Assembly: GCA_021815925.1 (NCBI GenBank)
Contig: JAKAZL010000002.1
Coordinates: 1-64,000, forward strand
DNA from: Pseudomonadota bacterium
GTDB lineage: Bacteria; Pseudomonadota; Gammaproteobacteria; Steroidobacterales; Steroidobacteraceae
Reading direction: 5' to 3'
Length of the DNA stretch: 64,000 nucleotides
The notes beneath the pieces are model-generated. The model made no database searches, had not been told where the DNA came from, and was given only the letters and a program-made list of their open reading frames with translations. Below are positions 1 through 64,000 of the stretch, one piece after another (within the stretch, counting starts at the first letter, position 1; each line of letters starts with the position of its first letter). The translations under genes and the position numbers were made by a program.

Positions 1-264
1 GGCGATTGCCCATGGGCGACACAGCGCCCGGCACTGCTCGCGCCACAGGCGCGCTTGGGTGAGCGTGTGCGCCGGATATTCGCCGAGGGTCACCTGCTGC
101 TTCTTCGCGCCGCGACCGCCGAGGCGGTATTGCATACGTCAGACCTTCTTGCCGGTGGGCTGCACCTCGAGGTAGAGCCCGCCGCCGTCCGCGAGCGGAT
201 CGCTGCGCTCTTTCGCCTGCGATCGCTGGAGTTTCACGTCGTTGAGCGCCACGCGTGCCGCCAT
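1..264 (-). pseudogene. Decayed N-terminal part of a P4/SGI1-type tyrosine integrase
   Basis: The minus-strand reading from ATG at 264 gives the N-terminal arm-binding domain (DUF4102 type) of a site-specific tyrosine recombinase. It contains ADGGGLYLEV and PTGKK, and after the stop QYRLGG and VTLGEYP, in the order normal for this family. An in-frame TGA at 139-141 stands where the family has Trp (GKKV-stop-RMQYRLGG), so a single TGG-to-TGA change explains it. Near 19-24 the frame appears to slip by one base: the other frame reads AHGQSP, like the conserved AQGIDP-type segment. The gene runs off the window's left edge, so the catalytic domain is not seen. It reads in the same direction as mnmE, away from the mnmE 3' end. 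The family call is firm; loss of function is inferred from two lesions. Confidence 0.75.
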
Positions 265-300
265 GGATTTCGGACCCCGTACGGCGATAAGAATCGGTAA

Positions 301-363
301 GTGCCCCACGAACATTTTCCGACCCCCTCCATGGGGGGCACCGTGGGGCACCTATGGGGGCAC
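301..363. repeat. Cluster of four GGGGCAC-type heptamers (possible integrase arm sites)
   Basis: One inverted copy (GTGCCCC, 301-307) and three direct copies (GGGGCAC at 335-341, 345-351 and 357-363) lie between the integrase start and the mnmE attachment core. Short repeats in this position are typical of arm-type binding sites for an element's own integrase. Their presence is seen directly; their role is inferred. Confidence 0.45.
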
Positions 364-407
364 GACAACAAGGCTGCCCGGGGACAAGAATGGACGAAGA
401 TGGAGCG

Positions 408-430
408 AAGTGCCTAGAAACTAGGCACTT
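408..430. terminator. Perfect 10-bp inverted repeat with AAA loop
   Basis: AAGTGCCTAG (408-417) is followed by AAA and its exact complement (421-430). It lies 45 bp past the mnmE stop, so it may be the mnmE transcript end. It could equally be a protein-binding palindrome of the integrated element. There is no clear T-run on either side. Confidence 0.4.
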
Positions 431-474
431 CTTGAACGTTCAGCGGAAGTCGCTGGACGTCTCCGGACGTCCCG

Positions 475-492
475 CTATTTTCCGATGCAGAA
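475..492 (-). other. SGI1-type attachment core at the mnmE 3' end
   Basis: The last 18 bases of mnmE (minus strand TTCTGCATCGGAAAATAG) closely resemble the 18-bp core used by Salmonella genomic island 1 and relatives, which insert at the 3' end of trmE/mnmE. With an integrase remnant immediately beyond, this is probably one junction of an integrated element. The matching second copy would lie to the left, outside the window. I found no second copy within 1-474. Confidence 0.55.
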
Positions 493-1827
493 GCTGCCGA
501 AGATGCGTCCGAGGAGGTCCTCGCTGGTGAATTCCCCGGTGATCTCGCTCAGCGCCTGCTGTGCACCGCGCAACTCCTCGGCCACGAGTTCCCCGGAGCG
601 GCTCTCGCGCAGCCGGTGCTCAGCGGCTTCGACGTGGCCGCGCGCCCGGCGCAACGCCTCCAGATGGCGGCGCCGGGCCGAGACGCTGCCGGCGTCGACG
701 CTCTTGAATCCCACGCAGTCCTTCAGATGATCGCGCAACCGATCCAGGCCTGCGCCGGTCAGCGCCGAGATCGCGATGCGCGGTGGCCCCGTGAGCGTGT
801 CGGCGAGCGGAATGCCGCTCGACAGATCGCTCTTGTTCAGCACCAACGTGACCGGCACATCGCGCGGCAGGCGCTCGCGCTCCTGCGCATAGGCGCGCGC
901 ATCCGGGTCGGCGGTCAGGTCGATCACGAACAGCACCCGGTCGGCGCGGCGCATCTGTTCATGCGCCCGGCGGATGCCTTCCGCCTCGACGACATCGGCG
1001 CTGTCGCGCAATCCCGCGGTGTCGAGTACGTGCAGAGGCATGCCGTCGATGTCGATCCGCTCGCGCACGATGTCGCGCGTCGTGCCCGGAATCGGCGTGA
1101 CGATCGCCGCCTCGTACCCAGCCAGGCGGTTGAGCAGGCTTGACTTGCCGGCGTTGGGGCGCCCGGCGATCACGACGGTCATGCCCTCGCGCAGCAACGC
1201 CCCCTGGCGGGCGCTCTGCTCGACGGCGTCGAAGTGATCGTTCAACGTGTGGAACCGATCGTGCAGCTGACGGTCCGCGAGGAAGTCCACTTCCTCCTCC
1301 GGAAAATCGATCGCCGCCTCCACGTGCGCACGCACGTCGGTGACCGCTTCGGTGAGTCCATGCACCATCGCGGAGAACTCGCCCTGCAGCGAGCGCATCG
1401 CGGCGCGCGCCGCTTCGCGCGACCCGGCGTCGACCAGATCGGCGATCGCCTCGGCCTGGGCCAGATCGAGCTTGTTATTGAGAAAGGCGCGCAGGGTGAA
1501 TTCCCCGGGTTGCGCCCGGCGCGCACCGATCTCGAGGATGCGCTGCACCACCGCTTCGAGCACCGCCGGCCCGCCGTGGCCGTGCAGCTCCAGGACGTGC
1601 TCACCGGTATAGGAATGCGGCGCTGGAAAGAACAGAGCCAGCCCGGCATCGAGCGGCTCGCGCGCGCCATCCAGGAAGCGCGCGAAGCGCGCGGTGCGCG
1701 CCGGCGGCAGCTCGCCGAGCAGCACCGCGGCGATCTCGGGCGCTTTCGGCCCGGAAACGCGCACGATGCCGATGCCGCCGCGGCCGGGCGGCGTAGCCGG
1801 CGCCACGATCGTGTCCGTACGAGTCAT
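475..1827 (-). CDS. mnmE: tRNA uridine-5-carboxymethylaminomethyl synthesis GTPase MnmE
   Basis: MnmE works with MnmG to modify the wobble uridine (position 34) of several tRNAs. The protein has 450 residues, against about 454 in E. coli. It has the N-terminal tetrahydrofolate-binding domain, then an embedded Ras-like G domain: G1 GRPNAGKSS at about 222-230, a DTAG switch motif, and NKSD for guanine recognition. The extreme C-terminus FCIGK retains the conserved Cys. It is the last gene of the leftward rpmH-rnpA-yidD-yidC-mnmE group, 42 bp after yidC. The partner gene mnmG, often next in gammaproteobacteria, is not in the window. The 3' end doubles as an integration target. Confidence 0.97.
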   Translation of the reverse strand: MTRTDTIVAPATPPGRGGIGIVRVSGPKAPEIAAVLLGELPPARTARFARFLDGAREPLDAGLALFFPAPHSYTGEHVLELHGHGGPAVLEAVVQRILEIGARRAQPGEFTLRAFLNNKLDLAQAEAIADLVDAGSREAARAAMRSLQGEFSAMVHGLTEAVTDVRAHVEAAIDFPEEEVDFLADRQLHDRFHTLNDHFDAVEQSARQGALLREGMTVVIAGRPNAGKSSLLNRLAGYEAAIVTPIPGTTRDIVRERIDIDGMPLHVLDTAGLRDSADVVEAEGIRRAHEQMRRADRVLFVIDLTADPDARAYAQERERLPRDVPVTLVLNKSDLSSGIPLADTLTGPPRIAISALTGAGLDRLRDHLKDCVGFKSVDAGSVSARRRHLEALRRARGHVEAAEHRLRESRSGELVAEELRGAQQALSEITGEFTSEDLLGRIFGSFCIGK

Positions 1828-1869
1828 GCGCGCAAGGGTACCCCCGCGGCCACGGCGATTGAAGGGGCG

Positions 1870-3552
1870 CTAGCTGCGGCTGCCCGCGGCCGCCGTGATG
1901 CGGCGGTTGATGTTCCACTGCTGCGCGATCGACAGCAGGCTGTTCACCACGTAGTACAGCACCAGGCCCGAGGGGAAGAACGCGAACATCCCGGCCATCA
2001 TGAGCGGCATGATCATGAACATCTTGGCCTGGACCGGATCGGCTGGCGCCGGATTGAGCTTGAACTGCAGGAAGCCGGTCAGCGCCATGACGGCCGGCAG
2101 GATGAAGTACGGGTCGCGCGAGGAGAGGTCCTGGATCCAGAACATGAACGGCGCCTGGCGCAGCTCGACGCTGTAGAGCAGCACCCAGTAGAAGGCGATG
2201 AACACGGGAAACTGCAGGATCATCGGCAGACAGCCCGAGACCGGATTGACCTTCTCGCGCTTGTACAGCTCCATCATGGCCCGGCCGAGCTGCTCTTTGT
2301 CGTCCTTGTAGGTTTCCTGGATGTTCTTGATGCGCGGCCCGAGCGCCTTCATCTTGGCCATCGAGCGGCCGCTGGCCTCCGAGAGCGGATAGAACAGCAG
2401 CTTCAGCAGCACGGTCACGAGGATGATCGCCACGCCCCAGTTGCCGGTCAGCCGATGCGCGTGGCTCAGCAGCCAGAACAGCGGCCGGGCCAGGATCGTG
2501 AGCTTGCCGTAATCGTCCAGGTAGGTCAGGGTCGGGTCCGTCTGCTCCAGCTGCGCGTGCAGCGTGGGTCCGACGAACAGGGTCTGGCCAATGGCCAGAG
2601 CCGTTCCCGGTGCCACGGTATGCGCCGGGCCCGTTGCCGCCAGCAGGTAGCTCGACCCCGAGACCTCGGAGGTGAAGTGGTAAGGCGCGCCCTTCGGCGG
2701 CACCACGGCGCTGACGAAGTCATGCTGGGGCACGGCGATCCAGCCGCCGGTGACCTCCCGCGCGTAATGATGGTAGTCGCTGCTCGCCGGATCGAGCTTG
2801 ACGTATTCGTGTCCGTTCCAGACGGCCGGGCCGTGGTAGGCCTTGCTGCCCGGATCGAAGTAGCTGCCGCTGGTGCGCGGATCGTTGCGGACCAGCTGCG
2901 CGTACTGCGAGAACGTCCAGGGCTGCGCGGTACCGTTGTGGATCGCGTAGGTCAGGCCGATGCGGTAGGAGCCGCGGTGGAATACGAAGGTCTTCGTGAC
3001 CGTAAGGCCACCGCTCTGCCAGGTGAGGGGTACCCGCAGCTCGCCCGAGGGGCCCATGCGGTAATCCAGACGCGGGGTGCTGAACAGGGCGCTCTGCGTC
3101 GGATAAGCCGCGCCGCCCGACCCGGTGAGTCCGCTCTGCAGCAGGTAGATCGAGTCGGGTGCGGTGTTCTCGAGCTGAACGCGCGGCGCCTGACCTTTGA
3201 TCCTCGCGTACTTCAGCAGGTCGACTTTCTCAAGCGTGCCGCCCACGGTGCTGATCGTGAGGTCGTAGACGTCGGTGCGCACGTGGATGACGGCAGCGCC
3301 CGCGGGGGCGGCAACGGCGGTGCCCGGCGTTGCGGGACTTGCCGATGGCGCCGGGACCGGTGCGCCGCTGCGGGGTGCCGCGGGTGCCGCACTTTGCGGC
3401 ACGTTGTTCGCCAGAGCCGGCGTCGCGGAATTCTGCGTCTGCGTCGCGACCGGGGTCGTTGTCGCGGGGAACTGCTCGCTCCACAGGGTGTAGTTGAACC
3501 ACAGCAGCAGCAGCAATCCGATCCAGAGGAAGTAGCGCAGTTGATTAGTCAT
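1870..3552 (-). CDS. yidC: Membrane protein insertase YidC
   Basis: YidC inserts and folds inner-membrane proteins, alone or with SecYEG; F1Fo subunit c is a classic substrate. The 560-residue product starts [10 protein letters not shown] with an N-terminal membrane anchor. A large periplasmic beta-domain follows (about 60-340), then the conserved five-helix insertase core with GCLPMILQ and MPLMMAG segments. The ATG at 3552 fits homologues; an in-frame upstream start at 3564 would only add four residues. The start overlaps the yidD end by 8 bp, which suggests coupled translation in the rpmH-rnpA-yidD-yidC operon. Confidence 0.97.
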
Positions 3553-3790
3553 GTCGGTGAGCAATGCGGGTCGAGCCTAGGGTCGGCACGGGATCGTAAC
3601 CGCCGGGGTGCCAGGGATGGCAGCGGCCGATGCGGGTCAGCGCCAGCCAGCTGCCGCGCAGGACGCCGAAGCGCTCGATGGCTTCGAGCGCGTACTGGGA
3701 GCAGGACGGATGGAAGCGGCAGTTCCGGCCCAGCAGAGGACTGATGGTCCACTGATACAGCCGGATCAGCGCGATCGCGAGTGCGCGCAT
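3545..3790 (-). CDS. yidD: Membrane protein insertion efficiency factor YidD
   Basis: This small protein of 81 residues is associated with YidC-dependent insertion. The family signature is complete: an amphipathic N-terminus ([14 protein letters not shown]), then [11 protein letters not shown] and [10 protein letters not shown]. The ATG at 3790 is chosen because a GGGAGGTGA ribosome-binding site lies just upstream. A GTG 21 bases earlier in frame would put that site inside the coding region. It overlaps the rnpA end (24 bp) and the yidC start (8 bp), the usual compact arrangement. Confidence 0.93.
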
Positions 3791-4149
3791 CGTTCGCTCA
3801 CCTCCCGCCACAGACCCGCCAGGCTCTCGTGCAGCTGCGCGCCCGCAGCGCCATGCGCCCGGGCGCGCGCGCCGACGATGATATCCACGGCCGGCAGGGC
3901 ATGCTGGTGCAGCCGAAAGGACTCGCGGATGATGCGGCGAATGCGATTGCGCTCCACGGCGGTGCGGGTCACGCGCAGCGCGACCGCCAGGCCGAGGCGG
4001 GGAGCGGTCTTGTCATTGCCGATCACTGTCACCGCGAAGAATCCGTTGCCAAAGCGTCTGCCGCGCGCGCGCGCGGCATCGAACTCCGGCTTATGTCGCA
4101 CGCGCCGGCTCGCCGGGAAGGTCAGTCGCTCTCGAGGTTCGCGGGGCAT
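3766..4149 (-). CDS. rnpA: Ribonuclease P protein component
   Basis: RnpA is the protein subunit that assists the RNase P ribozyme in trimming tRNA 5' leaders. The product has 127 residues from ATG at 4149, beginning [12 protein letters not shown]. It carries the family motif [13 protein letters not shown] and many Arg residues for RNA contact. The same frame stays open upstream to 4413, but that stretch overlaps rpmH and matches nothing in RnpA, so the internal ATG was chosen. It lies between rpmH and yidD as in most bacteria. Confidence 0.95.
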
Positions 4150-4244
4150 GTGGGCCGCCTCGCTCACCGCCGAAGGTCGGCTGCTGTCCGCCCGGGGGCC
4201 GGCTCGGGTCGCGCCCTGAGGTGCTGCAACCCGGCGCCCGCGGC

Positions 4245-4379
4245 CTACGGGATCAGCTTCCTGCGTCCTTTGGCACGGCGTCGGGCCAGCACTTTGCGGC
4301 CGTTTTGGGTCGCCATGCGCGCCCGGAACCCGTGCGTGCGCTTGCGGCGCAGCTTGCTCGGTTGATAGGTACGCTTCAT
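4245..4379 (-). CDS. rpmH: 50S ribosomal protein L34
   Basis: This is a 44-residue, very basic protein read from ATG at 4379 to TAG at 4245. It opens [18 protein letters not shown] and continues with [20 protein letters not shown], the standard L34 sequence. It is the first gene of the leftward operon that continues into rnpA (95 bp gap) and is divergent from dnaA. It shadows the open upstream extension of the rnpA frame, which should not be annotated. Confidence 0.97.
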
Positions 4380-4691
4380 ACCGGGGCTCCAGAAGATCCG
4401 TTAGGGGTTCCAAAAAGGGGCGGCAAGGCTAAGCCGTTGACCGCCAAGGTGTCAATCTTTTATCGCTCGAAATTCTTCAGCACGGCGGCCGATCGGTATA
4501 GACTGCCGAGCCTTTTCCACGAAGCCGGACCCATCCATGATGCACTTTCTGCGGCTGCGCCGCAGCGGCATCTGTTCGCGCGCTTGCCGTGAGCTCGCCC
4601 GGCGGACCCCGAGCCATGCGCCCGGGGATCTCTGCAGGCGAGCTGCCGCGGCCGGGAACGGCGCTTAGAACGAATCGGGAGAGGTGCGTAG
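4380..4691. promoter_or_regulatory. Divergent rpmH/dnaA control region
   Basis: This 312-bp gap has no gene. It should hold the leftward rpmH promoter (a minus-strand TTGACA occurs near 4455-4460) and the rightward dnaA promoter (best -10 candidate TATAGA at 4497-4502, with a poor -35). One weak DnaA-box-like word with two mismatches, TTTTCCACG, is at 4513-4521. It could provide dnaA self-control, but it is far poorer than the boxes at 6033-6249. A GGGAGAGG ribosome-binding site precedes the dnaA GTG. Confidence 0.45.
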
Positions 4692-6032
4692 GTGGAAGCG
4701 TCCCTGTGGGCTCGGTGCGTGTCGGCCTTGGAAGCCGAGCTCCCGGAACAGCAGTTCAACACCTGGGTGCGCCCGTTGCAGGCGCTCGAGGGCGCCGGCG
4801 CGCTGAAGCTGCTGGCCCCGAACCGCTTCGTCGTCGAATGGATCAACGAGCGGCTGCTGCCGCGCATCGGCGAGCTGCTGCGCGACAAGAGCACCGGGGA
4901 CGTGCCGATCGTGACGGTGGAGGTCGGCTCGCGCAACGTGACGCCCGAGGCGGCGCCGAATCCGGTGCCCGAGGCGCCCAAGCGCCCCCGCCGGGCCGAG
5001 GGCCTGGTCATCGGCGCGCGGCTCAATGCGGATTTCTCGTTCGCGACCTTCGTCGAGGGCAAGAGCAACCAGATGGCGAAGGCCGCCTCGCTGCAGGTCG
5101 CGGAAAACCCGGGCCGCGCCTATAACCCGCTGTTCCTCTACGGTGGGGTTGGCCTGGGCAAGACGCACCTGATGCATGCGATTGCGCACTACATCCGCGA
5201 GCATAACGAGGAGGCTCGGATCGCCTACGTGCACTCGGAGCGTTTCGTCAGCGACATGGTCCGGGCGCTGCAGCACAACTCGATGAACGAGTTCAAGACC
5301 GCGTACCGCTCCCTCGATGCGCTGCTGATCGACGATATTCAGTTTTTCGCCGGCAAGGATCGCTCGCAGGAAGAGTTTTTCCATACGTTCAATGCGCTGC
5401 TGGAAGGGCAGCACCAGGTCATTCTCAGCTGTGACCGCTATCCGAAGGAGGTTCAGGGCCTCGAGGAGCGGCTGAAGTCGCGGTTCGGCTGGGGATTGAC
5501 GGTGGCAGTCGAGCCGCCGGAGCTGGAGACCTGCGTGGCGATCCTGATGAGCAAGTCGCGCCAGTTCGGCATGCCGCTGCCGGAGGAGGTCGCGTTCTTC
5601 ATTGCCAAGCGAATCCGCTCCAACGTGCGCGAGCTGGAAGGGGCACTGCGCCGGGTGATCGCCAATGCGCGCTTCACCGGGCATCCCATCACGCTCGAGT
5701 TCACCAAGGAGGCCTTGAAGGACCTGTTGTCGTTGCAGGCGAAACTGGTCACCATCGAGAACATCCAGAAGACGGTGGCGGACTACTACAAGGTGCGCGT
5801 GGCGGATCTGCTGTCCAAGCGACGCAGCCGTTCGGTGGCGCGGCCGCGCCAGGTGGCGATGGCGCTCGCCAAGGAGCTCACCAGTCAGAGTCTGCCGGAG
5901 ATCGGCGATGCCTTCGGTGGACGCGACCACACGACTGTGTTGCATGCCTGCAAGCGCATCAAGGAGTTGAGGGACATCGACGTCAGGATGAGCGAGGACT
6001 ACTCGAACCTGTTGAGAACCCTCACGGCCTGA
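4692..6032 (+). CDS. dnaA: Chromosomal replication initiator DnaA
   Basis: DnaA binds DnaA boxes, melts oriC and loads the DnaB helicase. The product has 446 residues from GTG at 4692 (E. coli 467), the difference being a short linker. Domain I spans about 1-80 (LPEQQFNTW). The AAA+ domain has Walker A GGVGLGKT at 151-158, Walker B LLIDDIQF, and a sensor region RELEGALRR. Domain IV ends in the DnaA-box-recognition signature [15 protein letters not shown]. It is followed by a box-bearing gap and dnaN, the common initiator-clamp order. Confidence 0.98.
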
Positions 6033-6249
6033 GGGGACAAGTCTGTGGATTACCGGTGCATGATCTTGGGGATAAAGTTACGCACAGATGACGCACAGCT
6101 CGTACCCAGGAACTCCCCACAAAGCGCGAGCGCGAGCGGTACGCAAGCGCTTGATCAGGCTGGGATCCGGTCGAAATGAGCACTATCCACAGGCCCAATC
6201 ATCACTACAATCTGAATTCTTAAAGACCTAAGAGAAGAAGATTAGACCT
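6033..6249. other. oriC: Candidate replication origin (oriC) between dnaA and dnaN
   Basis: This 217-bp non-coding gap contains three DnaA boxes that differ by one base from TTATCCACA or its complement: TGTGGATTA (6044-6052), TGGGGATAA (6067-6075) and CTATCCACA (6183-6191). A weaker TTACGCACA is at 6078-6086. The right end (about 6195-6249) is clearly AT-richer than its surroundings and could be the unwinding element. The same stretch has a TACAAT (6206-6211) that may be the dnaN -10. Boxes plus position make this the best oriC candidate in the window; activity is inferred. Confidence 0.6.
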
Positions 6250-7344
6250 ATGAAGCTGATGGCGAAGCGCGAGGAGCTTCTCGCTCCCCTGCAAAGCGTG
6301 ATCGGTGTGGTCGAGCGGCGTCAGACGATGCCAGTGCTCGCCAACGTTCTGCTCTCGGCACGCGATAAGCGGCTGGGCATGACGGGTACGGATCTGGAAG
6401 TGGAGCTGTCGGCCACGAGCGCCGTGCAGGTCGAGGCCGCCGGCGATGTCACGGTGCCGGGACGGAAGTTCCTGGACATTCTGCGAGCGCTGCCGAGCGG
6501 CACCGACGTGACGCTGAGCACCGAGGGCGAGAAGGCAACGGTGCGAGCCGGCCGCAGCCGCTTCACGCTGGCGACTCTGCCAGCCGGGGAATTCCCCGTG
6601 CTCGAAGAGATCCATGCACAGCAGACCCTCGCCCTGTCGCAGGGGGAGTTTCATCGGCTGATCGACAAGACGCACTTTTCGATGGCGCAGCAGGACGTGC
6701 GTTATTACCTCAACGGGTTGTTGTTCGAGACCCAGGAGCGGACCCTGCGCGCCGTCGCGACGGACGGGCACCGCCTGGCACTGTGTGAGATAACGCTCGC
6801 CGAGGCGGCGCGCGCCGGACAGGTGATCGTGCCCCGCAAGGCCATCCTCGAGCTGCAGCGCATCCTGGGAGCCGAAGGACAGATCGAGCTGGCGATCGGT
6901 ACCAATCACGTTCGTGCCCAGATTGGCGACATTCGCTTCACTTCGAAGCTGATTGACGGTCGTTTCCCGGAGTACGGGCGAGTCATTCCGGAAAGCCCCA
7001 GCAAGATCGCCCTGGCGGACCGGGAGCTGCTGCGCCAAGCGTTGCAGCGTACGGCGATTCTTTCGAACGAGAAGTACCGGGGAATCCGCGTCGGCCTCAA
7101 GACAGGCCTGATGACTGTGCAGGCCCACAACCCCGAGCACGAGGAAGCCGAGGACCAGATCGAGATCGACTATACGGGAGACGAGGTCGAGATCGGCTTC
7201 AACGTCAATTATCTCCTGGATGCTTTGAGCGCGATCGAGACAGATCGCGTGGAGCTGGGGTTCACGGATGCCAACAGCAGCTGCCTGATCCGGGCACCGG
7301 GACTGGGAGATGCCCGTTACGTGGTCATGCCCATGCGGCTTTGA
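6250..7344 (+). CDS. dnaN: DNA polymerase III beta sliding clamp
   Basis: The clamp encircles DNA as a dimer and tethers the replicative polymerase. The product has 364 residues, near the E. coli length of 366, with three repeated clamp domains. It starts MKLMAKREELLAPLQSV and ends with the conserved YVVMPMRL tail that forms part of the partner-binding pocket. The ATG follows a purine-rich AGAGAAGAAGA tract. It lies between dnaA and recF. Confidence 0.98.
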   Translation: MKLMAKREELLAPLQSVIGVVERRQTMPVLANVLLSARDKRLGMTGTDLEVELSATSAVQVEAAGDVTVPGRKFLDILRALPSGTDVTLSTEGEKATVRAGRSRFTLATLPAGEFPVLEEIHAQQTLALSQGEFHRLIDKTHFSMAQQDVRYYLNGLLFETQERTLRAVATDGHRLALCEITLAEAARAGQVIVPRKAILELQRILGAEGQIELAIGTNHVRAQIGDIRFTSKLIDGRFPEYGRVIPESPSKIALADRELLRQALQRTAILSNEKYRGIRVGLKTGLMTVQAHNPEHEEAEDQIEIDYTGDEVEIGFNVNYLLDALSAIETDRVELGFTDANSSCLIRAPGLGDARYVVMPMRL

Positions 7345-7391
7345 GCTCGCGTGGCAGGCCGGGACGGAGCGCGTGAGCGTGCGTGGGGTCC

Positions 7392-10894
<3,503 letters not shown>

Positions 10895-11110
10895 TCCGGC
10901 GGGATGCCTCGCTCGGTGGAGATGAGATCGGCACCGCAGGCTCCTCGCCCGGGCGCCTGCCGGACTGCTTGCGGCGGCGCGGAGCGGGCGCATCGGGCCG
11001 CTGCACAGGGGTTCGCATCCTGTATGCGCCGCGGCGCTGCGCCGGTGCAAACCGCCTGCTGCGCGACTTCCGCGACCGCGCAGCAGGGCCGAGCCTCGGG
11101 GGGCTGACGG

Positions 11111-12103
11111 TTAGCGATTCACGGTCGCCATGCCCGCGGGCGGATAGCGCATGCCCGCGGCCGCCCCGGGCGGGAACACCGCCGCGAGCGCTTCCAGATC
11201 CGCGCCGCTGAGCTGCACCTCGAGTGCACCGAGATTTTCGGTGAGACGCTCGCGCCGCTTGGTGCCCGGTATGGCGATGACGTCTTCGCCCTGAGCGAGC
11301 ACCCACGCCAGTGCCAGCTGCGCGGCGGTGCAGCCGCGCGCGGCGGCCAGCGCGCGCACCCGCCCGAGCAGGTGCAGGTTGCGCGCGAAGTTCTCTTCCT
11401 GAAAGCGCGGATGGTTGCGTCGGAAATCGTCTTCCGCCAAGTCCTCCGGCCGCGTGAACGCGCCGGTGAGAAAGCCGCGCCCGAGCGGGGAGTAGGCCAC
11501 CAGGGCGACCCCCAGACGGCGGCACGCCGCCAGCATGCCGTTCTCCTCCACGTCGCGCGACCACAGAGAAAATTCGCTCTGCAGCGCAGCGATCGGATGG
11601 ACGCGAGCGGCACGCTCGAGCGTCGTGGCCGAGGCTTCGGACAGCCCCAGATAGCGCACCTTGCCCGCGGCGACGAGCTCGGCCATCGCGCCGACGGTCT
11701 CCTCGATCGGCACCTCGGGATCCACCCGATGCTGGTAGTACAGGTCGATGTGTTCCACCCCGAGGCGCTTGAGGCTCGCCTCGCAGGCGGCGCGCACGTA
11801 CTCGGGACGACCGCTGATCGCGCGGCGGTTCGGATTCGCCGCATCGCGCACGATGCCGAACTTGGTGGCAAGGAACACCCTATCGCGCCGGCCGTGGATC
11901 GCGCGGCCCACCAGCTCTTCGTTGGTGAATGGCCCGTACATGTCCGCGGTATCGAGCAGCGTCACGCCCCGCTCCAGCGCCAGGTGAATCGTTGCGAGCG
12001 ACTCGGCATCATCACCGGCGCCATAGAACTCGCTCATACCCATGCACCCCAACCCCAGGGCCGAGACGCGCGGCCCGTTGCGGCCGAGAACCCGTGTCTG
12101 CAT
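11111..12103 (-). CDS. Aldo/keto reductase
   Basis: This is a predicted NADPH-dependent oxidoreductase of 330 residues, close to AKR13-type enzymes. The catalytic tetrad is visible: Asp51 and Tyr56 (LLDTADMYG), Lys81 (ATKFG) and His125 (YYQHRVD). The (beta/alpha)8 barrel ends with a cofactor-binding segment, [10 protein letters not shown]. The ATG at 12103 ([10 protein letters not shown]) is chosen from homology; the frame is open far upstream but overlaps the divergent PLP-enzyme gene. The natural substrate is unknown. It stands alone on the minus strand, 216 bp from the gyrB end; I see nothing in that gap. Confidence 0.9.
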
Positions 12104-12274
12104 GGCTAACTCCTTGTTCGTAATGAAAACTCCGCAGATCGACCGCCTGCGACTACCGTTCAGTATATCGCTGCGAACTCTCCCGCCGCCGCCCCGATTC
12201 GCCGCGCCCCCGCTGGGGTGGCGCGATGGCAGAATCCCCGCCAGCACTTTTACGTTCCGAAGGGGAACGCGACC

Positions 12275-14092
12275 ATGTCCACCGACTATCTGCCTCCCTC
12301 CGCACTGCAGCTCAGCCCGCGCCGGCACTCCACGGCCGCGCGTACCGTCGATGAGCTGGTCCGCGAGCAGCTCGAGCACTTCGGCATCGCCCCCGAGTCT
12401 GCGCACGGCCAAGCGCTCGCGCACCTCGCGCGAGCGCTGATCGATGCGAACGGCGCGGCCCAGGAGGCCTGGCGACTGACCACCGACACGCTCGCCCGCA
12501 TGGACCGGCGCGAGCGCATCGCGTGGTTCAATGCCAAGCGCTTCGCGTGCTTTCAGCTCGCCAAGGTGCTCGATACGCTGCAGAACCCGCTGCGCGCCAC
12601 CTATCAGTCGCTCATGGACGATGCGCCCACGGCCACCGCCAAGGGTCCCTATCCGCTGTTCGACAACGTCACGGCGCTGTTCAGCGCCACGCCGGTGATC
12701 ACGCGCACCGCGACCTACGTCTATGCGTGTACGGAATGGGTCGAGGACGCCTTCCAGGGCAAGGAGCTGCTGCACGAGATCTACTCGCGGCTGCTCAATC
12801 CGACCTCCATCTGCCTCGCCAACCACATCGTCGACCTGGAGGCCGGGCCGGAGGCGGCCGAGTATTTCGCCTGGAATTTCAACTCCGGCATGGCGGCCAT
12901 CGACGCCACGCTCGCCAATCTGCTCGGCTACGAGGACGTGGTGCTCGCCAGCCGTAACGTGTACGGCGGCACCTACCAGCTCCTGCACGACTGGTACGGC
13001 AAGCGCAGCAACCTCAGCGTCGCGGTCGAATGGTTCGATGGCGAGAGCGTCGAGGCCTTCGCCGCACAGCTGGCCGGACTCGAGCAGCGCCACGCCGCGC
13101 GCCTCGCGCAGGGTCGGCAGATCTACGTCTACCTCGAGTCCCCATGCAATCCGCACGGCAACATCCTCGACGTTCCCGCGATCTGCCGCGCCGCACATGC
13201 CAAGGGCCTGACGGTGATCTGCGATGCGACGGTGGGCACGCCCGTGCTGCAGCGCCTTCTGCAGCGTGCCGAGCGGACCGAACGGCCCGACTTCCTCATC
13301 CACTCGTACACCAAGGACATCTGCGGCTCGGGCAACACCACCGCCGGGGTGGTCATCGGCCGGACCGAGCGGATGTTCCTGCCCAAGGGCGCCACGGTGC
13401 GCGCCACCGGTCACGACGGCCACGAGCGCGAGTACCGCTGGGACGAGACCATGTTCTGGAACGTCTACTACGTCAAAGGCGCGTTTCTCGAGGCCGACAA
13501 GGCCTTCGAAGTGCTCAGCGGCATGCGCACCATGGAGCTGCGCGTACTGCAGAAGTGCATCAACACCATCGTACTGGCACGTGCTCTGTCGCTGCACCCG
13601 ATGATCAACGTGCACTGTTCCGCCGTTGCGAACCATCCCAACGGCGCGCTGCGCGAGCGCCTCATGACGCTCGGCCTGCCGGCACCGCTGTTCACCATCG
13701 ATTTCGAGGGCACGCCGCGTCACCCGCAGCGCCTCGAGCGAGCGCGGCTGCAGCGCCTGCTCGACAGCCTGGAGCCGGCCTTCGGCCTGCAGGTCACCCT
13801 CGGGCAGACCAACACCGTGGTCCTGTGCCCGGCGCTGACCAGCCACTCGGAGATGTCCGAACAGGCGCTGGCCGCTGCGGGCATCACGCCGAGCACGCTG
13901 CGCATCTCGGTCGGAGATGAAGATCCTCGTTACCTGCTCGAGCACCTGCGCCGCGCCGCGGAGCTCGCCGCCGGCGAGGAGGCGCCGCAGTTCGTCGCGG
14001 GTTTCCCCGCTCGTGCGCAGCTCAACCAGATCTACGCGCAAGTGTACGCGGACGTGCACCAGCGCTGGATCGCACAGCGCTGCGCGCAGTGA
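12275..14092 (+). CDS. Long Cys/Met-metabolism-type PLP-dependent enzyme
   Basis: The 605-residue product belongs to the cystathionine synthase/lyase fold-type I family. Visible hallmarks are YSRLLNPTS (family YSRxxNPT), the cofactor-stacking NVYGGTYQL, the cofactor Asp in ICDATVGTP, and the Schiff-base Lys347 in [12 protein letters not shown]. The family normally has about 390-430 residues. Here about 190 residues precede the YSR motif, and the PLP-Lys context differs from the usual SxTKYxxGH. A GGGGAA ribosome-binding site precedes ATG at 12275. Whether it is a gamma-synthase, a lyase or something else cannot be told. No methionine-pathway gene is adjacent. Confidence 0.8.
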
Positions 14093-14097
14093 GGCCG

Positions 14098-14129
14098 GCG
14101 CGGTCGCGACCGCAAGGCCGCGACCGCGC
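14098..14129. terminator. Bidirectional terminator-like hairpin
   Basis: GCGCGGTCGCG (14098-14108) pairs perfectly with 14119-14129 across a 10-base loop. It sits in the 48-bp gap between two convergent genes, so it could end both transcripts. No T-run follows. Confidence 0.55.
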
Positions 14130-14140
14130 TGAACGCTCCC

Positions 14141-15220
14141 TCAGCGCACCGGATCGAGGAACAGCAGCCGTAGCGAGCCAGGCGCGAACGGCGAGCCGCT
14201 CGGCCGCTTACCGGCGTGCCAGGCCGCGAAGAACGCCTGCAGCGCCCGCGCCGTGGTGTGGGCGGCAACGACGAACACCCGAGCGCTACGCGGATCGAGC
14301 GCCATGGTACGCCCCGACAATGCGGTCTTCACCGTCGCCAGCGGCGCATACGTGTTCGCGTTGATCTCGCGGATGACCGATAGCGTGCCGTCGATCCCGT
14401 TGGAGCTGAAGATGAGCCGGCGCCGCGCATCGAAGCGGTCCGCGTCGGTGCCGCGGCCGATCGGCAGCGTCGCGACCACCGCGCCGTCGCGGGCGTTGAG
14501 CACGACGAGCCGGCCGTTCGAGCAGCTTGCGAACAGGCGGTGTGTCGCGGTGTCGATGGCGAGCCCATGCGGCCCACGGCAGGTCGGCATGGGCCAGGCC
14601 GCAGTGATCCGATCGCTCGCGGTGTCGATGCGGAAGATCTCATGATGCGTCACGCCGTTGACGTAGAGGTTGCCGCGGCCGTCCGGTACCGCGTATTCCA
14701 GGTCGCCGCCGATGTGGATCGTGCCCACCACCACGCGCCGCGCCGGATCGATCACCGCGACACTGCCGGTATCCCCGTCGATGACGAACGCATGAGCGCT
14801 CGAAGGATCGAATGCCACCGCATCGGCGCCCGGCTCGATCTTCAGCCGCGCCAGCACCCGCAATGACTTCAGACTGAACAGCACGGCCTGGCCCCGCCCG
14901 CCGTCATCGGTGATGCCCACACCGGCCTTCTCATCGAAGGCTATCCCGTGCGGCCCGCCGGGAATGGGTCCGACCTGACCGACGATCCGCCCGCCGCGGC
15001 CGTCGATCACCGTCAACCGGTTCCCATGCGCCACGAACACTCGCCGCGAGGCCGGCTCGTAGACGGCATAGTCCCAGCGCTCGGGCGCGCCGAGCGCCAC
15101 GCTGCGCACGACTCGATAAGTGAGGGTCCCGCGGGCCGCGGTCGGCTGCGCAAGACCGATCGCCGTGGCCGCAAGCCACAGCAGGGCGGCGAGTACGGAA
15201 CGGGTCATGACGTATCGCAC
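14141..15220 (-). CDS. Secreted YVTN-type beta-propeller protein
   Basis: The 359-residue protein has an N-terminal signal peptide (RSVLAALLWLAATAIGLAQP, likely cut after an Ala-containing site). Repeated propeller blades follow with phrases such as VFVAHGNRLTVIDG, AFVIDGDTGSVAVID and NLYVNGVTHHEIFRID. Such proteins are usually periplasmic or exported scaffolds or binding proteins; no catalytic motif is seen. GTG at 15220 is chosen because AGGAG lies seven bases upstream. ATG at 15208 is the alternative. It is divergent from the S53 peptidase gene, with a 211-bp gap where nothing else was recognised. Confidence 0.75.
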   Translation of the reverse strand: MRYVMTRSVLAALLWLAATAIGLAQPTAARGTLTYRVVRSVALGAPERWDYAVYEPASRRVFVAHGNRLTVIDGRGGRIVGQVGPIPGGPHGIAFDEKAGVGITDDGGRGQAVLFSLKSLRVLARLKIEPGADAVAFDPSSAHAFVIDGDTGSVAVIDPARRVVVGTIHIGGDLEYAVPDGRGNLYVNGVTHHEIFRIDTASDRITAAWPMPTCRGPHGLAIDTATHRLFASCSNGRLVVLNARDGAVVATLPIGRGTDADRFDARRRLIFSSNGIDGTLSVIREINANTYAPLATVKTALSGRTMALDPRSARVFVVAAHTTARALQAFFAAWHAGKRPSGSPFAPGSLRLLFLDPVR

Positions 15221-15431
15221 TGGCAATCTCCTCGGCCAAATTTACCGGGCAGGCGCTCTTGAGCGGCGCTGGCGATTATGGTCCCGCGGTGCGCGTCGGC
15301 GCCACGTCGGGGTCGCCCAGCTGACTCGTCTGCGTCTCGGGCTGTCGCAATTCGTCGTCACAAGTGGCGCGTGCAGGCCGATCGAGTTAGGGTTGAACCG
15401 CCAATCACGTCGGCTCGCCGAAGGAGGCCCC

Positions 15432-17006
15432 ATGAGCCGGATCGAGCTGCCCGGCAGCGCGCGCGAGCCGCTGCCCGGGGCGCGAGCGCTGCGTCCGGCG
15501 GCTGCCGATGAGCGTCTGGAGGCGACGCTCGTTCTGCGCCCCAGCGCCCCGCCGCTCTGGGACGAACACCTCGCGCGGCTCGGTCGCGGCGAGCCGGCGA
15601 CGCCGCTGACCCGTGAACAGTTCGCACAGCGCCATGGCGCGAGCGCGACTGACCTGCAGGCCGTTGTCACATTCGCCGCCGCGCACGGTCTGGCCGTGGT
15701 GCAACAGCATGCCGCGCGACGCACCGTCGTGGTGTGTGGCGAGGTGGCGCAGATGAATGCCGCATTCGGTGTCGAGTTGTGGCAGTTCGAGTATCCGCAG
15801 GGCACGTATCGCGCGCCGCGCGCGGCGGTGCGGCTGCCCACCGAGCTGCAGGACATCGTCGTGGCCGTGCTCGGGCTCGACGATCGGCCGCAGGCACGAC
15901 CGCATCTGCGCGTGTATGCCGGACCGAAGCCGCGCCGGTCGCGGGCGGCCGTGCCGCCCATGGCGTCATTCACCGCCGTGCAACTGGCCGCCCTGTACCA
16001 GTTTCCCGCCGGCGCTGCTCAGGGCGAGTGCATCGCGCTCATCGAGCTCGGCGGCGGATATCGTCCAAGCGATCTGAGCGCCTACTTCACCGCCCTCGCG
16101 CTGCCCGTGCCCGAGGTCGTTGCGGTATCCGTCGATCATGGCGCGAACACGCCGAGCGGCAATCCCAGCGGCGCTGACGGCGAGGTGATGCTGGACATCG
16201 AGGTGGCCGGAGCAGTCGCGCCGGCGGCAAAGCTCGCCGTCTACTTCGCGCCAAATACCGACGCGGGATTTCTCGATGCGCTCACCAGCGCAATCCATGA
16301 CACGGTGCACCGGCCGTCGGTGGTGTCGGTGAGCTGGGGCGCTCCGGAGTCCACCTGGACGGCTCAGGCGCTAAGCGCCATGGATCAGGCCCTGCAGGCC
16401 GCGGCACTCCTGGGTATCACCGTGTGCGTCGCTGCGGGCGACGGCGGCTCGAGCGACGGGATGCCCGGGACGGCTCCGCACGTGGACTTTCCGGCGTCGA
16501 GCCCGCATGCCCTCGCCTGCGGCGGAACGCGTCTGCGGGCCACGGCAGACGCCATCCTCAGCGAGTCGGTCTGGAACGACGGAACGCCGGCAGCAGGCGC
16601 CACCGGCGGCGGCGTCAGCGCGGTGTTCGCGCTGCCGCCCTGGCAGCAGGGACTACAGCTCACCGCTGCACAGGGCGTGCGCGAGCCGCTCACCCGGCGG
16701 GGGGTGCCGGATGTCGCGGCCGATGCCGATCCGCGCTCGGGCTACCAGGTGCGCGTCGATGGCACCGCCGCAATCTTCGGCGGCACGAGCGCCGTGGCTC
16801 CGCTCTGGGCGGGACTCATCGCGCGCCTCAACGCGCGGCGCGGGGTCACTGCCGGGCTGCTCAACCCGCTGCTCTATGCAAACCCCTCGGTGCTGCGCGA
16901 CATCACGCGAGGCGACAACGGCGCCTACCGCGCCTCGAGCGGTTGGGATGCCTGCACGGGCCTCGGCAGTCCCGGGGCACTGCTCGGTACCCTGCCGGGG
17001 TGGTGA
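15432..17006 (+). CDS. Kumamolisin-like S53 (sedolisin) peptidase
   Basis: This is a serine-carboxyl peptidase of 524 residues, a family usually active at acid pH. An N-terminal activation (pro) domain spans about 20-170. The catalytic Glu251 and Asp255 are in GEVMLDIE, the oxyanion Asp337 in AAGDGGSS, and the nucleophile Ser453 in GGTSAVAP. The C-terminus DITRGDNG...GLGSP resembles the family's calcium site. All key residues are present, so activity is expected. AAGGAGG eight bases before ATG at 15432 fixes the start. No obvious signal peptide is present, so its location is unclear. The neighbouring beta-propeller protein is divergent. Confidence 0.92.
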   Translation: MSRIELPGSAREPLPGARALRPAAADERLEATLVLRPSAPPLWDEHLARLGRGEPATPLTREQFAQRHGASATDLQAVVTFAAAHGLAVVQQHAARRTVVVCGEVAQMNAAFGVELWQFEYPQGTYRAPRAAVRLPTELQDIVVAVLGLDDRPQARPHLRVYAGPKPRRSRAAVPPMASFTAVQLAALYQFPAGAAQGECIALIELGGGYRPSDLSAYFTALALPVPEVVAVSVDHGANTPSGNPSGADGEVMLDIEVAGAVAPAAKLAVYFAPNTDAGFLDALTSAIHDTVHRPSVVSVSWGAPESTWTAQALSAMDQALQAAALLGITVCVAAGDGGSSDGMPGTAPHVDFPASSPHALACGGTRLRATADAILSESVWNDGTPAAGATGGGVSAVFALPPWQQGLQLTAAQGVREPLTRRGVPDVAADADPRSGYQVRVDGTAAIFGGTSAVAPLWAGLIARLNARRGVTAGLLNPLLYANPSVLRDITRGDNGAYRASSGWDACTGLGSPGALLGTLPGW

Positions 17007-17042
17007 GGCGCGCCGCGCGCCGAGGAGCGCTGGCGCCGCCGC

Positions 17043-17828
17043 TCAGATCTCGGTGAGGCCCTCGAGGTAGAAGACGCACTCCCCGACGAGCTCGACACGC
17101 TCGCCGTTCACCCGACACCACAGCTCTCCGCCGCGCCGCGACGCCTGGTAGGCGTGCAGAGACGACTTGGCGAGCCGCTCCGACCAATACGGTGCGAGCG
17201 CGCAATGGGCGCTGCCCGTGACCGGATCCTCGGGCACGCCGCGCGCCGGGGTGAAATAGCGGCTGACGCAGTCGAATTCGCCTTCGCCGCGTGCGGTGAC
17301 GATGACGCCCAGACGATCCAGCCGCGCGATGGCCCCGATGTCGGGCTGCAGCCTGCGCACGGCCTGTTCGCTCTCGAGCGTCACGAGATAGTTCACGGCG
17401 TCGGCGCGTACTTCCTGCGGTACGGCTCCGAGCGCGCGACGAAGCGCCTCGGAATCAGGCGCCGGTACGGTGGAACGGGCGGGAAAGTCCATGGCGTAGC
17501 CCGCACCGGAGCGCCTCACGTGCAGCGCGCCGCTCGCCGTGTGGAAGGTGACGGCCGGCCTGCCCGGCTCCAGCCGCTCGAGCACCACGGCGGCGCTCGC
17601 GAGCGTCGCGTGCCCGCAGAGCGGCACCTCCACGGCCGGCGTGAACCAGCGCAGCTGGTACGTGCCCTGCCCGCCGACGAGAAAGGCCGTTTCCGACAGG
17701 TTGTTTTCCTGCGCCAGCGCCTGCAGCACGGCGTCCGGCGGGAACGCCTCGAGCGGCATCACCGCCGCGGGATTGCCGCTGAAGCGCTGCCGGGTGAAGG
17801 CATCCACCTGGAACAGGCGCGTACCCAT
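17043..17828 (-). CDS. PhzF-family isomerase-like protein
   Basis: The 261-residue protein has the two-lobed diaminopimelate-epimerase-like fold of the PhzF family. It opens with FQVDAFT and FSGNPAAV, has the presumed catalytic Glu in NNLSETAF, and the GHATL and PVTGSAHC loops. Most members have no known substrate, and no phenazine genes are nearby, so phenazine synthesis should not be inferred. Its ATG overlaps the plsC stop by one base (TGATG), implying co-translation after plsC. Confidence 0.9.
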   Translation of the reverse strand: MGTRLFQVDAFTRQRFSGNPAAVMPLEAFPPDAVLQALAQENNLSETAFLVGGQGTYQLRWFTPAVEVPLCGHATLASAAVVLERLEPGRPAVTFHTASGALHVRRSGAGYAMDFPARSTVPAPDSEALRRALGAVPQEVRADAVNYLVTLESEQAVRRLQPDIGAIARLDRLGVIVTARGEGEFDCVSRYFTPARGVPEDPVTGSAHCALAPYWSERLAKSSLHAYQASRRGGELWCRVNGERVELVGECVFYLEGLTEI

Positions 17829-18565
17829 CAGGCCGTCTCCTCGCCCGCCGGCGCGCGGCCCTCGAGCCTCGCCACGGTGCCCTCGATCCAGCTCTGCACC
17901 TGCTGGTTGACCTCGCGCGGATCCCGACCGGCGGCGCTCACCGGCGGCCCGATCACCACGTGGATCGTGCCGGGACGCTTGCGCCAGCCGCGCCGCGGCC
18001 AGAAGCGGCCGGCATCGTGCGCCACGGGCACCAGCAGCCGGCCGGTCTCCGCCGCGAGCAGCGCGCCGCTGACGCCGTAGCGGCGCGTCTGGCCCGGCGG
18101 CATACGCGTACCTTCCGGAAAAATGATGATCCAGTCCCCTTCGGCCAGCCGCTCCTTGCCTTGAGCGATGACCTGACTCACCGCCGAGTGTCCCGACTTG
18201 CGGTCGATCGCGATCGCGTGCACCTGGCGGATGCCCCAGCCCACCGCCGGAATCCACGTCAGTTCGCGCTTGAGCACCCAGACCTGCCGCGGGAACACCA
18301 GGGCCATGGCGATGGTTTCCCACGAGGAGGAGTGCTTCCACAGCGCGATGTGATTGCCGGGGGGCAGGTTCTCCAGGCCCTCGATGTGGTACTCGAGCCG
18401 GCAGGTCCAGCGCAGCACCGTCAGCAGGACCCGCGACCAAACCCGCACCAGCGCGAAGCGGCGGGGAAACGGCAGCATGGCGCAGGCGATGACGAAGAAG
18501 ATCGCGTAGAGAAACGTCCAGAGGAACAGAAAGACCGTAAAGAACAGCGAGCCCAGCAGCTGCAT
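17828..18565 (-). CDS. plsC: 1-acyl-sn-glycerol-3-phosphate acyltransferase
   Basis: PlsC acylates lysophosphatidic acid to phosphatidic acid at the inner membrane. The 245-residue protein begins with a long hydrophobic anchor (about 1-35). Motif I reads HSSSWE, an H(X)4E form instead of the textbook H(X)4D; I believe this variant is common in proteobacterial PlsC, so the enzyme is likely active. Motif III FPEGTR is intact. It follows glyS by 9 bp. In Pseudomonas-type genomes gmhB usually lies between glyS and plsC; it is absent here. Confidence 0.9.
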   Translation of the reverse strand: MQLLGSLFFTVFLFLWTFLYAIFFVIACAMLPFPRRFALVRVWSRVLLTVLRWTCRLEYHIEGLENLPPGNHIALWKHSSSWETIAMALVFPRQVWVLKRELTWIPAVGWGIRQVHAIAIDRKSGHSAVSQVIAQGKERLAEGDWIIIFPEGTRMPPGQTRRYGVSGALLAAETGRLLVPVAHDAGRFWPRRGWRKRPGTIHVVIGPPVSAAGRDPREVNQQVQSWIEGTVARLEGRAPAGEETA

Positions 18566-18574
18566 GGGGATTCC

Positions 18575-20725
18575 TCAGCCCGGCAGACGCGACAAGTCGG
18601 CCACGCCCGCGAACAATGTGCGCATCTGGCGCAGCAGCGCCAGACGGTTCTCGCGCAGGCGCAGGTCTTCGTCCATGACCATGACTTCGTCGAAGAATCC
18701 GTCGACCGCCTGGCGCAGCCCAGCCAGCTCGGTCAGCGCGCCGGCATAGTCGCCGCGTTGCAAAGCGGAGCCGACGGCGGCCTGCACCGGCCGCAGCGCA
18801 TCGGCGAGGCGTCGCTCCGCCGGTGCCACGAGCAGCAGCGGATCGACCGGCGCGGCGCTCTCGCCGGGCGCATCCGCCAGCGCGCTCTTCTTCAGGATGT
18901 TGGCCACCCGCTTGTTGGCCGCGGTCAGGCTGGCCGCCTCCGGCAGCGCCAGGAACGCACGCAGCGCGGCCAGTCGCGCATCGAATTCGAGCGGCGAGCG
19001 CGGTCGCCGCGCGAGCACCGCGTCGAACATCTCGGTGCTGATGGCCCGGGTGCCGTCCGGCGTCGCGCTCTGCCCTTCCAGGTAATGGGCGCGCAGCCGC
19101 TCGAACACGTAATCGTAGAGCTCGCCGGCGGCATCGGGCAGCGCCGGAACGGGCTTGCCGGCGCCGAGCGCAATCCGCTCGATGTCCGCACGCGCCAGGC
19201 GCGAGGCGTGCTCGAGCAGCGCGGCCAGATCGAGCTCGATGCGCTTCTCGAGCAGGATGCGGATCAGTCCGATGGCTGCGCGGCGCAGTCCGAACGGGTC
19301 CTTGGTGCCGGTGGGCTTCTCGCCGATGGCGAAGATGCCCGCCAGGGTGTCGAGCTTGTCGGCGACCGCGAGCAGCGTTCCGGTGCCCGTGAGCGGCAGC
19401 GCGTCGCCCGCGGCGCGCGGCAGATAATGCTCCCCGATCGCGGCTGCGACCTCACGGTCCTCCCCGTCCGCCACGGCGTAGTGGGTGCCCATGGTCCCCT
19501 GCAGCTCCGGGAATTCTCCGACCAGCGCGGTGAGCAGGTCGCACTTGCAGAGCATCGCGGCGCGCTCGAGCGCAGCGCTCGACTGCCCGAGCGCGCTCGC
19601 CATCTGCACCGCCAGTGCACGGATGCGCCGGGCGCGGTCGCCGAGCGAGCCGAGCCGCGCCTGGAACGTGACCGCATCGAGCGCCTCGATCCGCGCGGCG
19701 AGCGCCGTCTTGCGGTCCTGCGCCCAGAAGAATGCCGCATCCGCGAGGCGCGGTCGCACCACGCGCTCGTTGCCTTCGATCACTTTCGCCGGCTCGCGGC
19801 TGTCGATGTTGGCAACCGCCACGAAATACGGCAGGAGCGTGCCATCGGCGCGCTCGACCGGGAAGTAGCGCTGGTGATCTTCCAGGGTCGAGATCAACAC
19901 CTCGCGGGGCAGCTCGAGGAAGCGCGGCTCGAAGCGCCCGGCGAGTGGCACCGGCCACTCCACCAGCGCGGTCACCTCATCGAGCAGCGCCTCGCGCACC
20001 AGTGCCCGCCCGCCGAGCGCGCTCGCGGCCTCGATCACGCCGGAATGAATCCGCTCGCGGCGCAGAGCAAAGTTCGCCACGACGTGACCGCGCTCGGCGA
20101 GCACCCGTTCGTATGCCCCAGGCCGCGCGAGGCGCAGCGGCCTCGGCGCGTGAAAGCGGTGTCCCCAGGTCACGGCCCCCGCGGGGATCTCCAGCAGCCT
20201 CGCCGGCACCACTGTCGAGCCCAGCAGCAGCACGATCCAGTGCACCGGACGGACAAACTGCGCCTCGCTCGCGCCCCAGCGCATGCGGCGCGGAACCGGC
20301 AGCGCATCGAGCGCCTGCTGCACGATCGCCGGCAGCAGCTCCGCGGTCGGCGCGCCGGCCTTGACGCCGGTGTAGTAGAGAAACGTCCCCTTCGCCTCGG
20401 TGCGCCGCTCGAGCGCCTCGATGGCGACCGCGCAGCTCGCGGCGAACGCCTGCGCGGCCCGCGTGGGCGCGCCGTCGGCATCGAACGCGGCGCTCACCGG
20501 CGGGCCGCGCCGCTCCACGCGCTGATCGGGCTGGCGCAGGGCCAGGCGCTTGACCCGGACCGCGAGCCGCCTCGGCGTGGCGAAGGACTCGAGCGCGCCG
20601 TGGCTCAGCGCCGCCTTGTCGAGGCCAGCCTCGATGCCGGCGGCGAACGCCTGCTCGAGCACACGCAGCGCATTCGGTGGCAGCTCCTCGGTGCCGATCT
20701 CAACCAGAAAGTCCTGCCTCTCCAT
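18575..20725 (-). CDS. glyS: Glycyl-tRNA synthetase beta subunit
   Basis: This is the beta chain of the alpha2-beta2 glycyl-tRNA synthetase, which carries tRNA recognition and an HD-like domain. It has about 716 residues (E. coli 689), starting MERQDFLVEIGTEELPP, the conserved N-terminus. Other typical stretches are FATPRRLAV, LEDHQRYFPV and GTKDPFGLRR. ATG at 20725 lies two bases after the glyQ stop, with GGGAG upstream. The long upstream extension of this frame overlaps glyQ and is not coding. Confidence 0.96.
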   Translation of the reverse strand: MERQDFLVEIGTEELPPNALRVLEQAFAAGIEAGLDKAALSHGALESFATPRRLAVRVKRLALRQPDQRVERRGPPVSAAFDADGAPTRAAQAFAASCAVAIEALERRTEAKGTFLYYTGVKAGAPTAELLPAIVQQALDALPVPRRMRWGASEAQFVRPVHWIVLLLGSTVVPARLLEIPAGAVTWGHRFHAPRPLRLARPGAYERVLAERGHVVANFALRRERIHSGVIEAASALGGRALVREALLDEVTALVEWPVPLAGRFEPRFLELPREVLISTLEDHQRYFPVERADGTLLPYFVAVANIDSREPAKVIEGNERVVRPRLADAAFFWAQDRKTALAARIEALDAVTFQARLGSLGDRARRIRALAVQMASALGQSSAALERAAMLCKCDLLTALVGEFPELQGTMGTHYAVADGEDREVAAAIGEHYLPRAAGDALPLTGTGTLLAVADKLDTLAGIFAIGEKPTGTKDPFGLRRAAIGLIRILLEKRIELDLAALLEHASRLARADIERIALGAGKPVPALPDAAGELYDYVFERLRAHYLEGQSATPDGTRAISTEMFDAVLARRPRSPLEFDARLAALRAFLALPEAASLTAANKRVANILKKSALADAPGESAAPVDPLLLVAPAERRLADALRPVQAAVGSALQRGDYAGALTELAGLRQAVDGFFDEVMVMDEDLRLRENRLALLRQMRTLFAGVADLSRLPG

Positions 20726-20727
20726 GC

Positions 20728-21642
20728 TCACGCTCCCGCCGCCGTGTGCAGCATGGGGAAGCCCATGGCCTGTCGAGTCTCGAAGTACGAGCGCGCCACG
20801 GCGCTCGCGAGCGTGCGCACGCGCAGGATGTAGCGCTGGCGCTCGGTGACCGAGATGGCCCCGCGCGCATCGAGCAGGTTGAAGGTGTGCGACGCCTTGA
20901 GCACCTGCTCGTACGCCGGCAGCGGCAGGCCTGCATCGAGCAGGGCCCGGCAGGACTGCTCGTGGTCCTCGAAGTGACGCAGCAGTGACGGCACGTCGGC
21001 GCACTCGAAGTTGTAACGCGATTGCTCCACCTCGTTCTGGTGGAAGACATCCCCGTAGCTCACGCGGCCGCGCGGACCGTCGGTCCAGAGGATGTCGTAC
21101 AGGCTCTCCACGCCCTGCAGGTACATCGCCAGGCGCTCCAGTCCATAGGTGATCTCGCCGCTGACCGGCCGGCAGTCGAGGCCCCCGACCTGTTGGAAAT
21201 AGGTGAACTGGGTGATCTCCATGCCGTTCAGCCAGACCTCCCAGCCGAGCCCCCAGGCGCCGAGGCTCGGGGACTCCCAGTTGTCCTCGACGAAACGCAC
21301 GTCATGCACCAGCGGATCGAGTCCGAGCGCGCGCAGGCTGCCCAGATACTGCTCGATCAGATCCGGCGGCGAGGGTTTGATGAGGACCTGGAACTGGTAG
21401 TAGTGCTGCAGCCTGAACGGATTTTCACCGTAGCGCCCGTCGGTCGGCCGACGGGACGGCTGTGCGTACGCGGCGCTCCAGGGCTCCGGGCCGATCGAGC
21501 GCAGGAAGGTGGCGGTATGGAACGTTCCGGCGCCCACCTCCATGTCGTACGGCTGCAGCACGATGCAGCCGCGCTCGGACCAGTAGCGCTGCAGCGCGAA
21601 GATCAGATCCTGGAACGTGCGGGGCGGGGCCGGGATTTTCAT
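20728..21642 (-). CDS. glyQ: Glycyl-tRNA synthetase alpha subunit
   Basis: This is the catalytic alpha chain that activates glycine and aminoacylates tRNA-Gly. It has 304 residues (E. coli 303), from ATG at 21642 ([14 protein letters not shown]). The class II active-site stretches are well kept: [26 protein letters not shown] and [19 protein letters not shown]. It is the first gene of the leftward glyQ-glyS-plsC-phzF group. Confidence 0.97.
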
Positions 21643-21767
21643 GACTGCGCCGATCGAGCAAAACGGCCGCCGAGTATAACCAAGCCGCACCCGCCGAGAG
21701 CGCCGCACCAAAATCAGGCACCGTCAAGCGGCTGCTTCTTTAGCCGCGCAGCGTGCTCGTGGTCACA

Positions 21768-21784
21768 TGCACTATTTTGGTGCT
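21768..21784. promoter_or_regulatory. NtrC-binding site 1 upstream of glnA
   Basis: TGCAC and GGTGC half-sites are separated by six bases, the same spacing as in the E. coli glnA NtrC sites. It lies about 110 bp upstream of the predicted glnA transcription start, a normal enhancer distance. Confidence 0.7.
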
Positions 21785-21796
21785 ATCGTGTTGCTT

Positions 21797-21817
21797 AGCG
21801 CACCTAAATGGTGCGCT
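21797..21817. promoter_or_regulatory. NtrC-binding site 2 upstream of glnA
   Basis: AGCGCACC and GGTGCGCT form perfect 8-bp arms around TAAAT and contain GCAC-N6-GGTGC. The centre is about 31 bp from that of site 1, roughly three helical turns, so paired NtrC dimers could sit on one DNA face. Confidence 0.75.
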
Positions 21818-21866
21818 TTGTTGAGCTCTTAACGCGCAACAAATTGATTTTAAAGGGTTAATGATT

Positions 21867-21882
21867 TGGCACGCGGCATGCA
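21867..21882 (+). promoter_or_regulatory. Sigma-54 promoter of glnA
   Basis: TGGCACGCGGCATGCA has the -24 GG and -12 GC exactly ten bases apart and matches the TGGCAC-N5-TTGCA pattern with one mismatch at the -12 box. Transcription would start near 21893, leaving a leader of about 128 bases in which I see no other element. The sequence just after it (TGCACTATTGAAGTGC) is another NtrC-like half-site pair. Confidence 0.75.
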
Positions 21883-22020
21883 CTATTGAAGTGCTCCGCC
21901 ACGCGGCATTCGAGCGGATTCACGTCGAGCAACCGGCAGGCCCCGCGGGATCCACCCGACCCGGCGGCAGTGCGGGCTGTCCCGATGCGGCGGGCGCAAC
22001 CGTTTTCCTCCGGAGGCGAT

Positions 22021-23430
22021 ATGACACCGAGCGATGTACTGAAGCTGATCAAGGATAAAGACGTCAAGTTCGCGGACCTCAGGTTCACCGATACCCGAGG
22101 CAAGGAACAACACGTCACCATTCCGGCGCGCCTGGTCGATGAGGACCTGTTCCGCGACGGCAAGATGTTCGACGGCTCCTCGATCGCCGGTTGGAAGGGG
22201 ATCAACGAGTCGGACATGATCCTGATGCCGGAGTCGAAGACGGCGGTGATCGATCCGTTTTTCGAGGAAACCACCGTCAACCTGCGCTGCGACGTCGTCG
22301 AGCCGGCGACCATGCAGGGCTACGAGCGCGATCCGCGCTCGCTCGCCAAGCGCGCCGAGGCGTACCTGAAGTCCACGGGCATCGCCGACGGCGCGCTGTT
22401 CGGCCCCGAGAACGAATTCTTCATCTTCGACAGCGTGCGCTTCGGCAACGAGATGCGCGGCAGCTTCTACGCCATCGACTCCGTCCAGGGTGCCTGGAGC
22501 TCCGGCACCGAATTCGCCGAGGGCAACACCGGCCATCGTCCGGGCGTCAAGGGCGGCTACTTCCCGGTGCCGCCGGTCGATGCCTTCCAGGACATCCGCT
22601 CGGCCATGTGTCTGGCCTGCGAGGAGCTCGGACTGACGGTGGAAGTCCACCATCACGAGGTCGCCACCGGCGGCCAGGGCGAGATCGGCATCGGCGCCGG
22701 CACGCTGGTGCAGAAGGGCGACCAGGTGCAGCTGCTGAAATACGCGGTGCTCAACGTCGCGCAGCGCTACGGCAAGACCGCCACATTCATGCCCAAGCCC
22801 CTGGTCGGGGACAACGGCAGCGGCATGCACGTGCACCAATCGCTGCAGAAGGAAGGCAAGGCGCTGTTCGCCGGCGACAAGTACGGTGGCCTGTCGGACC
22901 TGGCGCTGTACTACATCGGTGGCATCATCAAGCACGCCAAGGCGCTCAACGCCTTCACCAACGCCGGCACCAACAGCTACAAGCGCCTGGTGCCGGGCTT
23001 CGAGGCGCCGGTCATGCTCGCCTACTCGGCGCGCAACCGCTCGGCCTCGATCCGCATTCCCTGGGTGTCGAACCCGAAGGCCCGGCGGATCGAGGTGCGC
23101 TTCCCCGACTCGAGCGCCAACCCGTACTTCGCCTTCGCCGCGATGATGCTCGCCGGCCTCGATGGCATCCAGAACAAGATCCATCCCGGCGAGCCGGCCG
23201 ACAAGGATCTGTATGACCTCGAGCCGGAGGAGGCCAAGCACATCCCGACGGTCTGCCACTCGCTCGACATGGCGCTCGAACACCTCGACAAGGACCGAGA
23301 GTTCCTGACCCGCGGGGGAGTGTTCACCAACGATGTGATCGACGCCTACATCGGGCTGAAGATGCAGGAAGTCACGCGCTTCCGCATGGCGACCCATCCG
23401 GTGGAGATGGAGCTGTATTACAGCTGCTGA
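22021..23430 (+). CDS. glnA: Glutamine synthetase (type I)
   Basis: This enzyme assimilates ammonia by converting glutamate, ATP and ammonium to glutamine in a dodecamer. The 469-residue length equals E. coli GlnA. Motifs seen are FDGSSIAGW, the metal and glutamate site [24 protein letters not shown] and NRSASIRIP. Tyr398 in DLYDLEPEE is the adenylylation site, so activity is likely controlled by GlnE. ATG at 22021 follows CCGGAGG. Transcription should be NtrC/sigma-54-dependent from the sites upstream, and ntrB-ntrC follow 0.8 kb downstream. Confidence 0.98.
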
Positions 23431-23465
23431 GCGCCCGTGGACGAGCCGTTCTCACTGCGCGCCGC

Positions 23466-23492
23466 GGCCGCTCCCTTGACCGGGGAGCGGCC
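23466..23492 (+). terminator. Hairpin after glnA
   Basis: GGCCGCTCCC (23466-23475) pairs perfectly with 23483-23492 across a 7-base loop, 36 bp after the glnA stop. No T-run follows, so it may be a partial terminator or a 3'-end stabiliser limiting readthrough into ntrBC. Confidence 0.5.
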
Positions 23493-23578
23493 CGGCGTGC
23501 GGGGGGATCCCGTCGCCGCCCCGCGACAGGCCGGTGCTCTTTTGTACTCGGCCCGCCAAGGGGATATGCTCCGGGCTC

Positions 23579-24157
23579 ATGAGAGCTTCGCGCTTGATCC
23601 TGCGGCCGGTGCTGACCGTGGTGCTGTGTGCCGGGCTGTGCGCCGTCGCCTGGGCCGCGAACGGCAACGGCGGGGATTCCACGGTCTACAAATGGGTCGA
23701 CGCCCACGGCGTCATCCACTACAGCGACCATCCGCACCCGAACGCCACCAAGCTCAGCATCAAGGGCGCGCAGACCTACGCGCCACCGCCGCCGATGCCC
23801 GCGGATCTGGAGGCGACGCCGGCCCCGGCCGACACCCAGCCGGCACATGCCTACAGCAGCTGTCACATCGCGCAGCCGCACGAGCAGCAGATGCTGATGA
23901 ACGTCCATCAGACCACGGCGGTGGTACGCACCGACCCGCCGCTGTTCACCGGCAACCACGTGCAGCTGTATCTCGACGGGCGACGCATGCCGGGCGATGG
24001 GCCGGCGTTCACGTTCCCGGTCTTCCGCGGCCAGCATTCGGTCTCGGCAGTGGTCGTGAACCGCTTCGGGCAGATCGTCTGCGAGACCTCGACCGTGACC
24101 TTCTTCGTCCACCAGCCGTCGATCCAGAACCCGCACAATCCCGTGCATCCGCACTGA
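23579..24157 (+). CDS. DUF4124-domain exported protein
   Basis: The 192-residue protein has a signal peptide (VLTVVLCAGLCAVAWA, cut near residue 26). The short DUF4124 motif YKWVDAHGVIHYSDHP follows at about 37-52. A Pro-rich linker and a C-terminal domain of Ig-like character (about 100-185) complete it. DUF4124 proteins are periplasmic or surface proteins of unknown role. This one sits between glnA and ntrB, a position I recall for such genes in related gammaproteobacteria. ATG at 23579 is chosen for the signal peptide. Confidence 0.8.
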   Translation: MRASRLILRPVLTVVLCAGLCAVAWAANGNGGDSTVYKWVDAHGVIHYSDHPHPNATKLSIKGAQTYAPPPPMPADLEATPAPADTQPAHAYSSCHIAQPHEQQMLMNVHQTTAVVRTDPPLFTGNHVQLYLDGRRMPGDGPAFTFPVFRGQHSVSAVVVNRFGQIVCETSTVTFFVHQPSIQNPHNPVHPH

Positions 24158-24193
24158 GGTCCGCTGTCCGCGCGGCGCCGGCGGGAGTCCGCC

Positions 24194-25288
24194 GTGCGCT
24201 TTGAGCCCGGCGCGCCGTCGGCGCTCGCGCACTTCGATCCGGCCGGGCTGTTCGACACCCTCTCCACCGGCATCATCGTGCTCGATGCGCAGCTGTGCGC
24301 CATCTACGCCAACGTGGCCGCGCAGGATCTGCTCGCCTTCAGCCTGAACCAGGCGCGTGGCCGGCCGTTCACCGACTTCCTCTCCGAGAGCAGCGGCCTG
24401 CCGGCGCTGCTGCGCCGGGCGCTCGCAACCGGCGAGGGCATCGCCGACCGGGAGTTGCTCGTGCGGCCTCTGGCCACGCCGCGCGAGACCCGCACGCTCG
24501 ATGTGACCCTCACGCCGCTCGAAGGACAGATCACCGGCAATCACCTGCTCCTCGAGCTTGCCGACGCCACGCAGCGCCAGCGCATCACGCGCGAGAACGA
24601 TCTGCTGGCGCGCCTCGATGGCAGCCGGCTCATGATCCGCCAGCTGGCGCACGAGATCAAAAATCCCCTCGGCGGGCTGCGCGGGGCGGCGCAGCTGCTC
24701 GAGCGCGAGCTGCCGGCCGAGGAGCTGAAGGAATACACCCGCGTCATCATCGGGGAGGCGGACCGGCTGGCCGCCCTGGTCGACTCGATCGCCGGACCCA
24801 TGCGCGCGCCGGACAAGTCGGTGCTGAACGTGCACGAGATCTGCGAACATGTTTTCCGCCTGCTGCGCGCCGAAGCGCCCGCCGACGTCATGATCGAGCG
24901 CGATTACGATCCAAGCCTGCCGATGGCGATCCTCGACCGTCATCAGCTCATCCAGGCTCTGCTCAACGTGGCGCGCAACGCGTTGCAGGCGCTCGCCGGC
25001 CGGGGCCGCATCGTGCTGCGCACGCGTGCGCTGACCAACGTCAGCATCGGCTCGACGCGCCACCGGCTGGTGGCGAGCGTGCAGGTGCAGGACGATGGGC
25101 CCGGCGTGCCGCCGGAGCTGCACACGAGCCTGTTCTACCCGCTGGTCACCGGCCGGCCCGATGGGACCGGTCTCGGTCTCGCCGTGGCGCAGGAGCTCGT
25201 GAGCCGCAACGGCGGGCTGATCGAATTCGACAGCGAGCCGGGTCGGACGCTGTTCACCCTGTTGCTGCCACTCGGGGAGAGCGCATGA
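24194..25288 (+). CDS. ntrB: Nitrogen regulation sensor kinase NtrB
   Basis: NtrB phosphorylates or dephosphorylates NtrC according to PII signalling of nitrogen status. The 364-residue protein starts at GTG 24194 with GGGAG upstream. A PAS-like sensor lies at about 15-125. The phospho-acceptor His153 is in LAHEIKNPLGG. ATPase boxes include NVARNALQAL, DDGPGVPPEL and GTGLGLAVAQEL. No membrane segment is seen, consistent with a cytoplasmic kinase. It overlaps ntrC by four bases (ATGA). Confidence 0.95.
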   Translation: MRFEPGAPSALAHFDPAGLFDTLSTGIIVLDAQLCAIYANVAAQDLLAFSLNQARGRPFTDFLSESSGLPALLRRALATGEGIADRELLVRPLATPRETRTLDVTLTPLEGQITGNHLLLELADATQRQRITRENDLLARLDGSRLMIRQLAHEIKNPLGGLRGAAQLLERELPAEELKEYTRVIIGEADRLAALVDSIAGPMRAPDKSVLNVHEICEHVFRLLRAEAPADVMIERDYDPSLPMAILDRHQLIQALLNVARNALQALAGRGRIVLRTRALTNVSIGSTRHRLVASVQVQDDGPGVPPELHTSLFYPLVTGRPDGTGLGLAVAQELVSRNGGLIEFDSEPGRTLFTLLLPLGESA

Positions 25289-26712
25289 ACCAGGCGCTGC
25301 GGGTATGGGTCATCGACGACGACGCGTCGATCCGTTGGGTGCTCGAGCGCGCGCTGCGCAACGGGGGACTGATCGCGCGCGCCTTCGAGTCGGCCGAGCC
25401 GGCACTCGAGGCGCTGCGTCGGGACAGCCCGGACGTGCTGATGACCGACATCCGGATGCCGGGGCGCTCCGGACTCGACCTGCTCAGGCGCGTGCGCGAC
25501 ACGCGCCCGGATCTGCCCGTCATCGTCATGACCGCGCATTCGGATCTGGGCAGCGCCGTATCCGCGTACGAGGGCGGCGCATTCGAGTACCTGCCCAAGC
25601 CCTTCGACATCGACCAGGCCGTGGCGCTGGTGCGCCGCGCGGCCAGCATCCAGCCGGCTGCGCCCGCGGCGGGCGGCGCCGAAGCGGACATCCCGGAGCT
25701 GCTCGGCACCGCGCCGGCCATGCAGCAGGTGTTCCGTGGCATCGGCCGGCTGTCCCGCTCGAGCGTGACGGTGCTGATCACCGGGGAGTCGGGTACCGGC
25801 AAGGAGCTGGTGGCGCGCGCCCTGCACGTCCACAGCCCGCGCGCCGCGCGGCCCTTCATCGCGCTCAACACCGCGGCGATTCCCGGTGATCTGCTGGAGT
25901 CCGAGCTGTTCGGTCACGAGCGTGGCGCGTTCACCGGCGCCGATGCTCAGCGCCGCGGCCGCTTCGAGCAGGCCGATGGCGGCACGCTGTTCCTCGATGA
26001 GATCGGCGACATGTCGACGACGCTGCAGACCCGGCTGCTGCGCGTGCTCGCGGAGGGCGAGTTCTACCGGGTCGGTGGTCAGACGCCCATCCGCGTCGAC
26101 GTGCGCGTCATCGCCGCCACGCACCAGAATCTGCAGGAGCGGGTGGCGCAGGGTTCGTTCCGCGAGGACCTGTATCACCGCCTGAACGTCATCCGTCTGC
26201 GGCTGCCGCCGCTGCGCGAGCGGGCCGAGGACATTCCGCAGCTGCTGCGTCACTACCTGCGGATCGCCGCCCGTGACCTCGGGATCGAGGCGAAGTCGCT
26301 GGCCCCGCAAGCCGAGCGCCGCCTCGGCGCCTACGGCTGGCCGGGCAACGTGCGCGAGCTGGTCAACGTCTGCCGCCGCCTCTCGGTGCTGGCCCCGGGC
26401 AGCGTCATCGGCAGCGAGGACCTGCCGCCGGAGATCGACGGGCTGGGCGGCGGCGCTGAGCCCGACTGGAAGCGCGCGCTCGAGGACTGGGCGGTGCGCC
26501 AGGCCGCGAGCGGCGAGGGTGCGCTGCTGGAGCTCGCGCAGCCGGAGTTCGAGCGCATCCTGATCCGCGCGGCTCTGCAGCGCACGCAGGGCCACCGTCA
26601 GGAGGCCGCACGGCTCCTCGGATGGGGTCGCAACACCCTGACACGAAAGTTGAAGGAGCTGGCGCTCGAGACGCCCGGTTCACCCGGCGAGGGGACCGAG
26701 TCCGAGGGCTGA
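25285..26712 (+). CDS. ntrC: Nitrogen regulation response regulator NtrC
   Basis: NtrC is the sigma-54 activator that should drive the upstream glnA promoter. It has 475 residues. The receiver domain has acidic residues DDD at 11-13 and phospho-acceptor Asp55 (TDIRMPG). The AAA+ domain has GESGTGKE, the sigma-54-contact loop GAFTGA and FLDEIGDM. The C-terminal Fis-type helix-turn-helix is [21 protein letters not shown]. Start ATG 25285 overlaps the ntrB stop. Confidence 0.96.
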
Positions 26713-26740
26713 TCGTCCGCCGGCGCGCGCCGCGCGTGGC

Positions 26741-27688
26741 TCAGACGCGCAGCGTTCCGGTGAGCTCGGTGACGGCGCCGAAGCCGTGCTCGCGCAGGTA
26801 GTCCGCGACGCCCGCGTTGATGCGCTTGCAGACCATGGGGTCGTAGAACAGCGCCGTGCCGAGGCCCACCGCGCTCGCGCCGGCAATGAGGAACTCGATC
26901 GCGTCCGCAGCCGTCGTGATGCCGCCCTGGCCGATGATCGGTATGCCGTGCTTGCGCGCCACGTCATAGACCTGGTGCACCTTGAGCAGTGCGATCGGCT
27001 TGATCGCCGGGCCGGAGAGCCCCCCCTGGATGTTGCCGATCACCGGACGGCGGGTGTGCGCATCGATGGCCATGCCCATCACGGTGTTGATCACCGCCAG
27101 CGCATCCGTTCCCGCCTCGATGCAGCGGCGGGCGTTCTCACGGATGTCGGTCTGGTTGGGTGAGAGCTTGGTGATGAGCGGCTTGCCGGTGACGCGCCGG
27201 CAGGCCTCGACCACCTGCGCGGACATGTCCGGGTAGTTGCCGAAGGCGACGCCGCCCTCCTTGACGTTCGGGCAGGAGATGTTGATTTCGATGGCATCGA
27301 TCGGCGATTGATCGAACAGCCGGGTCACCTCGGCGTACTCCTCGACCGTCGAGCCGGACACGTTGGCGATGAAGCGTGTCTCGCTGAAGTCGAGCTCGGG
27401 CAGGATGCGCTCGATGACGTGCTCGGCGCCGGGGTTCTGCAGCCCGATCGCGTTCAACATGCCCGCCGGTGTCTCGTAGACGCGGTGCGGTGGATTGCCG
27501 AGTCGCGCGGTGAGCGTCGTGCCCTTCAGGACGATGGCGCCGGCGTCGCGGTTGGAGAATCCCTCGATGCGCGTGTACTCCTCGGCGAAGCCCACGCAGC
27601 CCGACAGCAGCACGATGGGCGAGGCGAGATGCAGACCGCAGAATCTCAGCTGCAGCGCGTCGGCGGGAGTTGGCGATGGCGGGGTCAT
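26741..27688 (-). CDS. pyrD: Dihydroorotate dehydrogenase, class 1-like
   Basis: It should oxidise dihydroorotate to orotate in pyrimidine synthesis. The 315-residue protein has the FMN barrel with catalytic Cys139 in INISCPN. Cys instead of Ser, and no N-terminal membrane extension, place it in class 1 and not in the class 2 typical of gammaproteobacteria. KEGGVAFG and GQGGITTAADAIEF resemble class 1B. Class 1B enzymes need the PyrK electron-transfer partner, and no pyrK is adjacent. A related FMN dehydrogenase function is therefore possible. Confidence 0.82.
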   Translation of the reverse strand: MTPPSPTPADALQLRFCGLHLASPIVLLSGCVGFAEEYTRIEGFSNRDAGAIVLKGTTLTARLGNPPHRVYETPAGMLNAIGLQNPGAEHVIERILPELDFSETRFIANVSGSTVEEYAEVTRLFDQSPIDAIEINISCPNVKEGGVAFGNYPDMSAQVVEACRRVTGKPLITKLSPNQTDIRENARRCIEAGTDALAVINTVMGMAIDAHTRRPVIGNIQGGLSGPAIKPIALLKVHQVYDVARKHGIPIIGQGGITTAADAIEFLIAGASAVGLGTALFYDPMVCKRINAGVADYLREHGFGAVTELTGTLRV

Positions 27689-27763
27689 GGGAGGATTGCA
27701 GTGCAGGACCGGGGCGCGCCGGCAGGCCGTCGATTATCGCATCCCGCGCGCACCGGCACGACC

Positions 27764-28141
27764 TCAATCCCGGTGGATGTGGATCTGGATGCGCCCCTTC
27801 GGCCCGATCAGCCAGGAGGCCAGCCATCCGGCCAGCCAGACGATGAGCGCGGCCTCGAATGCGCTCCAGAAGCCGCCGGTGAGATGAAAGCCGGGCAGCA
27901 TCCAGGCGACGAGCGCGAGCATCGCGGCATTGACCACCAGCAGGAACACGCCCAGCGTCAGGAGCGTCAACGGCAGCGTCAGCAGTATCACGACCGGACG
28001 CACGATGGCGTTGACGATGCCGAGCAACAGTCCGGCGAGCACCAGCGTGCCCGGATCATCGATGCGGATACCCGGAACCCAGCGTGTTGCGACCCACAAA
28101 CCCAGGGCGGTGATCACCGCGCGCAGCACGAATGAGGTCAC
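27764..28141 (-). CDS. Four-helix phage-holin-family (PF04020-like) membrane protein
   Basis: The 125-residue protein is almost entirely hydrophobic with about four membrane helices. The phrase GIRIDDPGTLVLAGLLLGIVN and the central RPVVILLTLPL resemble the small mycobacterial-holin-like superfamily of bacterial membrane proteins. The name does not imply phage origin. GTG at 28141 overlaps the preceding gene's stop (GTGA), supporting this start over the longer frame. Function unknown. Confidence 0.78.
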   Translation of the reverse strand: MTSFVLRAVITALGLWVATRWVPGIRIDDPGTLVLAGLLLGIVNAIVRPVVILLTLPLTLLTLGVFLLVVNAAMLALVAWMLPGFHLTGGFWSAFEAALIVWLAGWLASWLIGPKGRIQIHIHRD

Positions 28142-28590
28142 GCGCCCTCCGCATCGTCGAGTGATTCGAGCAGTGCCCTCAGGCGCACCAGCGCGGCCTG
28201 CCAGCCGGTCCGCTGACGCAGATAGGGGATATCCCACTCGGGAGTGCCGGGCACGCCGGAGCCGAGCAGCCGCAAAATGGTGCCCGAACGGGATGGCTCG
28301 AGGATGAAATCATCGACCAGGGCGCTGTCGGCCGGCGGCAGCGCCGGGGAGGGCAGATAGATCAGTCGCAGCCGTTTGCCCGGGACGAACACATCGATGC
28401 AGGCCTCGAGCTCGGTGAGCCGGTCGACGCGCGCGCGGAACAACCCGCCCGGCCGTGCGCTGATCAGCGCATCGGGCGAGCACCACTGCGCGAGCAGCCG
28501 CGAATCGGTGAGCGCCGCCCAGACCGGGGTGAGGCCGGTGCGCAGGTCGAGCCGATGGGCGTAGCCCCGGGTCTTCTCCATGCGCGCCAT
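28138..28590 (-). CDS. SRPBCC/AHSA1-like domain protein
   Basis: The 150-residue protein resembles START/AHSA1 ligand-binding folds: WAALTDSRLLAQWCSPD near the N-terminus, GGLFRARVD, then strands and a C-terminal helix GWQAALVRLRALLES. Function is unknown; such proteins bind hydrophobic ligands or act as co-chaperone-like factors. Start ATG 28590 (MARMEKTRG) or 28581. Its stop overlaps the start of the next membrane-protein gene by four bases. Confidence 0.7.
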   Translation of the reverse strand: MARMEKTRGYAHRLDLRTGLTPVWAALTDSRLLAQWCSPDALISARPGGLFRARVDRLTELEACIDVFVPGKRLRLIYLPSPALPPADSALVDDFILEPSRSGTILRLLGSGVPGTPEWDIPYLRQRTGWQAALVRLRALLESLDDAEGA

Positions 28591-28730
28591 TGTGCCATCG
28601 CGCCGATGCGCGTGCAGTGTGGCCCCGGAGGCGAACCTGCGGCACGCCGAGCGGCGAGCGGGCACAATAGCGCCGCCCGCCGCGGCGCGGGTCGGTATCC
28701 GTTCCCCACCCCCGTACTCTGGAGGCCCCG

Positions 28731-29123
28731 ATGGCGCTCGTCGACCTGGTGATCGTGCTGGCCCTGCTGCAGTTCTTCGCATTCGGCATGGCCGTCGGCA
28801 AGGCGCGTGAGACCTACCGCGTGGCGGCCCCGGCGACCCACGGCAACGACATGTTCGAGCGCTATTACCGGGTGCAGATGAACACCCTCGAGCTGCTGGT
28901 GATGTTGCTTCCCGCGCTGTGGCTGTTCGCCCGCTACCTGAGCCCCGCCACGGCCGCCGGCCTCGGGGGGGTGTATCTGATCGGCCGGCTGGTGTACTTC
29001 CGCGCCTACGTGAGGGACCCCAAGACGCGCACGCTGGGTTTCGCGCTGTCCTCCGCGCCGCTCGTGCTGCTGCTGCTCGGGGCGCTGTTCGGCGCGGCGC
29101 GCGCCGCCTGGCACGTGCTCTGA
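28731..29123 (+). CDS. MAPEG-family membrane protein
   Basis: The 130-residue protein has four predicted membrane helices and the MAPEG pattern: ERYYRVQMNTLE in the first loop and RLVYFRAYVRDPKTRTLGF later. Eukaryotic relatives are glutathione-dependent eicosanoid enzymes; bacterial members are mostly uncharacterised. TGGAGG sits just upstream of ATG 28731. It is the only plus-strand gene here, convergent with gpsA 7 bp away. Confidence 0.85.
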   Translation: MALVDLVIVLALLQFFAFGMAVGKARETYRVAAPATHGNDMFERYYRVQMNTLELLVMLLPALWLFARYLSPATAAGLGGVYLIGRLVYFRAYVRDPKTRTLGFALSSAPLVLLLLGALFGAARAAWHVL

Positions 29124-29130
29124 GGGCCGC

Positions 29131-30150
29131 TCACTCAGCTTCCGGCCTGATCGGCCGGCGCATCAGCTCGCGCACGGCCTCGCGCGGCGGGACTGATTCG
29201 TACAGCACCCGGTAGACGCTCTCGCTGAGCGGCATCTCGACGCCCTGGCGGGCGGCCACGTCGTGCAGCGCCCGTGCGGCCGGGTAGCCCTCGACGACCT
29301 GCCCGATGGCCGCGAGCGCCTCGGCCGGTGTCCGTCCGGCGGCCAGCAGCAGTCCGAAGCGCCGGTTGCGCGACTGATCGTCGGTGCAGGTCAGCACCAG
29401 ATCCCCCAGGCCGGCGAGCCCCATGAAGGTCTCGCGCCGGGCGCCGAGCGCCACGCCGAAGCGCATCATCTCGGCAAGTCCGCGCGTGATCAGCGCCACG
29501 CGGGTGTTGGCGCCGAAACCCAGCCCGTCGGACAGCCCCGCACCGACCGCCAGCACGTTCTTGACGGCGCCGCCGATTTCGACGCCGACGATGTCGGTGG
29601 AGGTGTAGGCGCGGAAGTTGTCGGCCGACAAATCCTGCGCCAGGGACGTGGCGAAGGCGGCATCGGCCGAGGCGATCGTCATGGCGGTCGGCAGGCCTGC
29701 GCCCACCTCGCGGGCGAACGTCGGACCGGAGAGCACCGCGACCGAGCGTCCGGGCCCGAGCACTTCGTGCGCCACCTGGTGCGGCAGCAGTCCGGAGGTC
29801 AGCTCGAAGCCCTTGGTGGCCCAGGCGAGCTGCGTATCCTGTCCGAGCAGTGGAGCGACCTGCTCGAGCAGCGCGCGCAAGGCGTGACTCGGCACGGCGA
29901 TCAGCAGGTCCCGGGCGCCCGCGAGCGCCGCCCCGAGGTCCGGCTGCACCTGCAGGGCCTCGGGGAACGTGCCGGAAGGCAGATAGCGCTCATTGCGGCG
30001 CGTGCGGGCCATGAGCGCCATCTGCGCCCGGTCACGGCCCCACAGGCGCGTCGGTCGGCCGCTGCGCGCGAACTGCACCGCGAGCGCCGTCCCCCACGAA
30101 CCCGCGCCCAGCACGGCCACCGGCCGGTCGCTCCCGGATGTGGCGCTCAT
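29131..30150 (-). CDS. gpsA: Glycerol-3-phosphate dehydrogenase [NAD(P)+]
   Basis: GpsA reduces dihydroxyacetone phosphate to sn-glycerol 3-phosphate for phospholipid synthesis. It has 339 residues: the Rossmann motif VLGAGSWGTALA, then SGPTFAREV, the catalytic Lys in GGAVKNVLAVGAG, and GLGDLVLTCT with SRNRRFG. Length and motifs match E. coli GpsA (339). It is followed by no other leftward gene. It lies 22 bp after secB, an arrangement shared with enterobacteria. Confidence 0.97.
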   Translation of the reverse strand: MSATSGSDRPVAVLGAGSWGTALAVQFARSGRPTRLWGRDRAQMALMARTRRNERYLPSGTFPEALQVQPDLGAALAGARDLLIAVPSHALRALLEQVAPLLGQDTQLAWATKGFELTSGLLPHQVAHEVLGPGRSVAVLSGPTFAREVGAGLPTAMTIASADAAFATSLAQDLSADNFRAYTSTDIVGVEIGGAVKNVLAVGAGLSDGLGFGANTRVALITRGLAEMMRFGVALGARRETFMGLAGLGDLVLTCTDDQSRNRRFGLLLAAGRTPAEALAAIGQVVEGYPAARALHDVAARQGVEMPLSESVYRVLYESVPPREAVRELMRRPIRPEAE

Positions 30151-30172
30151 GGTCGGGCGCGGGCCGCGCGGC

Positions 30173-30658
30173 TCAGTTGGCCTGCTGGTTGGCCGGCATG
30201 CCCTGCGGGTTCTGATTCGCCGCGTACAGCGCGTCGAAATTCACCGGCGGCAGCAGCAGCTGCGGGAAGCCGCCCTGCGTGACCAGGTGGGAGACCTGGG
30301 CGCGGGCGTACGGGAAGAGCACTCCCGGGCAGATCGCCCCGACGGCGCGCTTGGTGTCCTCCTCGGACAGGTTGCGCAGCAGGAATACGCCGGCCTGCTT
30401 GACCTCGACCAGGAAGGCGGTCGTCTCGCCCTGCTTCGCCGAGACGGTCACCGTCAGCACCACTTCCTGCACGTCGGGCGCCAGCGCCGCCACCGCGGTC
30501 TGCAGATCGAGGTTGATCTGCGGATTCCAGGTGCCGTCGCCGCGCGGGCCGTTCGGGGCCTCGTAGGAGCAGTCCTTCAGGTAGACGTGCTGCAGCTGCA
30601 GGATCGGGCCGTTGGCATCGTCGGGGGCCGGCACGGTGCCGGGGGCTTCATTCGCCAT
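30173..30658 (-). CDS. secB: Protein-export chaperone SecB
   Basis: SecB is a homotetrameric chaperone that keeps preproteins unfolded and delivers them to SecA. It has 161 residues (E. coli 155). Typical segments are LQHVYLKDCSYEAPN, the substrate groove strands and CPGVLFPYAR with PPVNFDALY. It lies between grxC and gpsA as in E. coli and relatives, with 3 bp to grxC. Confidence 0.97.
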   Translation of the reverse strand: MANEAPGTVPAPDDANGPILQLQHVYLKDCSYEAPNGPRGDGTWNPQINLDLQTAVAALAPDVQEVVLTVTVSAKQGETTAFLVEVKQAGVFLLRNLSEEDTKRAVGAICPGVLFPYARAQVSHLVTQGGFPQLLLPPVNFDALYAANQNPQGMPANQQAN

Positions 30659-30661
30659 GAT

Positions 30662-30928
30662 TCAGACTCCACTTTGTAAAAGCTTGTCGAGGCCGCCGCG
30701 GGCCTCGAGCGCGTAAAGATCGTCACACCCGCCGACGTGCGCATCGCCGACGAAAATCTGTGGCACCGTGTGTCGCTGGCTGCGGGCCGTCATCTCGGCG
30801 CGCGCCTCCGGGAACTCGTCCACGTCGATTTCCTGGAAATCGATTTCCTTGCGGCGCAGCAGCTCGCGCGCGCGCGCGCAGTACGGACACCAGCTGGTGG
30901 CGTACATGAGCACCCTCGGTGCGCTCAT
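30662..30928 (-). CDS. grxC: Glutaredoxin 3
   Basis: This 88-residue glutathione-dependent thiol reductase has the active site CPYC (residues 14-17), the cis-Pro TVPQIFV and the glutathione-site GGCDDL. It starts by overlapping the rhodanese gene (ATGA) and precedes secB. It probably belongs to a rhodanese-grxC-secB-gpsA operon that pairs redox control with export. Confidence 0.96.
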   Translation of the reverse strand: MSAPRVLMYATSWCPYCARARELLRRKEIDFQEIDVDEFPEARAEMTARSQRHTVPQIFVGDAHVGGCDDLYALEARGGLDKLLQSGV

Positions 30929-31368
30929 GCGTTGCTTCCCGCACCCTTCTCCAGCGGCAGCTGCTCGCTGCGCCAGGCCGAGATGCCGCCGCGCAGGTTC
31001 GTCGCCTGCGCGAAACCCTGCCCGCGCAGCTGGCGCACGGCCGATGCGGCCAGCGAGCCGCTGTTGCAGTAGACGATGATCGGCTTCTGCTTGTACTTCT
31101 TCAGCAGCTCGGCGCCGCGCAGAATTTGCTCGCCGTCCATCCGTCGCGCCCCCGACACGTGGCCGGCCGCAAACTGATCCGCGGGGCGCAGGTCGATGGT
31201 GAGCGCGCCGCGGTTCATCAGCTGCACGGCCTGCTGCGGCGAGACCGAGGCGAAACTCTCCCCGCGGGCGCGAATCTCAATCAGGACCGCGAGCAGGGCC
31301 ACGGCTGCGGTTGCCGCGACCAGCCAGGGATGAAGATGAATGTATTGGGTAAGATGATCCGTGAACAC
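30925..31368 (-). CDS. Membrane-anchored rhodanese (YibN-like)
   Basis: The 147-residue protein has one N-terminal membrane helix (about 14-32) and a rhodanese domain with active-site loop CNSGSLA (Cys near 103), so sulfur transfer is possible. The IDLRPADQF and GHVSGA motifs fit the family. GTG start at 31368; no strong ribosome-binding site is visible. It overlaps grxC by four bases and is divergent from envC across 53 bp. Confidence 0.88.
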   Translation of the reverse strand: MFTDHLTQYIHLHPWLVAATAAVALLAVLIEIRARGESFASVSPQQAVQLMNRGALTIDLRPADQFAAGHVSGARRMDGEQILRGAELLKKYKQKPIIVYCNSGSLAASAVRQLRGQGFAQATNLRGGISAWRSEQLPLEKGAGSNA

Positions 31369-31421
31369 TGGGGTGAGAAGATCACATCGGCCGCCAAAAG
31401 GTCGCGCATTATAGCGCCCCT

Positions 31422-32618
31422 ATGCAATCCGGCATGACCCGAAAACCCGCGCGGTCGGGCGCGCCGCTTTTCATGGTTGCGCTGGCGCTGGCGCTCGGCG
31501 GTCCCCCCCCGGCCGCGGCGCGGGTTTCGCCCCAGGTCGCCGCCCGCCACGCCCAGGCCAGGCTCCATGCCGTGCAGGTGCAGATCGAGCGCGTGGCCCG
31601 CCAGGTCGAGCAGTCGCGCCTGGAGCAGAGCCGCCTCACCCAGGCGCTGCGCAGCACCGAGCAGTCCGCCGGGACCGCCCGGGTGGCCCTCGCCGCCCTG
31701 CGCAGCCAGCGCACCGCCCTCGCGGACCGCCGCGCGCGGCTGGCGGCCCGGCGAGAGGCCCGCGCAGCCGACCTGGCCCGCACGCGCCGCTCGCTGGCCG
31801 CGGAACTGCGTGCCGCCTACCTGATCGGCCGGGAGGGCCCCGTGCGGCTGCTGCTCGATCAGGGCGGGCCGGGGCGCATGCAGCGCATGTTCGCCTACTA
31901 CAGCTATTTTGGCCGCCAGCGCGCCGAGGACATCGATGCGATCCAGGCCGACCTGCAGCACATCGCGCAGATCGACACGCAGCTGCGCACCGCCGACACC
32001 CAGCTCGCCGCGCTCGAGCAGCAGCGCAAGAGCAAGCTCACCGCCCTGGAGCAGGCGAGCGCCCAGCGCCGCCAGGTCCTGGCGACCATCGCCGAGCGCA
32101 CCCGCACCCGGGCCGCGCGCCTTCAGCGGCTGCGCCGCCAGCAGCACGGCCTCGAGGCGCTGCTCGCGGCCCTGCGCCGGGCCGAGGCACGCCTGCCGGC
32201 CGAGCATCCGCCGCAACGCTTCACCCGCCTGCAGGGCCGCCTGCCCTGGCCGGTGGCCGGGCGACTGATCGCGCGCTTCGGCGCGCCGCGTGCCGGGGGA
32301 CTGCGCTGGGACGGCGATCTGATCGCCACGCGGCTCGATGCACCCGTGCACGCCGTGGCGCCCGGGCGGGTGGTCTTCGCCGACTGGCTGGCCGGTCTCG
32401 GTCTGCTGATCATCGTCGATCACGGCGGGGGCTACATGAGCCTCTATGGGCACAATGATCACCTCTACGCGCGGGTCGGACAGCAGGTCGTGGCCGGTCA
32501 GCTGATCGCCGCCGCCGGCGACAGCGGCGGGGCGGCCCGGCCGGAGCTGTACTTCGGGATCCGCCGCGGCACCGTCCCGGTCGATCCGCGACTGTGGCTC
32601 GAGCGCCATGCCCGCTAG
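31422..32618 (+). CDS. envC: Murein hydrolase activator EnvC-like (degenerate M23) protein
   Basis: The 398-residue protein has a signal peptide (FMVALALALGG), a long coiled coil (about 40-250) rich in Arg, Gln and Ala, and a C-terminal LytM/M23 domain. In that domain the usual zinc-binding HxGxD is GLRWDGD, so the first metal His is missing, as in EnvC. EnvC-type proteins activate septal amidases and do not cut murein themselves. ATG at 31422 or 31434. DedA follows 9 bp downstream. Confidence 0.85.
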   Translation: MQSGMTRKPARSGAPLFMVALALALGGPPPAAARVSPQVAARHAQARLHAVQVQIERVARQVEQSRLEQSRLTQALRSTEQSAGTARVALAALRSQRTALADRRARLAARREARAADLARTRRSLAAELRAAYLIGREGPVRLLLDQGGPGRMQRMFAYYSYFGRQRAEDIDAIQADLQHIAQIDTQLRTADTQLAALEQQRKSKLTALEQASAQRRQVLATIAERTRTRAARLQRLRRQQHGLEALLAALRRAEARLPAEHPPQRFTRLQGRLPWPVAGRLIARFGAPRAGGLRWDGDLIATRLDAPVHAVAPGRVVFADWLAGLGLLIIVDHGGGYMSLYGHNDHLYARVGQQVVAGQLIAAAGDSGGAARPELYFGIRRGTVPVDPRLWLERHAR

Positions 32619-32627
32619 ACTGTCCCG

Positions 32628-33278
32628 ATGATCGCCTGGCTCATCGATTTCGTGCTGCACCTGGACCAGCACCTCGCCGCCCTGCTTGGGCAGGTGGGCG
32701 TGTGGACCTATCCGATCCTCTTCGCGGTGATCTTCTCGGAGACCGGACTGGTGATCGCCCCATTCCTGCCGGGTGACTCGCTGCTGTTCGGCGTCGGCGC
32801 CGTGGCGGCGGTGGACACCAGCGGCACGCTCAGCGCGCCGCTCGCCACGCTGGTGCTGGCCGTGGCGGCGGTGCTCGGCAACACGGTCAATTACGCCGTC
32901 GGGCGGCTGATCGGCCCACCGGCTTTCAGTGGCCGGTACCGGCTGCTGAAGGTCGAGTACCTGCGCCGCACCGAGCAGTTCTTCCTGCGCCACGGCGGGC
33001 GGGCGGTCGCGCTGTCGCGCTTCCTGCCGATCATCCGCACCTGCACGCCGTTCGTGGCCGGTGTCGGGCGGATGCCGTACGGACGCTTCCAGGGCTACAA
33101 CATCGTCGGTGGCGCGGCGTGGGTGTCGCTGTTTCTGTGGGGCGGGTATTTCTTCGGCAACGTGCCGCTCGTGAAGCGCAACTTCGGACTGGTGACCGTC
33201 ATCATCATCGGGGTGTCACTGCTGCCCGTGGCGATCGCCTTTCTCAGGCGGCACCGGCCGCATCCGGGCGCCTCCTGA
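32628..33278 (+). CDS. DedA-family membrane protein
   Basis: The 216-residue inner-membrane protein has five to six hydrophobic segments. DedA hallmarks are FSETGLVIAPFLPGDSLLF with its acidic residue and the Arg-rich SRFLPIIRTCTPFVAG loop. Family members act as lipid (undecaprenyl-phosphate or phospholipid) transporters and support envelope integrity and membrane potential. It lies just after envC and is probably co-transcribed. Confidence 0.92.
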   Translation: MIAWLIDFVLHLDQHLAALLGQVGVWTYPILFAVIFSETGLVIAPFLPGDSLLFGVGAVAAVDTSGTLSAPLATLVLAVAAVLGNTVNYAVGRLIGPPAFSGRYRLLKVEYLRRTEQFFLRHGGRAVALSRFLPIIRTCTPFVAGVGRMPYGRFQGYNIVGGAAWVSLFLWGGYFFGNVPLVKRNFGLVTVIIIGVSLLPVAIAFLRRHRPHPGAS

Positions 33279-33325
33279 GGCGCGCGCTGCCGCCGGACCA
33301 CAGCGCCGAACGGAGGGGTGTGCAG

Positions 33326-33502
33326 ATGAAGAAGATCCGCGTCACGATTGCGCGCCCGAACGCCCAGCGCAAGCGCGAGGCGCTGATCGCCGCGGGCGTG
33401 GCGCCAAGTCAGTTCGGCCGGCGCGCCGCGGCGCAGCCGCACCGCGACCGCAAGCAGGCCGCGGCGCGCGGCGAGCGCAAGCACAAGCGACCCTGGGGCT
33501 GA
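33326..33502 (+). CDS. Small basic protein of unknown function
   Basis: A 58-residue reading frame starts at ATG 33326 with CGGAGGGG ten bases upstream and sits between dedA and the GMC oxidoreductase gene on the same strand. It opens MKKIRVTIARPNAQRKREAL and ends RKHKRPWG. It has about 18 Lys/Arg, no Cys, no membrane segment and no recognised domain. The charge suggests nucleic-acid or ribosome contact. The ribosome-binding site and gene spacing support a real gene. Confidence 0.6.
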   Translation: MKKIRVTIARPNAQRKREALIAAGVAPSQFGRRAAAQPHRDRKQAAARGERKHKRPWG

Positions 33503-33521
33503 ACGGCGCCGCGGAGCGCAG

Positions 33522-35117
33522 ATGAACGCGACTTACGACTACATCATCGTCGGGGCCGGCTCGGCCGGCTGCGTGCTCGCGCACCGGCTGAGTGCCGATC
33601 CGTCGATCCGGGTGCTGCTGCTCGAGGCCGGCGGGCGCGACGATTCGTTCCTGATCCACATGCCCGCGGGCATCGCCCGGCTCATCACGCCCAAGGTCAA
33701 TTGGCTCTACCAGACCGAACCGCAGGCCGAGCTGCACGGCCGACGCCTGTTCTGGCCGCGCGGCAAGACCCTCGGTGGGTCGAGCTCGATCAACGCCATG
33801 GTCTACATCCGCGGGCAGCCACAGGACTACGACCACTGGTGCGACGGCGGCAACCCGGGCTGGGCCTACCGGGACGTGCTGCCCTACTTCCGCCGCGCCG
33901 AGAACAACGAAACATTGCACGACGCATGGCACGGGCGCGGCGGGCCGCTCAACGTATGCGATCGCCGCTACACCAATCCGCTCAGCGATCTGTTCGTCGA
34001 GGCCGCGGTGGCGAGCGGGCTGGCGCGCAATGCGGATTTCAACGGCCCCGAGCAGCACGGCGCAGGCCGCTACCAGGTGACGCAGCGCGACGGCCGGCGC
34101 TGCAGTGCCGCGAGCGCCTACCTGCACCCGATCGCCGCGCGGCGCAACCTCACCGTGGCCACCGGCGCGCTCGCGCTGCGCATCCTGCTGGAGGGCCGCC
34201 GCGCGGTGGGGGTGGAGTACGCCCGCGGCGGCACGCCGCTCGCGGCGCGCGCCGAGCGTGAGGTGCTGCTCGCCGCCGGAGCGATCAACTCCCCGCAGCT
34301 GCTGCTGCTCTCGGGCATCGGCCCGGCCGACGAGCTGCGCGCCCAGGGTCTGACCGTGCGGCACGATCTGCCGGGCGTCGGACGCAACCTGCAGGACCAC
34401 CTGGACGTCCATGTCATCCGGGTCTGTACCCGCCCGGTGACGCTGGATCCGCTGGCGCGCGGCCTCGGGGCGGCACGCACCGCGCTGCGCTACGCGCTGT
34501 TCAAGACGGGCGCCGGCGTGAGCAACGTCGCCGAGGCCGGGGCATTCCTGCGCACCGGCCCCGAAGCCGATACCCCCGACGTGCAGCTGCATTTCATTCC
34601 GGCGTACGTGGTCGACCACGGCCGGCGCCGCATGCCCGGCTACGGCATGACGCTGCACGTGTGTTACCTGCGTCCCGCCAGCCGCGGCGCGATCCGTCTC
34701 GCCTCGTCCGACCCGGCGGCGCCCGCGCGCATCGATCCGGGCTATCTCAGCGCGCCGGCCGACCTCGCCCCGCTCATCGCCGGCATCCGGCGCGCCCGCG
34801 ACATCTATGCTCAGGCGCCGCTGCGCGCCTATCTGGGACCGGAGGTCTTCCCGGGCGAGGGGCGAGACAGCGACGCGGCGCTCGAGGCATTCATCCGCGC
34901 GGCGGCCGAGACGGAGTACCACCCGGTCGGGACCTGCCGGATGGGCAGCGATGCGGCCGCCGTGGTCGATCCGCAGTTGCGGGTACGCGGGCTCGACGGA
35001 CTGCGCGTCGTCGACGCCTCGGTCATGCCGACACTGGTGAGCGGCAACACCAACGCCCCGACGATCATGATCGCCGAGAAGGCCGCCGATCTGATCCTCA
35101 GCCGCACGCCACCGTGA
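33522..35117 (+). CDS. GMC-family FAD oxidoreductase (choline/alcohol dehydrogenase type)
   Basis: The 531-residue flavoenzyme is of the glucose-methanol-choline family. The N-terminal FAD motif is VGAGSAGCVLAHRLS, followed by the GMC signature GKTLGGSSSINAMVYIRG and GAINSPQLLLLSGIG. The catalytic region has EYHPVGTCRMG with its His and SGNTNAPTIM with the partner Asn. It probably oxidises a primary alcohol or polyol; the substrate cannot be told. No betaine-aldehyde dehydrogenase is adjacent. Confidence 0.93.
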   Translation: MNATYDYIIVGAGSAGCVLAHRLSADPSIRVLLLEAGGRDDSFLIHMPAGIARLITPKVNWLYQTEPQAELHGRRLFWPRGKTLGGSSSINAMVYIRGQPQDYDHWCDGGNPGWAYRDVLPYFRRAENNETLHDAWHGRGGPLNVCDRRYTNPLSDLFVEAAVASGLARNADFNGPEQHGAGRYQVTQRDGRRCSAASAYLHPIAARRNLTVATGALALRILLEGRRAVGVEYARGGTPLAARAEREVLLAAGAINSPQLLLLSGIGPADELRAQGLTVRHDLPGVGRNLQDHLDVHVIRVCTRPVTLDPLARGLGAARTALRYALFKTGAGVSNVAEAGAFLRTGPEADTPDVQLHFIPAYVVDHGRRRMPGYGMTLHVCYLRPASRGAIRLASSDPAAPARIDPGYLSAPADLAPLIAGIRRARDIYAQAPLRAYLGPEVFPGEGRDSDAALEAFIRAAAETEYHPVGTCRMGSDAAAVVDPQLRVRGLDGLRVVDASVMPTLVSGNTNAPTIMIAEKAADLILSRTPP

Positions 35118-35120
35118 GCC

Positions 35121-35141
35121 GGCCGTCGCGCCGCGACGGCC
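35121..35141 (+). terminator. Terminator-like hairpin after the GMC gene
   Basis: GGCCGTCGC (35121-35129) pairs perfectly with 35133-35141 across a 3-base loop, four bases after the stop codon. No T-run follows. The rest of the gap up to 35335 holds only the ribosome-binding site of the next gene. Confidence 0.5.
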
Positions 35142-35335
35142 TCGATCCCGCGCCAGACACCCGCGCGCGCCCCGCAGCCAGCACTGCTCGGGCGCAAGCG
35201 CGCCGCCACCGGTGGGGCGATGCGGACCGACCCGGCCTCGAGTCCGTCCGCGCTGTCCGCCGCCGCAGGCACCGTGTTGGAAGCGATGCGGTCCGGCGAG
35301 GTATCGTAAGGCACTGGCCGCAGGAGACGAAACCG

Positions 35336-35806
35336 ATGAAAAGAATCGACCTCGAGCACACGCCCCAGGTGACGGGCAGCGGGTATCCCGCTCCGTACGA
35401 CGAGCCGTGCCGGGAACGCATGCGCTGGCGCCTCGGCGATGCCGCCGGCCTGACGCAGTTCGGCGTCAACCTGCTGCGACTGCCGCCGGGCGGCTGGTCG
35501 AGCCAACGCCACTGGCACACGGGCGAGGACGAATTCGTCTACGTGCTCGAGGGCGAGGTGGTGCTCGTCACCGGGACGGGCGAGGAAGTGCTCAAGGCCG
35601 GCGAGTGCGCCGGCTTCGCCGCGGACGATCCCGACGGTCATCATCTGCAGAACCGCAGCGCCCGCGAGGCGTTGCTCCTCGAGATCGGCGCGCGCCGACC
35701 CGAGCACGACGCGGTGAGGTATCCGGACATCGACCTGGCGCTGCGCGCGGGCAGCCGGGAGTTCCTGCACCGGGACGGAACGCCCTATCCGCGCCGCGCG
35801 CGCTGA
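35336..35806 (+). CDS. Cupin-domain protein
   Basis: The 156-residue protein has a single conserved beta-barrel. Cupin motif 1 reads SSQRHWHTGEDEFVYVLEGE, giving two His and a Glu as metal ligands. Motif 2 is around GECAGFAADDPDGHHLQN with a further His. The role is unknown; such proteins include sugar isomerases, oxygenases and sensors. AGGAG precedes ATG at 35336. It is convergent with ybbP. Confidence 0.85.
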   Translation: MKRIDLEHTPQVTGSGYPAPYDEPCRERMRWRLGDAAGLTQFGVNLLRLPPGGWSSQRHWHTGEDEFVYVLEGEVVLVTGTGEEVLKAGECAGFAADDPDGHHLQNRSAREALLLEIGARRPEHDAVRYPDIDLALRAGSREFLHRDGTPYPRRAR

Positions 35807-35836
35807 GGGGAGCCTCTGCCCGCCGAGCCGAGGATC

Positions 35837-38335
35837 TTAATCGGCCCCCTCGCGCAGGGCGGCGAGCGGCGGCTGACTCAACACCGGGCGGGTGGCGAGC
35901 CAGCCGCCGAGCGCCACCAGCAGGGTGCTGCCGGCGATGCCGACGAGACAGGCGGTCGCGTTGAATGTGTAGGGAAGGTTCAGCACCTGGCGCGTCAGGT
36001 ACCAGGCGGCCAGGTTCGCGCCACCGGCGGCGAGCACTCCGGAGAGTGCCCCGAGGGCGGCGAACTCCGCGAGCACGCCCTGCCTCACGGTCGCACGGCT
36101 CGCCCCCAGGGTGCGCAGCACCGCGCTTTCGTACCGGCGCTGCTCGCGGCTGGCCTGTACCGCGGCGAGCAGCACCGTCAGGCCCGCGGCAAGCGTGAAC
36201 AGGAACACGCTCTGCACGGCCAGGATGGCCTTGTCCAGCATCGTGCGCACGGTGCGCAGCAGCTGGTCGATGTCGAAAATCGACACGCTCGGAAAGCGAC
36301 GGGCCACCTGCGCCAGCGAGCGCGCCTGGCGCGGCGTCAGATACGCGCTCGTCAGGTAGGTACCCGCCTGCTGCTCCAGCAGGCCCGGGGCGAACACGAG
36401 AAAGAAATTCGGCTTGAAGCTGTCCCACTGCACTTTGCGCACGCTCGCGATGCGCACCGTCAGCGTGCGCCCGGCAATGTCGAAGGTGAGTGACTCCCCG
36501 AGCCGCAACCCCAGCCAGCGCATGAACTCGCTCGACACCGAGACCAGCGGCTGACCGTACTCGGCCGGCCCCCACCAGCGGCCGGCGACGATGCGGTTGC
36601 CGCTGCCGGGTTCGGTCGACCAGGTGAAATTCTGCTCGCGTGTGGCGAAGCGCTCGCCACGCGGATCGGCGAAGTGCAGCGAGTCGACCGGCCGACCGCC
36701 GATGGCCGTCAGCCGGCCGCGCAGCAGCGGCAGCATGCGCGCCGGCCTCGCGCCCTGCTCACGCAGGAACGACTCGAACGCCGTGCGGCTCGCGGGCGGG
36801 ATGTTGATGAAGAAATAGTTCGGCAGGTTCTGCGGCAGCGTCTCGCGCCAGTCCCCCGTCAGGTCGCTGCGCAGGATGCCGAGCAGCATCAGCGCCATGA
36901 CGCCGGTGCCGAAGGCGACGATCTGCACCACGCTCTCGGCGCGGCGCCGGGCGAGGTTGGCGATGCCGTAGCGCCAGGCGACCCCGACGCGCCCGCGCAG
37001 CCGGTTGGCGGACATCACCAGCACCAGGCCGGCCCCGGCGAGCAGCGCGACGAACGCTGCGAGCCCGATCGACAGCCGCACGAACAGAGGACCGGCGCCG
37101 AGGGCCCCGTAGATGAGCAGCACGAGGAGCGCCCCGGCCGGTCCGAAGGTGAGCCATGCCGCCGGGCGCGCCGGCCCGACATCGCGGCGCAGCACCCGCA
37201 TGGCCGGAGCACGGGTGAGCTGCAGCAGTGGCGGCAGGGCGAGTCCGCCGAGCAGTGCCAGCGCGCCGCCCAGGCCGAGCAGAGCCGGTGCCAGCGCCGG
37301 CGCGGGCAGCTCGTGCGCGGCCAGCAGCCCGCGCAGCGCGTGCACCAGCCACAGCTGCGTCAGCTCTCCGAGCGCGCCGCCGAGCGAGCCGGCCGCCAGC
37401 GCGATCGCGCTCAGCTGCGTCAGCGCCAGCGCGAGGATCGTCCCGCGGGTCGCCCCGAGGGTCTTCAGCAGCGCGACGGTGTCCAGATGACGGGCCACGT
37501 AGCGCCGCGCCGCCATGGCCACGGCCGCGGCACACAACAGCACGGCGGCGAGACTGGCGAGGTTCAGGAAGCGCTCGGCGCGCTCGAGCGCCGCGTGGAT
37601 CTGCCGGCTGGCATCGGCGACCGTGCGCAACCGCTGCCCGCCGCTCAGGTGTGCGCGGAGCCAGCGCCGCAGGGCGCGGACGCGTGCCGGCGATCCGGCG
37701 AACAGCGCGCTGTAGCGCACGCGGCTGCCGGGCTGAATCAGCTGCGTGCCCGGGATGTCCGCGGCGTTCATGAGCAGGCCCGGCACCAGGCCGGTGAAGG
37801 CGCCCGCCTGGTCGGGGCGCGAGACGAGCACGCGCCCGACGGTGAGCGTCGCAGCCCCGATGGCCAGGTGCGAGCCGACCCGCGCGCCGAGCACCGCCAG
37901 CAGCCTCGAGTCCGGCCAGACCTGCCCGGGCGGCGGGATGCCGGCAGCGGCCTCGCCCGGGGCGTACGGCTCGTCGGCGAGGAGGATGCGACCGCGCAGC
38001 GGATAGCCCGCCGACACCGCGTACAGGTCGGTGAGCTGGCTGCGCTCGCCGTGAAAGACCACGCTCAGCATGCCGATGGCGCGCGTCGCGCGCAGCCCGT
38101 CGCGGGCGGCTGCTGCGAAATCGGCCGGCGGCAGCGGGTCGGGCGACTCCACGCGCAGGTCGGCGGCGAGCACGGTGCTGGCCTGCAGCCGCACGGCGGC
38201 TTGGATGCGGCTGACGAGCAGGCCGACTCCCGACAGCGCGCCCACCGCGACGATCAGCGCCAGCAGCAGAACGCCGAGCTCCCCGGAGCGCCACTCGCGG
38301 CTCAACATGCGCAGCGCGAAGCGGATCGTAGGCAC
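35837..38335 (-). CDS. ybbP: ABC transporter permease, YbbP type
   Basis: The large permease of about 832 residues has an N-terminal helix, a periplasmic region, two FtsX-like four-helix cores (about 250-400 and 700-820) and an extra central helix group. It pairs with the ATPase YbbA directly upstream. The tesA-ybbA-ybbP neighbourhood is conserved in gammaproteobacteria. The substrate is unknown. GTG at 38335, one base after the ybbA stop, is chosen; ATG at 38356 overlapping ybbA is an alternative. Confidence 0.88.
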   Translation of the reverse strand: MPTIRFALRMLSREWRSGELGVLLLALIVAVGALSGVGLLVSRIQAAVRLQASTVLAADLRVESPDPLPPADFAAAARDGLRATRAIGMLSVVFHGERSQLTDLYAVSAGYPLRGRILLADEPYAPGEAAAGIPPPGQVWPDSRLLAVLGARVGSHLAIGAATLTVGRVLVSRPDQAGAFTGLVPGLLMNAADIPGTQLIQPGSRVRYSALFAGSPARVRALRRWLRAHLSGGQRLRTVADASRQIHAALERAERFLNLASLAAVLLCAAAVAMAARRYVARHLDTVALLKTLGATRGTILALALTQLSAIALAAGSLGGALGELTQLWLVHALRGLLAAHELPAPALAPALLGLGGALALLGGLALPPLLQLTRAPAMRVLRRDVGPARPAAWLTFGPAGALLVLLIYGALGAGPLFVRLSIGLAAFVALLAGAGLVLVMSANRLRGRVGVAWRYGIANLARRRAESVVQIVAFGTGVMALMLLGILRSDLTGDWRETLPQNLPNYFFINIPPASRTAFESFLREQGARPARMLPLLRGRLTAIGGRPVDSLHFADPRGERFATREQNFTWSTEPGSGNRIVAGRWWGPAEYGQPLVSVSSEFMRWLGLRLGESLTFDIAGRTLTVRIASVRKVQWDSFKPNFFLVFAPGLLEQQAGTYLTSAYLTPRQARSLAQVARRFPSVSIFDIDQLLRTVRTMLDKAILAVQSVFLFTLAAGLTVLLAAVQASREQRRYESAVLRTLGASRATVRQGVLAEFAALGALSGVLAAGGANLAAWYLTRQVLNLPYTFNATACLVGIAGSTLLVALGGWLATRPVLSQPPLAALREGAD

Positions 38336-38336
38336 G

Positions 38337-39029
38337 CTAGAGGATCCGGCCCGCATCCATCTGCACGGTGCGTCCGCAGCGCGCGGCGAGCTCCCGGTCG
38401 TGGGTCACGAGCACGAGCGTCGTGCCGGTCTGGCTGTTCAACTCGAACAGCCGCTCGATGACGTTCGCGCCGGTGGCGCTGTCGAGGTTGCCGGTCGGCT
38501 CATCGGCGAACAGCACCGCCGGGCGGCCGACGAACGCGCGCGCCAGGGCGACCCGCTGCTGCTCGCCGCCGGAGAGCTGGCGCGGATAGTGGTCCGCGCG
38601 CGCGGCGAGGCCCACGTGCGCCAGCGCCGTGCGCGCCGCCGCGCGCGCCCCGCGATGGCGCGCCAGTTCGAGCGGCAGCGCGACGTTTTCGAGCGCCGTG
38701 AGAGCCGCAATGAGATGGAAGGCCTGGAACACGAACCCGACGTGCGCGGCGCGTACGCGCGCACGCCCGTCCTCATCCAGCGCCGAGAGATCCTGGCCGG
38801 CGAGCAGCACCCGGCCGCGGGTCGGCGTATCCAGACCCGCCAGCAGCGCGAGCAGCGTGGACTTGCCCGCCCCCGAGGGGCCGATCACCGCGAGCGTCTC
38901 GCCGGCGGCCATCTCGAGCGACACCTCGTGCACAATAGTGAGCGGACCTGCCGGACTGTCGACCGTCTTCGTGAGGTGCTCGGCCTTGAGAACGCACTCC
39001 CGCATCGTGCCGTCGTGGCTCGCTGTCAT
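38337..39029 (-). CDS. ybbA: ABC transporter ATP-binding protein, YbbA type
   Basis: The ATPase has about 230 residues with Walker A GPSGAGKST, signature LSGGEQQRVALARA, Walker B VLFADEPTG and switch His in VTHDRE. It is of the LolD/MacB-like class that works with FtsX-type permeases, here the adjacent ybbP. ATG at 39029 (MTASHDG) or 39005 (MRECVL) are both possible. Both lie against the divergent tesA start, so the two genes share or overlap their 5' ends. Confidence 0.9.
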   Translation of the reverse strand: MTASHDGTMRECVLKAEHLTKTVDSPAGPLTIVHEVSLEMAAGETLAVIGPSGAGKSTLLALLAGLDTPTRGRVLLAGQDLSALDEDGRARVRAAHVGFVFQAFHLIAALTALENVALPLELARHRGARAAARTALAHVGLAARADHYPRQLSGGEQQRVALARAFVGRPAVLFADEPTGNLDSATGANVIERLFELNSQTGTTLVLVTHDRELAARCGRTVQMDAGRIL

Positions 39030-39636
39030 GTTGGGCATCGGGTTGCTGTCGGTGACCTGGCCGCAGGCCTGGGCATCGGCGCGCACCATCCTCGTGTTCG
39101 GCGACAGCCTGAGCGCCGCGCACGGGCTGCGGGCCGAGCAGGGCTGGGTGGCGCTGCTGGGGCAACGGCTGCGCCGTGAAGGGTACCCATACCGCCTCGT
39201 CAACGCCAGCGTGAGCGGCGAGACCACCACCGGGGGCCTCGCGCGCCTGCCGGACGAGCTGCGCGCGGTACACCCCGGCATCCTCATCCTCGAGCTCGGT
39301 GCGAACGATGGCCTGCGCGGCCTGCCGCTGACGCTCGCGGCCCACAACCTCCAGGCCATGGTCCGCCTGGCGCGCGCCGCCGGCGCCCGGGTCGTGCTGC
39401 TCGGGCTGCTCATTCCGCCGAATTACGGCCCGCGCTACACGCGGCAGTTTGCGGCGCTGTACCCGGATCTGGCGCGGCGCTTTCATCTGCCGTTCGTGCC
39501 GTTCCTGCTCGCCCACGTCGCGCTCGATCCGAGCCTCATGCAGGCCGACGGCCTGCATCCGAACGCGCGCGGGGAGCCGCGCGTGCTCGCGAACGTCTGG
39601 CCGGTCCTCAAGCCGCTGCTGCACCGGCACCCCTGA
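39028..39636 (+). CDS. tesA: Multifunctional acyl-CoA thioesterase I / lysophospholipase L1
   Basis: This periplasmic SGNH-family esterase has about 202 residues. A short signal peptide ends near QAWASA. Block I is FGDSLSAAHG with the nucleophile Ser, block III ELGANDGLRG, and block V DGLHPNARG with catalytic Asp and His. ATG at 39028 gives a short signal sequence; a GTG at 39007 gives a more normal length. It is divergent from ybbA with essentially no intergenic space. Confidence 0.93.
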   Translation: MLGIGLLSVTWPQAWASARTILVFGDSLSAAHGLRAEQGWVALLGQRLRREGYPYRLVNASVSGETTTGGLARLPDELRAVHPGILILELGANDGLRGLPLTLAAHNLQAMVRLARAAGARVVLLGLLIPPNYGPRYTRQFAALYPDLARRFHLPFVPFLLAHVALDPSLMQADGLHPNARGEPRVLANVWPVLKPLLHRHP

Positions 39637-39702
39637 GCGGCCGACTTGGTTGGCGCGGCGGGTCGCGTTATCGTGGGCACCCTGCCACCCGGAGGTCGCT
39701 TC

Positions 39703-40611
39703 ATGCGTTCACTCGCTGCGATTGCCCTGCCCCCCCCGCGCCACGAGCCGCCCGCCCGCGGTCTCACCGGCCTGTGGTCGGCCGCTGCCTGCGCGCTGCT
39801 GTTCGCCGTTGCCCTGCCGGCTGCCGCCGCTACCCCGCCGGCGGTGCGCCAGGCGCTCGAGGCCGCCGTCCACGGGCCGCAGCGAACGCCGGCCTACGCC
39901 AAGCGCGATGCGTTCCGCCATCCGCTGCAGACGCTGGAGTTCTTCGGCATCCGCCCCGACATGCGGGTCGTCGAAGTGCTGCCCGGCGGCGGCTGGTACA
40001 CCGAGATCCTCGCACCGTTCCTGCGCGATCACGGCCAGCTGATCGAGGCGACCTCCCCGGTGGCCGGCACGAGCGGCTGGGCGCATCGCTCCGCGCTCGC
40101 CTACGAGCACAAGCTCGCGGCCGACCCGGCGGTCTATGGCAAGGTGCGGCTCGAGCCGTTCGAGCTGCCGAACTACCTGCACCTCGGCGCACCGGATTCG
40201 GCCGACATGGTGGTCACGTTCAACAACATGCACGACCTGATGTTTGCGAACGTGCACCACGAGGTGACGCCGATCTTCCTCGAGACGTTCCTGCGCAGCG
40301 CCTATGAGGTGCTCAAGCCGGGCGGCGTGCTCGGCATCGTCGGGCACCGCTGTGCGCCGCAGATGTCGCTGCCGCAGTGCTTCCCGCTGGCGCGGCTGCC
40401 GCAGGCGTTCGTGATCCAGCAGGCCGAGGCCGCCGGCTTTAAGCTCGCCGGGACCTCCGAGATCCTCGCCAACCCGAAGGATCCGCGGAACATCCCGGTG
40501 TTTTTCCTGCCGCCGTCGCTGGCGGACTCCAGCGCGGCGGCCCGCCGCCGCTACGCGGCCATTGGCTATGCCGACGATTACACCTTGAGGTTCGTCAAGC
40601 CCGCGCCCTGA
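39703..40611 (+). CDS. Predicted exported SAM-dependent methyltransferase-like protein
   Basis: The 302-residue protein has an N-terminal hydrophobic segment typical of a signal peptide (AAACALLFAVALPAAAA, ending near 44). A class I methyltransferase-like core follows, with motif I VVEVLPGGGWYTEIL and later LKPGGVLGIVGHR. Periplasmic methyltransferase-like proteins of this kind exist, but SAM is not available there, so the activity is doubtful. GGAGG precedes ATG at 39703. Function unknown. Confidence 0.78.
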   Translation: MRSLAAIALPPPRHEPPARGLTGLWSAAACALLFAVALPAAAATPPAVRQALEAAVHGPQRTPAYAKRDAFRHPLQTLEFFGIRPDMRVVEVLPGGGWYTEILAPFLRDHGQLIEATSPVAGTSGWAHRSALAYEHKLAADPAVYGKVRLEPFELPNYLHLGAPDSADMVVTFNNMHDLMFANVHHEVTPIFLETFLRSAYEVLKPGGVLGIVGHRCAPQMSLPQCFPLARLPQAFVIQQAEAAGFKLAGTSEILANPKDPRNIPVFFLPPSLADSSAAARRRYAAIGYADDYTLRFVKPAP

Positions 40612-40619
40612 GCCGCCGA

Positions 40620-40651
40620 CCGGCTGGCGCCGCACGGGCGGCGCCAGCCGG
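40620..40651. terminator. Strong bidirectional hairpin
   Basis: CCGGCTGGCGCCGC (40620-40633) pairs perfectly with 40638-40651 over a 4-base loop. The 14-bp stem fills the short gap between two convergent genes and probably ends both transcripts. Confidence 0.7.
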
Positions 40652-40652
40652 C

Positions 40653-41891
40653 TCAGCCTCGAGCGCCTCCGCCCGTCAGCGCCACGCTCTTGGCCTCCCG
40701 GCCGAGGAGCGTCGTCGCCGTCAGTGTCACGGCAACGATGGCGAGCGTCCAGCCGAGCACCGCGCCGAGATCCCCGCCGTGGCGCGCGGCGAGACTGGAT
40801 TGCAGCGGCGCGAGCAGCGCCATCGCGAAGTTGCCGAGCTGGTAGGCGAAGGCCGGCAGGATCGCCCGCACGCCGGCCGGGGACAGCTCGTTCAGGTGCG
40901 CCGGCACGATGCCCCAGGCCCCCTGCACCATGAACTGCATCAGGAACGCCCCGAGCGCGAGCAGCGGCACGCTCGGCGCGGCAGTCCACAGCGGAATGAC
41001 GGGCAGCGCCAGCAGTGCCGCGCAGGCGATCGCGCGCCTGCGGCCGATGCGCTCGGACAGCGCACCGAAGCCCATGCCGCCGAGCAGCGCGCCGAGGTTC
41101 ATCAGCATCACCAAATCGTCGGCGCGCGCACCGCTGATGCCGCGTTCCCGGGTGAGGAACACCTTGTACAGATCCTGCGAGCCGTGCGAGAACGCGTTGA
41201 ACAGCGCCATCAGCAGGATCATGTAAAGGAGGGTCGGGGCGTTCCCGACGGCGATCCGCCACAGCTCGCGCAGGTTTGCGCGTCGGGCGTGACGGCCTTC
41301 GAGCCACGCCGGTGATTCCCCGACGCCGAAGCGGATGTAGAGCACGAGCAGCGCTGGCAGCGCGCCGATGACGAACAGGCCGCGCCAGCCGACGGCCGCG
41401 AAGCACAGCCGCGAGACGGCTGCGGCCAGCAGGAAGCCGAGCACGTAGCCTTCCTGCAGCAGCCCGGAGAAGAAGCCGCGCCCCTCGGCCGGCAGAGTCT
41501 CGAATGCGAGCGCCGCACCGACGCCCCACTCCCCGCCCATGGCGAGACCAAATGCCGCACGCAGCGCGAGCAGCACGGTCAGGTCCGGGGCGAAGGCGGA
41601 GGCGAGCTCGATGAGCGCGTAGGACAGCACGTTCAGCATCAGGACGGGGCGGCGTCCGTATTTCTCCGCGAGCCAGCCGAACAGCAGCGCGCCGACCGGA
41701 CGCAGCGCCAGCGTGAGGGTGATGCCGAAGCTGACGGCGGTGAGGCTGGCGTGAAAGTCCGTGCCGATCGCCCGCAGCGACACGATGAAGATGAAGAAAT
41801 CGAACGCGTCGAGCGTCCAGCCGCCGAGTGCGGCGAAGTAGGCGTGGCGCTGGGCGCGCGTCAGCTGCGCGAAGTTGCGGATCAGTCGCAT
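40653..41891 (-). CDS. MFS transporter, metabolite:H+ symporter-like
   Basis: The 412-residue protein has twelve predicted helices. TLDAFDFFIF in helix 1, the A-motif-like GWLAEKYGRRPV between helices 2 and 3, and GEWGVGAAL in helix 4 place it with aromatic-acid, lactate or sialate symporters of the major facilitator superfamily. The substrate is unknown. The POT transporter gene lies just upstream on the same strand (22 bp), so they may be co-transcribed. Confidence 0.9.
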   Translation of the reverse strand: MRLIRNFAQLTRAQRHAYFAALGGWTLDAFDFFIFIVSLRAIGTDFHASLTAVSFGITLTLALRPVGALLFGWLAEKYGRRPVLMLNVLSYALIELASAFAPDLTVLLALRAAFGLAMGGEWGVGAALAFETLPAEGRGFFSGLLQEGYVLGFLLAAAVSRLCFAAVGWRGLFVIGALPALLVLYIRFGVGESPAWLEGRHARRANLRELWRIAVGNAPTLLYMILLMALFNAFSHGSQDLYKVFLTRERGISGARADDLVMLMNLGALLGGMGFGALSERIGRRRAIACAALLALPVIPLWTAAPSVPLLALGAFLMQFMVQGAWGIVPAHLNELSPAGVRAILPAFAYQLGNFAMALLAPLQSSLAARHGGDLGAVLGWTLAIVAVTLTATTLLGREAKSVALTGGGARG

Positions 41892-41913
41892 CGCGGTGTT
41901 CTCCCCTGCCTGC

Positions 41914-43410
41914 TCAGCGCACGCCGGCCATCAGTCGCTTCACCGGCGCGCTGATCATGAGCATCAGCACGCCGCCCCCGGCGCTCCAGCCGAGCAGCGT
42001 CAGATACAGCGCCGGCAGTGTCGCCAGATGGTGGGCGTTGTAATCCCCCGAGAGCAGGCCCGCCAGGAAACTGCCGAGCGCGAGCGTCAGGAACCACAGG
42101 CCCATGGTCTGGCCGGCGAAGCGCGCCGGCGCCAGCTGCGTCGTGGAGGAAAGGCCGACGGGCGAGAGGCACAGCTCACCGCAGGCATTCAGGAAGTAGG
42201 TCGCCGTCAGCCACAGCGGGGAGACCTGCTCGCCGTGCATCACCCGCAGCGACGCCACGTACATCACGAGCATGCTGGCGGCCATCAGCAGCAGTCCCCA
42301 GGCGAACTTCACCGGCGAGGACAGATCCCGGCCCCGCCGACCGAGCGCGACCCACAGCGCTGCGAACACCGGCGCCAGGGCAATGACGAACACCGGATTG
42401 ATGGTCTGCATGTCCCCGGCGGGCATCAACCAGCCGAAGATGCGCCGATCGGTATAGCGCTCGGCGAACAGGTTGAACGAGCCGAACATCTGCATGTAGG
42501 CCATCCAGAACACGGTGGACGCGGCGAACAGCGCCATCAGGGCGAACACGCGGCCGCGCTCCTCGCGGGTCAGTCCGGCGAGCAGCGCCATGTAGAGCAT
42601 GTAGCCGGCCATCAGCACGCCCACCGCCCAGGCGATCAAGTCCGAGAGCGTGACCGGGTCGACCGTCACGGCGCCGGTGAGCGTCGCGACCGTCAGCAGG
42701 GCGATCAGTGCGACGAACCCCCAGAGCGCCAGCCAGGAGTGCGGCCGCGTGCTCGCTGGCGCCGCGCCGGCGCGGCCCAGGCAGCGTTGGGTCGCCAGGA
42801 ACTGCGCCACGCCGAGCAGCATGCCGAGCGCCGGCAGCGCGAAGCCCGCGTGCCAGCCGTAGTGCTGCGCCACCAGCGGCACGAACATCGGGCCGAACAG
42901 CGAGCCGATGTTGATGCCCATGTAGAAGATCGAGAATCCCGCGTCGCGCCGCGAGCCGCCCTGCGGATACAGCGCCCCGACCGTGGCGCTCACATTGGGC
43001 TTGAGCAGCCCGACGCCGAGCACGTTGAAGATCAGGCCGAGAAAGAACGCGCGCTGGCTGCCGGCAGCGAGCAGCGCGTTGCCGGCGGTGATCAGCACCC
43101 CGCCGGTGAGCACCGCCCGGCGCCCGCCGATCAGCCGATCGGCGATCCACCCGCCGAGCAGGGACAGCAGGTACGTGCCGCCGAAGTAAAGTCCGACGAT
43201 GGCATTGGCGGTCCGATCGCCGTAGCCCAGTCCGCCGCGGCCGCTCGCGGCGACCATGAACAGGATCAGGATCGACTGGATGCCGTAGTAGGTGAACCGC
43301 TCCCACATTTCCGTGAAGAACAGTGTCGCCAGCCCGCGCGGGTGGCCGACCGCGGCATGCCCGGCTGGCGCGGCGCCCGGCGCGCCCGTCTCAGTGCTGG
43401 TCGTGCTCAT
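41914..43410 (-). CDS. POT-family proton-dependent oligopeptide transporter
   Basis: The 498-residue transporter has 14 hydrophobic segments. The proton-coupling ExxER motif is in FFTEMWERFTYYG, GGWIADRLIGGRR follows, and the family motif NIGSLFGP is present. It likely imports di- and tripeptides with protons. It is located between tatC and the MFS gene, all on the minus strand. Confidence 0.93.
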   Translation of the reverse strand: MSTTSTETGAPGAAPAGHAAVGHPRGLATLFFTEMWERFTYYGIQSILILFMVAASGRGGLGYGDRTANAIVGLYFGGTYLLSLLGGWIADRLIGGRRAVLTGGVLITAGNALLAAGSQRAFFLGLIFNVLGVGLLKPNVSATVGALYPQGGSRRDAGFSIFYMGINIGSLFGPMFVPLVAQHYGWHAGFALPALGMLLGVAQFLATQRCLGRAGAAPASTRPHSWLALWGFVALIALLTVATLTGAVTVDPVTLSDLIAWAVGVLMAGYMLYMALLAGLTREERGRVFALMALFAASTVFWMAYMQMFGSFNLFAERYTDRRIFGWLMPAGDMQTINPVFVIALAPVFAALWVALGRRGRDLSSPVKFAWGLLLMAASMLVMYVASLRVMHGEQVSPLWLTATYFLNACGELCLSPVGLSSTTQLAPARFAGQTMGLWFLTLALGSFLAGLLSGDYNAHHLATLPALYLTLLGWSAGGGVLMLMISAPVKRLMAGVR

Positions 43411-43462
43411 CGTCCCCCCGCGTGGTCTTGTTGTTGTGGGCGCCGCCGAACAGGGCGCGCTG

Positions 43463-44233
43463 TCAGGACGGCGCGCCCGACCCTTCCCCGGCCGTGTCGG
43501 GCTTGGGGCGCACCAGAACGCTCGCCATGATCACGCCGGTTTCGTAGAGCAAGTACATCGGCAGCGCCATGATCGACTGCGAGACCGCATCCGGCGGGGT
43601 GATGAATGCCGCGACGATGAACGAGCCGAGCAGCACGTAGCCGCGGATCGAGCGCAGCTTCTGTACCGTCACCAGGTTCATCACGACGAGCAGCACCACC
43701 GCGACCGGCACCTCGAATGCCGCGCCGAAGGCGACGAACATCACCAGCACGAAGTTCAGGTACTGCGAGATGTCGGTCATCATCGCCACGCCCTTCGGGG
43801 TGGTCGCAGCAAAGAAGTGAAACATCGCCGGAAACACTGCGAAGTAGGCGAACGCCATGCCGACGTAGAACAACACGATCGCCGAGATCAGCAGCGGCAG
43901 CGCAAAGCGCTTCTCGTGCCGGTACAGCCCCGGCGCCACGAACGCCCAGACCTGGTAGAGCACGTAGGGCATCGCGGCGAGCAGCGCGACGAAGAAGGCA
44001 AGCTTGAACGGCGTGGTGAAGGGGGCTGCGACCCCGGTGGCGATCAGACCGGTGCCCTTGGGCAGCATCCGCAGCAGCGGCCGGGCGACCCAGGTGAACA
44101 GCTGGTCGGCGTACACGGCGCACGGGACGAACAGGATCCCGACCGCTACCAGCGCACGGATGAGCCGCTCGCGCAGCTCGAGCAGGTGCGAGATCAGCGT
44201 GCCTTCGGCGAGACTTTCAGCCTCGGGGCTCAT
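43463..44233 (-). CDS. tatC: Sec-independent translocase TatC
   Basis: TatC is the signal-peptide receptor of the twin-arginine pathway. It has 256 residues and six helices. Conserved parts are the N-terminal LISHLLELRERLIR, the periplasmic LRMLPKGTGLIATG region, and FEVPVAVVLLVVMNLV with its acidic residue. It overlaps tatB by 17 bp at the end of the dtd-tatA-tatB-tatC group. Confidence 0.97.
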   Translation of the reverse strand: MSPEAESLAEGTLISHLLELRERLIRALVAVGILFVPCAVYADQLFTWVARPLLRMLPKGTGLIATGVAAPFTTPFKLAFFVALLAAMPYVLYQVWAFVAPGLYRHEKRFALPLLISAIVLFYVGMAFAYFAVFPAMFHFFAATTPKGVAMMTDISQYLNFVLVMFVAFGAAFEVPVAVVLLVVMNLVTVQKLRSIRGYVLLGSFIVAAFITPPDAVSQSIMALPMYLLYETGVIMASVLVRPKPDTAGEGSGAPS

Positions 44234-44552
44234 GCGGGCCTGAGGCGATGGGGTCGGTGTCCGCTGGCGTGTCGCTCGCCAGGGTGCTGCTCGCTGGCGG
44301 CGCGGCGGTTTCGGCGGGCGGTGCTTCGGCCGCCGGCGCGACGCTGACCGGCGGGTCGGGCTGAAGCGGCGGTGGGCGGCTTGCGCCGTCGATCTCCTCC
44401 TCCAGCTGGTCCTGGAACTGCCGCGCCATGGCGCGCGCGCGGCCCACCCAGCGGCCGACGCGCCGCACGACGGAGGGCAGCTTCTCGGGGCCCAGCACGA
44501 TCAGCGCCAGGACCAAGATGAGCAGGATCTCGGAAAAGCCAAAGTCGAACAT
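44217..44552 (-). CDS. tatB: Sec-independent translocase TatB
   Basis: The 111-residue protein has a single N-terminal membrane helix with the conserved FDFGFSEILLI start and the LGPEKLP hinge. An amphipathic helix (VGRARAMARQFQDQLEEE) and a Pro/Ala-rich variable tail follow. It works with TatC in binding twin-arginine signal peptides. It ends inside tatC by 17 bp. Confidence 0.95.
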   Translation of the reverse strand: MFDFGFSEILLILVLALIVLGPEKLPSVVRRVGRWVGRARAMARQFQDQLEEEIDGASRPPPLQPDPPVSVAPAAEAPPAETAAPPASSTLASDTPADTDPIASGPHEPRG

Positions 44553-44644
44553 GGCGGCTCAGGGCAGGCGCCGGAGACGGAGCCCGTCCGCGGCGTTCGC
44601 GGCCCCGCGGACCGCGCGCTGCGAGAGGGCCTGCGCCACCGGGC

Positions 44645-44902
44645 TCAGGCGTTGCGACCGCTCTTGGGGGCCTCAGAGCCGCTCTTCATCGTCTCCGGGA
44701 ACTCCGCATCGGACGACTCGGAGCGGATCTGCCGGGGATCGGCGGACGAGGCGGACTCTTCCTTGTCGCCCTCGTTCATCGCCTTCTTGAAGCCCCGCAC
44801 GGCGTGGCCCAGATCATCGCCGATCGTGCGCAGCTTCTTACCGCCGAAGATCAGCAGCACGACGACCAGGATGACCAGCAGGGTCTTGAAATCGAAATCC
44901 AT
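44645..44902 (-). CDS. tatA: Sec-independent translocase TatA
   Basis: This is the pore-forming Tat subunit of 85 residues: one membrane helix ([11 protein letters not shown]), the FGGKKL hinge, and the amphipathic helix [12 protein letters not shown] with an acidic C-terminal tail. The 92-bp gap to tatB is longer than the tatB/tatC overlap and holds no gene. TatA is usually made in excess over TatB and TatC. Confidence 0.95.
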
Positions 44903-45025
44903 AAGCTCTGGACTCCGCTTGCGCGAATGACGACTAACCAGCGCTCATGATAGGCCAATTGGCCTGCCCCGGCCGAGAAAGTTTGGTCCGCGGGAGATCC
45001 GCAAAAGCCCGGATAGCCAGCGCGC

Positions 45026-45463
45026 TCAACTCTCCAGCCAGAACGTCACCGGACCGTCGTTCACCAGCTCGACCTGCATGTCGGCGCCGAACGCGCCGCT
45101 GGCCACCGGCGTGTGCCGGGCCGCGGCCTCGCGCACCAGGTAGGCGTAGAGCTCGCGGGCCGCCTCGGGCGCAGCGGCGGTGCTGAAGCCGGCCCGGGTG
45201 CCCTTGTGGGTGTCGGCGGCCAGGGTGAACTGCGGCACCAGCAGCAGCCCGCCGCCGGCCTCGCGCAGCGCGACGTTCATGCGGCCGGTGGCGTCCGGGA
45301 AGATCCGGTAGGTCAGCAACCGCTCGAGCAGCCGGTCGGCGGCCGCCGGGTCATCCCCGCGCCGCACGCCGATCAGCGCCAGGGTGCCCGGGCCGATGGC
45401 CCCGAGCGTCCGCCCCCCGCTGCTCACCTGCGCGCGGGCCACCCGCTGGATCAGCCCGATCAC
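45026..45463 (-). CDS. dtd: D-aminoacyl-tRNA deacylase
   Basis: Dtd frees tRNAs mischarged with D-amino acids or glycine. It has 145 residues, equal to E. coli. The GxNxGPxT-type motif NDGPVTFWL near the C-terminus is intact. The usual SQFTL reads PQFTL here, a substitution at the first position worth noting; neighbouring AADTHKGTR is normal. It lies upstream of tatA on the same strand (123 bp gap). Confidence 0.94.
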   Translation of the reverse strand: MIGLIQRVARAQVSSGGRTLGAIGPGTLALIGVRRGDDPAAADRLLERLLTYRIFPDATGRMNVALREAGGGLLLVPQFTLAADTHKGTRAGFSTAAAPEAARELYAYLVREAAARHTPVASGAFGADMQVELVNDGPVTFWLES

Positions 45464-45544
45464 GGTCTTTTCGCCCGGCTGGCGTTCGAGGTGGCCGGTC
45501 CGATAAGATCCGTCCCTGCTTTGCGCACTTGGCCGGAGATCACC

Positions 45545-46216
45545 ATGTCGGAACTTTGGCTGTGTTCACACGCGCGCTCGGGGCTGCGGCTCGCGTTGGC
45601 AATCGCCGCCGTGGCGTGCACCGCGCTCGCCACCCCGGCGTCGGCCCAGCAACCGCCGGCGGGAAATGCCCGCCAGGGCAAGATCATCGGGTACACGTGT
45701 CTGGGCTGTCACGGCATCAGAGGATACCGTAATGCCTACCCCGACTACGCCGTGCCGCGGCTGCGGGGCCAGTCGGTCACGTACCTCATCACGGCCCTGA
45801 ACGAGTACCGCAACGGCCAGCGCGCCTATCCGACCATGCATCTGCAGGCGATGTCGATGTCCGAGCAGCAGATCGCCGACGTGGCGACGTATCTCGGCGG
45901 CAAGCCGGTGAGCGGCGCTCAGCCGGCGGCCGCCCCGGCGGTGCCCAAGGCGGCCGAGGTGTGCGCTTCCTGCCATGGTGCCGACGGCATCGGCGTGGCG
46001 CCGATGTATCCGACCCTCGCCGGTCAGCACGAGAGCTACCTGATCCGTGTACTGCACGAGTATCAGAGCGGCTATCGCCAGAGTCCGATCATGGATGCCA
46101 TCGCGCATTCGCTCACGAACGAGCAGATTCGCACCGTCGCGGCCTACTTCAGCCACCTCAAGCCCGGCCTGCACACCGTGCCGCGGCTGCACACGCGCTG
46201 GTCCACTCAGCGCTGA
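45545..46216 (+). CDS. Dihaem cytochrome c (c4-like)
   Basis: The 223-residue exported protein has a signal peptide ending at about ATPASA. Two haem sites follow, CLGCH (near 53-57) and CASCH (near 147-151), with possible Met ligands in QAMSMSE and SPIMDAI. The two halves are similar, as in cytochrome c4. It should carry electrons to terminal oxidases in the periplasm; no oxidase gene is near. GGAG precedes ATG at 45545. Confidence 0.9.
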   Translation: MSELWLCSHARSGLRLALAIAAVACTALATPASAQQPPAGNARQGKIIGYTCLGCHGIRGYRNAYPDYAVPRLRGQSVTYLITALNEYRNGQRAYPTMHLQAMSMSEQQIADVATYLGGKPVSGAQPAAAPAVPKAAEVCASCHGADGIGVAPMYPTLAGQHESYLIRVLHEYQSGYRQSPIMDAIAHSLTNEQIRTVAAYFSHLKPGLHTVPRLHTRWSTQR

Positions 46217-46230
46217 TCCTGCGAGAACCC

Positions 46231-46263
46231 GGTCCGGGAAGGGCGTTCAACCCTTCCCGGACC
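46231..46263. terminator. Strong hairpin after the cytochrome c gene
   Basis: GGTCCGGGAAGGG (46231-46243) pairs perfectly with 46251-46263 across a 7-base loop, a 13-bp stem. It begins 15 bp after the stop and lies between convergent genes. Confidence 0.7.
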
Positions 46264-46269
46264 GCAACG

Positions 46270-46426
46270 CACCGGCCGGGGAAACCGGTGTCGGCCGGGC
46301 GCTCTGCGCGCCCTTCACACCATCGCGCGGCACCGGGCGCAGGCCGCCTGCGCCCTCGGTCTGCCGCGGCGGGCTTTCCCTGCCACGACCATCGCGCGTT
46401 GCCGCCGGGGACCGCCCTGCGGCGGC
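46270..46426. repeat. Series of further stem-loops in the convergent gap
   Basis: Past the main hairpin this 157-bp non-coding stretch has at least three more inverted repeats: 46270-46275 with 46285-46290, 46297-46302 with 46308-46313, and a perfect 9-bp stem 46335-46343 with 46347-46355. A weaker pair is 46401-46406 with 46421-46426. No gene is seen. Part of this may be chance pairing in GC-rich DNA. Confidence 0.4.
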
Positions 46427-46439
46427 CCCCGGCGCGCGT

Positions 46440-47912
46440 TTACTGCACCTCGACCGGCACGAAGATCCGCGTGTCCCCGCGCTGGATCAGCAGCGCCACG
46501 TGGCCCTTGGACTTGGCCACGGCCGCGCGCAGCTGGTCCGGGGTCGAGACCTTCTGACCGTTCGCCGAGACGATAATGTCGCCGGGCTGGATGCCGGCAT
46601 CCTGCGCCGGGCCCCGCACGCCCTGCACCAGCAGCCCGCCGTGCGTGCTCGCCTGCTGCTGCTCATCGGGGCTCAGCGGGCGGACCACCAGCCCGAGCCG
46701 TCCGCCCGGCTGATCGGCGCCGCTGGCGGCCGCGACCGTCTTTTTGCCCATGGTTCCGAGGGTCGCGACGACGTGCCGCTCGGCGTGGTTGCGCCAGATC
46801 GTCAGGTTCACCTTGGTGCCGGGCATCAGGCTCGCCACCTGTACCGGCAGGTCGGACATGTTCTCGATCTTGTGGCCGTTGAGCGCCAGGATCACATCGC
46901 CGGGCTGGATACCGGCGGCCTGCGCGGGGCTCCCGGGCTCGACGCTGGTCACCAGCGCGCCCTCGGGGGCGGACAGCCCGAACGAGTCGGCCAGACCCTG
47001 GTTCAGCCGCTCGATGAGGATGCCGAGCTCGCCGCGGTGCACCTGCCCGGTGGCGATCAGCTGGTTGGCCACGTGCATGGCCACGTTGATCGGGATCGAG
47101 AACGACAGGCCCATGTAGCCGCCGGAGCGGCTATAGATCTCCGAGTTGATGCCGACCACCTGCCCCTGCATGTTGAACAGCGGCCCGCCGGAGTTGCCGG
47201 GGTTGATCGGCACATCCGTCTGGATGAACGGCACGTAGTCGAACTTGTTCGAATTCGGCAGCACGCGGCCCTTGGCGCTGACGATGCCCGCGGTGGCGGT
47301 GTTGTCGAAACCGAACGGCGCGCCGATCGCGAGCACCCACTGGCCGACCTCGAGCTGGTCGGAATTACCGATGTTCACCGTCGGCAGGTGGTTGGCGGCG
47401 ATCTTCACCACGGCCACGTCCGAGATCTTGTCGATCCCGATGACCTTGCCGCGGTATTCCCGCCGGTTGCGCAGCTGCACGGTCACCTTGCTCGCGCCGG
47501 CGACCACGTGCGCATTGGTCAGGATCAGCCCGTCGGAGCGGATGATGAACCCAGACCCCTCGCCCATGATCGGGGTCTGCTGCTGGGGCGTGAACGGGAA
47601 GTTGTGGAAGAACGGGGCGAACGGGCTGTTCGGCCCGAATGGCGTGCCCGGGCCGCTCGTGCCCGAATCGCTCGCCTTCTCGATGACGTGGATGCTCACC
47701 ACCGCCGGGCCGTACTGCTTGACCAGCGTGGCGAAGTCCGGCAGCACGACTGCGACGCCGCCGCGGGGGGCGCTGGAGGTCACTGCCGCGGGCGGCGTAT
47801 TGGCGGCCCGGGCCGAACGCACTCCGTACAGCGCCGCCAGCGGCGCCGCGCCGATCAGGACGCCGAGCGCTAGGGCGATCAGCGGGTTTCGAATCACGGT
47901 CCTCATGCTCAT
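46440..47912 (-). CDS. degQ: DegP/DegQ-family periplasmic serine protease
   Basis: The 490-residue envelope quality-control protease-chaperone has a signal peptide ending near SARA. The trypsin-like domain has His135 (TNAHVV), Asp165 (ISDVAVV) and the nucleophile Ser near 241 (NPGNSGGP), so the triad is complete. Two PDZ domains follow (about 285-380 and 395-490), with AGIQPGDVI and AGIQPGDII. The LA loop with PFAPFFHNFPF is moderate in length. DegP and DegQ cannot be told apart with certainty. Confidence 0.94.
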   Translation of the reverse strand: MSMRTVIRNPLIALALGVLIGAAPLAALYGVRSARAANTPPAAVTSSAPRGGVAVVLPDFATLVKQYGPAVVSIHVIEKASDSGTSGPGTPFGPNSPFAPFFHNFPFTPQQQTPIMGEGSGFIIRSDGLILTNAHVVAGASKVTVQLRNRREYRGKVIGIDKISDVAVVKIAANHLPTVNIGNSDQLEVGQWVLAIGAPFGFDNTATAGIVSAKGRVLPNSNKFDYVPFIQTDVPINPGNSGGPLFNMQGQVVGINSEIYSRSGGYMGLSFSIPINVAMHVANQLIATGQVHRGELGILIERLNQGLADSFGLSAPEGALVTSVEPGSPAQAAGIQPGDVILALNGHKIENMSDLPVQVASLMPGTKVNLTIWRNHAERHVVATLGTMGKKTVAAASGADQPGGRLGLVVRPLSPDEQQQASTHGGLLVQGVRGPAQDAGIQPGDIIVSANGQKVSTPDQLRAAVAKSKGHVALLIQRGDTRIFVPVEVQ

Positions 47913-48024
47913 ATCAGCCTCTGCGAATCCGATGGTTCAACGGCAAACGTGTCCAGGGGCAAGCGTACCGGGGCAATCTTAAGTGACCCTTAAGGCCGTT
48001 CCCGGTGCGCTCCGGCCGGGCCGC

Positions 48025-48996
48025 TCATCCGGCGCGGGTGTCCAGCCAATGGACCAGCCCCTGCGTGTTCAGTTCGAGATCCCCCTCGAGCAGCTGCGCG
48101 AGGCGCGCATCGTCGAGCGGGCAGCCGTGGCGGTGCGCCCGCTCGAGCCACAGCTGCCACATGCCGGCGCGGATCGCGCCCGAGCGGTCCGGCGCCGCGG
48201 CGCTGTCGCGGGCGATCCGCTCGAGCGCCCCGATCTGCTCGAGCAGGGATGCTCCGAGCCGCGGCACGTCGGTGACGCGGCTGTAGTGCATCAGGTACAT
48301 CGCCTGCGGGGCATAGGTGAGCAGTCGCTCGACCGAGGCGCGCAGCTGCGCCGGGTCGAACTGGGTGGGCGTGGTGGTCGGGAAGATGAACGCGCCGGCG
48401 GCACTGTCGAGCTCGCGGTAGGAGATGCCGAACGTGTCGCCGGTGAAGATGCCGCGGTGCGCGAGGTCGACGAACACCTGGTGATGCAGCGCGTGGCCCG
48501 GGGTGTGCAGGATCTCGAACTCGCGCCCCGCGAGGCTGAGCCGCTCCCCGTCCCGGGTCACGTGCACGCGTCCGGCCTCGATCGGCTCGATCCGCCCGTA
48601 GAGACGCTCGAAGCGCTCCGGCCCGTACACGGCCCGCGAGCCGGCGATCAGCCGGGCCGGATCGATCATGTGCGGTGCGCCGCGCGGGTGCAGCACGCAC
48701 CGGGCGTTGGGCAGGGCCCGCATGAGCCGGCCGGCGCCGCCGGCGTGATCGAGATGCACATGGGTCAGCAGCACGTAATCGACCGCTTCGGGCTCGAGGC
48801 CGAGCGCGCGCAGCGCCGCGAGCAGATACGGAACCGAGTCATTGGTGCCGACATCGACGAACGCGGCCCGCCCGTCCTGCCTCACCAGGTGCGCGGCGGC
48901 GTGACCCGGGTACAGGTACTCGGTGTCGACGGCGGTGATGCCGTCGGGGTGGCGCGTCAGCCGGGGCGTCGGCAGCGCCGAAATTTCATCGCTCAT
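48025..48996 (-). CDS. MBL-fold metallo-hydrolase
   Basis: The 323-residue protein has an N-terminal metallo-beta-lactamase fold. All metal ligands are present: HVHLDH, HTPGH, the bridging Asp in FTGDTFG, and a later His in YLMHYS. A helical C-terminal extension (about 230-320) follows. The substrate is unknown. ATG at 48996 (MSDEIS) is chosen over a longer frame with no matching family N-terminus. It is divergent from the S9-like gene. Confidence 0.88.
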   Translation of the reverse strand: MSDEISALPTPRLTRHPDGITAVDTEYLYPGHAAAHLVRQDGRAAFVDVGTNDSVPYLLAALRALGLEPEAVDYVLLTHVHLDHAGGAGRLMRALPNARCVLHPRGAPHMIDPARLIAGSRAVYGPERFERLYGRIEPIEAGRVHVTRDGERLSLAGREFEILHTPGHALHHQVFVDLAHRGIFTGDTFGISYRELDSAAGAFIFPTTTPTQFDPAQLRASVERLLTYAPQAMYLMHYSRVTDVPRLGASLLEQIGALERIARDSAAAPDRSGAIRAGMWQLWLERAHRHGCPLDDARLAQLLEGDLELNTQGLVHWLDTRAG

Positions 48997-49031
48997 GGGG
49001 TCATGGTAGCCGGTTGCGCTAGCATAGCGAT

Positions 49032-50936
49032 ATGACTTCCCAGACATTCGCCGGCCGGGCGCTCGCCGCCGCGGCACTGCTGGCCCTTTGCCTCACGCCG
49101 CCCTCACCGGCCGCCGTCGGTGCTGCGGCGCCGTTGCCGCCGGCGCTCGCGCAGGCCCTGCAGCGCACGCACCAGTGGCGCGGCGCGCGCTTCCTCGACT
49201 GGCTGCCCGCAGGACAGATGCTGCTCGAGGCGCACACCGGGCACGGCCTGCTGCTCGAGCGTCTCGCCGCTCCGGGCGCTGCGGCACAGGTGTTGGCCAA
49301 CCTCGGCGGCAGCGTACGGCGCGCGCTCGCTCCTCGCTCCGGGGCGCGTCTGCTGTTCGCGCGGCGTGTGGCCGGCGTGACGCAGTGGCGCATTCGCGAA
49401 GGCACGGGCGCGGAACATCCGCTCGGCGGCGGCGCCGCCGTGCTCGGGACGCCGATCTGGTCGGCGGGCGGTCACCGGGTCGCCTTCCTCGGCCGCGCTC
49501 CGGCAGGCACCAGCGAGGCCGTCTACATCGCCGCGGCCACCGGGGGTGGCGCGCCCCGTCTGGTGGCCGGTGCGCTCAAGGGGCGCTGGCGGCTGCTCGA
49601 CTGGACGGGCGACGGCCGCACGCTGTTGCTGGTGCGCGAGGACGGCCCCGACCAGCAGTCGCTCTACACGCTGCGCACGCGCGATGGCGCGCTCACGGAC
49701 GTGCCGCTCCCGCCGGCGCGCATCCGCTCGGCCCGCTTCGCGCCCGGCGGGGCGGCCGTGGAGCTCATCTCCAACCAGGGCAGTGATTTCGAACGGCTGG
49801 TGCAGGTCGGGCTGCGCTCCGGGCACGTGCGGGTGATCTCGGCCGCGCTGCCGTGGGACGTGAGTCGCTTCGCGGTCAGTGCCGACGGCCGCTACCTCGC
49901 CTACACGCTCGATGTGGACGGCCAGAGCCGCCTGCACGTGTGGGACGGGCAGCGCCAGCTTGATGTCACGGTGCCGTGGCTGACGGACGGGGTGATCGAG
50001 AATCTCAGGTTCGATGCGGGCCATCGCCTGGCGTTCACGTTCCAGTCGAGCCGCCAGCCGCCCGAGATCGACGTGTACGATGCCGCCCGCGGGCTCGTGC
50101 AGCGCTGGTGCCGCGGTGCGCCCGGCGCGGCGGCCGTCGCGGCGCGGCTGGTGCACTATCCGACCTGGGACCGGCTCGACGGTCAATGGCGCATGCTGTC
50201 GGCCTACATCTATCTGCCCGCCGGCCCCGCTCCGGCGCCGGTGCTGATCGTGCTGCACGCGCATGTGGCCGGCCAGTTCCGCCCGCGCTGGCGGCCGTTC
50301 CTGCAGTTCGTGGCCAACGAGCTGGGCTACGCGGTCATCGCCCCAAACCTGCGCGGCTCATCGGGATACGGTCGGAGTTTTCGCGAGCTCACCGACGGCG
50401 CGCACCGCCTGGATGCGGTGCGCGACATCGGCTCGCTGATGGTGTGGATCGGCATGCAACCGGGGTTCGATGCGCATCGGATGGTGCTCATGGGCCGCGG
50501 CTACGGCGGCTGGCTGGCGCTCAACAGCCTGGCCACCTTCGACGGGCATCTGCTCGGGGCGATCGACGTTGACGGCATCGCGAACCTTGACGACTACATC
50601 GAGCGTGCCCCCGCCGAGCAGCGCGCGTTCCGCCGGGCGGAGTTCGGCGACCCGCGCGATGCGGGCGTCGAGCGTTTCCTGCGACGCATCTCCCCGCTCG
50701 GGGAGCTCGAGCGGATCCGCTCCCCGCTGCTGATCGTGCAGGGGCTCGCCGGCGACCCGGTGCGCGCCGCGGACGCGCAGCAGCTGGCCTACCTGCTGCG
50801 CTTCCACGGTGTGTCCACCGAGCTGCTGACCGTGGCCACGGCCGGGCGGCGATTCGGGCGCGCGCAGGACCGCCGGACATTGGACGAGGCGGCCGCGCGG
50901 TTCCTGCTGGCGCTCAAGGCCCGGCGCGCAAAATGA
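49032..50936 (+). CDS. S9-peptidase-like exported protein lacking catalytic residues
   Basis: The 634-residue protein has a signal peptide (AAAALLALCLTPPSPA), an N-terminal beta-propeller (about 50-370) and a C-terminal alpha/beta-hydrolase domain like S9 oligopeptidases. It keeps PNLRGSSGYGRSF and MVLMGRGYGGW. The nucleophile elbow, normally GxSYGG, reads GRGYGG, so Gly490 replaces Ser. The His loop, normally DEGHGF, reads TAGRRF, so Arg606 replaces His. The Asp position (AGDPV) is ambiguous. The frame is intact and well formed, so this looks like a conserved non-catalytic protein rather than a decaying gene. Confidence 0.85.
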   Translation: MTSQTFAGRALAAAALLALCLTPPSPAAVGAAAPLPPALAQALQRTHQWRGARFLDWLPAGQMLLEAHTGHGLLLERLAAPGAAAQVLANLGGSVRRALAPRSGARLLFARRVAGVTQWRIREGTGAEHPLGGGAAVLGTPIWSAGGHRVAFLGRAPAGTSEAVYIAAATGGGAPRLVAGALKGRWRLLDWTGDGRTLLLVREDGPDQQSLYTLRTRDGALTDVPLPPARIRSARFAPGGAAVELISNQGSDFERLVQVGLRSGHVRVISAALPWDVSRFAVSADGRYLAYTLDVDGQSRLHVWDGQRQLDVTVPWLTDGVIENLRFDAGHRLAFTFQSSRQPPEIDVYDAARGLVQRWCRGAPGAAAVAARLVHYPTWDRLDGQWRMLSAYIYLPAGPAPAPVLIVLHAHVAGQFRPRWRPFLQFVANELGYAVIAPNLRGSSGYGRSFRELTDGAHRLDAVRDIGSLMVWIGMQPGFDAHRMVLMGRGYGGWLALNSLATFDGHLLGAIDVDGIANLDDYIERAPAEQRAFRRAEFGDPRDAGVERFLRRISPLGELERIRSPLLIVQGLAGDPVRAADAQQLAYLLRFHGVSTELLTVATAGRRFGRAQDRRTLDEAAARFLLALKARRAK

Positions 50937-50954
50937 GCCGCTCGCGCCGCCGGC

Positions 50955-52280
50955 TCAGGCCTGCGGCGCCGTGGCGAAGATCACGGTCACCGCCAGGCCC
51001 CGACCGTCCTCGCCGGCCGACAGCTCGATGGGCGCGCCGTGCGCATCGGCGATCGCCTTGACGATGGCCAGTCCGAGGCCGCTGCCCGGTGCCTGCATGC
51101 CGGGCTGGCGGTAGAACCGGTCGAATACGCGGGTGCGCTCCTCGGGGGCGATGCCGGGCCCGTTGTCGCTGACCTTCAGGCGCACCCGGCCCGCCGCGGA
51201 TGTCTCGCGGGTGAGCGACACGTCGACCCGGCCGCCGGGCGGGGTGTAGCGGACCGCGTTGTCGACCAGGTTGCGCACCAGGGTCGCGATCGCATCGCGC
51301 TCCGCGAGAATCACGGCCGGCTGGTCCTCGGCGATGCCCAGGTCGATCCGGCGCGCATCGGCGAGCGGCACCAGCTCGGCCACCACGTCGCGCACCAGCT
51401 CATCGAGCGCCAGCCGGCCGCGCGCCGGCTCGGCGCGCGGCTCCTGGCGGGCGAGCGCGAGCAGCTGCTCGACCAGCCGGATCGAGCGCTGCACGCCGGC
51501 CGAGAGACGCTCCATCGCCTCGGCGCGCTCGCGGTCCGTTCCGGCCCGCGCCAGTGCGCCGAGCTGCAGGTGCAGCGCCGTGAGCGGCGTGCGCAGCTCG
51601 TGCGCCGCATCGGCCATGAAGGCCCGCTCGCGCCCGAGCGCCCCGGCGAGCCGCCCGAGCAGATCGTTCAGCGCCGCGACCAGCGGCTGCACCTCCTCGG
51701 GCAGCTGCGCGTGCGGCAGCGGCTCGAGCGCTCCCACGCGCCGGGACTTCACCGAACTGGCCAGGCGCTGCAGAGGCTCGAGCGTGTGGCCGACGGCGAA
51801 CCAGACCAGGATGCCGAGAATCGGCACCGCGAGAGCGAACGGCACGAGGGTGCGGACCGCCAGCTGGATCGCCTGCTGACGGCGCACGCGCATCAGCTGC
51901 GCCACCTGCACGACCCGCGTCGGCGAGGCGACGCCGTAGACGCGCCAGCGGCCCTGGCGGGTCGTCACCGTGGAGAACCCGAGTGTGGTGGCATCGGGCA
52001 GCACCGTGTTCGGCGGCGCCCAGATCCGCTGGCCGTCGATGGTCCACACCTGCACGACGAAGCCGTAGGCCGCGGCGCGCGAGGGGATCTCGAGCGGCCA
52101 GAGATATTCGACCGGCTGATCCCGCAGCAACAGTGCCATCTGCTCGAGGTGGTAATCGAAAAACGCGTCCGCCTGCTTGAGGGTGTTGTGGTAGACGACC
52201 AGGCCACCGGACAGCCCCACCACGGCGATGCCGCCGAGCAGCCAGGCCAGCAGGCGCGTGCGCAGCGAACTCATCGTCAT
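50955..52280 (-). CDS. Two-component sensor histidine kinase (QseC/TctE-like)
   Basis: The 441-residue inner-membrane kinase has membrane segments at about 10-32 and 145-167 flanking a periplasmic sensor domain. A HAMP-like linker follows, then the H-box AHELRTPL and ATPase boxes NLVDNAVRYTPP, DNGPGIAPEE and GSGLGLAIVKAI. The signal is unknown. It overlaps the upstream response-regulator gene by four bases (ATGA). Confidence 0.93.
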   Translation of the reverse strand: MTMSSLRTRLLAWLLGGIAVVGLSGGLVVYHNTLKQADAFFDYHLEQMALLLRDQPVEYLWPLEIPSRAAAYGFVVQVWTIDGQRIWAPPNTVLPDATTLGFSTVTTRQGRWRVYGVASPTRVVQVAQLMRVRRQQAIQLAVRTLVPFALAVPILGILVWFAVGHTLEPLQRLASSVKSRRVGALEPLPHAQLPEEVQPLVAALNDLLGRLAGALGRERAFMADAAHELRTPLTALHLQLGALARAGTDRERAEAMERLSAGVQRSIRLVEQLLALARQEPRAEPARGRLALDELVRDVVAELVPLADARRIDLGIAEDQPAVILAERDAIATLVRNLVDNAVRYTPPGGRVDVSLTRETSAAGRVRLKVSDNGPGIAPEERTRVFDRFYRQPGMQAPGSGLGLAIVKAIADAHGAPIELSAGEDGRGLAVTVIFATAPQA

Positions 52281-52936
52281 GTCGGCCGCACCCGGTAGCC
52301 GACCCCGCGCACCGTGAGGATGAAGTCCGCGCCGAGCTTGCGACGCAGGCCGTGCACGTGCACTTCGATGGCGTTGCTTTCCACCTCTTCTCCCCAGCCG
52401 TACAGGCGCTCCTCGATCCGCGCGCGTGCATGAATGGTCCCGGGCCGCTCCATCAGCAGCTGCAGCAGCGCGAACTCGCGCGGCGAGAGCGCGATGTCCT
52501 GGCCGTCCCGCTGCACCGTGTGCGCAGCCGGATTGAGCACCACGCCGAGATGCTCGATCGCCGGGGCGGTCTGGCCGGACTTGCGCCGCAGCAGCGCGCG
52601 GATGCGCGCGGCGAGCTCGTCGAGATCGAATGGCTTGACCAGGTAGTCGTCGGCACCGGCATCGAGGCCCTGGACCCGGTCGGAGACCGCATCGCGCGCC
52701 GTGAGGATGATCACCGGCAGCGCATCGCCCCGCGACCGCAGGCCGCTCAGCACCTCGAGTCCGGCCCGCCGCGGCAGGCCCAGGTCGAGCAGCAGCAGGT
52801 CGTAGGCGTCGGTCTTGAGCACCTGCTCGGCGGTTTCTCCATCGCGCACCCAGTCCACGGTGAACCCGTCCCGGCGCAGCCCGGCGCGGATGGCCTCGCC
52901 GATCATGGCATCGTCTTCAACGAGCAACAGTCTCAC
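52277..52936 (-). CDS. OmpR-family response regulator (QseB-like)
   Basis: The 219-residue regulator has a receiver domain with acidic pocket EDD (8-10... residues 7-9), phospho-acceptor Asp51 (LLLLDLGLP) and Lys in YLVKPFD. A winged-helix DNA-binding domain follows, with LSPREFALLQLLM and VRGVGYRVR. It is the first gene of the pair with the kinase. The 95-bp gap to divergent rsmG probably holds its promoter. Confidence 0.94.
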   Translation of the reverse strand: MRLLLVEDDAMIGEAIRAGLRRDGFTVDWVRDGETAEQVLKTDAYDLLLLDLGLPRRAGLEVLSGLRSRGDALPVIILTARDAVSDRVQGLDAGADDYLVKPFDLDELAARIRALLRRKSGQTAPAIEHLGVVLNPAAHTVQRDGQDIALSPREFALLQLLMERPGTIHARARIEERLYGWGEEVESNAIEVHVHGLRRKLGADFILTVRGVGYRVRPT

Positions 52937-53031
52937 GTCAGTGTCTCGCCGGCCGCGCGTGCGACCGCAACTTTTTCACCCTGCGTCCCTCGCCTCTGCC
53001 ACAATCGCTGCCGTCCGAGGCCGCTCGATCC

Positions 53032-53721
53032 ATGAGTTCCTCCCAGCCGACGCACGGGGCGCCCGACGCCCAGGGCACCGCCCGCATGCTCATTCACGCC
53101 GCCGCCGCTCTGGGCGTCGCGTTGACGGAGCACGATGCGCTGCGCCTGTTGCAGTTGCTGGAGGAGTTGGCCCGCTGGAATCGCCGCTTCAACCTGACGG
53201 CCATCACGGATCGGGCCGACATGGTAACCCATCACCTGCTCGACAGCCTCGCGGTCCACCGCTATCTGCACGGCGCGCGCATCGCTGATGTCGGCACCGG
53301 CGCGGGATTCCCGGGACTGCCGCTCGCCCTCGCCAACCCCGAACGGCGCTTCACGCTCATCGACTCGAACGGCAAGAAGGTCCGCTTCGTGTCGCACGCC
53401 GCCCATGCGCTCGGTCTGATGAACGTCGAGACCGTGCAGGCGAGGGTCGAGGCGCTGCGGCCCGAGGCCCCGTTCGACACCGTGCTGGCGCGGGCGTTCG
53501 CGGCGCTGCCGCAGCTGGTCCGCGCCGTGACACCGCTCTGCGGCCCCGGCACGCGCGTGCTCGCCCTCAAGGGCAAGTGGCCGCAGGCGGAGCTCGAGGC
53601 GCTGCCGCCCGGCTGGCAGGCTGAGACCATCGCGCTCACCGTGCCGGGGCTCGCTGAGGAGCGCTGCCTGATCGTGCTCAGCGCGGCGCACCGCTCAGCG
53701 GCAGAGCCGTGGTCTCTTTGA
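53032..53721 (+). CDS. rsmG: 16S rRNA (guanine-527-N7)-methyltransferase RsmG
   Basis: RsmG (GidB) methylates G527 of 16S rRNA. It has 229 residues (E. coli 207) with a slightly longer N-terminus. Key parts are WNRRFNLTAITD, HHLLDSLAV, the SAM-binding IADVGTGAGFPGLPLA and LIDSNGKKVRF. In many gammaproteobacteria it sits directly between mnmG and parA. Here mnmG is absent and two other genes separate it from parA. Its last 44 bp overlap the convergent Lrp-type gene. Confidence 0.96.
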   Translation: MSSSQPTHGAPDAQGTARMLIHAAAALGVALTEHDALRLLQLLEELARWNRRFNLTAITDRADMVTHHLLDSLAVHRYLHGARIADVGTGAGFPGLPLALANPERRFTLIDSNGKKVRFVSHAAHALGLMNVETVQARVEALRPEAPFDTVLARAFAALPQLVRAVTPLCGPGTRVLALKGKWPQAELEALPPGWQAETIALTVPGLAEERCLIVLSAAHRSAAEPWSL

Positions 53722-54157
53722 TCACCGACAGCGCGATCGAGGAGTGCACCGACTGCACGCCGGGAAAGCGCGACAGGTGGTCGAGGAAGAATGCCTCGTA
53801 CGCCTTGATGTCGCGACAGGCGATGCGCAGCAGAAAGTCCGTCTCGCCCATCAGCGTGTAGCACTCGAGGATTTCGGGGTGCTGGCGCACCGCCTGCTCG
53901 AACTTCAGCAGCGCATCGCGCCCATGGCCGGCAAGCTTCACCTGGGAGAACACCAGCACGTTCAGGCCGACCTTCTCGCGGTCGAGGACGGCCACCCGCT
54001 TGCGGATCACGCCGGATTCCTCCAGGCGGCTCATCCGCCGCCAGCAGGTCGAGGCGGTCATGCCCAGCCGCTCAGCCACTTCGGCGGCGGACAGATTGCC
54101 GTGCTCCTGGATCAGGTCGAGGATCCGTGCATCGCTGCGATCAAGGTCGGTCTGCAT
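53678..54157 (-). CDS. Lrp/AsnC-family transcriptional regulator
   Basis: The 159-residue regulator has an N-terminal winged helix-turn-helix (DARILDLIQEHGNLSAAEVAERLGMTASTCWRR, about residues 8-40) and a C-terminal ligand-binding (RAM) domain. ATG at 54157 (MQTDLDRSD) fits homologues; an in-frame start at 54190 would add eleven residues. It is divergent from the amino-acid dehydrogenase, a classic layout for local control, so it may respond to branched-chain or related amino acids. Confidence 0.9.
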   Translation of the reverse strand: MQTDLDRSDARILDLIQEHGNLSAAEVAERLGMTASTCWRRMSRLEESGVIRKRVAVLDREKVGLNVLVFSQVKLAGHGRDALLKFEQAVRQHPEILECYTLMGETDFLLRIACRDIKAYEAFFLDHLSRFPGVQSVHSSIALSVIKETTALPLSGAPR

Positions 54158-54300
54158 CGATTGCCTCGATAAATAGACGTTCGGTGACATGAATGATTCA
54201 CCGATACGGCCTGCGGGGCAAGCTTTGTCACGCGCCGTGCGCCCCCCGGGCGTATGGTGAGGTCGATGCGGGCATCGGCCCTAGACCCTGGGAGAGCGCC

Positions 54301-55353
54301 TTGGACCTGTTCACCCTGCCGGACTTCGACGACCACGAGCAGGTGGTCTTCGGCTATGACCGCCCGAGCGGCCTGCGGGCGGTCGTCGCGATCCATTCGA
54401 CCGCGCTCGGACCGGCCGCGGGCGGGTGCCGGATGTGGCCCTATCCCTCGAGCGAGGAGGCGCTCACCGACGCGCTGCGCCTCTCGCGCGGCATGAGCTA
54501 CAAGAACGCCATGGCCGAGCTCGACCTGGGCGGGGGCAAGGCGGTGATCCTCGGGGAGGCCCGCACGGAGAAGACCCCGGAGCTGTTTCAGGCCTTCGGC
54601 CGGCTGGTCGAGTCGCTCGGCGGACGCTACATCACCGCCGAGGACGTGGGGACTACGACCGGGGACATGCAGCAGGTGGCTGCCGCGACCGGCTTCGTGA
54701 GCGGCCTGGCGCGCGGCGCCGGCGAGGTCGGGGGCGACCCGGGGCCGCAGACCGCGCTCGGGGTGTTCTTCGGTATCCAGGCTGCAGTGCGCTTCCAGCT
54801 GGGCCGCGCCCTCGAGGGGCTCACCGTCGCGGTGCAGGGGCTGGGCGGCGTGGGTCATCCGCTCTGCCGGCTGCTGGCGGCTGATGGGGCCCGGCTCAAG
54901 GTGGCCGACGCCCGGCGCGAGCGGGCCGAGCAGGTGTGCGAGGAGCTCGGCGCGACCCTTGTCGACACCGAGACGATTTTCGACGAGGCGGCGGACGTCT
55001 TCGCGCCGTGCGCGCTCGGCGCCGTGCTCAACGAGCACACCATCGCGCGGTTGCGCGCCCGGGTGGTGGCCGGTGCGGCCAACAACCAGCTGGCCGCGGC
55101 CGCCGACGGGGAGGCCCTGATGAAGGCGGGGATCCTCTACGCCCCGGACTACGTGATCAATGCCGGCGGCATCATCAACGTCGCCCACGAGTACCGGGGT
55201 GGGGCAAGCCGCGCCGAGGTGCGCGCGGCGATCGAGAAGATCCCCGAACGGCTGACGCTGATCTTCGAGCGCGCGCGGCGTGAAGCGCGGCCGACCAGCG
55301 AGGTGGCCGACCGGATGGCGCGCGAGCGGCTGCAGGCCGCTCGCCGCGGCTGA
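54301..55353 (+). CDS. Leucine/phenylalanine/valine-type amino-acid dehydrogenase
   Basis: The NAD-dependent oxidative deaminase has about 350 residues. The substrate domain has STALGPAAGGCRMW and the catalytic Lys in MSYKNAMAELDLGGGKAVI. The Rossmann domain has VAVQGLGGVGHPL. The C-terminus has INAGGIINVAHEY. It converts a branched-chain or aromatic L-amino acid to its keto acid; the exact substrate is uncertain. TTG at 54301 is chosen because homologues begin at that point and GGGAG lies upstream. The frame also opens at ATG 54193. Confidence 0.88.
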   Translation: MDLFTLPDFDDHEQVVFGYDRPSGLRAVVAIHSTALGPAAGGCRMWPYPSSEEALTDALRLSRGMSYKNAMAELDLGGGKAVILGEARTEKTPELFQAFGRLVESLGGRYITAEDVGTTTGDMQQVAAATGFVSGLARGAGEVGGDPGPQTALGVFFGIQAAVRFQLGRALEGLTVAVQGLGGVGHPLCRLLAADGARLKVADARRERAEQVCEELGATLVDTETIFDEAADVFAPCALGAVLNEHTIARLRARVVAGAANNQLAAAADGEALMKAGILYAPDYVINAGGIINVAHEYRGGASRAEVRAAIEKIPERLTLIFERARREARPTSEVADRMARERLQAARRG

Positions 55354-55413
55354 GTCCGGCCGGGCTCGCGGCGGCTCCGGCGCGTGGCGGCGGTGAAGTA
55401 CACTGTCGCCCTC

Positions 55414-56241
55414 ATGAAGCGCGTCATCGCGATTGCCAATCAGAAAGGCGGGGTCGGCAAGACCACCACGGCGGTCAACCTCGCCGCCTCCCTCGCCGCC
55501 ACGCGGCGGCGGGTGCTGCTCATCGACCTCGATCCCCAGGGCAACGCGACCATGGGCAGCGGGATCGACAAGTCGCAGCTCGAGCGCGGCGCCTGCGAGG
55601 TGCTGCTCGAGGAAGCCGAGCTCGGCGCCGCGCTGCGCCAGATCGAGCAGGGCGGCTACGCGCTGCTGCCGGCCAATCAGGACCTCACCGCCGCCGAGGT
55701 GCGCCTGCTCGGCCTGACGGTGGGCCGCGAAACGCGCCTGCGCAAGGTGCTCGCGCCGCTGCGCGAGGCGTACGATGTCATCCTCGTCGACTGTCCGCCG
55801 GCACTCAACATGCTCACGGTCAACGCGCTGGTGGCGGCCGACAGCGTGTTGATTCCCATGCAGTGCGAGTACTACGCGCTCGAGGGGCTCTCGGCGCTGC
55901 TCGGGACCGTCGAGCAGATCCGCGCGGCGGTGAACCCGGAGCTCGAGATCGAGGGCGTCCTGCGCACCATGTTCGATCCGCGCAATAACCTGGCCAACGA
56001 AGTGAGCGCTCAGCTGATCATGCATTTCGGCGACAAGGTGTTCCGCACCGTCATTCCGCGCAACGTCCGTCTGGCCGAGGCGCCGTCCTTCGGACGCCCG
56101 GTGCTCTTTCACGACAAGGACTCGCGCGGCGCGCTCGCCTACCTGGCGCTCGCCGGGGAGCTGATCCGCCGCGGCGAGCACGGCGCCGGCTCGGCGCCGG
56201 AGGCGCCGGCCGGAGCCGTGGACGGGGAGGCCGCCCCATGA
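55414..56241 (+). CDS. parA: Chromosome-partitioning ATPase ParA (Soj)
   Basis: ParA forms ATP-dependent dimers on the nucleoid and moves ParB-parS complexes. It has 275 residues from ATG at 55414 ([10 protein letters not shown]). The deviant Walker [10 protein letters not shown] is at 11-19, then DLDPQGNAT and [11 protein letters not shown]. It lacks the N-terminal helix-turn-helix of plasmid ParA, as expected for a chromosomal protein. It overlaps parB by four bases. Sites for ParB lie in recF near oriC. Confidence 0.96.
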
Positions 56242-57137
56242 CCCAGAAGAAGCCGACCCTGGGCCGGGGGCTGGCCGATCTGCTCAGTCCGGGTGCGCGC
56301 CCCGTGCCCGCGCAGCCGACGCCGGCCCCGGCGGCCCCGCCCGGGGATGAGCTGCGGCGCTTGCCGCTCGATGTGCTGCAGCGCGGGAAGTACCAGCCGC
56401 GCACCGACATGCACCCCGAGTCGCTCGAGGAGCTCGCCGGCTCGATCAAGGCGCAGGGCGTGGTGCAGCCCATCGTGGTGCGCCCCCTCACGGCCGCGCC
56501 CGGGGCGCCGCAGCGCTACGAGATCATCGCCGGCGAGCGGCGCTGGCGCGCCGCGCAGCTGGCCGGGCTCGAGGACATTCCGGCGATCGTGCGCAACATC
56601 GCCGACGAGGCGGCCATCGCCGTCGCGCTGATCGAGAACATCCAGCGCGAAAACCTCAACCCGCTCGAAGAGGCGCGCGCGCTCGAGCGGCTGATCCGCG
56701 AGTTCGAGCTCACGCACGCGCAGGCGGCCGAGGCGGTCGGCCGCTCGCGGGCTGCCGTGAGCAATCTGCTGCGCCTGCTTGAGCTGCCCGCCGAGGTGTG
56801 CGAGCTGATCGAGCGGCGCCAGATCGAAATGGGTCACGCGCGCGCGCTGCTCGGCCTCGCCGAGCGCGCCGAGCAGCGGCAGGCCGCCGCGGAAGTGGTC
56901 GCAAAGGGCCTCTCGGTGCGGGCCACCGAGGCGCTGGTGCGGCGCATGCTCGAGCCCCGCCCCGCCGCCCCGCCTGCCGCGACCGCCGACCCGGACGTGC
57001 GCCGCCTGGAGCAGCAGCTCTCCGAGCAGCTCGGTGCCCGGGTGGCCATTCGCCCGGGGCCGGCCGGCAAGGGCTCGCTCATCGTCACTTATAATAGTCT
57101 CGAGGAGCTGGACGGGATCCTCGCCCATATCCATTAG
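56238..57137 (+). CDS. parB: Chromosome-partitioning protein ParB
   Basis: ParB binds parS and spreads as a CTP-dependent clamp. It has 299 residues. The N-terminal ParA-contact region [12 protein letters not shown] is followed by the CTPase motifs ([26 protein letters not shown]), a helix-turn-helix ([22 protein letters not shown]) and a C-terminal dimer domain. The likely targets are the two palindromes in recF (7807-7822, 8413-8428). Confidence 0.96.
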
Positions 57138-57139
57138 GA

Positions 57140-57166
57140 CTTTCCCGGATAGCCAATCCGGGAAAG
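57140..57166 (+). terminator. Hairpin after parB
   Basis: CTTTCCCGGAT (57140-57150) pairs perfectly with 57156-57166 across a 5-base loop, two bases after the parB stop. It probably separates parAB transcription from the atp operon. Confidence 0.65.
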
Positions 57167-57230
57167 GGCGGTTCGTCCCGGCCGCGGATTTCACACAATT
57201 TTCACAGGCTTAGGCCGGGTGCGACGGGAG

Positions 57231-57259
57231 TGGACTCCCCCGGAACCGGTCAATATAAT
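57231..57259 (+). promoter_or_regulatory. Probable atp operon promoter
   Basis: A -35 of TGGACT (57231-57236, four of six matches) is followed after exactly 17 bp by a consensus TATAAT (57254-57259). Transcription would begin near 57266, leaving a leader of about 80 bases before atpI. Confidence 0.6.
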
Positions 57260-57341
57260 CGCGCGGCTTTTTCGGTCCGGCCGGTGTGCGCACCGGTGGA
57301 CCGGACGGCGGCCCGACGCGCAGCAATACGCCCGCGAGTGA

Positions 57342-58673
<1,332 letters not shown>

Positions 58674-58716
58674 CCGGCTACTGTTTCCAGACGCATTGAT
58701 CCTTGAGGAGAATTGA

Positions 58717-58992
<276 letters not shown>

Positions 58993-59038
58993 GCTGCTTG
59001 CGAGTCACCCGTAAGGCACTCCTCGGGAGGAGGCGATC

Positions 59039-59509
59039 GTGCACATCAATCTGACGCTCGTCATCCAGATGGCGGTGTTCGCCGTCCTGATCTGGTTCAC
59101 GATGAAGTTCGTGTGGCCGATGGTTCTCGGCCCGATGCAGGAGCGTGAGCGGCGCATCGCGCAGGGTCTGGCCGCAGCCGGCAAGGGCGAGGAAGAGCTC
59201 AGGCAGGCACGCGAAGGCGCCGAGTCGATTCTGCGCGAGGCACGCGAGCGCGCCGGCGTCATCGTCGATCAGGCCCAGCGCAGCGCCAACGAGATCCTCG
59301 AGCAGGCGCGCAGCACCGCCACGCAGGAAGGTCAGCGCCTGCTGGCCGCCGCGCAGCAGCAGATCGGGCTCGATGCGGCGCGGGCCAAGGAGCAGCTGCG
59401 CCAGCAGGTCGGCTCGATCGCCGTCGCGGCCGCCGCCAAGCTCCTCGAGCGCGAGATCGACGCGCGCGCCCACGAGGCCCTGCTCAACGAGTTTGCGGCG
59501 CAGCTGTAG
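59039..59509 (+). CDS. atpF: ATP synthase Fo subunit b
   Basis: Subunit b is the peripheral stalk. It has 156 residues, equal to E. coli. An N-terminal membrane helix (TLVIQMAVFAVLIWFTMKFVW) is followed by a long charged helix for dimerisation. GTG start at 59039 with GGGAGGAGG just upstream. It ends 12 bp before atpH. Confidence 0.95.
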   Translation: MHINLTLVIQMAVFAVLIWFTMKFVWPMVLGPMQERERRIAQGLAAAGKGEEELRQAREGAESILREARERAGVIVDQAQRSANEILEQARSTATQEGQRLLAAAQQQIGLDAARAKEQLRQQVGSIAVAAAAKLLEREIDARAHEALLNEFAAQL

Positions 59510-59521
59510 GCGGAGGATACG

Positions 59522-60052
59522 ATGCCGGACAAGAGCACCATCGCCAGGCCCTATGCCAAAGCCGCGTTCGCGGCGGCGGACGGCCGCCTGGGCGAGTGGT
59601 CCGAGACGCTGCGGCGGGCGGCCGCCGTGGCCGCCGATGCGCGGGTCGCGGCCCTGCTCGATGACCCGAACGTCACCGCCGAGCGGCTCGCCGAGCTTGT
59701 CGAGTCGATCGCCGACCCGCAGGGGGACCCGGCGCGGCGGAACTTCATCCGCACGCTCGCCGACAATCACCGGCTCGAGTGCCTGCCCGAGATCGCCGCG
59801 CGCTTCGAGGCACTGAAGGCCGAGGCCGAAGGCACCATCGACGTCGAGGTCACCTCGGCGAAGCCGCTCACCGATACGCAGCAGCGCGCACTCGGCACCG
59901 CCCTCGAGCGGCGCCTGAAGCGCACCGTGCGCCTGCACTGCACGCTCGATCCGACCCTGATCGGCGGCGCCAGCGTGCGCGCCGGCGATCTGGTCATCGA
60001 CGGCTCAGTGCGCAGCAGGCTCGAGCGCATCGCCCATCAGCTGACCGCGTAA
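59522..60052 (+). CDS. atpH: ATP synthase F1 subunit delta
   Basis: Subunit delta links the b stalk to the top of F1. It has 176 residues (E. coli 177). The N-terminus STIARPYAKAAFAAA and C-terminal region DPTLIGGASVRAGDLVIDGS with RLERI are the conserved parts. It lies between atpF and atpA as usual. Confidence 0.95.
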   Translation: MPDKSTIARPYAKAAFAAADGRLGEWSETLRRAAAVAADARVAALLDDPNVTAERLAELVESIADPQGDPARRNFIRTLADNHRLECLPEIAARFEALKAEAEGTIDVEVTSAKPLTDTQQRALGTALERRLKRTVRLHCTLDPTLIGGASVRAGDLVIDGSVRSRLERIAHQLTA

Positions 60053-60076
60053 GCCATTTTCCGGGGAAACACAGTT

Positions 60077-61618
<1,542 letters not shown>

Positions 61619-61664
61619 GCGTCGTGCGCGAGTCTGCACTGCCAATACTGACGAGGCGTTCCTG

Positions 61665-62528
61665 ATGCCGGGCACCAAGGAAATCCGCGCCAAGATCACG
61701 AGTGTGAAGAACACTCAGAAGATCACCCGCGCCATGCAGATGGTCGCGACCAGCAAGATGCGCCGCGCGCAGGATCGCATGCGCGCCGCGCGTCCCTATG
61801 CCGAGAAGATGCTGAACGTCATCGGTCACCTGACCGAGGCGAACCCCGATTACCGCAGCCCGTATCTGCAGGCCCGCGACACGGTGCGCAGCATCGGCAT
61901 CATCGTCGTGTCGACCGACCGCGGCCTCGCCGGGGCGCTCAACGCCAACGTCTTCAAGCAGACGCTGTTGCTGATGCGCGAGTGGCAGGCCAAGAGCGCG
62001 AGCGTGAAGCTGTGCCTGGTGGGCGCCAAGGGTCTCGCCTTCTTCCGCCGGCTCGATGCGCAGATTCTCGCCAGCGCATCGCACCTCGGCGACCGGCCGC
62101 ACGTGAAGGACCTGATCGGCGCGGTCAAGGTGATGCTGGATGCCTACCGGGACGGGCAGATCGACCGGCTGTTCCTGGTGAACGCCGAGTTCGTAAACAC
62201 CATGACCCAGCAGCCCGCTGTCGGGCAGCTCCTGCCGGTGCAGCCGCTCGACACCGAGAACCTCGCCGAGCACTGGGACTACCTCTACGAGCCGGAGGCG
62301 GCACAGATTCTCGATGGACTGCTGATGCGCTACATCGAATCGCAGGTGTATCGCGCCGCAGTCGAGAACGTCGCCTCGGAGATGGCGGCCCGGATGGTGG
62401 CCATGAAGGCCGCCACCGACAATGCCGGCAAGCTGATCAACGAGATGCAACTGATTTACAACAAGGCCCGTCAGGCCGCGATCACCAAGGAACTGGCCGA
62501 GATCGTGGGCGGCGCAGCCGCGGTTTGA
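61665..62528 (+). CDS. atpG: ATP synthase F1 subunit gamma
   Basis: Subunit gamma is the central rotor shaft. It has 287 residues, equal to E. coli. The N-terminal helix [21 protein letters not shown] and C-terminal helix [24 protein letters not shown] form the coiled coil. Position between atpA and atpD is standard. Confidence 0.97.
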
Positions 62529-63971
<1,443 letters not shown>

Positions 63972-63981
63972 GAGAGCCGCC

Positions 63982-64000
63982 ATGGCCGAACCGCACACCA
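63982..64000 (+). CDS. atpC: ATP synthase F1 subunit epsilon (start only)
   Basis: ATG at 63982 begins MAEPHT, then the window ends. GGAGAG lies eight bases upstream. The position right after atpD identifies it as the epsilon-subunit gene; too little sequence is present for confirmation. Confidence 0.7.

Follow-up and report, generated by a model that had tools for sequence, protein, structure and literature searches.

The gene at positions 49032 to 50936 (+ strand) of the window, by which we mean the whole stretch of 64,000 nucleotides of DNA that was analysed, encodes a 634-residue S9-fold pseudoenzyme. As far as its sequence tells, the protein is a member of the S9 homology family that fails every catalytic feature of an S9 peptidase that we tested. 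We consider it probable that it is a dead S9-type protein, which would have been converted in place from an active single-copy peptidase in part of one Steroidobacteraceae genus, and which most likely functions as a scaffold or partner binder. Inactive S9 proteins are best known from animals (DPP6 and DPP10), where a single genome also encodes active relatives. In the bacterial genus examined here, one and the same gene has, judging by its sequence, an active product in some species and a dead one in others, with intermediates and with repeated, independent losses. Among the literature matches listed, no paper on a clade of bacterial S9 pseudoenzymes was found by title or abstract.

The S9 fold and the lost catalytic residues

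The reading frame starts with an ATG and is open throughout its 634 residues. Two lines of evidence place the protein in the S9 (prolyl oligopeptidase) homology family. Firstly, the Pfam profile Peptidase_S9 (PF00326) matches residues 427-626 at 65.4 bits (cut-off 22.6). Secondly, the AF2 model contains an N-terminal beta-propeller and an alpha/beta-hydrolase domain, and S9 structures align with it over residues 37-632. The propeller spans residues 35-365 or thereabouts (49134-50126, +), as delimited by the strand pattern of the model and a PD40 match that lies below the Pfam cut-off; the hydrolase domain, delimited by the model and the PF00326 match, covers about residues 366-634 (50127-50933, +). 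The N-terminal stretch (residues 1-29; 49032-49118, +) is signal-peptide-like, its hydrophobic character and its boundary both being judged by eye, and several orthologues of the main clade described below have a similar start, MT.....GRALAA. An earlier sequence-only reading of this DNA had assumed an intact signal peptide, and by eye the N-terminus does look like one.

The model, which is based on a 60-sequence alignment, has a mean pLDDT of 88.2 and a pTM of 0.89, with pLDDT values under 50 at residues 1-9 and 19-31. Its best structural match is the solved acylaminoacyl peptidase 5l8s (Z 36.2, rmsd 2.9, 580 residues), and the ten best rows are all acylaminoacyl peptidases (Z 34.5-36.2, 549-580 residues, 17-20% identity). 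These enzymes, namely 5l8s and 1ve6 of Aeropyrum pernix with its relatives, are the closest solved folds, and the model of an active orthologue, L073, matches the same ones. The structure prediction thus yields an S9-type fold that is predicted to be intact, as the sequence-only reading had held for both propeller and hydrolase. Two more specific assignments were rejected: the Dpp5 equivalog profile (NF053518) gave 44.7 bits against an NCBIfam curated score of 900, and the lasso peptide isopeptidase profile (NF033523) gave 27.2 bits against a curated score of 400.

The active orthologues (e.g. L073, L078 and L084) occupy the same gene position, are about 40% identical to the window protein, and have an intact elbow GGSYGG, an intact NDPRVP motif and a His loop reading EGHGF or EGHDF, all of which are lost in the window protein. 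The codon of the former nucleophile, GGC (50499-50501, +), specifies Gly490 in the elbow MGRGYGGW, where active orthologues have Ser. According to the alignments, the codon of the former catalytic acid (50751-50753, +) specifies Gly574 in place of the Asp of NDPRVP in active relatives, and that of the former catalytic base (50847-50849, +), His in active orthologues, specifies Arg606 in the loop TAGRRF. In the phmmer alignment, the elbow falls opposite the Ser motif of the amino acyl peptidase 5l8s and the His loop opposite its His motif. Furthermore, the alignments show that the former oxyanion motif HGGP has become HAHV (residues 409-412; 50256-50267, +). Thus, whereas the acylaminoacyl peptidases are active enzymes with a Ser/Asp/His triad, the window protein has none of the three: neither the Ser of a GxSxGG elbow, nor the catalytic Asp, nor the catalytic His. 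As is expected of a pseudoenzyme, the catalytic motif has been lost in the sequence. The replacement of Ser by Gly490 and of His by Arg606 in a 634-residue protein had been noticed before and stands; the extent of the loss had been understated, as the change of Asp to Gly574 and that of HGGP to HAHV had been missed.

Distribution, order and genomic context of the losses

A search of 58 genomes of the genus at E<=1e-60 detected an orthologue in 52 of them, and the motifs of all 52 were read. The triad is intact in 23 orthologues, two of which were read on partial genes, and broken in 29, which would make the label "S9 family peptidase" wrong for about half of the genus. Asp and His are both lost in 28 proteins, and Ser is lost as well in 27 of these. 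A main clade of 22 proteins, including that of the window, has Gly490 and lacks Asp574 and His606. In the six remaining, sister proteins, HGGP has changed to PGGR (five) or PGGQ (one), Asp is lost, His is replaced by Asn (five) or Asp (one), and the nucleophile position holds Ala (five) or Ser (one). One further broken protein, L086, lies elsewhere in the tree, with a GAADGG elbow and RGGP, and keeps Asp and His. The named collection contains the same 27 relatives and, in addition, L083, in which Ser and His are lost and Asp is kept.

The loss is carried by 28 separate genomes of the genus, which rules out a sequencing artefact, and decay in the window's genome alone is ruled out because the loss is common to 28 proteins. 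The sequence-only reading had posed the question of whether the substitutions are shared by orthologues, and the loss of Asp and His is indeed common to all 28. It had also named the combination that would speak against it, normal orthologues together with decay in this gene only; normal orthologues do exist (23/52), but the loss is old and not confined to the window's genome.

Four of the six genomes of the genus without an orthologue also lack both neighbouring genes; in G020 and G021, likewise without an orthologue, the neighbours found sit at contig ends, and gene loss is thus not implied. In a sample of 396 genomes of the order, taken from a larger group, a DNA pattern for GRGYGGW matched 17, of which 14 belong to the genus. 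The other three matches fall in frames of 72, 12 and 48 amino acids, the last near a contig end, that do not look S9-like; in this set, the GRGYGGW elbow was not found in S9-like frames beyond the genus. The pattern for the sister-clade elbow matched 17 of 217 genomes of the family, but since ordinary Ser elbows fit it too, it does not discriminate.

In a tree of 76 proteins computed without the motif columns, from which L109, L115 and L117-L119 had been dropped, the 28 inactive proteins form one clade (SH-aLRT 100, stem 0.40) that splits into the sister group (SH-aLRT 98) and the main group (SH-aLRT 100, stem 0.55). A more careful tree of 45 of the 76 rows, 19 of them from the clade and again without the motif columns, supports the clade with 100/100 (bootstrap/SH-aLRT). 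On the tree there are at least three changes in triad state, namely in the 28-member clade, in L083 and in L086. L083 (510-2513), with the elbow GQGYGGY and the His loop EGRDF, stands beside the intact L089 and L116; L086 (4872-6821; the same gene as L153) has an omega of 0.104 against the intact L092. By sequence, L083 and L086 are independent inactivations; with these two further cases, catalysis seems to be something that this S9 family can do without.

Within the clade, the states are graded, from a Ser that has lost its Asp and His partners to Ala and then to Gly. Active genes encode the nucleophile by TCN, or by AGC in three cases; at this position the sisters with Ala have GCN and the main group has GGN, so that the path from Ser through Ala to Gly takes one base change per step. 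An order that would suit these codons is that Asp and His were lost on the shared stem, after which Ser changed via Ala to Gly; the Ser of L104, in the sister group, is either retained or regained. L113 (4866-6743), an orthologue on a long branch, has an odd elbow, GESQGGA, and a changed HGGP, and keeps Ser, Asp and His. Two records titled as Klebsiella pneumoniae MAGs, L097 and L107, carry the S9 locus and are placed among the other relatives by the tree; these species labels look wrong.

In the window, the S9 gene lies between a divergent gene for a metallo-beta-lactamase-fold protein (MBL; 48025-48996, -; PF00753, 92.8 bits; start at 48996 set by eye) and a convergent gene for a sensor histidine kinase (HK; 50955-52280, -; PF02518 and PF00512), followed by a response regulator gene (RR; 52277-52936, -; PF00072 and PF00486), the last two being used as synteny markers. 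Of the 72 named loci, active and inactive, 62 have an MBL-fold gene upstream of the S9 gene. Seven of the ten loci without it begin near a contig end, two belong to distant proteins (L118 and L119), and one (L109) has none. Downstream, the named loci have one of two gene sets, histidine kinase with response regulator or tRNA deacylase with TatC. Of the 52 genomes, 51 yielded only one match at E<=1e-60, the exception being G042, in which an additional match, with 30% identity, is more distant. Active and inactive genes share a neighbourhood and occur once per genome in 51 of 52 cases, which argues that the enzyme was converted in place. An active twin arising from duplication was considered and rejected, as 51 of the 52 genomes have no second match at this threshold. 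More distant S9 genes are present: the window's genome has four PF00326 matches at E<=1e-10, probably including the S9 gene described here, and the 22 main-clade genomes have between two and nine.

Constraint after the loss and alternative explanations

We took as reference 100 hydrolase-domain positions that 36 active proteins hold invariant at a level of at least 95%, and compared five active-site segments (residues 405-418, 484-500, 511-548, 566-585 and 594-612), which we chose from the sequence, with the rest of the domain. L083, L086, L103 and L113 were dropped from the active set in this analysis and in the comparison of rates with neighbouring genes. The main clade keeps 12 of 48 active-invariant positions in the segments and 40 of 52 elsewhere (Fisher 3e-7), and the sister clade keeps 20 of 48 and 45 of 52, respectively (Fisher 3e-6). 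A control, an active subclade of nine proteins, keeps 48 of 51 in the segments and 52 of 62 elsewhere. Of 265 shifts of the mask along the domain, 7 reach the contrast of the main clade and 5 that of the sister clade, and none of these is more than six residues away from zero. Pairwise identities in the segments and in the rest of the domain are 0.783 and 0.682 for the active proteins, 0.641 and 0.761 for the main clade, and 0.835 and 0.851 for the sister clade. The propeller identities of the active proteins (0.554) and the main inactive clade (0.556) indicate that the two sets are of like depth in that domain. So the catalytic region has been released, while constraint on the other parts of the hydrolase domain is no weaker than it was.

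It is mainly because constraint left the active-site segments that we prefer scaffolding or partner binding over retained peptide binding; the sequence-only reading had offered both, and the former is the better guess. A related explanation would be that the old catalytic pocket was remodelled to bind a peptide or another ligand, the protein then being an exported binding protein or a co-receptor. We regard this as unlikely, although it survives better than the other alternatives. On the one hand, the RGSSGYG segment (436-450) keeps eight of its nine active-invariant positions, and the propeller, which in S9 enzymes gates the pocket, is predicted to be intact. Moreover, 11 positions have become invariant in the inactive clade as a whole. 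Some of these fall within the chosen segments (e.g. Leu519, Asp521 and Arg578) and could point to a remodelled binding site; His506 is also newly invariant. On the other hand, the segments of the main clade are less conserved than the rest of the domain, the reverse of what is seen in active proteins, and the main clade keeps, at the level of at least 95%, none of the eight active-invariant positions of the His loop and 3 of the 17 in segment 511-548.

It is far less probable that the gene is a slowly decaying relic without function. Measured against its neighbours, the main-clade protein has about twice the evolutionary rate of the active orthologues, with median distance ratios to MBL, RR and HK of 2.16, 3.60 and 2.36 versus 1.09, 1.97 and 1.38 for within-group pairs with a neighbour distance of 0.05-0.6, which indicates that part of the constraint is relaxed. 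The corresponding ratios of the sister clade are 1.61, 2.33 and 1.26 (six pairs); the HK ratio of 1.26, not being above the active value of 1.38, speaks against a plain story of acceleration. Once the triad was lost, the positions of the nucleophile and of His came to hold various residues, as a relic might show. In the same vein, the active-type L114 (2958-4780, in G042), which has an intact triad and lies outside the clade, matches in two frames that split near query residues 343-354, reflecting either a real break or an assembly fault.

The codon-level data argue against a relic. In a pairwise codon model, 13 main-clade pairs have an omega of 0.093-0.215 and 4 sister pairs one of 0.058-0.080, compared with 0.047-0.191 in 13 active pairs; these are close pairs picked by hand, some of which share branches, and an omega of 1 is rejected in every one of them with a likelihood ratio above 45. 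All 17 inactive pairs thus show purifying selection after the loss, as a pseudoenzyme should. No internal stop was seen in the 28 inactive genes over the parts covered; the window protein and 25 of its 27 inactive relatives have at least 620 residues, the other two being cut by a contig end. Much time has elapsed, since the identity of the inactive proteins to the window protein goes down to 46%, and in the rest of the hydrolase domain conservation equals or exceeds that of active proteins. The view of the sequence-only reading that this is a maintained pseudoenzyme is borne out by the clade-wide loss, by dN/dS values well below 1 and by a fold predicted to be intact.

Slightly less probable still is that the protein remains an enzyme through a migrated nucleophile or base, of which cases among pseudoenzymes are described (PMC10211241) and for which the new invariant polar residues His506, Asp521 and Arg578 might be cited: there is no Ser, Thr or Cys among the 11 clade-wide new invariants and only one (Thr292, in the propeller) among the 33 of the main clade, the oxyanion motif is altered too, and only 11 of the 22 main-clade proteins have Asp575 beside the lost acid.

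Inactive relatives elsewhere and the possible role of the protein

Human DPP6 and DPP10 are S9B proteins with a replaced nucleophile, Asp standing in place of Ser in DPP6 and Gly651, in the elbow GKGYGG, in DPP10, which keeps His759 and Asp727 and is presented as a modulator of Kv4 channels (PMC4350108). The window protein resembles both in combining a propeller and a hydrolase fold with a replaced nucleophile Ser (Gly490), and its elbow, GRGYGG, is close to that of DPP10. We take the likeness of the elbows as convergent. Unlike DPP10, the window protein has not kept the His and Asp of the triad (Arg606 and Gly574). Furthermore, DPP6 and DPP10 are human type II membrane glycoproteins, whereas the window protein is bacterial and presumably periplasmic. 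BEM46 proteins are not known to have a propeller. An S9-type BEM46-like pseudopeptidase of Trypanosoma brucei is described as being without predicted active-site residues (PMC4376731), as is the window protein, and differs in being a single eukaryotic gene, with no role given in the passages that describe it.

We infer that the window protein is probably an envelope scaffold or a partner-binding protein that works as DPP6 and DPP10 do. It would be made, exported to the periplasm and work without peptidase chemistry, acting through those regions of its hydrolase domain that lie away from the former catalytic pocket, much as DPP10 acts with its channel partners. That the role is most likely one of a scaffold is suggested by the shift of constraint, and the job probably needs the shape of the enzyme but not its chemistry.

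It is possible, if somewhat doubtful, that the periplasmic S9 ancestor of the family was itself endowed with a structural or partner-binding role, which would be why catalysis was lost at least three times at the same locus while the gene was kept and no twin is found there. If so, the family would be a graded natural series from enzyme to scaffold, of which the Asp/His-less Ser, Ala and Gly stages are extant. The locus in this genus makes it testable what role the S9 fold has without its chemistry, and whether the active orthologues already have that role.

As a putative partner of the inactive S9 protein, the DegQ/HtrA-like protease encoded upstream of the MBL gene (46440-47912, -; Trypsin_2 and PDZ domains) may be proposed, on weak grounds. 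The gene immediately upstream of MBL is DegQ-like in all 23 testable inactive named loci (four more cannot tell) and in none of the 31 testable other loci (12 cannot tell); this adjacency is weak evidence because one rearrangement on one branch is a single event. At the DegQ position, the four active loci whose upstream frames were listed all have methylcitrate-cycle-like genes, and three of the four have oxidoreductase-like genes as well, these names having been given by eye.
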